A stretch of DNA of 35,946 bases from contig PMSW01000054.1 in assembly GCA_003168215.1 (NCBI GenBank), forward strand, positions 1 through 35,946, read 5' to 3'. The stretch is from Actinomycetota bacterium. GTDB lineage: Bacteria; Actinomycetota; Actinomycetes; Streptosporangiales; Streptosporangiaceae. The position numbers and the translations under genes were made by a program. Position 1 is the stretch's first letter; each line of letters begins with the position of its first letter. A model generated the notes under the pieces. That model had not been told where the DNA came from. It saw nothing but the letters and a program-made list of their open reading frames with translations, and did not search any database. Of this stretch, positions 1 to 35,946 are shown piece after piece.

Positions 1-187
1 CTAGGAAGAGCGGCGACTGGCACTCCGGTACCTGCTCGAGCAGCTCGCGATGCTCAGCGTACCGGGCGGGCAGCGGCGGCAGCTCGCGGGAAAACTCCAG
101 CAGCAGCTGCAGCCGCTCCTTGTCCGGGACGGCGCCGAAGTCTTCGGCGATCTCCTGCAGGCGGGGATTGAGCGTGCCGGCGGTCAC
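1..187 (-). CDS. SufE family protein (5' part only, runs off window edge)
   Basis: Minus-strand reading [62 protein letters not shown], SufE-like with the VPECQSP region; GTG start overlaps the upstream TGA (GTGA). Confidence 0.75.
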
Positions 188-1077
188 GGATTCTCACCTC
201 GGGTGATGGGAACCCGGACGGTGTTTCCCCACTCCGTCCAGGACCCGTCGTAGTTGCGCACCTGGGGATAGCCCAGCAGGTAGTGAAGCACGAACCAGGT
301 ATGGCTGGACCGCTCTCCGATCCGGCAGTAGACCACGACGTCGTCGTCCGGGCGCAGTCCCATCTCACCGGCGTAGATCGCCTCAATCTCCTCGCGGGTG
401 CGGAAGGTGGCGTCGGCGGCGGCGGCGCGCGACCACGGGACGTTCCTGGCGCCCGGGATATGCCCGCCGCGGAGGGCACCTTCCTGCGGATAGTCAGGCA
501 TGTGCAATAGCTCGCCGGTGTATTCACCGGCGGAGCGCACGTCGATCATTGGCTTGCCGAGATGCGCCACGACCTGGTCCCTGAACGCCCGGATCTTCGT
601 GTCGTCGCGTTCGGTGACCGGGTAGCCGGCGTGGGGCCGTTGCGGCGCCCCGGTTTCCAGCGGCCGGCCCTCGGCGATCCACTTTGTCCGGCCGCCGTCG
701 AGGAGACGCACGTCCGGATGGCCGAACAGCTTGCACACCCACAGCGCGTACGCCGCCCACCAGTTATTCCGGTCACCGTAAAGGACCAGCGTGGTGTCCC
801 GCGCAATACCCTTCTCCGACATCAGCCGTGCGAAGCCCGCACCGTCGACGTAGTCGCGGGTGACAGGGTCGTTGAGCTCGGTGTGCCAGTCGAGCTTCAC
901 CGCGCCGGGAATGTGGCCGGTCTCGTACAACAGCACGTCCTCGTCGGACTCGGCAACGACAAGACCAGGGTCATCGAGATGCTCGGCCACCCACTCGGTC
1001 GTGACGAGGATCTCGGGCCGGGCGTAGTCCTGGAACTTCGGCGCGAAGTCATACGGCAGCGCCATGGTCACCCTCAC
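184..1077 (-). CDS. Thiosulfate/3-mercaptopyruvate sulfurtransferase, two rhodanese domains
   Basis: Two rhodanese modules; active-site loop [17 protein letters not shown]; translationally coupled to the SufE-like gene. Confidence 0.9.
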
Positions 1078-1244
1078 CTCCGCTAGCTATCGCCTATAGA
1101 GGCGCACACGGCGCCCCGGGGCCAAAGCCCTTCCGCACCGGTAACGCGGCGGCTGCGCTCAGCCTTCCCAACGTTACTCAGGCGTCGCGGCCAGCGAGCG
1201 CTTGCCGACGGTGGCCGCGACCTCGCGACAACATTTCCCGCCAG

Positions 1245-1487
1245 TTGCCCGGTGAGCCGGAGCGGCTGGACGGCTCCGTACTGCGGCCGGTCCGGGACGC
1301 GACGACGGTCCGGACGCGCGGCGACGAGGTGCTGCTGTCCGACGGCCCGTTCGCCGAGACCAGGGAGTACATCGCCGGCTACGACATAGTCGAGTGCGCC
1401 GACCTCGACGAGGCGATCCAGATCGCGGCACGGCACCCGTGCGCCCGGTTCGGCGCGGTCGAGGTAAGGCCGTTCGCGGAGGACTGA
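1245..1487 (+). pseudogene. DGPF/YCII-domain protein, N-terminally truncated
   Basis: Contains LSDGPFAETREYIAGYDIVECADLDEAI...FGAVEVRPF, but the usual N-terminal M-K-Y-L/M-L-L-I strand is not encoded upstream in any frame I read. Confidence 0.65.
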
Positions 1488-1489
1488 TC

Positions 1490-2743
1490 ATGCCGTCCGA
1501 CGCCGAGATCGCCGCCGTCTTCCGGCAGGAGTCGGGCCGCATCGTGGCGACCCTGATCCGGATGACGGGGGACTGGGATCTGGCCGAGGAGTGCGTGCAG
1601 GACGCCTTCGCCCGCGCGCTTGAGCGCTGGCCGCGCGACGGCGTCCCGCACCGCCCCGGTGCGTGGCTCACCACCACGGCTAGGAACCTGGCCCTCGACC
1701 GGCTGCGGCGGTCGGCTGTCGAGGCCGCGAAACTGCGGGAGGCGGCAGAGTTGCGGGAGTTCAGCGAGCGGGACGGCGAATCCGGTGACAGCGGCATCAG
1801 CGACGACCTGCTGCGGCTGATCTTCACCTGCTGCCATCCAGCCCTGGCACTGGAGGCCAGGGTCGCGCTGACGCTGCGTACCGTCGCCGGGCTGAGCACG
1901 GCCGAGATTGCCAGGGCGTTCCTGGTGCCCGAGCCGACGATGGCCAAGCGGCTCGTGCGTGCCAAGCAGAAGATCCGCAACGCCGGCATTCCCTACCGGG
2001 TGCCGCCCGGTCACCTGCTGCCGGAACGGCTCGGCGGCGTGCTCGGCGTGCTGTACCTGCTGTTCAGCGAGGGCTACGCCGCGACCGCAGGGGCCGACCT
2101 GGTGCGGCAGGGCCTCTGCGCTGAGGCGATCCGGCTGGCCGGCACGCTGGCTGACCTGATGCCAGACGAGCCCGAGGTGCGCGGCCTGCGCGCGCTCATG
2201 CTGCTGCACGACGCCCGCCGCGCCGCCCGCCTCGACGACGCCGGTGACCTGATTCTGCTCGAGGACCAGGACCGCGGCAGCTGGGACGCGGACCGGGTCG
2301 CCGAAGGGACGCGGCTGCTGGACACCGCACTGCGCCGCGGGCGGCCGGGTCCGTACCAGGTGCAGGCGGCCATCGCGGCCTGCCACGCCACCGCCGCCAG
2401 CGCCGGCGAGACGGACTGGGCGCAGATCGCGCTGCTCTACGGCCGGCTGGTCATGATGATTCCGTCGCCGGTGGTCGAGCTGAACAGAGCAGTCGCCGTG
2501 GCCATGGCCGACGGCCCCGCTGCCGGTCTCGCCCTGGTGGAACACCTGGCAGGCGCAGGCGCGCTGGCCAGCTACCACCTGCTGCCCGCCACCCGGGCAC
2601 ACCTGCTGCGACGCCTCGACCGAACCGACGAGGCGGCCGCCGCCTACCGGGAAGCACTCGCTCTAGCGCCCACCGACGTGGAACGGCGCTACCTTACCCG
2701 GCGGCTGGCCGAGACGCAGGGTGACGAAAGAGTGCGTAAGTAG
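1490..2743 (+). CDS. RNA polymerase sigma factor, ECF42-like (sigma2/sigma4 plus long C-terminal TPR-like/DUF6596 region)
   Basis: IAAVFRQESGRIVATLIRMTGDWDLAEECVQDAFARALERWP...PGAWLTTTARNLALDRLRR; long C-terminal extension and adjacent DGPF gene are ECF42 hallmarks. Confidence 0.9.
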   Translation: MPSDAEIAAVFRQESGRIVATLIRMTGDWDLAEECVQDAFARALERWPRDGVPHRPGAWLTTTARNLALDRLRRSAVEAAKLREAAELREFSERDGESGDSGISDDLLRLIFTCCHPALALEARVALTLRTVAGLSTAEIARAFLVPEPTMAKRLVRAKQKIRNAGIPYRVPPGHLLPERLGGVLGVLYLLFSEGYAATAGADLVRQGLCAEAIRLAGTLADLMPDEPEVRGLRALMLLHDARRAARLDDAGDLILLEDQDRGSWDADRVAEGTRLLDTALRRGRPGPYQVQAAIAACHATAASAGETDWAQIALLYGRLVMMIPSPVVELNRAVAVAMADGPAAGLALVEHLAGAGALASYHLLPATRAHLLRRLDRTDEAAAAYREALALAPTDVERRYLTRRLAETQGDERVRK

Positions 2744-3125
2744 GCCGACTGATTCTGGTTATTGCGGCGATGTGGCGGAGGTACGAACGCGAGCGAAGGA
2801 GTACCAGATGACTCGCCGCCTATGGCGCGGGGATCCAGGTTCATGTCGAAGATCTCGCCGCCCACCTCGCCGGGCGTGAGCGCTGCGACGCCGACGCGCG
2901 GTGGGACGAGCTCCAGCCTGCCTATGAAGACCTGGCGGCCAACGTCGGCCCAGTAGTAAAGGGCGGCTGCCGCACCAGGAGGTACACGCCTGCCGAGCCG
3001 CAGGTGCGTGGCCGTTGCGAGGGCGACGCGCCAGTACCGGCCGTGGCCGCCCGCTGCGAAGTTTCGTCGACTCGCGTTCCGAAAATGAATTGAGCGCGAC
3101 CATGGGACGGTAGGACCATGGGACC

Positions 3126-4028
3126 GTGCAGGGGACGTCGCGGGCTGGCCGGAAGGTGCTGGCAACCGGCTCCGAGTACCTTCGGCTAGCGACGGCATTG
3201 CTGCAGCGGATGCGCCTGACGTCGGCTACCGGCGGCATCTGGGAGGCGGCCGACGTCCAGTGGTGGTCGCGCCGGGAGCGGTCAACCGATCGGCATGGCC
3301 AGCTGTTCTGGGTCGATGAGCAGGACGAGCCGCTGGCCGCGGTCATCCTCACCGACTGGGGGCCCAGCATCCAGTGCGACGCGCTCGTGCTGCCAGACGA
3401 TCCCGGCTACGAGCGCACGGTATGGCAGGAGGCGCTCGGCCGGGCAGGCGCGCTGGGCTCGACGACCGTCGAGTTTCCGGTGCGCAAGGACGACGCCGCC
3501 GCGATCAGCGAGCTTGCCGGCGCCGGGTTGCGGGCAACCAGCGAAGCCGGCGTTGTCGCGAGCTGGCTCGAGGCCGCCCGCCGCCCGGCTGTGTCAGCCC
3601 TGCCGCCGGGTTACCGGCTCATGTCGCGGGCCGACACTCCCGGCCGGCCGCATCCCATGGTCGCACGCAACGGCCCCGAGGTGGGTAAACGGCTTGGGTG
3701 GTGCTCGCTCTACCGGCCTGACTTGGACCTGATGGTTGAGGCACCGGATGGCCAGACGGCCGGCTACGGCCTGTTCTGGGCTGACCCTGTCACGCGGGTC
3801 GGGCTGGTCGAGCCCATGCGGACCGAGGAACCGCACGGCGGCCGCGGGATCGCCAGCCATATCCTCGCCACCGGGCTCGGCCGCCTAGCGGCATCCGGCT
3901 GCGACCGGGTCAAGGTCGGCAGCGACATCAACCTCTACCTTCGGGCCGGCTTCCGGCCGCTGCACAGCGCCACAGCAGCCACCTACGCACGGCCGCCAGC
4001 TATGCACGGCGCACCGCCGGGAACGTAA
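3126..4028 (+). CDS. GNAT family N-acetyltransferase
   Basis: C-terminal EEPHGGRGIASHILATGLGRLAASGCDRVKVGSDINLYLRAGFRPL matches the GNAT acetyl-CoA loop (R-G-x-A) and C-terminal YxRxGF motif. Confidence 0.75.
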   Translation: MQGTSRAGRKVLATGSEYLRLATALLQRMRLTSATGGIWEAADVQWWSRRERSTDRHGQLFWVDEQDEPLAAVILTDWGPSIQCDALVLPDDPGYERTVWQEALGRAGALGSTTVEFPVRKDDAAAISELAGAGLRATSEAGVVASWLEAARRPAVSALPPGYRLMSRADTPGRPHPMVARNGPEVGKRLGWCSLYRPDLDLMVEAPDGQTAGYGLFWADPVTRVGLVEPMRTEEPHGGRGIASHILATGLGRLAASGCDRVKVGSDINLYLRAGFRPLHSATAATYARPPAMHGAPPGT

Positions 4029-4106
4029 CGGAGGCTCGTGATGCCCGACGCGCCGGTGCCAGTGACCGCCGAGAACACCATGAGCCGACAGCCCGCGGCA
4101 TCCGGA

Positions 4107-4694
4107 TCAAGCCGGTGCGACCAATTTCAAGGCCAGCGCAATGTAATGATCGACAATCGCGTCAGCACTCATCGGACCGTCTGGTTGGTACCATGTCGCG
4201 ATCGCAGTAGTCATCTGTAGCAGGGCGAAGACGGTTACCCGGACGTCCGGCACAGACCCACCGGCTGCGACGCAGGACTGGACGATGCGGGTGAGGACGT
4301 CCTCGTATTCCTTGCGGAGGCCGACGGCCCTGTCGAAGTGATCGGGCGATAGTCGCCCGAGCTGGGCGTTGATGATCACGGCCTCGCGGTACCTGTCGAT
4401 GTGGAATGACACCTGTGAGCGGATGAATGCGGCGAGTCGCTCGGTGGGTGTCGGATCGCTCAGCTCGGCTTCTGCCGCCCGCCACTGCCCATACAGCGCG
4501 GCCAAGGCTGATGCGGTCATGTCCCACAGGATCGCCTCCTTCGAGGAGAAGTGGTTGTACAGGCTCGACGCCTTGATGCCCACACCCTCAGCGATGGCGC
4601 GTACAGAGGTCCCGTCATAACCGGCCGCCGAGAACATGTCCAGAGCCACCCGACGAATCTCGTTGTCAGTGGGCTCGGCTCGAGAGGTCGTCAT
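4107..4694 (-). CDS. TetR family transcriptional regulator
   Basis: RRVALDMFSAAGYDGTSVRAIAEGVGIKASSLYNHFSSKEAIL is a TetR helix-turn-helix; ATGA overlap with the acyl-CoA dehydrogenase stop. Confidence 0.9.
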   Translation of the reverse strand: MTTSRAEPTDNEIRRVALDMFSAAGYDGTSVRAIAEGVGIKASSLYNHFSSKEAILWDMTASALAALYGQWRAAEAELSDPTPTERLAAFIRSQVSFHIDRYREAVIINAQLGRLSPDHFDRAVGLRKEYEDVLTRIVQSCVAAGGSVPDVRVTVFALLQMTTAIATWYQPDGPMSADAIVDHYIALALKLVAPA

Positions 4695-5413
4695 GTCGTG
4701 GGTGCAACTCGGAATCGATTGATCTCGCGACGAGCCAGCGCCATTTTGTGAACCTCGTCCGGGCCGTCGGCAATACGGAGCATCCGCGCCTGCTCGTACA
4801 TTTCCGCGAGCGGGGTGTCCTGGCTGAACCCCATCCCGCCGTGCACCTGGATGGCGTGGTCGATGACCCAGGTCGCCATCGCTGGTGCGGCCACCTTGAT
4901 CGCGGAGATCTCGGTAGCGGCACCCCTGTTTCCCACCGTGTCCATCAGCCACGCGGTCTTGAGCACGAGGAGGCGAACCTGCTCGATGCGGATGCGCGCG
5001 TCGGCGACCCAGTCCCGGAAGACGCCCTGCTCCGCGATCGCACGGCCGAAGGGAAATCTGACTAGCGATCGCTGGCACATGAGCTCGAAAGCGCGCTCCG
5101 CCATGCCGATCAACCGCATCGCATGATGTATCCGCCCCGGACCGAGTCTGGCCTGGGCTACCGCAAAGCCGCCGTGCAACTCGCCGAGCAGATTCTCGCG
5201 GGGTACACGAACGTTGCGGTAAACGATCTCCGCGTGGCCACCATGCCCGCTGTCGTCGTAGCCGAAGACGCTCGTCGATCGCTGGACGATCACACCTGGT
5301 ATTTCGAGCGGTACGACGACCATCGACTGCTGGCGGTGTGGCTCGCCACCCTCGTCGGACTTGCCCATCACGATGGCAACCTTGCACCGCGGGCTCATGG
5401 CGCCGCTCGACCA
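4691..5413 (-). pseudogene. Acyl-CoA dehydrogenase, N-terminal half missing
   Basis: WSSGAMSPRCKVAIVMGKSD...PGRIHHAMRLIGMAERAFELM...IQVHGGMGFSQDTPLAEMYEQARMLRIADGPDEVHKMALAR; homology stops abruptly at about 5413. Confidence 0.85.
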
Positions 5414-5934
5414 TGCCGCCGTTGCTAGCAGGCGGCGTGAGCACGCAGGGGCACATGTACCCCAGCGTTGTGTCCGGCCTGCTCGATCGAAGCACAGCGT
5501 GGCAGATGTTGAAGTCGGATCCGTCCCAACTCGACTTTAACGGTCCGAGTGACGTCATCGAGGAGTTGATCCGCCTCAAAGGCGTCGTCCAAGGCCTCCC
5601 TCGTGTCACCACTGCTGACGTGGAGCTACGGGGTGTGACGATTCCGGCCGGCTCGTCGGTGAACCTCTGGTACCTGAGTGGGAACCACGACTCCGATCGC
5701 TTCGATGACGCGGACGAATTCCGAGTCCGTGGTATAAGCCGCCACCTCTCGTTCGGCTTCGGCACGCACTCGTGCATCGGGCAGTCGCTCGTGCGCTTGG
5801 TAATCAAGTGCCTTCTCGGCCAACTGGTGAGCCGGTTCTCGTGGCTTGAATCGGTGCCTGGCCAAGATACGAATTGGGGCGAACTCGGCTCCTACTATAC
5901 GCCGTCGACCCTTCTGATAGTCGCTCACGTCTGA
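5413..5934 (+). pseudogene. Cytochrome P450, N-terminal half missing (I-helix to heme loop retained)
   Basis: LLAGGVSTQGHMYP...DVIEELIRLKGVVQGLPRVTTADVELRGVTIPAGSSVNLW...HLSFGFGTHSCIGQSLVRL with the heme-Cys motif FGxGxHxCxG. Confidence 0.85.
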
Positions 5935-6088
5935 GGCGATCAAACCTTCCTTCGCTGCGAACAGAGCCGCCGAGCGAACGCCGACCTGTTGGCGTACGAA
6001 GTGTCCGAGTAGCTGCGCGACTCGTGAGGCCGCCGTCGGCCCCGTTCTGTTCAAGCCACGTGACACCGCAAGTTCACCGGGGCGACGT

Positions 6089-7633
6089 TCAACAGCTGGC
6101 CGTAGCGTCGACAGTTAAGTCGTAGCTGGCCTCTATCAGCCACCGGCCGTCCTGCACAGCCGCCAGCCAGGCGTTGCCGTCCCCGGTGACCAGCTGGAAC
6201 CGGGCACGCCGGCGCGCACTCGCCGCGGCCCACCACCGCTCGCTGACCGGCCATGGGCCGGCCCAGGCGGTGACCGTCAGCCACGGTCCGCCGCCCGCCG
6301 ACAACCGAGCCGGGGGCGCGGAGGCCTCGGCGCGGCCGGTGACCGTCACCGCATCCCCCGCATCGTCGGTAACCCGGGCAGCCAGCGGCACCGGGTAGAC
6401 CGTGGCCGGAGCAGGAGCGGGAATCCGCCCCGGCCACGGACGGCCCGCCGGAAGGAGGGGCGCCCTGGAATCACCGAAAGGCACCAGCGTCACCTGCTCG
6501 GCGGGATCGCGCCCGCCGGCCAGCACGGGCCGCATCACTGCCTCATGCCCCAGCATGGCCTGCACCCTGGTCGCCGCCCGGGCAACCCGGTCACTGATCA
6601 CGGCGTCCCCCCAGAGGCCGAGCTGGCGGCCCTCGTCGCGCACCAGCTGATCGGGAACCAGCCTTAGCCGGATGATCCCGCCGGCCGGGCTGGCCTCGCC
6701 TGGATCCCTCTTGCCAGGCCCACTGCGCTCAGGATCACTGCGCCCAGCATCACTGCGCCCCGCGTCCTGGCTGGCCCGCCAGCTGTCCAGTTGCCAGCGC
6801 ACCCGCTCGGCCACTGCCAGCGCCGACAGCAGCCCGTCATGCCGCCAGAGCCGGGTAATGTCCCGCCCGTCCGCACATGTTGCCTGCACCTGTACCCGGA
6901 CGCAGGCCAGCCCGCGGGCGGCGAGGCCGGCCTGCATCCGCCCGGCGAGCGCCTTCGCGGCGAACACCACCGGCTCGGCCTGGCCGGCTGGCGGATCGAA
7001 GTCGATATGCACGGAGAGGTCAGCTGATGGCTGGCGGGGCGTCAGCGGGCGGGGGTCCAGGCCGCGTGCCAGCCGGTGGGCGCGCGCGCCCGGCACCCCG
7101 AACCGGTTCGCCGCATCGGCCACCGGCAGCCTGGCAAAATCCCCTAGCGTCCGGATTCCCAGCCGCGGCAGCAGATCGGCGAGCACGGGGACGCCCAGCA
7201 CGCTGACCGGGTAAGGGGCCAGGAAAGCGGGCGTCGCGCCCGGCGTCACGATCACCCCCGGCGTCACGATCACCCCCGGCGTCCCGGTCCCGGCAGAAGC
7301 CCCGGCGGGGTCACGGGGAGGGGCACGGGCAGCGAGCTGGGCGGCGAACAAGCCGTCAGCGACCCCTGCCCGGCAGACGATACCGAGGGCAGCCACCGCG
7401 TCCGTGATCTTCCTGGCGAGTGCTTCCTCGCCACCAAAGTACCGGGCTGGTCCCCCGGCGCCGATGGCGCAAATCCCTGGCCGTACCACCTCCACCCGCG
7501 GGCAGAACTCCGCAACCGCGGCCACCACCTGCTCGAAGGCCCGCGCCTCCGGGCCGGCATCCGGTACATCGGGCGACCAGTCAGGGCACCATACGGCCAG
7601 CACCCGCCGTGGCGCGCCACGCGCTTTGCTCAT
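6089..7633 (-). CDS. imuB: ImuB-like Y-family DNA polymerase homolog
   Basis: MSKARGAPRRVLAVWCPDWSPDVP..., Y-family fold, W-C-P-D-W start typical of ImuB; located directly downstream of an ImuA'-like gene. Confidence 0.85.
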   Translation of the reverse strand: MSKARGAPRRVLAVWCPDWSPDVPDAGPEARAFEQVVAAVAEFCPRVEVVRPGICAIGAGGPARYFGGEEALARKITDAVAALGIVCRAGVADGLFAAQLAARAPPRDPAGASAGTGTPGVIVTPGVIVTPGATPAFLAPYPVSVLGVPVLADLLPRLGIRTLGDFARLPVADAANRFGVPGARAHRLARGLDPRPLTPRQPSADLSVHIDFDPPAGQAEPVVFAAKALAGRMQAGLAARGLACVRVQVQATCADGRDITRLWRHDGLLSALAVAERVRWQLDSWRASQDAGRSDAGRSDPERSGPGKRDPGEASPAGGIIRLRLVPDQLVRDEGRQLGLWGDAVISDRVARAATRVQAMLGHEAVMRPVLAGGRDPAEQVTLVPFGDSRAPLLPAGRPWPGRIPAPAPATVYPVPLAARVTDDAGDAVTVTGRAEASAPPARLSAGGGPWLTVTAWAGPWPVSERWWAAASARRRARFQLVTGDGNAWLAAVQDGRWLIEASYDLTVDATASC

Positions 7634-8445
7634 CCCGCGCTCATCCCGCGCCAGGGCGAGGCGACCCCGCCCGTTTCCCCGTCCCGGCCAGCGAGCCCGC
7701 CGATGCCCAGCCCGCCGATGCCTGTGGCCACGACGGCCACGGCGCCATCCGGACCCGGCAGCCACAGCCACCGGGCGCGCGGCCGCGCGGCCGCGCCCCG
7801 CCCGTCCGCCACCACCTGCACCAGGCGGGCACGCAGCCGTCCGTGGCCGGACCCGATCCCGGTCCACTCCTGGCGGGCCACGATCAGCCGGCACTGCGCG
7901 CCGTCCCAGTCCCCCGCCACCACCAGGACCCCGCCGTGCCGCCGCGCTACCGCCTCAAGACGGCGGCGAACCTGAGCGGACGGCCGGGCCGGCGGGCGCA
8001 GGAGAACCAGCTCACAGCCATCAAGCAGGGATGCCACCACCTGCGGCCAGCCCTCGCCAGGGTCCGCGATCAGCAGCAGCCGGCCGGGATCCAGGCCGGC
8101 GTCCGCCGCCGCCACCACGCCGAGATCCGGCAGCCCGGCTATCGCGCACCATCCCCCGGCGATCGATGCCCCGGCGGCGAGCACAAGGCAGAGCAGGCTG
8201 CAGTCCCCCGCTGCCACCACCGACCCGCGCTGCAGCCCGCCGGGCAGCAACTCCCGCAGCGCGGGGAGCACCGGCAGCACGTCAGTACCGCAAAGCGCTG
8301 CGTCCCCGGATGGCAGGCCAACACCGGGAATTACGCAGCCACCGGGCCGCATGCCGCTGGCAGCCGGAATCCTGCCGCCGGGCGGCATCCGGTCCCCGAC
8401 CTGCCGCGGAGACAACGACGTGACCTGCGCGTTCTCCGCTCTCAC
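7630..8445 (-). CDS. imuA: ImuA'-like protein (RecA-like, SOS mutasome)
   Basis: LRELLPGGLQRGSVVAAGD...GGWCAIAGLPDLGVVAAADAGLDPGRLLLIADPG; overlaps imuB; SOS palindrome upstream. Confidence 0.75.
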   Translation of the reverse strand: MRAENAQVTSLSPRQVGDRMPPGGRIPAASGMRPGGCVIPGVGLPSGDAALCGTDVLPVLPALRELLPGGLQRGSVVAAGDCSLLCLVLAAGASIAGGWCAIAGLPDLGVVAAADAGLDPGRLLLIADPGEGWPQVVASLLDGCELVLLRPPARPSAQVRRRLEAVARRHGGVLVVAGDWDGAQCRLIVARQEWTGIGSGHGRLRARLVQVVADGRGAAARPRARWLWLPGPDGAVAVVATGIGGLGIGGLAGRDGETGGVASPWRGMSAG

Positions 8446-8451
8446 AGATCC

Positions 8452-8475
8452 ACTATCGAACTTACATTCGATAGT
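8452..8475. promoter_or_regulatory. LexA/SOS box candidate upstream of imuA'-imuB
   Basis: ACTATCGAA-CTTACA-TTCGATAGT, perfect 9-bp arms; core TCGAACTTACATTCGA resembles actinobacterial LexA consensus TCGAACN4GTTCGA with one mismatch. Confidence 0.8.
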
Positions 8476-8786
8476 GTCAAGTAGCCATGCGGATCGCCGC
8501 GAGCGTCATCGAGGTGTGACTTTGCACGATGTTTGGCGCTTGGGCATCGAGTTTGGCATCTCACTCGCTGACTGGACTCTCGCAGCAGCGTCGGCACGCA
8601 GCCTGACCACACGGACGCCAGCGGCTCCCGTCCAACCTCGATGCTCAAACGGACTGCTCGCCGCGGCCCGCCACCTGCACGGCGCGAAGGTGCTCGCCGA
8701 GTCCTGGCACTTCAACGCTGCCCGGCTGCAGGTCTCGGACCAGGAATCTCGGTGCTGGCGCGGTCTGGCTTCGGCTGTGGCCGTGC

Positions 8787-8805
8787 TGTCACCGTGTTGT
8801 CACCG
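8787..8805. promoter_or_regulatory. Candidate response-regulator operator, copy 1
   Basis: TGTCACCGTGTTGTCACCG: two TGTCACCG half-sites with exact 11-bp period, 107 nt upstream of the response regulator start. Confidence 0.55.
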
Positions 8806-8912
8806 CCGGGTGAGGCATGATGGGGCATCGGCCGCTGGGCGTGCTGTTCACGGCCCTGGCGGCCTGGGCACAGACACCGCGCGTGCGTGTCTCAGCGTCG
8901 TGGACAGGAGTG

Positions 8913-9566
8913 ATGGTGCGGGTGCTGGTGGTCGAAGACGACCCGGAGCTGGCCGAGACGGTTGCCGCCGGGCTGCGCAGGAGGCAGCTGGCCGTGGACG
9001 TTGCCCTCGACGGCCGGAGCGGGCTTGACCGGGCGCTTTTCACGAACTACGACGTGATCGTGCTCGACCGGGATCTGCCCGGCCTGCACGGTGATGAGGT
9101 ATGTGCCGGGATCGTTGCCGCGGGGTGCCGGGCCCGGGTGCTGATGCTGACCGCTGCGGGTTCGGTCGAGGACCGGGTAGACGGGCTCGGCAAGGGCGCC
9201 GACGACTACCTGCCCAAGCCGTTCGCCTTCGCTGAGCTCGTTGCCCGTATTAGCGCGTTGCTGCGCCGCGCCGAGCCCGCGCTGCCGCCGGTCCTGGTCA
9301 GGGGTGACCTGACGTTCGACTCGTCCCGGCGGGAAGCTTGCCGCGGGGGGCGGCGGCTTGACCTGACTCCGAAGGAACTCGCTGTCCTGGAATTGCTGCT
9401 GGCCGCCCGGGGCCGGGTCGTGTCTGCTGAGGAGTTGCTCGAGCGGGTGTGGGACGAGATGGCCGATCCGTTCAGCACCGTTGTCAAGGTGACGGTCAGG
9501 CGGCTGCGCCGCAAGCTCAGTGATCCGCCGGTTATCGAGACCATCGATCACGGTTACCGCATCTGA
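8913..9566 (+). CDS. OmpR/PhoB-family response regulator
   Basis: VRVLVVEDDPELAE...VLDRDLPGLHGDEVC...LTAAGS...GADDYLPKPF plus winged-helix DNA-binding domain ending VIETIDHGYRI. Confidence 0.95.
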   Translation: MVRVLVVEDDPELAETVAAGLRRRQLAVDVALDGRSGLDRALFTNYDVIVLDRDLPGLHGDEVCAGIVAAGCRARVLMLTAAGSVEDRVDGLGKGADDYLPKPFAFAELVARISALLRRAEPALPPVLVRGDLTFDSSRREACRGGRRLDLTPKELAVLELLLAARGRVVSAEELLERVWDEMADPFSTVVKVTVRRLRRKLSDPPVIETIDHGYRI

Positions 9567-9582
9567 AGAACGCGACCTGACG

Positions 9583-10833
9583 ATGGCGGCTTTCCTGACC
9601 AGCCTGGGCTTGCGGCTCGGCCTGCGGCGTCGCAGCTTCCGGCTTTATCTCACTGTGGTCTATAGCGGCCTGTTCCTCGCGTCCGGGACTGGTTTGCTTG
9701 GTCTGACCTACTGGCTGGCGGATACCAGGTTTCCGGTGACCGGCCGGCGCTCGGGCACGGGCCCCGGCAGCCCTGGCGTGCTGCCGGGGCAGCAGCGGGC
9801 GGCGGCCTTGGCGGCTCAGGCGCAGGCCATTCAGGAGCGCGGTGCCGCATTGCACAGCCTCCTGGTGATGTCCGGGATTGCCCTGGCGGTCATGACGGTG
9901 ATCTCCGTCGGGCTTGGCTGGCTGGTTGCCGGGAGGATGCTGCGTCCGCTGCGGATGGTCACGACAGCGGCCCAGCGCATCTCCGCCAGCAACTTGCACG
10001 AGCGCCTGGCGATGACCGGCCCGGATGACGAGATCAAGGAACTCTCCGATACGTTCGACGGGCTGCTCGGGCGTCTAGAGCGGGCCTTCGATGCCCAGCG
10101 CCAGTTCGTCGCCAACGCGTCCCATGAGCTGCGCACCCCGCTGGCGCGGCAGCGGGCTTTCATCGAGGTGGCACTGGACGACGCCGGGCGCACGGTCGAT
10201 TCACTCGAAAGGGCCTGTGCACGAGTACTCCTAGCCAGCGAGCAGCAGGAACGGCTGATCGACGCCCTGCTCACCCTGGCGCAGAGCCAGCGCGGGCTCA
10301 AACTGCGGGGGCCGATCGACCTGGCCGCCGTCGTCAGCGACGCACTCCAGACGCGGCAGCCAGAGGCGCAGGGCCGGGGACTGCGTGTCAGCGCCCGGCT
10401 CGCCGCGGCGCCCGCCCTGGGCGATGCCCGCCTGGCCGAGCGGCTTGCCGTCAACCTGGTGGCCAACGCTATCCTGCACAACATCCCCGGTGGCTGGATC
10501 GAAATCGCGACCGGGGTGTCGGGCGGCAATGCTATATTGTCGGTTGCAAATAGCGGTCCAGTGATCGCGGCAGCGGAAGTCCAGCGGCTGTTCGAACCAT
10601 TCCAGCGGCTAGGCGCAGATCGTATCAGCGGCCATAATGGCTTTGGCCTTGGCCTGTCCATTGTTAAGGCGATCGCCGATGCCCACGACGCGCAGCTGAG
10701 CGCGCATGCCCTGCCCGGCGGCGGGCTTGAGGTACAGGCCCGCTTCCCAGGGATCTCTCCTGGCCTGCCAATACACAAGGCACCAGCGGCCGTCGCGCAG
10801 CCGGCGGCGCCGCCTGGATCCAGTTCTGCCTGA
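9583..10833 (+). CDS. HAMP-containing sensor histidine kinase
   Basis: FVANASHELRTPLARQRAF (H-box), NLVANAILHN (N-box), GFGLGLSIVKAIADAH (G-box). Confidence 0.95.
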   Translation: MAAFLTSLGLRLGLRRRSFRLYLTVVYSGLFLASGTGLLGLTYWLADTRFPVTGRRSGTGPGSPGVLPGQQRAAALAAQAQAIQERGAALHSLLVMSGIALAVMTVISVGLGWLVAGRMLRPLRMVTTAAQRISASNLHERLAMTGPDDEIKELSDTFDGLLGRLERAFDAQRQFVANASHELRTPLARQRAFIEVALDDAGRTVDSLERACARVLLASEQQERLIDALLTLAQSQRGLKLRGPIDLAAVVSDALQTRQPEAQGRGLRVSARLAAAPALGDARLAERLAVNLVANAILHNIPGGWIEIATGVSGGNAILSVANSGPVIAAAEVQRLFEPFQRLGADRISGHNGFGLGLSIVKAIADAHDAQLSAHALPGGGLEVQARFPGISPGLPIHKAPAAVAQPAAPPGSSSA

Positions 10834-10999
10834 CCAGGTCGCGCAGGAACCGCCGGAGCCCTGCGGGAAAGTAAGCGTTGTCCGCGTCTTTGACCTGCCC
10901 AAATTCATCCTTTTCCGCTGCCCTGAATGGCAATTGCCGCAGCATGCCGCATGCGTCGATCCTGCGGTTTCCGGATGCCCTATTTGATCATCGGAAATT

Positions 11000-11018
11000 T
11001 GTCACCGTGGTGTCACCG
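11000..11018. promoter_or_regulatory. Candidate response-regulator operator, copy 2
   Basis: TGTCACCGTGGTGTCACCG, 18/19 identical to 8787..8805 and same 11-bp period; upstream of the lipoprotein/ABC operon. Confidence 0.55.
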
Positions 11019-11096
11019 GGGGGGCGGTAGGACTTGTTGTGCACGGCTGTTGTGGCCGGGTGGTGGTTCGTTTCTAGTCAGGGAGTGTGCTGTGTG

Positions 11097-11678
11097 ATGT
11101 CGGCGATGCCATGGATGGCTTCGGCTGTGCGGGGCGGGGGCGGGGGCAGGGTCCGGCGTGCGGGCCTGCTTGCTGTCGCGCTGGCGGGTGCCGGGGTGCT
11201 GGCGGCGGGGTGCTCGAGTGGTCCGGGCGGCCCGGGTGTGGCGGGGGCGTCCGCATCGCCGTCGTCGTCGGCTACGGCGTCGGGGGCGGCGAAGGCGCTG
11301 GAGTACGCGGCGTGCATGCGGTCGCACGGGGTGCCGAAGTTCCCGGACCCGACGGTGAAGAACGGGACGGTCGGGTTCAATATCAGTGCGGCTGACGGGA
11401 TCGACCCGAGTTCGCCGCAGTACCAGGCTGCTCTACAGGCGTGCTCTAGCCTGCGGGGCGGGGGAACGTCGAATTCGGGGTCGAGCGGGAACCTGGCCAA
11501 GGAGCTGAAGTTCGCCCAGTGCATGCGGACGCACGGGGTGCCGGACTTCCCGGACCCGAACAAGAACGGCGGGTTCTCGGGGACCTCGACGATCAACCCG
11601 CAGTCGGCGACGTTCCAGAACGCCCAGGCGACCTGCATGCAGCTGGCTGGGCCGGGCGGTTCGGGGTCGTCCTCATGA
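11097..11678 (+). CDS. Putative lipoprotein with duplicated CMR(S/T)HGVPxFPDP modules
   Basis: Signal peptide with lipobox LAAGCSS; two homologous modules: ACMRSHGVPKFPDP...ACSSL and QCMRTHGVPDFPDP...TCMQL. Confidence 0.8.
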   Translation: MSAMPWMASAVRGGGGGRVRRAGLLAVALAGAGVLAAGCSSGPGGPGVAGASASPSSSATASGAAKALEYAACMRSHGVPKFPDPTVKNGTVGFNISAADGIDPSSPQYQAALQACSSLRGGGTSNSGSSGNLAKELKFAQCMRTHGVPDFPDPNKNGGFSGTSTINPQSATFQNAQATCMQLAGPGGSGSSS

Positions 11679-12903
11679 GCGCCGCAGTATCGCCGGAGGC
11701 CGCTGAGGCGGGCAGGGCGCCGGAGCAGGGCGGGGATAGCGGGCTTTCCCGGCGTTCCCGCCGGCGGGCGGGGCTGGACGGCGGCCGGGGCCGGGGCCGG
11801 GGCCGGGTGATGCTCGCCGGCGGTGCGGCGGTCGTGCTGGCCGCGGCCGGCGGCGCCGCGGCCGCGGCCGGGGTCTTCGGCGGTTCTCACCCGGCCAGCG
11901 GCGTGGTGGATAACGCCGACCCGACGTCGCTGGCCACGGTGGCCCTGGGATCGCTGTCCTCGCAGCAGCAGGTGGCCGCCACCTTGGGTTACGCGGGCAG
12001 CTACAGCGTGCTGAACCAGGCCACGGGGGTGTACACGCAGTTGCCGGCGGCCGGGCAGGTCATCCGGCGGGGGCAGGTGCTGTACCAGGTCAGCGGGAGC
12101 CCGGTCGCACTGCTGTACGGCCGGGTCCCGGCCTACCGCACCCTGTCGGAGGGGATGAGCGGCGCTGATGTGCGCCAACTGAACGCCAACCTGGTCGCCC
12201 TGGGGTATGCCACCCGCTCGGAGCTGGACCCGGATTCTGATTACTTCAGCGCGGAGACCGCGTACGCGCTGGAGCTGTACCAGGACCACCTGGGTGTCAC
12301 CGAGACCGGCATGCTGGCCCTGGGCCAGGCGGTGTTCCTGCCCGCGGCGGCCCGGGTCACCACGGTCAGCGCCGGGCTCGGCGCCCCGGCCGGGCCCGGA
12401 GCGCCGGTGGTGCAGGCAACGTCAACGGTGCGCCAGGTCTCCATCGCGCTAGATGCCTCTGAGCAGTCCTATGTCAGGGACGGCGACAAGGTGGTCATCA
12501 CGCTGCCGGACAGCCAGACAACGCCGGGCGTGGTCACGTCGGTGGGCACGGTCGCCACGACGCCGCCGAGCAGCACCGGGTCGCCCGGCACGCCGGTCAT
12601 CACCGTCGACGTCGCCCCCTCCAACCTGGCTGCGGCCGGGAACCTCGACCAGGCCCCGGTGCAGGTGTCGATCACGACTGCCACCATCTCTGGCGTCCTG
12701 ATCGTGCCGGTCGATGCCCTGGTCGCCCTCGCAGTGAAGGGGGGTGGGGAGGCGGGTGGAGGGTACGCCGTCGAGGTAGTCAAGCCCGGCGGCACGCACG
12801 AGCTGGTACCGGTCACCACCGGCCTTTTCGACGACGCGGCCGGCACGGTCCAGGTGACCGGGACCGGGCTGCACGCCGGCCAGCACATCGTGGTTCCCGC
12901 GCT

Positions 12904-12907
<4 letters not shown>
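11675..12907 (+). CDS. Efflux periplasmic-adaptor-like protein (HlyD/MacA-like) with peptidoglycan-binding domain
   Basis: [22 protein letters not shown]...[22 protein letters not shown] (PG_binding_1) followed by adaptor-like region; ATGA overlaps on both sides. Confidence 0.85.
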
Positions 12908-13653
<746 letters not shown>

Positions 13654-13690
13654 CACCCCCGCCCGTACCCGCAACCAGGAAGGTTCTCCA

Positions 13691-14896
13691 GTGACTACGG
13701 CCACTACCCTCGCCCCGTCCAGGTTGCGACCCGCTGATCTCGCACGCGTCGCCAGCGTCGGGCTGCGTACCCGGCGGCTGCGCGCCGCTCTTTCCGCCCT
13801 GGGCATCGCCATCGGGGTAGCCGCCATCGTGGCCGTACTGGGCCTGTCTCAGTCCTCCTCTAACGGGCTGATCTCCGAGATCGACGCACTCGGTACCAAC
13901 CTGCTCACCGTGACCAACGGCCAGACCCTGGCTGGCCAGACCGCCCAGTTGCCCAAGGCCGCGCCCGCCATGATCGGCCGCATCGGCCCGGTGATCGCTG
14001 TCCAAGACACCGGCGCCACTGGCGCCAACAGCTACCGCGGTCCGCTCATCCCGAGCGTCGATACCAATGCCCTCAACGTTCAGGCGGCCACCTTGCAGCT
14101 GCTGTCCGCCGTGGGCACCAGCGTCGCCCACGGCTCATACCTGAACGCCGCCACGCAGCACGAGCCCGTGGCCGTGCTCGGCGCGCAGGCTGCCCAGTTC
14201 CTGGGCATCGACCGGGTGTTCTCCGGGGAGCGAATATGGGTCGGCAACCAGTGGTTCTACGTAGCCGGCATTCTCAGGCCCGCCGTCCTCGCCCCGGAGA
14301 TCGATACATCCGTGCTCGTCGGCTTTCCCGCTGCCGAGAAGTATCTCGGTTTTGGCGGCCACCCTTCCACCATCTACGTCCGGACCCAGCAGGATCAGGT
14401 CAGTGCCGTCCAGTCTGTCCTCGCGCCGGCCGCCGCCCCTGAGGACCCTGGCGAGGTTAACGTCAGCCAGCCTTCGAACGCGCTTGCCGCTCGCGCTGAT
14501 GCCCAGTCGGCCCTCAACGGCCTGTTCCTGGCCCTCGGCGCGGTCGCATTGCTCGTCGGCGGCGTAGGGGTGGCGAACATCATGGTCATCTCAGTCCTGG
14601 AGCGCCGCTCCGAGATCGGGCTGCGACGCGCCCTCGGAGCCACCAGGGGCCAGATCCGCGCCCAGTTCCTGCTCGAAGCGATACTCCTGGCTCTTCTCGG
14701 TGGTGGCGTCGGCGTCGGCACCGGCGCTCTGGCCACCGCCATCTACGCCAGCATCAAGCACTGGGCGATTATCATCCCTCCCCTTGCCTGGGCAGGTGGC
14801 ATCAGCGCGGCCGTCGCTATCGGCGCCATTGCCGGCCTGCTCCCCGCGCTGCGCGCCGCGCGGCTGTCGCCCACCGAGGCGCTGCGAACCGCCTAA
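13691..14896 (+). CDS. ABC transporter permease (MacB/FtsX family)
   Basis: N-terminal TM plus periplasmic domain and C-terminal GVANIMVISVLERRSEIGLRRALGATRGQIRAQFLLEA...LPALRAARLSPTEALRTA. Confidence 0.95.
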   Translation: MTTATTLAPSRLRPADLARVASVGLRTRRLRAALSALGIAIGVAAIVAVLGLSQSSSNGLISEIDALGTNLLTVTNGQTLAGQTAQLPKAAPAMIGRIGPVIAVQDTGATGANSYRGPLIPSVDTNALNVQAATLQLLSAVGTSVAHGSYLNAATQHEPVAVLGAQAAQFLGIDRVFSGERIWVGNQWFYVAGILRPAVLAPEIDTSVLVGFPAAEKYLGFGGHPSTIYVRTQQDQVSAVQSVLAPAAAPEDPGEVNVSQPSNALAARADAQSALNGLFLALGAVALLVGGVGVANIMVISVLERRSEIGLRRALGATRGQIRAQFLLEAILLALLGGGVGVGTGALATAIYASIKHWAIIIPPLAWAGGISAAVAIGAIAGLLPALRAARLSPTEALRTA

Positions 14897-15004
14897 CGAC
14901 CGCACCACCATCGCCCATCACCCAGACCCGCCGGTTTTCGGTCGAACCCGAGGACCGTCACGGCGTCCGGCCGGTGAGGCCGCCTCAGTTCCGTCCGGAA
15001 GCCT

Positions 15005-15283
15005 TCAGTTCGCGTGAACTCTAGGACTTCTCGCGGCCTCCCGCAGCACCGTGCCGAAGTACACATCAGCGTCCGCTGGCTCCATCTCCCGCAACGGCCG
15101 GCCGAACCACGCCCGCATCTGCTCCAGGTGCACCACATCGGAGCTGATCGTGGCGTCGGCCAGCGCGGCCGCCGCCCGGGCGAGCACGAACCCGGCCAGC
15201 ACGTCGGTCTCGAATGCCGCCAGCTCATCCGGCCCGGCCGGGCCGGATGCCTCACGCAGGTCTCGTACGACGGCCAGGCTCAA
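15005..15283 (-). pseudogene. Tyrosine recombinase/integrase N-terminal (SAM-like) fragment
   Basis: DELAAFETDVLAGFVLARAAAALADATISSDVVHLEQMRAWFGRPLREMEPADADVYFGTVL resembles integrase N-terminal core-binding region; the catalytic domain is absent. Confidence 0.55.
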
Positions 15284-15549
15284 GCCCGGGCCTCCTCGCC
15301 TTCACCGATACGGAAAGACCAGTGAAGAACACGATAGAACTTCAGGAAACCCGAAACGTCCTCACAACACAGAACCAGGACAGATCAGGGAAACAAACCC
15401 AGGTCCTGCGGCTAAAGAAGTTACTGAGGCCTCAGGGAACTCTGGGGTTATTTATTAGGTGAGGTTCCCCCGGGCCACCCGACCCCAGGAAGGTCGCGCT
15501 GGGGCCATGGCGGCGGGAGCGTGCCGTAAGCTGCGCGCGGAGGTCGCCA

Positions 15550-18174
15550 GTGCCCGCTGATTACGACAAGATCCGTGCGGAGAACATCACCCGGTACGGG
15601 ACGGATACGGCCGTGCTCGACCTCCTCGGGCAGCTGTACAGCGACCGGACGCACTTCATCTTCGAGCTGATCCAGAATGCCGAGGATGCCGGCGCGAGAG
15701 AGCTGGCATTTGAGCTCTTCGACGGCCGCCTGGAGGTACGCCACGATGGCCGGCCCTTCACCGAAGCCGATGTCCGGGGCATCTGCGGAGTCGGGAATTC
15801 CGCGAAATCCGGCGACCTGACGGCGATCGGCGCATTCGGCATCGGGTTCAAGTCGGTCTACGCGTACACCCAGACGCCCAGCGTGCACAGCCCGGGCGAG
15901 CATTTCCGCATCGAGAACTACGTCCGCCCGGTGGCCATTCCCCCCGAAGGCCCCCCGGCAAGCGCACCGGACGGCGGCGCGGACGGCGCACTGGACGGCG
16001 GCGCGGACGAGACGCTGTTCATCTTCCCCTTCGACCGGGGTGACCTTTCCCCGGCGGCGGCCACGGCGGAGATCTCCGCGGCCCTGGCCGGCCTCGGGCT
16101 CGGCACGCTGCTGTTCCTGCGGAACATCGAGCGCGTCGCCGTCAGCGGGCGCCAGGTGCCCGCCGCGGTCCTGGAACGAGCCGTCGCCGCCCATGCCGCG
16201 GCGCCGCGGCAGGTCAGGCTCCGGCGGTCCAGCGATGGCGCCGTGGCGGAATGGCTCGTCTGGCATCGCGGCCTGGAGGCAGCTGACCAGCCCGGTCAGC
16301 GGGTCGAGATCGCTTTCCCCGTGCGCGCTGGGATAGCCGGGGCACGGCTGGCCCCGTGCCGGGAATCGCCGCTCGTCGTGTTCTTCCCCACCCAGAAGGA
16401 GACCTTCCTCGGCTTCCTGATCCAGGGGCCGTACCGGACGACGCCCGCTCGCGACAACGTTCCCGAGCATGATCCCTGGAACCAGTTCCTGGTCGGCGAG
16501 ACAGCGGCGCTGCTGGCGGACGTCCTGGCGGATCTGCGCGACGAAGGACTGCTAACGGTCGATGTCCTGCGCGGCATGCCGCTGGAGCCGGCCCGCTTCG
16601 GCCCGGGCACCATGTTCCGCGGCTTGTACGACAGCGCCCGCGAGGCCCTGACCAGCGGGACTCTCATTCCCGTTGCCGGCGGCGGCTACGGCCGCGCGGA
16701 CGAGCTGGCACTGGCCCGCGGCGCCGGGCTCCGCGAGCTGCTGTCCCCCGACCAGCTCGGCGCGCTAGCAGGACGCACGCACCGCGCTTTCGCGCACGAG
16801 TCCATCACCGACGACGGGACGCCCGTCCTCTGGCGATACCTGCGCGAGGAGATCGGCGTCGCCGAGATCACGCCGGAGTCCTTCGTGGCGAGTCTTGATG
16901 CCGGGTTCCTCGCGGCGCAGCCAGATGCGTGGATACGGCGCCTGTACGCCTTCCTGCATCAGCACCTGGCCCTGTGGCGAGCACCGGAGTATCCCAGCGA
17001 GGAGCCCGGTCCGGCCAGGTCGAAGCCGATCATCCGGCTGGAGGATGGCAGCCAGGCAGTGCCCTTCGACGCCGACGGCCGCCCGGCCGTCTACCTGCCG
17101 GATCCTGCCAGTCTCCCTGACCCGGCCGGGACGGGCCTGCCGACGGTGCGGCGGGCCATCGCGCGGTTCTCCGATGCCCGCCATTTCCTGGCAGCGCTGC
17201 AGCTCGGCGAGCCGGATGTGGTGACCGAGGTCCTGGAGACCATCCTGCCCCGGTACGCGGGCACCGATGCCGCTCAGCTGGACGCCGCACAGCACGATGC
17301 CGACCTTGAGCACGTGGCGCGCGCGCTGGCGGAGGCGCCCCCGGGCAGGCGGCAGCGGCTTGCGGAGAAGCTCAGGGAGACGGCCTTCCTGGTCGGGGAG
17401 AACGCCGCGAACGGCGAAGAGCGCCTGATGACGCCGGTCAGTCTCTATCAGCGGACACCGGACCTGGAGAGCTACTTCGACGGGAACCCGGACGCCTGGT
17501 TCGCCCGGGATGGCTACGGGCCGTGGCTCAGGCAGCTGCGCGAGATGGGCGTGCGGGACACCGTCGCCGTGCACGCGCGGACCCCGGACTCCCACGGGCA
17601 TGTCGTCATCACCGAGGAATTCGCGCGGCACGAGCGCGGCCTGCACGGATTTGATCCGGATGCAGCCATCGACGGCCTGGAATTCGCGCTGAGCCATCCG
17701 AGTCATAGCCGGTCGGAGTACATCTGGAACCTGCTGCTCGCGCCCAGCCGGGATCTGCTGGCCGGGGTCGTCGAGCGCTCCGCCCGGCTGGAATTCGCCG
17801 ACGCCAGCAGGGAGGAGCTCAAGTCGGCCGCCGGTGCCGCGGCGACGGCGGCTACCTGGCTGCCCGGCCCGGACGGCTCGTTTCACCGCCCGGCTGAGTT
17901 GCAGCTTGATGATCTCCCCGCGGAGTTCAAGCGGGACGACGTCCTCGCGGCGGCACTCGGCATGATCCAGCCCGTCGTGGCGGAGGCGGCCCGCCAGCTG
18001 GGGCTCCCGGCCGGCCTGCTGCGCGGGCTGAGCGCCCATCCGGACCTGGTCGCGATGGTCGAGCGGGAACTCCAGGCCAGGGAGGCGTCGGCCGGCCAGG
18101 GTACCAAGCCGGGACCAGCTAACGAGGCCGACCTCGCGGGCGGCGCCCTGGCGGCCTGGCTGCGCGATGAATGA
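15550..18174 (+). CDS. Sacsin N-terminal-like / HSP90-type (GHKL) ATP-binding protein
   Basis: HFIFELIQNAEDAG (N-box), CGVGNSAKS and AIGAFGIGFKSVYAYT (G-boxes); 874 aa without an obvious C-terminal DUF3883 domain. Confidence 0.85.
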   Translation: MPADYDKIRAENITRYGTDTAVLDLLGQLYSDRTHFIFELIQNAEDAGARELAFELFDGRLEVRHDGRPFTEADVRGICGVGNSAKSGDLTAIGAFGIGFKSVYAYTQTPSVHSPGEHFRIENYVRPVAIPPEGPPASAPDGGADGALDGGADETLFIFPFDRGDLSPAAATAEISAALAGLGLGTLLFLRNIERVAVSGRQVPAAVLERAVAAHAAAPRQVRLRRSSDGAVAEWLVWHRGLEAADQPGQRVEIAFPVRAGIAGARLAPCRESPLVVFFPTQKETFLGFLIQGPYRTTPARDNVPEHDPWNQFLVGETAALLADVLADLRDEGLLTVDVLRGMPLEPARFGPGTMFRGLYDSAREALTSGTLIPVAGGGYGRADELALARGAGLRELLSPDQLGALAGRTHRAFAHESITDDGTPVLWRYLREEIGVAEITPESFVASLDAGFLAAQPDAWIRRLYAFLHQHLALWRAPEYPSEEPGPARSKPIIRLEDGSQAVPFDADGRPAVYLPDPASLPDPAGTGLPTVRRAIARFSDARHFLAALQLGEPDVVTEVLETILPRYAGTDAAQLDAAQHDADLEHVARALAEAPPGRRQRLAEKLRETAFLVGENAANGEERLMTPVSLYQRTPDLESYFDGNPDAWFARDGYGPWLRQLREMGVRDTVAVHARTPDSHGHVVITEEFARHERGLHGFDPDAAIDGLEFALSHPSHSRSEYIWNLLLAPSRDLLAGVVERSARLEFADASREELKSAAGAAATAATWLPGPDGSFHRPAELQLDDLPAEFKRDDVLAAALGMIQPVVAEAARQLGLPAGLLRGLSAHPDLVAMVERELQAREASAGQGTKPGPANEADLAGGALAAWLRDE

Positions 18175-18298
18175 CGAGGCTAACGTGCTGAATGAGCAGG
18201 CTAAACGTTGGCTTCGCGTTATGTCAGATCTGGTTGGCCATTCACGCCGACGGGCGGCTATGCCGGAAATCAGAGGTGATCACAGGATCCGGATCTGA

Positions 18299-19228
18299 TT
18301 GACACCAATTGCGCAACGGGAGTACAGCTATCGGACTATGGGCTCCGGAAATCACTCACGCACGAAGCGACGCGCCTGGCGCACTGGCCGAATCGCCATC
18401 CCGCTCGTTGCCGTTCTCGCCGGGTTTATTGCGATTATGCAGTACTCAAGCCTGGGAAATGTGCTAAGGATTAGCCCGCAGGCATCACCTGTCGCGGCAA
18501 TCCGCACCTCAGCTTCCGGAGGCTCCGCGCCTGCTCATTTCCGCACCCTCCCGCCGGGATCGAGGCTTCCCTCCGGCGCGCAGTGCGCGAAGTGGGTGCG
18601 CGCCCGGCCGACGGCGGAGAACAAGGGCGTGAACAGGCGGTTCAACCAGCGGACCGGCCAGCCCCTCGGCAGCAACTTCCTGTCGGGCGACGAGCCGGCC
18701 GCCGACGCGAAGATCGTGCCGCGGGTCAACGGCAACTTCACCGGCACGACCAAGGAAATCCTGCGCTGGGCCGCCTGCAAGTGGGGCATCAACCAGAACA
18801 TCGTGTTCGCGCAGGCGGCGGTGGAAAGCTGGTGGCGGCAGAATACCCAGGGCGACTTCGGCACGGACGCCAGCGCCTGCCCGCCCAATCACCGGAACCT
18901 CAATGCCCAGGGCGAGTGCGCGCAGAGTTACGGCATCCTGCAGAACAGGTACCCCTACGAGACGTCGGCGTGGCCGGATGCCGGCAACTCCACCGCGATG
19001 AACGCCGACACCGCGTACGCCATCTGGCGGTCCTGCTACGACGGATACGAGACCTGGCTGAACACGGTGCAGCGCGGCAGCCAGTACAGCAAGGGCCACG
19101 TCTGGGGCTGCGTCGGCCGCTGGTTCGCCGGACGCTGGCTCACCGCCCCGGCCCTGCAGTACATCGCCAAGGTCAAGCAGTACAGGCAGGAACGCATCTG
19201 GGAGACCCCCGACTTCCAGCAGCCCTGA
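18299..19228 (+). CDS. Membrane-anchored/secreted lysozyme-like lytic transglycosylase candidate
   Basis: Single N-terminal TM segment; KWGINQNIVFAQAAVESWWRQ...CAQSYGILQNRYPYE resembles the SLT Glu and S-x-G-x-x-Q motifs. ATG at 18338 is an alternative start. Confidence 0.6.
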   Translation: MTPIAQREYSYRTMGSGNHSRTKRRAWRTGRIAIPLVAVLAGFIAIMQYSSLGNVLRISPQASPVAAIRTSASGGSAPAHFRTLPPGSRLPSGAQCAKWVRARPTAENKGVNRRFNQRTGQPLGSNFLSGDEPAADAKIVPRVNGNFTGTTKEILRWAACKWGINQNIVFAQAAVESWWRQNTQGDFGTDASACPPNHRNLNAQGECAQSYGILQNRYPYETSAWPDAGNSTAMNADTAYAIWRSCYDGYETWLNTVQRGSQYSKGHVWGCVGRWFAGRWLTAPALQYIAKVKQYRQERIWETPDFQQP

Positions 19229-19282
19229 CCCGCGGCTGGCCTCTGGTCAGGTCCTGCCCGCCTGCCGGCATCCGGCCGCCGC

Positions 19283-20515
19283 TTACCGCCAGCAGGCTGC
19301 TGGCGGGGTGATCGCGATCAGCCCGGTCGTGCCGAGGTCGTAAACCAGGTGGGCCGGCTGGTCCGCGGCGAGCAGGTCATCGCCGAGCAGCGATCCCTGC
19401 CTCGTCCGCCTCCTGGCCCGCACCCCGCCGGTCCGCGGACTGGCGCAGGCCATCACCCCGGCCTCGTTCGCCAGCCACAGCGCGCCGCCGCCGTACACGG
19501 TCGTGGCATCCATCGGCCAGTCGTAGACATCGCCGAGGCGCGAGGTCGGCGGCTGGCCGTAGCCAGGCGGCAGGATCGTGACGAGCCCACGCCGGCGCAG
19601 CAGGATGGTGGCGCCCAGCATGCCGGTCCGGTACGAGGCCCATACGCCGGGCGGCGTCGCGGTCAGCGCGGCACCGGAGAGCGCGAAGGTGACCGGGCCA
19701 TGCGCGGCCCTGGCGAGCCGCAGCCCGGAACGTGCGTCAAACTCGAAGACCGCCCCCGGGCCGCCTTGCGGACGGGCATTGAACGCAGAGACATAAAGGT
19801 GCCGGCCAGCCGGATCGACGGCCACGTCCCTGATCGCGAAGCGGGCGGCCAGCGTCACCTTGGCAAGCACGGCGCCAGTGGCCGCGCTGACCCGCCACGC
19901 GGCGCGGGAATCGCCGATCCAGACGGAATCTCCCGGCCCCCCGGCAACGGATACATAGGAAACGGGGCCCGGCGGCGGAAGAGCAACCGAGCGGACGACG
20001 GCCATCGTCTGCGGGCTGACCTCGCGGACGACAAGCGGCGATGACTTACTTCCCGGCTGGCTGGCCGCGCCGAAGACCCACAGACTGCCTGACGCGATGG
20101 CGATGCCGCCCCCGGCGAACGCCGGGCCGCTGCGCACCGAGCCACTCGCCAGCTCGGTGCGGCTGAGCAGGTAGGGACCTCGCTCCGGGTCTGTCCGCTG
20201 AGGTACCAGCGCGTAGAGGGCGCCGGCCTGGAGGTCGACGACCTGATTGGCCAGCAGCTCGCGCTGGTTCTCCCGCACCACCGTGCGGGCCGGCCAGCTG
20301 GCATGCCGCCGCGCGGATCCCGTCGCGCCGGCAGCCGGACGCGACGCGGAGCCGGTTCCGGCCGGACGCGATCCGGCGGCGGTTCCGGCCAGCGGCCCGG
20401 AGTAGGCCGCGGGCGCCGCCACTGCCGGCCGGCCGGCACATCCCGCGACGCAGCCGATGCCCAGGGCCACCGCGCCCAGCAGGGCTACGGTCGCTGTTAA
20501 CTTGCGTGATTTCAT
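19283..20515 (-). CDS. Secreted lipoprotein, beta-propeller-like repeats suspected
   Basis: Signal peptide with VAGCAG lipobox; VAVDPAGRHLYVSAFN and other propeller-like strands. Confidence 0.6.
   Translation of the reverse strand: MKSRKLTATVALLGAVALGIGCVAGCAGRPAVAAPAAYSGPLAGTAAGSRPAGTGSASRPAAGATGSARRHASWPARTVVRENQRELLANQVVDLQAGALYALVPQRTDPERGPYLLSRTELASGSVRSGPAFAGGGIAIASGSLWVFGAASQPGSKSSPLVVREVSPQTMAVVRSVALPPPGPVSYVSVAGGPGDSVWIGDSRAAWRVSAATGAVLAKVTLAARFAIRDVAVDPAGRHLYVSAFNARPQGGPGAVFEFDARSGLRLARAAHGPVTFALSGAALTATPPGVWASYRTGMLGATILLRRRGLVTILPPGYGQPPTSRLGDVYDWPMDATTVYGGGALWLANEAGVMACASPRTGGVRARRRTRQGSLLGDDLLAADQPAHLVYDLGTTGLIAITPPAACWR
19286..19306. terminator. Possible hairpin between convergent genes
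   Basis: CCGCCAGCA-GGC-TGCTGGCGG, perfect 9-bp stem adjoining the minus-strand stop codon; no clear U-tract. Confidence 0.35.
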
Positions 20516-20595
20516 GACTGCTCCTCATGCGTGGGCCGCAGCAGCAGGCCTGCCGCGCTGCTGCCTGAAGCCGTCATCAGAACAGACGCCGCAGG

Positions 20596-20648
20596 ACAGC
20601 AGTTCGTTGAAAAAACAGCAGTTCGTTGAAAACAGCAGGCCGGAACAC
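20596..20648. repeat. Short imperfect tandem repeats, intergenic
   Basis: ACAGCAGTTCGTTGAAAAA followed by ACAGCAGTTCGTTGAAA, then two ACAGGCCGGA-like copies. Confidence 0.8.
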
Positions 20649-20716
20649 AGGCCGGAACAGTAGCGCGCCGGAAACAGCAACACGCGGGGAACAGCAACAG
20701 GTCGGAAATGTGCTCC

Positions 20717-21463
20717 TCAGCGAGCGGCGTCGAGCAGCCCGGGAGCGCGACTCAGCCGGAAGGCGATGACGGCGCCGGCCACCACGACGGCCGCGGTAAC
20801 CAGCGGCAGGCCCGGCCCGGTATGCAGGTACAAGGCCGCGCCGGCGAAGGCGCCGATGAACATCGCGGCCACGGCAGACGTCCTGCGCGCGGCCGCCTTG
20901 TTCGCGCCGCCGGCCAGGCTCGAGTCCGCGGCCAGGCCGGTGAGGGTCATGGTCAGTACGGTCGTCGTCATGTCCGGGACGGCAATCCGCCGGACAGTCG
21001 CGTTGCGCACGCCCATCGCGAACGCCAGCACGCTGATCACCGTGTAGCGGCCCGCCCCGGACGCGACCGTGGCGGCCGTGCACGCCACCGTCGCGGCGAC
21101 GCCGATCAGGATGGCCTCGGTCACCATCGCCAGCATCAGCAGCCGGCCGCGCCTGGCGCCGACGCGCGAGCCGACCCGGCCCGCGCAGATGGCGCCGATC
21201 AGGAAGGCGCCGAGCGAAGTGAGGCTGGCCGGCGCCGAGAAGCCCGGCGCGCCCGCCGCCGCGAACCCGATCACGACCACGTTGCCCGTCATGTTCGCGG
21301 TGAACACCCGGCCGAGCCCCAGGTAGCTCACCGCGTCTACCAGGCCGCTGACGAGGGTCACGATCATGAGCGTCCGCAGCAGGGCCGCCTGCGCGCCGTC
21401 GCTACCCGGTGTGCCTTCCGCTGCGCCGTCGCTACCCGGTTTGTCTTCCGCTGCACCGCCCAT
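20717..21463 (-). CDS. DUF1275 (YoaK-like) membrane protein
   Basis: VSGLVDAVSYLGLGRVFTANMTGNVVVIGFA...NATVRRIAVPDMTTTVLTMTLTGLAAD is characteristic of DUF1275. Confidence 0.9.
   Translation of the reverse strand: MGGAAEDKPGSDGAAEGTPGSDGAQAALLRTLMIVTLVSGLVDAVSYLGLGRVFTANMTGNVVVIGFAAAGAPGFSAPASLTSLGAFLIGAICAGRVGSRVGARRGRLLMLAMVTEAILIGVAATVACTAATVASGAGRYTVISVLAFAMGVRNATVRRIAVPDMTTTVLTMTLTGLAADSSLAGGANKAAARRTSAVAAMFIGAFAGAALYLHTGPGLPLVTAAVVVAGAVIAFRLSRAPGLLDAAR
21393..21452. repeat. 30-bp x2 in-frame tandem repeat in DUF1275 N-terminus
   Basis: GCGCCGTCGCTACCCGGTGTGCCTTCCGCT / GCGCCGTCGCTACCCGGTTTGTCTTCCGCT. Confidence 0.9.
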
Positions 21464-21471
21464 CCGGCGAG

Positions 21472-21553
21472 CCTACGCGGCGAGCGGACGGCCTATGCGG
21501 CGAGCAGGCGGGCTATGCGGCGAGCAGGCGGGCCTAGACAGCGAGCGGGCGGG
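21472..21553. repeat. 20-21-bp x4 imperfect tandem repeat between DUF1275 and permease genes
   Basis: CCTACGCGGCGAGCGGACGG / CCTATGCGGCGAGCAGGCGGG / CTATGCGGCGAGCAGGCGGG / CCTAGACAGCGAGCGGGCGGG. Confidence 0.85.
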
Positions 21554-22358
21554 CATTGCCGCGCGCTGCCCGGGTCCGGTGCCAGGCTGCCCAGCCGCGC
21601 CCGGTGCCGTAGGAGACCGCGCCGAGTGCCCCGACGAAGAACCCGACCGGCCAGTTAGAGGTATACGACGCCGCGATCGCGGCCCACACCGTTGCCAGCG
21701 CGATGACGACCGACAGCGCCATGGCGAGCAGCGGCTTGCTGGTGAACGAGCGGGCGGCGGCGGGCGGGCCGACCATCAGGCTGAAGATCAGCAGTGCGCC
21801 GACGACCGGCAGCGACATGCTGGTCGCCAGGGCCACGACCACCAGGAAGCACATTTCCATCCGGTGGCTACGGACCCCGCGCGCCTCGCCGAGCTCCGGC
21901 ATCACCGAGGAGAGCATCAGCGGCCGGTACATCACGATGATCGCGGCCACGCAGACGGCGCCGATCGCGGCGACGGGCGCCACCTCGCTGGTACTGACGC
22001 CGAGCACCTCGCCGAAGAGCAGTGAGTAGATCTCCGGCGCGTACTCCACGCTCAGGGACAGGAACAGCGCGCCGAGCCCGAGCATCACGACCAGCGCGAG
22101 CGCGGTCGCCACGTCCTGACGGCTGCGGCGGCCGAGCCAGCCGATGCCCAGCGCGCCGATGAGCGCGAAGACGCCGAGCCCGACCAGGGTGCTGACGCCG
22201 ATCAGGCTGGCCCCCGCGGCACCGGCGAACGCGCCCTGCGGCACTGCGTCGGCGACGAACGACGAGCCCCGCAGCACGATGAAGAACCCCACGACACCCG
22301 CGACGACCGCGACGATGGTCGCCACGGTCCAGGTGTTCACCATGAAACCGGAGAACAT
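21534..22358 (-). CDS. Metal (Zn/Mn) ABC transporter permease, ZnuB/TroC family
   Basis: ABC-3 type permease: VVAGVVGFFIVLRGSSFVADAVPQGAFAGAAGASLIG...LPVVGALLIFSLMVGPPAAA. Confidence 0.85.
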   Translation of the reverse strand: MFSGFMVNTWTVATIVAVVAGVVGFFIVLRGSSFVADAVPQGAFAGAAGASLIGVSTLVGLGVFALIGALGIGWLGRRSRQDVATALALVVMLGLGALFLSLSVEYAPEIYSLLFGEVLGVSTSEVAPVAAIGAVCVAAIIVMYRPLMLSSVMPELGEARGVRSHRMEMCFLVVVALATSMSLPVVGALLIFSLMVGPPAAARSFTSKPLLAMALSVVIALATVWAAIAASYTSNWPVGFFVGALGAVSYGTGRGWAAWHRTRAARGNARPLAV

Positions 22359-22366
22359 CGCGGCGG

Positions 22367-23266
22367 CTACCCGCCGTTCCTGGCTCGACGGGCGCGCGCG
22401 CCGCTGAGCCGGCCGACGGCCGGCAACTGGGCGAGCAGGTAGAAAACGAAGACCAGGGTCACCACGAAGAAGCTGACCGGCCAGCCGTGCTGGGCCGGCG
22501 GCCAGTAGAAGCTGTCGTAGGCCAGCAGGATGCCCAGCCAGGTGGCGGCAATCCCGATCAGGCCGGACCACAGCACCGCGAGGCCGGTCTTGCTCGTCAG
22601 CCGCAGGGCGGTCGCGGCGGGTCCGACCAGCAGCGCGGTGCTAAGGATCGCGCCGATGGTCAGGGCTGCCAGCGACACGGCGACCGCCATCGCCAGCAGG
22701 TACAGCAGCCCGGTGATGCGCACGGGGACGCCGCGGACCGTTGCCATGTCGGTGCTCACCGAGCTGAGCAGCAGCGGCCGGTAGAGCAGCCCGACGACCG
22801 TGAGGGCCAGCAGGCTGAACACGACGATGACTCCAGCGGTCGAGCCGCTGATGACGAACATGGAGCCGAAGAGGACGGAGATGGTCGCGCCGGTCGTATT
22901 CGAGAACGTCGCGTCCCAGTACAGGAACAGGGCCGCGAGGCCGAGCCCGGCCCCCAGGACGATCCCGGTCGCCACGTCCCGTCCGCGCGGCCGCCGGATC
23001 CCGATCATTTCCATGATCCCGGCCGCCACCACGCCAATGCCCACGAAGCCCCAGAGCGGGTTGATCCCGGCGAGGAAGGCGCCCGATCCGCCGGTCGCGC
23101 CGATGTCCGCCAGCGCGTGCCCGGCGAACGCCTGTCCCCGCAGCACGGTGAACATGCCGACGACCCCGGACACCAGCGCGACCACCCCGCCCGCTAGCAG
23201 CGCAACCCGTACCGGCGCGTTCCCGAAGAAGCCGGGCTCGACGATCATCCTGAGCAGGTGCGTCAT
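22367..23266 (-). CDS. Metal (Zn/Mn) ABC transporter permease, ZnuB/TroC family
   Basis: VSGVVGMFTVLRGQAFAGHALADIGATGGSGAFLAGINPLWGF; second ABC-3 permease; ATGA-type overlap with the ATPase gene. Confidence 0.9.
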   Translation of the reverse strand: MTHLLRMIVEPGFFGNAPVRVALLAGGVVALVSGVVGMFTVLRGQAFAGHALADIGATGGSGAFLAGINPLWGFVGIGVVAAGIMEMIGIRRPRGRDVATGIVLGAGLGLAALFLYWDATFSNTTGATISVLFGSMFVISGSTAGVIVVFSLLALTVVGLLYRPLLLSSVSTDMATVRGVPVRITGLLYLLAMAVAVSLAALTIGAILSTALLVGPAATALRLTSKTGLAVLWSGLIGIAATWLGILLAYDSFYWPPAQHGWPVSFFVVTLVFVFYLLAQLPAVGRLSGARARRARNGG

Positions 23267-24213
23267 AGCCAGTCCGGCACTGCGCAGTGCGCGCCGTCCT
23301 CGCCGACCGGTTCCGCGGGCCCGTCGCCGCGCCCGGCGACCACCAGGATCCGGCCGTGCACATGGATCACGTCGACATGCTGGCCGTACAGCTTGCTGAG
23401 GACCTCGGTCCTGACGACCTCATCGGTGGTACCGCTGGCGGCCCGGCCGGCCGCCAGGTAGACGATGCGGTCCATCACCGGAAGCAGCGGGTTCATCTCG
23501 TGCGCGGACAGCAGCACCGAGATCTGCTGCTCCCTGGCGACCCTGGCGAGGAGTTCCACGATCTCCTGCTCGCTGCGGATATCGAGGTTCGCCAGCGGCT
23601 CGTCAAGCAGCAGCAGCCTGGGCCTGCTGATCAGGGCGTGCGCGATCAGGACCCGCTGCTGCTCCCCCCCGGAGAGATTGCCGACCCGCTCGTCGCCGAA
23701 CAGTCCCGCGCCGACGGCCCGCAGCATCTCGTCGATGAGCTGGCGGCGTCGCCTCGTCGGCAGCGGGATGCCCAGCCGGTTCCCGTCCAGGCCCAGCCCG
23801 ACCAGGTCCCGGGCGCGCAGCGGCATGTCGGGATCCAGCAGCACCTTCTGCGGCACGTACCCGACCGCGGGGGCGTGCCGGGGGCGGTCAGCGCCATCGA
23901 TGCGCACCACGCCCGCGGACGGCTGCTGCAGCCCCAGGATGACGCGCAGCAGCGTGGTCTTGCCCGCGCCATTGGACCCGATGAGGCCGACGAACTCGCC
24001 GGCCCGGACGGTGAAGTGAATGTCGCGCAGCACTTCCCGTCCCGCCAGCCGCACGCTGATGCCGTCCACGGTGAGCGCGTCCCCGCCGGTCCCGGTGAGA
24101 TGCTGGCCGGCTGTCATGGCTGCGCCGCTGAGACTCGCCACGGTGCCGGCGTCCAGGCTCGTCGCAGCTTCTTCGTCGAGATCCGTCACAGCTTCTCCGC
24201 TGAGATCCGTCAC
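23263..24213 (-). CDS. Metal ABC transporter ATP-binding protein
   Basis: Walker A GSNGAGKTT, signature LSGGEQQRVLIAHAL, Walker B LLLLDEPLA; repetitive N-terminal extension TDLSGEAVTDLDEEAATSLDA. Confidence 0.92.
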   Translation of the reverse strand: MTDLSGEAVTDLDEEAATSLDAGTVASLSGAAMTAGQHLTGTGGDALTVDGISVRLAGREVLRDIHFTVRAGEFVGLIGSNGAGKTTLLRVILGLQQPSAGVVRIDGADRPRHAPAVGYVPQKVLLDPDMPLRARDLVGLGLDGNRLGIPLPTRRRRQLIDEMLRAVGAGLFGDERVGNLSGGEQQRVLIAHALISRPRLLLLDEPLANLDIRSEQEIVELLARVAREQQISVLLSAHEMNPLLPVMDRIVYLAAGRAASGTTDEVVRTEVLSKLYGQHVDVIHVHGRILVVAGRGDGPAEPVGEDGAHCAVPDWL

Positions 24214-24232
24214 AGCTTCTCCGTCGAGATCC
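24161..24232. repeat. 24-bp x3 tandem repeat spanning substrate-binding/ATPase gene junction
   Basis: GTCGCAGCTTCTTCGTCGAGATCC / GTCACAGCTTCTCCGCTGAGATCC / GTCACAGCTTCTCCGTCGAGATCC. Confidence 0.95.
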
Positions 24233-25163
24233 GGCTAGTGACGGCGCGCCGCAGCGCCTGGACTTCGGCGAGCATCCACGACTGGTAGTCATAGTGGGCC
24301 GGCATGGTCTCGTACACGCCGACCACCGGTATTCCGTAGCGCCTGGCCGCACCCAGGAATGACTGGGTGAGCGAGTCGGTCACCTGCTGGTTATAGACGA
24401 ATGCTTTTACCTTATGACCGGAAAAGAAGCTGTCCTGGAGCGCGACGTCCTGGGGCGCCGGATCTACCCCGTTCATGATGTCGGACTGGAAGCTGAATGG
24501 CGTCAGATTCCTCGTTCCCGCTGCTTGTAGCATGTAGTCTCCTACCGGTTCCGTGGTCGCGACGGGAGTACCGGGAAAGGCGGTCCTGAACTGCGCTATC
24601 GCGCGGTACCAGGGCCGGAGCGAGCGGTCGAATGCGCGCTGGCGTGCCCGGAAGTAGGCGGCGTGCGCGGGCTGCAGCGCGGACAGGTCGCCGGCCAGCG
24701 CCTTCGCGACGGCGGGCATGGTAGACGGCTTGTACCACAAGTGCGGGTTGGGCGTGCTGTCCGGCAGTCCGAGCAGGCTCTGGACGATGATCACCTTGCG
24801 CGCCGGGTTCGGCGTCGCGCCTTCGATCTTGTTCATGAAGGCGTCGTAGCCGACGCCGTTCTGGACGATGAGCTGAGCTCTGCCGATGGCACTGGCCACG
24901 CTCGGGCTCGCCTCGAAGGTATGCGGATCGGTGTTGGGATTGCTCTCCACCGCGGTGGCCTGCACGTACTTGCCGCCGATCTGGCTGATCACGTTGGCGT
25001 ACTGGTTCTCGGCCCCGACGGCGACGATCACGTTCGCGCTGTCGGCCGTGGCGGCCGGCGACGGGCCCGCCGAGCATGCCGTCGCGAGCAAGACCGTCGC
25101 GAGCATGCCTATCGCGGCTGCTCCGCTGCCCGGCCGAGGTGACATGACGCACGTTCCATTCAC
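24210..25163 (-). CDS. Zinc/manganese ABC transporter substrate-binding lipoprotein (ZnuA/AztC-like)
   Basis: Lipobox LLATACS; VAVGAENQYANVISQIGGKYVQATAVESNPNTDPHTFEASPS...NPHLWYKPSTMPAVAKAL. Confidence 0.9.
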   Translation of the reverse strand: MNGTCVMSPRPGSGAAAIGMLATVLLATACSAGPSPAATADSANVIVAVGAENQYANVISQIGGKYVQATAVESNPNTDPHTFEASPSVASAIGRAQLIVQNGVGYDAFMNKIEGATPNPARKVIIVQSLLGLPDSTPNPHLWYKPSTMPAVAKALAGDLSALQPAHAAYFRARQRAFDRSLRPWYRAIAQFRTAFPGTPVATTEPVGDYMLQAAGTRNLTPFSFQSDIMNGVDPAPQDVALQDSFFSGHKVKAFVYNQQVTDSLTQSFLGAARRYGIPVVGVYETMPAHYDYQSWMLAEVQALRRAVTSRISTEKL

Positions 25164-25186
25164 TGTGGTTGCTGCTCACTCGTGTT

Positions 25187-25256
25187 TGCTGCGCCGTGCC
25201 TGCTGCACCGTGCCTGCCGTACCGGGTTTGCTGTAACGGGTCTGCTGTACCGGGCA
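25187..25256. repeat. 14-bp x5 tandem repeat in the leader of the zinc ABC operon
   Basis: TGCTGCGCCGTGCC / TGCTGCACCGTGCC / TGCCGTACCGGGTT / TGCTGTAACGGGTC / TGCTGTACCGGGCA, contiguous. Confidence 0.9.
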
Positions 25257-25282
25257 CCAGGGGTCTGCGCGGCCGTTACAAA

Positions 25283-25297
25283 TGAAAACGATAATCA
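25283..25297. promoter_or_regulatory. Zur box candidate
   Basis: TGAAAACGATAATCA closely resembles the actinobacterial Zur consensus (TGAAAATGATTTTCA-like) and lies upstream of a zinc ABC operon. Confidence 0.75.
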
Positions 25298-25400
25298 GTA
25301 CAGCTAGCGGCGTCAAACTGGCCCGGCGCGCTGCCAGCTCCTATCAGCGCCCGCCTGGCGCTGGCCTGCTACGGCCTGAGCCGGGCCCGCGGCGCTGCGG

Positions 25401-25991
25401 TCAGCAGCCATCCGCGATCGCCGCCACGACGTCGTACGGCAGGTAGCGGGGATGCACGAGCAGCGCCCTGGCCACCTGCCGGATCTTCAGCCGCAGCGGA
25501 GTCAGCATCTCCTCGCTGTAGCGCCACGCGCCGAGTTCATCACCGCAGAACCGGCCGCCGAGCGCCCGGCGGAAGCGCCGTGCGTCCCCGCCGTCGCCCT
25601 TCCAGGCGGGCAGCCATGCGCGCAGGTCGTCATCGCGCTCGAGCATGGTCCAGTTCATCAGCCGTTCCGCGACCTGTCCTGCCGCGTCGATGACGAACGC
25701 CAGGTCGCCGGCCGCCCGGACGCCATGGACCCGGCCCTCGGTACGGCAGCCGTGATGGATGCTGGCCGAGCTGAACCGCGCCCCTACGGCCAGCGCCGCT
25801 ACCGCGTGACCGGCTTCGTGCCAGGCCGTCCGCGCGGTGGCCGTCCGGGCCGCGGCAAGGCCGGGAAAGCAGCCGCAGTCGTAACGCTGCCGGATCCACG
25901 TAACGTGCACGATGGACTCGTCGTCGTAGCGGATGAGCCGGCTCAGCTCAGCCTCGATCCCGGCCAGGACGCGCTTGTCTGCGGGCTTCAT
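25401..25991 (-). CDS. Small HEAGH-motif putative zinc metallopeptidase (FtsH-peptidase-like)
   Basis: TARTAWHEAGHAVAALAVGARFSSASIH with HExxH; 196 aa, no AAA domain; C-terminal helices DAAGQVAERLMN. Confidence 0.6.
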   Translation of the reverse strand: MKPADKRVLAGIEAELSRLIRYDDESIVHVTWIRQRYDCGCFPGLAAARTATARTAWHEAGHAVAALAVGARFSSASIHHGCRTEGRVHGVRAAGDLAFVIDAAGQVAERLMNWTMLERDDDLRAWLPAWKGDGGDARRFRRALGGRFCGDELGAWRYSEEMLTPLRLKIRQVARALLVHPRYLPYDVVAAIADGC

Positions 25992-26194
25992 GACGGAACA
26001 AAGAGTAAACGTTCGCACATCCCCGCGCAGGCAGGCGGCAGCGCGGCGCGCGAGCGACCCGGGAAGCACCTGGCTGCCCCTGGGGAGCCGCCGATGGCCC
26101 TGACATTCCAGCCGCGCTCCTGAGAACTGGACAACTGCTTCCCTGCCGCGCCGCGGGATCGCGGCGAGGGCTGCTGGCACGGCTACCGCATTCG

Positions 26195-27469
26195 TCAGGG
26201 GGCGGCCGGGTTGGCGACCCTGGCCAGGAACAGCGGCTCCCCGGTCGCGGTGTCGGTGACCAGCAGCAGGTAGGGGCGGTCGAACACGATCTGGGAGGGC
26301 TGCACCCGCACGGCGGTTGGTGCCATGCCAACGGCGGTCGCGGCACTGGCCACGGTGCCCTTCTCGCCGACCCGCAGGGTGGCTGCCTGCTCCACCAGGC
26401 CGATGCAGCATGCCTGCGGGGACAGCCCGGTGAAGTCGGCGGCCGGGCTGAACGCGACTCCCATGCCGCGCCCGCTGAGCAGTCCCTTCAGGCTGGCCCG
26501 GGAGCTGAGGCTCACCTTTGGCAGCGCGACACCGGCCCGCCCGGCATCAGCCGGGCCGGCCGCCGCCAGCCTGGCGGTGATCGTGCCCAGTGCCGCCGCA
26601 CCCGGCAGCGGGCAGCGGCCGGCGCCGGCGCCAGGCAGCAGCGCCACCATCGCCAGCTTGCCGCCGCGATAAGGAAGCGAGACGGCGGTCCAGCCGGCCG
26701 CCCTGACGGTGCGGAAGTCCCCGCCGTGCATGAACTTCACGCTGACCCGCCGGCCGTTCGCCGCGGCGAACGGGCCCGGCCTGGTCAGGCTGGCCTGGAA
26801 CGGCATGGCCCAGGCCGCATGCAGGTACAGCGCGTCGGTGAGCACCCAGCCGATGCCCGACAGCGACGCCGGGCTGAGCAGCCGCGGGATCTGGCCCCGG
26901 GTAGCGGCCGCGATTGACTGGTCGATCTGCTGGGCCGCCTGAGCTGGGTTACGCAGCAACGGCACCCGCCGCACTCCCGCGCCGTAGCCGGTCGCGACCG
27001 CGTTCAGGTAGCTGCGCAGGGTCCGCAGCGAGGGGTCTGCCCACAGCTGGTCGCTGCCCGCCACGGTGACGCCCGGGCTGTCCAGGCGGTGCAGCGCTGC
27101 CGACCGCGCCTGCAGCCCGGCCTCAAGCGCCCGGCCGCCAGCCGCCGGGAGGCGCAGCACGCCGGCCATGGCGCGGGCGGTGCCGCCGCGTGCACCGAGG
27201 TAGGCCATGCCGAGCCCGGTGGCCAGGCTGGCCGGCGAGAGCACGACGTTGGCCCGCGGTTCCGCCCGGCACCAGGCGCCCAGCACAGCCAGCCCGAACG
27301 CGGTGTCGGCGGCACCGTAGGGACGCGGGTCCGCGGCGCGCTCCCTGATCGCCATGCCGCGGCTGATGATCGGCGGCGACTGCGGCCCGCTGGCCGGTGC
27401 CGACCCGCAGCCGGCCCCGACGAGCGCGGCCAGCACGACCCCGGCGGTAATCCGCAGCTCGTTCCTCAT
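26195..27469 (-). CDS. Serpin family lipoprotein
   Basis: Lipobox VGAGC; NVVLSPASLATGLGMAYLGARGGTARAMAGVL, hinge EKGTVASAATAVGMAPTAV, and IVFDRPYLLLVTDTATGEPLFLARVANP. Confidence 0.9.
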   Translation of the reverse strand: MRNELRITAGVVLAALVGAGCGSAPASGPQSPPIISRGMAIRERAADPRPYGAADTAFGLAVLGAWCRAEPRANVVLSPASLATGLGMAYLGARGGTARAMAGVLRLPAAGGRALEAGLQARSAALHRLDSPGVTVAGSDQLWADPSLRTLRSYLNAVATGYGAGVRRVPLLRNPAQAAQQIDQSIAAATRGQIPRLLSPASLSGIGWVLTDALYLHAAWAMPFQASLTRPGPFAAANGRRVSVKFMHGGDFRTVRAAGWTAVSLPYRGGKLAMVALLPGAGAGRCPLPGAAALGTITARLAAAGPADAGRAGVALPKVSLSSRASLKGLLSGRGMGVAFSPAADFTGLSPQACCIGLVEQAATLRVGEKGTVASAATAVGMAPTAVRVQPSQIVFDRPYLLLVTDTATGEPLFLARVANPAAP

Positions 27470-27650
27470 GCCGGTCAGACGGTGCCCGGCCGCATATGGT
27501 TCCCTCGCCGATTGCCCTGGCCGCGCAGGACGGGACCCTCCCTGGGGCGACGTTGAGGCCGCAACCGCGAGCGCCGCGCACAGCCCTGACAGGCGTTACC
27601 CCGTGTCATGTTTTTCTCTTCGGTATTTTTGGCACCGGAGGGGGTACCTT

Positions 27651-27696
27651 TACTCCGTCGAGTCGAGGGGAATTACTCCGTCGAGTCGGGGAGAAT
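27651..27696. repeat. 23-bp x2 tandem repeat upstream of secreted paralog 1
   Basis: TACTCCGTCGAGTCGAGGGGAAT / TACTCCGTCGAGTCGGGGAGAAT. Confidence 0.9.
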
Positions 27697-27810
27697 GAAT
27701 TGCCGTCGCGGAATAGTCGCAGTCATCATATTGCGAATTAATCCCGGTAATTGCGGCATTTGGCAGCGGGCAGCGGGCCGATCACCCGCGCTGACGGGGA
27801 GGATCACGAT

Positions 27811-29046
27811 ATGGGGATGAAAGGCATGCTGGCCCGCACGCCGTTTGCTGCGATGGCTGCCTTGCTGTTCCTGTTCTGGCCGACCGGCGGCCTGCCGGGC
27901 AGGGCTGCGGGCACCGCCCGGCCCGCACTGGCCGTGACCGGCCGCACCGTCAGTGGCCCCGCGGTGCCCAGCCCGGGCCTCTCGAGCACCCTGCAGGATG
28001 TCGCCTGCACCTCAGTCCGCAACTGCTGGGCTGTCGGCAGCTACCAGACCGGGGCTGCGCAGCTGAACGAGGCGCTGCACTGGGACGGAACCAGCTGGTC
28101 CGAGATCGCCACCCCCGATCACGGGACCGGCCCGGGCCACCACAGCAGCCTCACCGCCGTCGCGTGCACCTCGGCCAGGAACTGCTGGGCCGTCGGCAGC
28201 TACGCCCGCGGAACCGCGCAGCTGAACGAGGCGCTGCACTGGGACGGAACCAGCTGGTCCAGGATCGCCACCCCCGATCCAGGGATCCCGGGAAGCGGCG
28301 CGCACATGCTTGACGGCGTCAGCTGCGCCTCGCGCACGAGCTGCTGGGCTGTCGGGATCCACATTAGTGACCGCGGGATAGGCCGGAATGCGGTGCTGCG
28401 GTGGAACGGCGCCGGCTGGGCCGCCGTCAACGCGCCAGACCCCGGCGCGAACGTTGCCGGGGATGGAAGGGAACTCTCCGGTGTCGCCTGCCGCTCGGCC
28501 GGCGACTGCCTGGCCGTCGGAGGTTACGTCAGCAAGGCCAGGTCCGAGCGGAACGAGGCGCTCCGCTGGAACGGGACCCGATGGCTGCGGGTCGCCACGC
28601 ACGGCAGCGGCGCACTCAGCAGCGTCACCTGCACAGCCGCTGCGCGCTGCTGGGCCGTCCGGGGGCAGGCCAGCGGCAAGGGGACCATTCGCTGGAACGG
28701 GACGAGCTGGTCCGCCGCCGCCACTCCTGGCAGCGCCGAACTCAACGGCGTGGCCTGCGCCGCTGCCGCCAGTTGCGTGGCCGTCGGCAACCACACCCTC
28801 GGCGGGGCACTCCTGAACGACGTCCTCGGCTGGAACGGGACCAGCTGGGCAGCCGTCGCGGTCCCCGATCCTGGCGGTATCGGCGCCGGCGCCCAGAACA
28901 GGCTCGCGGCGGTCGCCTGCACGTCCGCGGCGAATTGCTGGGCAGTCGGCAGCTACTGGGACAGCACCGCCGCGGCGCGCCGGAACGTCGCACTGCACTG
29001 GAACGGGAACGCGTGGTCCAGCCAGCGGGTTAGCGATGGCACCTGA
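27811..29046 (+). CDS. Secreted protein with seven C-x5-C repeats (putative seven-bladed propeller), paralog 1
   Basis: Repeats of the form GVACTSxRNCWAVGSY...LNEALHWDGTSWS; seven C-x5-C motifs counted; signal peptide; GGAGG ribosome-binding site. Confidence 0.8.
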   Translation: MGMKGMLARTPFAAMAALLFLFWPTGGLPGRAAGTARPALAVTGRTVSGPAVPSPGLSSTLQDVACTSVRNCWAVGSYQTGAAQLNEALHWDGTSWSEIATPDHGTGPGHHSSLTAVACTSARNCWAVGSYARGTAQLNEALHWDGTSWSRIATPDPGIPGSGAHMLDGVSCASRTSCWAVGIHISDRGIGRNAVLRWNGAGWAAVNAPDPGANVAGDGRELSGVACRSAGDCLAVGGYVSKARSERNEALRWNGTRWLRVATHGSGALSSVTCTAAARCWAVRGQASGKGTIRWNGTSWSAAATPGSAELNGVACAAAASCVAVGNHTLGGALLNDVLGWNGTSWAAVAVPDPGGIGAGAQNRLAAVACTSAANCWAVGSYWDSTAAARRNVALHWNGNAWSSQRVSDGT

Positions 29047-29103
29047 GACAGCGCCGGCCGAATTGCGCGTTACCGCGATATATGCCCGGCCGCATATCTG
29101 TCT

Positions 29104-29143
29104 CGTCGATACTTTTTGCGAGTCGTCGAGACTTTTGCGAGGT
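29104..29143. repeat. 20-bp x2 imperfect tandem repeat upstream of secreted paralog 2
   Basis: CGTCGATACTTTTTGCGAGT / CGTCGAGACTTTTGCGAGGT. Confidence 0.75.
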
Positions 29144-29289
29144 GGGTAGCTTTCCTCCGCCGTGTCGAGGAGAATGCGTTGTCGTCGTTGAATCGTCGCG
29201 GCAATCATATTGCGAACGAGTATAAGCAATTGCGGCATTAGCCGCGAATAGCGGGCTGGCTGCCCGTTCGACGGGGGAAGGATCACGAT

Positions 29290-30648
29290 ATGGAGATGAA
29301 AGGCATGCTGGCGCCCGCGCCGGCTGCTGCTGCGGTAGTTGGCTTGCTGGTCCTGTCCGGGCTGGCCGGCGGGCTGCCGGGCGCGGCGGCAGCCACCGTC
29401 CGGCACGCACCGACCGCGGGACAGGCCGTACCCGGCCGCAGCGCACCCCCTCGCACCGCGAGCAGTCGCACCGCGAGCAGTCGCACCGCGAACGGCCGAG
29501 TCTTCGGCGGCTGGGTGCTGCCGAACCCGGGCATCTCCAGCATCCTGCGGGGAGTTGCCTGCACCTCATCCCGCAACTGCTGGGCGGTCGGCAGCTACGA
29601 GAATTCGACTGCCGAGCTGAACGAGGCGCTGCACTGGGACGGGTCTCGATGGCTGAGGGTCGCCATCCCCTATCCGGGCACCGGCCACCAGAGCAGCCTT
29701 GCCGCCGTCACGTGCATCTCGGCCAGGAACTGCTGGGCCGTCGGCAGCTTCGACCGCGGAACCACGCCGCTGAACGAGGCGCTGCACTGGGACGGAACCA
29801 GGTGGTCCAAGATCGCCACCCCCCAGCCGGGGATGCCAGGAAATGTCGCGAATTCCCTTAACGGCGTCAGCTGCGTCTCGTTCAGGGACTGCTGGGCCGT
29901 CGGGAGCCACACCACTCAGGGCGGGATCGGCGAGAATGCGGCGCTGTGGTGGAATGGCGCACGCTGGTCCGTCGTGCACGTCCCCGAACCCGGCCAGAAA
30001 GTCGTCGGGGATGGCAGGGAGCTCTCCGGCGTTAGCTGCACCACGTTCAACTCCTGCCTGGCCGTAGGAGGCTACGTCGGCGCGGACAGCGCCGAGCTGA
30101 ACGATGCGCTCCGCTGGAACGGGTTCAGCTGGCTGCGGACCACCACCGCCAATCCAGGGACCGGCCACCACAGCAAGCTCACGGCCGTCACGTGCACCTC
30201 GTCCAGCAACTGCTGGGCCGTCGGCAGCTACGATCACGGGGCCGGGCAGTTCAACGAGGCGCTGTACTGGGACGGAACCAGCTGGTCCAGGGTCGCCACC
30301 CCCGATCCGGGGACCTCGGGCAGCAGCGTGCACATCCTTAACGGCGTCAGCTGCGGCTCGCGCTTCAGCTGCTGGGCCGTCGGGAGCCACATCACTGACG
30401 GGATCGGCCACAACGTGGTGCTGGGGTGGAACGGCGTCAGCTGGTCTGCCGTGCACGTCCCACAACCCGGCCAGAAAACCGCTGGGGATGACGGGGATAC
30501 CAGGGAACTGAACGGCGTTTCCTGCACCGGGCACACCCACTGCGTGGCCGTGGGGGGCTACATCAGCTCGGCCAAGACCGAGCGGAACGAGGCGCTTCGC
30601 TGGAACGGGCTCCAATGGCTGAGGTCGTCCCTCGCGACGGCGCACTGA
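29290..30648 (+). CDS. Secreted protein with seven C-x5-C repeats, paralog 2
   Basis: Same repeat architecture and same start MxMKGMLA; seven C-x5-C motifs counted. Confidence 0.8.
   Translation: MEMKGMLAPAPAAAAVVGLLVLSGLAGGLPGAAAATVRHAPTAGQAVPGRSAPPRTASSRTASSRTANGRVFGGWVLPNPGISSILRGVACTSSRNCWAVGSYENSTAELNEALHWDGSRWLRVAIPYPGTGHQSSLAAVTCISARNCWAVGSFDRGTTPLNEALHWDGTRWSKIATPQPGMPGNVANSLNGVSCVSFRDCWAVGSHTTQGGIGENAALWWNGARWSVVHVPEPGQKVVGDGRELSGVSCTTFNSCLAVGGYVGADSAELNDALRWNGFSWLRTTTANPGTGHHSKLTAVTCTSSSNCWAVGSYDHGAGQFNEALYWDGTSWSRVATPDPGTSGSSVHILNGVSCGSRFSCWAVGSHITDGIGHNVVLGWNGVSWSAVHVPQPGQKTAGDDGDTRELNGVSCTGHTHCVAVGGYISSAKTERNEALRWNGLQWLRSSLATAH
29451..29495. repeat. 15-bp x3 in-frame repeat (S-R-T-A-S) in paralog 2
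   Basis: TCGCACCGCGAGCAG x2 then TCGCACCGCGAACGG. Confidence 0.9.
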
Positions 30649-30713
30649 GAGCGGGCTCGCGGCGGGCGGTCGCTTGCACGTCCGCCGCGAGTCGCTCGGG
30701 CACGCCGCCGGGC

Positions 30714-31679
30714 TCAGCCGAAGTCCAGCAGGACCTTTCCTGACTTGCCGGGCTGCACCAGGTAGTCAAACGCCGCCGTGGCCTCGGCGGCCGGGAACAC
30801 CCGGTCAATTTTCGGCAGTGCCCGGCCCGCGGCCAGCAGCGGTACGACAGACCGGGCAAACGCCTGCACCGCCGCTGCCTTCTCCTCCAGCGGCCTGGCC
30901 CGCAGCATGGTGCCGTACAGGCTGGCCCGCTTCCCCATCAGGGCGCGCAGCGAGATCGCGCCGTCGGATCCGGCCGGGGTACCGACAACCACGATCCGGC
31001 CCTTGACGGCCAGCACCCGGAAGTCAGCCTGGAGGTTCTGCGCGCCGATCAGCTCGACCACCACGTCGGCGCCGCCGAGGGCAGCTAGCTGCTCAGCGAC
31101 CTTGTCAGGGCTGGCCACGACCGCGCCGGCCCTGGCGAGGGCGTCTCCGGCGCCCGCCGACCGGACGCTGGCGACTACCCGCGCCCCGGCCGCCAGGCCG
31201 AGCTGGACCGCGGCCGAGCCGACCGCGCCGTTGGCCCCGTTGACGAGCAGCACCTCACCGAGTTCCAGCCCGCAGCGGGTGAAGGCGGCGTCGTGCGCGG
31301 TGATGTACGCCTCCGGCACGGCGGCGGCGAGATCCTCGCCGAGGCCGGCCGGGACGGCCGCGAGGTGCCGCTCGTGCACCCGGACCCGGTCAGCCAGCCC
31401 GCCGCCGCCCACTACGCCGAAGACCCGGTCGCCCGCCCGCCAGGCCCGGACCTGCGGCCCGGCCGCCTGCACCACGCCGGCCACCTCAAGGCCGGGTATG
31501 TCGGCCGGTGACCCCGGCGGCGCCGGGTAATTGCCCAGCCGCTGCGCGACATCGGCCCAGTTGACCCCGGCGAAGCGGGCGGCCACGAGTACCTCGTGGT
31601 CACCGGGAACCGGATCGGGGCGTTCCTCGAAGCGCACGACCTCGTTGCCGCCGGCGCCGTTGAACGTCACTGCTCTCAC
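30714..31679 (-). CDS. Quinone oxidoreductase-like MDR/zinc-type alcohol dehydrogenase superfamily protein
   Basis: MRAVTFNGAGGNEVVRFEERPDPVPGDHEVLVAARFAGVNWADVAQRLGNYPAPPG...LLVNGANGAVGSAAVQLG. Confidence 0.92.
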   Translation of the reverse strand: MRAVTFNGAGGNEVVRFEERPDPVPGDHEVLVAARFAGVNWADVAQRLGNYPAPPGSPADIPGLEVAGVVQAAGPQVRAWRAGDRVFGVVGGGGLADRVRVHERHLAAVPAGLGEDLAAAVPEAYITAHDAAFTRCGLELGEVLLVNGANGAVGSAAVQLGLAAGARVVASVRSAGAGDALARAGAVVASPDKVAEQLAALGGADVVVELIGAQNLQADFRVLAVKGRIVVVGTPAGSDGAISLRALMGKRASLYGTMLRARPLEEKAAAVQAFARSVVPLLAAGRALPKIDRVFPAAEATAAFDYLVQPGKSGKVLLDFG

Positions 31680-31846
31680 GCGCTGTCACCTTCCGTTGAT
31701 GGAGCGAGCCCAGCTGATGAGCGGACGGGAGTTCCCGCTACCGGCCGCCGTAGCCGGCCGCCGCCAAATGCCGGAAGCACGCCGGGCCAGGATACGAGAC
31801 CTGCCCCTGGCGGGCCCGGCAGGGCGGAACTGAGCATTCCCGCCTT

Positions 31847-31880
31847 GCTGCGGAAACCAGCAGGCTGCGGAAACCAGCAG
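31847..31880. repeat. 17-bp perfect tandem duplication, intergenic
   Basis: GCTGCGGAAACCAGCAG repeated exactly twice. Confidence 0.95.
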
Positions 31881-32017
31881 GAGGTGAGTCCGCCCGGGCC
31901 CCGTGGCCAAGTCCTGAACTGCGAGTCAGCATAGGATTTCCGGCGATGAGCGACTAGGGCGATAGGTGACCGGCCTGGACGGGAAGGAACCGGACCGGAA
32001 CGAGGGAAGGGGACGTC

Positions 32018-33367
32018 ATGCGGGCCGAAGCGCGTCAGGATCCGGCCGCCGGCACCGAGAGCGTAGTGGCGGCGTGGGCCAGGGACAACCCCCGCTCAGG
32101 GGCATTGCATGCCCGTGCCCGGCGGCTGCTGCCCGCTGGCGTGACCCATGACGCGCGCCTCGCCAAGCCGTTCCCGCTGGCCGTCGAGCGGGCCGACGGC
32201 GCACGCAAGTGGGATCTGGATGGCCACGAGCTGATCTGTTACGTCATGGGCCACGGCTCGCTGCTGCTCGGGCATGGTCATCCGGCCGTCGTTGCCGCCG
32301 TCCGCGAGCAGGCGACCAGATCGTTTCATCCGGGCGCCTGCCACGAGCTGGAAAGCGAGTGGGCCGAGGCGGTCATCCGGCTGGTCCCTTCCGCCGAGCG
32401 CGTCCGTTTCACCTCAAGCGGGACGGAAGCGACGCTGCTTGCGCTGCGGCTCGCCCGTGCCGCCACCGGCCGGGGGAAGGTCATCAGGCTGGCCGGGCAT
32501 TTCCACGGCTGGCACGACCAGGTCGCGATCGGGGCTGACCCGCCGTTCGACGGGCCGGACACCGCGGGCCTGCCCCCTGGGATCGTGAGTTCCGTCGTCA
32601 CCATCCCGGCCGACGCGGCCGCCCTGGCCGAGGCACTCGCGGCCGGCGACGTCGCGGCCGTCATCCTTGAGCCCTCCGGGGCGGCCTGGGGGACGGTGCC
32701 GCTGCCTGCCGGGTTCCTCCAGGCGGCTGGCCGGCTGGCTGACGAGTCCGGCGCGCTGCTCGTCTTCGATGAGGTCATCAGTGGCTTCCGCTGGGCGCCC
32801 GGCGGCGTGCAGCAACTCTCCGGGGTGCGCCCGGACCTCACCGCGCTCGGCAAGATCCTGTCCGGCGGCATGCCGGGCGGCGCCGTGTGCGGGCGAGCCG
32901 ACGTGATGGATCACCTCGGCGCAGTCCGCCACGATCCGCGGCGGGTCGCGCACCCCGGTACGCATAACGCCCACCCGCTGTCCGCCGCCGCCGGGGTGAC
33001 CGCGCTCGGCCTGGTGGCCTCGGGCGAGGCGCAGGACGGGGCCGCCCGCCTCGCGGCCTCGCTGCGCGGTGAGCTCACCTCGGTGTTTGAGCGGTGCGGT
33101 GTGGCCGGCCGTGCCTACGGGGAGAGTTCCACCTTTCATCTGCTGCTCGGGCCGGACGGGCCGGAGGAACTCGATCCGGCGACGCTGAAATCCGGGCCCG
33201 CCCGGCAGGTGTCTGCGGCGCTGCATTGCAGCATGCTGCGCTGGGGCGTTCACCTGTTCCGCGGGTCGGGTTTCCTGAGCACCGCGCACAGCGAGCGCGA
33301 TGTCGAGCAGACGGCCGCGGCACTGGCCGCGACGCTCCGGCAGCTGCAGGCCGAGGGGCTGGTGTGA
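32018..33367 (+). CDS. Class-III aminotransferase, glutamate-1-semialdehyde 2,1-aminomutase-like
   Basis: TSSGTEATLLALRLARAATGRGKVIRLAGHFHGWHD; LLVFDEVISGFRW; PLP-Lys region LTALGKILSGGMPGGAVCG. Confidence 0.9.
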   Translation: MRAEARQDPAAGTESVVAAWARDNPRSGALHARARRLLPAGVTHDARLAKPFPLAVERADGARKWDLDGHELICYVMGHGSLLLGHGHPAVVAAVREQATRSFHPGACHELESEWAEAVIRLVPSAERVRFTSSGTEATLLALRLARAATGRGKVIRLAGHFHGWHDQVAIGADPPFDGPDTAGLPPGIVSSVVTIPADAAALAEALAAGDVAAVILEPSGAAWGTVPLPAGFLQAAGRLADESGALLVFDEVISGFRWAPGGVQQLSGVRPDLTALGKILSGGMPGGAVCGRADVMDHLGAVRHDPRRVAHPGTHNAHPLSAAAGVTALGLVASGEAQDGAARLAASLRGELTSVFERCGVAGRAYGESSTFHLLLGPDGPEELDPATLKSGPARQVSAALHCSMLRWGVHLFRGSGFLSTAHSERDVEQTAAALAATLRQLQAEGLV

Positions 33368-33553
33368 CCTCCCCCGGCACGCCGCCTGCTGAGCATGCCC
33401 GGGTCAGTTCACCAGCACGGCGCTGAGCACAGGGGTGCCGATCAGCGGGACTGTAGACTGATTTCTGGCACCGAATGCACGGCTCATTCCTCAATGCCCC
33501 GCTACGCGACCTCGCAGTCATGGTAAGAGTCAGCTTGGAAAGAGTGGCCAGCG

Positions 33554-34732
33554 ATGGAACGTACCTCGTTACTTGTCATCGGCGCCGGACCTTACGGCCT
33601 GTCTACCGCCAGCTACGCAAAGCACGCCGGCATTACTTCCATCATCCTTGGTGAGCCCATGGGATTCTGGCGGCAGAGCATGCCGCGCGGCATGCTGCTG
33701 AGGACCGGCACCGGATGGCAGATCGATCCGCTCCGAACATTTACTCTTCGTGCATATATCGAGGAGCGCGGATTGCGTGAAAAGGATGTGCTCCCGGTAC
33801 CAGCCGAATTGTTCATCGAATACGCAGATTGGTTCCGGCACCAGTATAACCTGGAAGTACGCCGCAGTTTTGTTAAAGACCTGACCCGGCACGACGGCTT
33901 GTTCGAGGCAAGCCTGACAAACGGGAATATAATCATTGCCGATAATGTCGTGGCGGCTCCTGGCGTCAGAGACTTCGCGAACCTGCCGAAGGGAATATCG
34001 CAGCAACTTTCGCCAGGCTGTTATTCACATACCGCACAGTTCACCGACTTCGATCTGGTCGCCGGACGCCGATATCTCATTATAGGCGGCGGGCAAAGCG
34101 CCTTTGAATGGGCCGCTCTCATGTGCGAGGATGGCAAGGCCGAAAAGATCCATATTGTCTATCGTCACGACCCGCCCGCCTTGAGATCCGCAAACCATGA
34201 TTTCTGGGCGTCCGTGGAAGAAATGATGGATCTTACCCTTAGTGTCCGCGGGTGGTTCCGCCGTCTCTCCAGTGCGGATAGGGAGGCGCTTATGCAGCAG
34301 TTCTCCGTGGAGGGCCGACGGAGGCTGGAGCCGTGGCTAGCGGCAAGAATCACCAGGGGATCAATAAAGCAGTGGGCGAAAACGCGCCTAGCCGCCTGCA
34401 AGGAGCGGCCCAACGGTGAGATCGAGGTAATCCTTTCGTGCGGGGATCGAATAGTAGTCGATCATATTATTTGCGCAACCGGCTACCGGGTTGATATACG
34501 AAAGCTCTCCTATATGAGGACATTGACGCGAGCTGGCCCTGCATCGCTAAGTCTCAGCGGAGGCTATCCGGTGCTCGACAATTACTTCCAGTCAGCTATA
34601 CCCGGACTGTTTCTGTCCGGTATTACAGCGGTACGCGACTTCGGGCCATTCTTCAGATTCCTGCGTGGCAGTACAGTCGCTGCCCAGCTCATTGTCTCAA
34701 GGCTAGCCAAGGATTTCGATGGCCGGAATTGA
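33554..34732 (+). CDS. FAD/NAD(P)-binding oxidoreductase, flavin monooxygenase-like
   Basis: LLVIGAGPYGLSTASYAKHAG (FAD GxGxxG), GFWRQSMPRGMLLRTGTGWQIDP, RYLIIGGGQSAFEWAALM (second Rossmann motif), IICATGYR. Confidence 0.85.
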   Translation: MERTSLLVIGAGPYGLSTASYAKHAGITSIILGEPMGFWRQSMPRGMLLRTGTGWQIDPLRTFTLRAYIEERGLREKDVLPVPAELFIEYADWFRHQYNLEVRRSFVKDLTRHDGLFEASLTNGNIIIADNVVAAPGVRDFANLPKGISQQLSPGCYSHTAQFTDFDLVAGRRYLIIGGGQSAFEWAALMCEDGKAEKIHIVYRHDPPALRSANHDFWASVEEMMDLTLSVRGWFRRLSSADREALMQQFSVEGRRRLEPWLAARITRGSIKQWAKTRLAACKERPNGEIEVILSCGDRIVVDHIICATGYRVDIRKLSYMRTLTRAGPASLSLSGGYPVLDNYFQSAIPGLFLSGITAVRDFGPFFRFLRGSTVAAQLIVSRLAKDFDGRN

Positions 34733-35846
34733 GCGCACCAGGAGCGCGGAGAAGGGCTCGGCGCGCCGGCCAGAACTCGGGCATCAACCTTACCAGATGG
34801 GAAAAGCCGTGTCGGCACCTGCTCAGTACACGCCAATCCAGGTGCGTGAGCTGCTGAACTCCGTGCCGCGCATCTGCCTATCTCACCTGCCCACGCCACT
34901 TGATCTAGCGCCAAGGCTATCTGAGCGACTGGGAATTACGCTGAGAATAAAGCGCGAAGACTGCGCTGGCCTGACATTCGGCGGTAACTACGCACGGGCG
35001 GTGGAATTTACCCTTGCTGATGCGCTAGCAGCCAATGCAGACGCGGTGATCCACGGAGCGGCCGGGCAGTCTAATCACTGCCGCCAGGTGGCAGCCGGAT
35101 GCGCCCGGCTAGGTCTGGAATGTCATCTGGTAGTAAGAAACTCATCCAGGACCGTCCATTCTCGCGGCAATCTCCTGCTCGATCACCTGCTAGGAGCTGT
35201 CGTCCATGTCGTCGATGCTGAACTAGGCAATGGCATTGAAGCCGAGAAGAGCCGCCTCTATGAGCGTCTTTCTACGGCCAATCCGCACAAGAACTACTAT
35301 CTGTATGAACGTGACAGAATTAGCCCGCTGGCCACCCTAGCCTCGGCCGAATGCTTCGTTGAAATTTTCGAGCAATCCACAGAGCCAATAGATGTAGTAT
35401 ATTTGTCTTCGGCCGGGGCCAATCAAGCTGGCTTCCTTCTAGCCCGGGACTTGCTCGGACTTAAGACGACCGTGATCGGAGTAGCTCCTATTGACTGGGA
35501 TGCGACTACGATTATCGGGCGATGCTACGATGCCGCCCGCGCGCTACTTGGGCTGCCGCCTGCCCCCCTCGACCCGGACTCGATAGAAAATGTATCGCGG
35601 TATATTGGCCCTGGCTATGCGGAGCCAACGCCTGAGTCGCTGGAAGCGATGACACTGGCTGCTTCACACGAAGCCATCGTGCTCGACCCCGTCTACACTG
35701 GCAAGGCTTTCGCCGCGCTGATCGCCGACGCCGAGCAAGGCGTCATGCGAGAGGGAACGCGAGTCATTTTCGTTCATACGGGCGGCACGCCAGTCTTCGA
35801 TCTATACGGGGACGACATACTTAAGTACCTTGGGCTCCGAGCGTAG
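34719..35846 (+). CDS. Fold-type II PLP enzyme homolog (ACC deaminase/D-cysteine desulfhydrase-like) lacking the canonical PLP lysine
   Basis: IKREDCAGLTFGGNYARAVEFTLADALAANADAVIHGAAGQSNHCRQVAAGCARLGLECHLVV aligns by eye with KRDDLTGLxxGGNKxRKLEFLLADA...QSNHxRQ. Start could also be 34797. Confidence 0.8.
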   Translation: MAGIERTRSAEKGSARRPELGHQPYQMGKAVSAPAQYTPIQVRELLNSVPRICLSHLPTPLDLAPRLSERLGITLRIKREDCAGLTFGGNYARAVEFTLADALAANADAVIHGAAGQSNHCRQVAAGCARLGLECHLVVRNSSRTVHSRGNLLLDHLLGAVVHVVDAELGNGIEAEKSRLYERLSTANPHKNYYLYERDRISPLATLASAECFVEIFEQSTEPIDVVYLSSAGANQAGFLLARDLLGLKTTVIGVAPIDWDATTIIGRCYDAARALLGLPPAPLDPDSIENVSRYIGPGYAEPTPESLEAMTLAASHEAIVLDPVYTGKAFAALIADAEQGVMREGTRVIFVHTGGTPVFDLYGDDILKYLGLRA

Positions 35847-35946
35847 CCCGGCACCGGCGAGAACCCGTTCGAAAGGCGGCCTTGCCGTCGCGCCCTGCAG
35901 CGGCCCAGAGACCCTGGCAGTCCGTCATTCGAGACGAGCGGGCCCG

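Follow-up and report, generated by a model that had tools for sequence, protein, structure and literature searches.

A member of the ACC deaminase/D-cysteine desulfhydrase family with tyrosine at the aligned position of the Schiff-base lysine

The window that we analyzed, a stretch of 35,946 nucleotides from the draft genome of a soil-type actinomycete of the family Streptosporangiaceae (GenBank assembly GCA_003168215.1, contig PMSW01000054.1), contains at its right end an open reading frame, P0001, that encodes a protein of 375 residues. The reading frame is complete, with zero internal stop codons, and the window holds no ambiguous bases. A sequence-only reading of this DNA had described the gene as intact and full-length and as overlapping a flavin monooxygenase-like gene, and both statements hold: the 3' end of the preceding gene, P0002, overlaps P0001 by 14 bp and carries a Shine-Dalgarno-like site. 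The features of the locus are collected in Table 1.

Table 1. Features of the P0001 locus, in window coordinates
Feature	Position	Strand	Basis or remark
P0003, class-III aminotransferase, glutamate-1-semialdehyde-aminomutase-like; possible partner only	32018..33367	+	Profile matches; native codon usage
P0002, FAD/NAD(P) oxidoreductase, flavin-monooxygenase-like, 392 aa	33554..34732	+	Pfam Pyr_redox_3, E 9e-18
AAGGA, Shine-Dalgarno-like site within the P0002 end, 5 nt before the ATG at 34719	34709..34713	+	Sequence
P0001, lysine-less ACC deaminase/D-cysteine desulfhydrase family protein, 375 aa	34719..35846	+	Pfam PF00291 and NCBIfam
TAC codon, Y91 at the Schiff-base lysine position (StDCyD Lys51)	34989..34991	+	K in 82/82 relatives; ungapped alignment with 4d8t and 7ysk
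GCG codon, A94, second K of GGNKxRK	34998..35000	+	H, Q or N in nearest lysine-bearing relatives
Substrate-carboxylate loop Q117-S118-N119-H120 (StDCyD Gln77-His80), kept	35067..35078	+	Alignment; roles from PMC3344862
PLP-phosphate loop S230-G238 (SSAGANQAG)	35406..35432	+	Alignment; T235N the only unusual change
Y300 (StDCyD Tyr261), kept	35616..35618	+	Y in 82/82 relatives
Y326-T327 (StDCyD catalytic base Tyr287 and Thr288), kept	35694..35699	+	Alignment; role from PMC3344862
T354 (StDCyD Thr315, PLP N1 contact), kept	35778..35780	+	Alignment; PMC3344862

P0001 matches the Pfam family PF00291 (PALP) over residues 55-355 with a score of 134.8 bits (cut-off 35, E 5e-39). It thus passes the cut-off of this fold type II family while having tyrosine (Y91) in place of the Schiff-base lysine. 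Among the NCBIfam models, the best-scoring ones are CuyA (NF052482), a D-cysteate sulfo-lyase, with 213 bits and XcbE (NF052537; coenzyme M biosynthesis) with 185 bits, both far below their curated cut-offs of 450 bits. TIGR01275 gives 184 bits (cut-off 289), the DcyD equivalogs (PRK03910 models) 142-164 bits (cut-offs 429-610) and TIGR01274 (AcdS) 138 bits (cut-off 392). The names CuyA, XcbE, DcyD and AcdS were rejected because all of these scores lie below the NCBIfam cut-offs; judged by its profile matches, P0001 belongs to the family but to no named equivalog. A Foldseek search with an AlphaFold model of P0001 (built from three sequences; mean pLDDT 57, pTM 0.58) ranked StDCyD and ACC deaminases at the top, with an rmsd of ~11 Å; at such values the pocket geometry of the model is unusable.

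The replacement of the lysine is read directly from the codons of the cofactor motif: TTC GGC GGT AAC TAC GCA CGG GCG encodes F-G-G-N-Y91-A-R-A94 (the sequence spanning the motif is IKREDCAGLTFGGNYARAVEF). Across the flanks KRED..GL.FGGN and QSNHCRQVAA, the alignment with D-cysteine desulfhydrases and ACC deaminases whose structures are solved is free of gaps (E down to 3e-44). The alignment therefore bears out what had been proposed from the DNA, namely that the lysine is replaced (GGN-Y-A-R-A) between conserved flanks (KRED..GL.FGGN and QSNHxRQVAA). The Schiff-base column is occupied by K in 82/82 aligned relatives, which come from several phyla, and by Y only in P0001; K is also found in 7 extra relatives, 5 of them close and 2 from viral contigs. 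Y91 is thus not noise in a variable column. Nor is K91Y a single lesion, since TAC is at least two substitutions away from every Lys codon. As judged from these alignments, P0001 is intact and belongs to the ACC deaminase/D-cysteine desulfhydrase family (fold type II), but it has tyrosine where the relatives have their Schiff-base lysine.

The rest of the active site is retained. The active site of the Salmonella typhimurium D-cysteine desulfhydrase (StDCyD) includes Asn50, Lys51, Gln77, Ser78, Asn79, His80, Tyr261, Tyr287, Thr288 and Thr315, and proton abstraction is carried out by Tyr287 as the base, not by Lys51 (PMC3344862). The equivalent residues of P0001 are N90, Y91, Q117, S118, N119, H120, Y300, Y326, T327 and T354: nine of the ten are identical, the sole difference being the tyrosine at Lys51. 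In other words, the DcyD set (N50/Q77/S78/N79/H80/Y261/Y287/T288/T315) is found in P0001 at 9/9 positions, and Lys51 is not. StDCyD (PDB 4d8t; PMC3344862) and P0001 thus share the family, the fold and these nine residues, including the base Tyr287 and the QSNH loop, and they differ in Lys51, in the phosphate loop (SGSAGTHAG in StDCyD) and in the N-terminal tail, which is longer in P0001. AcdS (PDB 1f2d, 1j0a, 1rqx) belongs to the same family, but P0001 lacks its signature of a Glu following the catalytic Tyr together with a Leu at the position of T315; instead it has Thr at both the T288 and T315 positions (T327 and T354), as in the DcyD type, and it has lost the lysine. Glu follows the catalytic Tyr in 21/82 relatives, and Leu is present at the T315 position in 21/82. 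The AcdS-type relatives carry Glu at the T288 position and, given the equal counts (21 and 21), presumably the Leu as well.

We also scored P0001 at the 45 positions that are conserved in at least 90% of the relatives, using the alignment of P0001 with the 82 relatives (83 sequences). Forty-one of these positions are intact in P0001, and the four changes are K91Y, G106N, T235N and G319A. By its number of violations P0001 ranks 11th of the 83 sequences, 10 of which have more. With 41/45 conserved sites intact, P0001 is not visibly decaying.

The phosphate loop had been described as altered, and the two changes together as a change of both cofactor contacts. The reading SSAGANQAG is real but, save for T235N (T in 77/82 relatives), the loop is not exceptional: lysine-bearing relatives from the same region of the tree deviate as much (SSATATQGG, SSGGSTGGG, SSSSKGQAG, SAFNITPAG). 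Moreover, in StDCyD the PLP phosphate is held via the main-chain nitrogens of Gly194-Thr198 (PMC3344862). For these two reasons, the claim that both contacts have changed does not stand, the loop was discarded as independent proof of cofactor loss, and the case for a loss of cofactor anchoring comes down to one residue rather than two sites. Speaking against the reading favored below, T235N could weaken phosphate binding, and the tyrosine at position 91 could fill the cofactor site.

To sample relatives, we ran ~1,300 genome scans with P0001 in overlapping samples (relatives, class, family, Acidobacteriota, Chloroflexota and a sample of Pseudomonadota), and none of these scans revealed a lysine-less relative. 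Peptide patterns identified no close P0001 homolog in 84,980 genomes or in viral contigs. The search for homologs sharing GGNY, which the sequence-only reading had recommended, was made and found none: the GGNY DNA pattern gave at least 120 matches in genome contigs, with no fold-II relative among the matches listed, as judged by homology search; in 397 genomes of the phylum it matched only P0001's own window; and neither of its two matches in viral contigs is a relative. A rare lysine-less sister may nevertheless exist beyond the genome-contig matches listed. The literature likewise yielded no direct precedent for a lysine-less fold-II or ACC-deaminase pseudoenzyme.

The nearest relatives, which are 40-45% identical to P0001, form a lysine-bearing subclade from Actinomycetota, Acidobacteriota and Chloroflexota (loci L143, L178, L193-L195 and L209-L212). 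Like P0001, they have the second lysine of GGNKxRK replaced (by H, Q or N) and unusual phosphate loops; unlike P0001, they all keep GGNK, and a P0002-type flavoenzyme is absent beside the loci examined. In a quick maximum-likelihood tree, P0001 groups with L143 and L178 (SH-aLRT 93), nested in the lysine-bearing subclade, on a terminal branch of length 1.36, long branches being unsurely placed in such a tree. Since every relative has K, parsimony leaves a single reading, in which the lysine was lost on the P0001 lineage. From the comparison of sequences, P0001 is a genuine, clean natural active-site variant of a known family, and a singleton so far.

Base composition sets P0001 and P0002 apart from the chromosome. 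Their G+C content is 56-58%, as compared to 70% for the chromosome, their GC3 is 0.61-0.62, as compared to 0.86-0.89 for native genes (the neighboring aminotransferase and glmS), and they contain 21-22 rare codons, against 3-4 in native genes. P0001 and P0002 thus form a two-gene island of low G+C and foreign codon usage, and the two genes were probably acquired together by horizontal transfer. No convincing repeats were found bounding the island, a plasmid collection gave zero nucleotide matches to it, and the only protein match in a phage collection was a short fragment. The right edge of the island is not secured by continuous sequence, since the assembly has an NN join at 35947-35948 (L019 5947-5948), directly past the end of the window and ~100 bp after P0001; past this point the contig runs on to 71 kb in all.

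The P0002-type flavoenzyme was also considered as a conserved neighbor of the family and rejected on account of its absence beside the lysine-bearing relatives examined. Homologs of P0002 either stand alone or accompany ATP-grasp or asparagine-synthase genes, in clusters of polysaccharide type. On plasmids of Bradyrhizobium, Granulicella and Mesorhizobium, distant homologs (L253, L255, L256) occur in clusters of this type close to, or directly beside, genes for ATP-grasp proteins or carboxylate-amine ligases, which suggests an uncharacterised flavoenzyme-ligase pairing.

Homologs of the aminotransferase P0003 adjoin lysine-bearing P0001 homologs at two Chloroflexota loci (L232 7613-9163 and L233 8341-9738; 51% and 41% identity, respectively). 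At L233, a cystathionine-synthase-like gene precedes the P0003 and P0001 homologs, and the three genes together resemble a PLP operon. Gene order thus gives a hint, and only a hint, of a pathway association of P0003 with P0001-type genes.

The reading of P0001 that we favor, to which we give slightly less than an even chance, is that of a horizontally acquired, lysine-less and neofunctionalised paralog, which may still bind B6, either without a covalent link or in the form of an external aldimine, and would have a half-reaction or binding role with the flavoenzyme. On the P0001 lineage, the lysine has given way to tyrosine with all the other mapped catalytic and substrate-binding residues kept. 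Without the lysine there should be no resting PLP Schiff base (internal aldimine) and no product release by transimination, so, we infer, no normal lyase cycle. Because proton abstraction in the family falls to the tyrosine that P0001 retains (Y326) rather than to the lysine, an amino-acid-like ligand is most likely still taken. B6 would then be held without a covalent bond or be taken up as an external aldimine that is already formed, and the Y326 base together with the substrate loop would hold, or half-react, a PLP-amino-acid or PMP-keto-acid adduct. P0001 would thereby carry out a single half-reaction, or serve in binding, in a pathway shared with P0002, the flavin oxidoreductase whose gene overlaps its own.

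Several elements of this scheme have precedents. An ACC deaminase (HsACCD) engineered to carry K51T retains the ability to bind ACC, which it holds as an external aldimine (PMC3344862). The sugar 3-dehydratases E1, ColD and SpnQ are natural B6 enzymes that have lost the catalytic lysine (Lys to His) and are functional, and E1 works with a flavin-containing reductase, E3 (PMC8987622). P0001 resembles E1 and ColD in the replacement of the lysine, B6 chemistry in P0001 being conjectural; the dehydratases differ from it in that they are PMP-using relatives of fold type I aminotransferases, have His instead of Lys and show no homology to P0001. These three enzymes, as well as CYSL-1 (see below), are precedents only and not homologous evidence for P0001. 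By analogy, P0001 and P0002 might go further and constitute a fold-II counterpart of E1/E3 and ColD, i.e. a transferred two-gene unit in which P0001 would act on PMP or external aldimines with its tyrosine base and P0002 would supply or consume a reactive imine, but we regard this extended version as a long shot.

A natural loss of the lysine with the pocket kept would test the dependence of fold-type II B6 enzymes on the internal aldimine, a question hitherto approached via engineered mutants such as K51T. If P0001 is active, it would provide lysine-independent B6 chemistry in fold type II; if it is inactive, it would show neatly how a catabolic lyase can become a binding protein. It would deserve much more attention if it proved to have orthologs or to carry out B6 chemistry.

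The rival that fares best, although we deem it rather unlikely, is that P0001 is a pure pseudoenzyme, which no longer binds B6 at all and acts instead as a partner protein, structural or ligand-sensing, e.g. of the flavoenzyme. CYSL-1, a fold-II homolog that has lost its biosynthetic activity and is now a regulator binding EGL-9 (PMC5562914), provides a precedent for such a fate. The loss of Lys51, T235N and the change of the second Lys to Ala fit this explanation, as does the overlap with P0002, which suggests translational coupling. However, the equivalents of N50, Y261, Y287 and T315 are kept, which is unexpected if B6 binding was abandoned long ago.

That P0001 is instead a recently inactivated foreign gene, which lost the lysine after its transfer and whose remainder has yet to decay, we consider improbable. 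Its status as a singleton, its foreign composition, its long terminal branch and the lack of lysine-less relatives in the ~1,300 genome scans are all in keeping with such a history, but the gene has no frameshift or stop, its conserved sites are as intact as those of many lysine-bearing relatives, the change from K to Y takes at least two steps and the overlapping partner gene is also intact. What had been named as speaking against a genuine variant was a solitary mutant among GGNK homologs, in a gene undergoing decay; the first half of this description applies, the homologs being all GGNK and P0001 standing alone, whereas visible decay is absent.

A sequence or assembly error is very unlikely. 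The assembly is an incomplete draft (74.6% complete, 176 contigs) and the NN join lies close to the gene, but the motif differs by at least 4 bases in two codons, the frame is unshifted and the surrounding 375 codons are clean.

The least credible explanation is that another lysine of P0001 took over the Schiff base: the protein still has eight lysines, but K78 and K329 are conserved (82/82 and 77/82, respectively) in relatives that also keep Lys51 and hence have other roles, K12 and K29 are located in the N-terminal tail that most relatives lack, and K177, K191, K249 and K369 fall in variable regions away from all alignment-mapped active-site segments, so that P0001, by alignment, is without a candidate replacement lysine. 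Another lysine at the PLP C4' position, placed there by structural alignment, had been named in the sequence-only reading as counter-evidence.

Three further observations concern the surroundings and the genome. Two adjacent open reading frames of the window (27751-29046 and 29290-30648) encode similar secreted-looking proteins with repeats like NCWAVGSY..LNEALHWDGTSWS..ATPDPG; a propeller-like repeat protein seems to have been duplicated in tandem here. Elsewhere in the same genome, a fold-II PLP gene is split over two frames (G000:C110:6447-6926 and 6929-7297), possibly by a frameshift or an assembly error. Finally, between the gene at 35925-36725 and glmS, a perfect 15-bp inverted repeat with a 4-nt loop (TCAATATCCTGCCCG; L019 6764-6797) has the appearance of a terminator.
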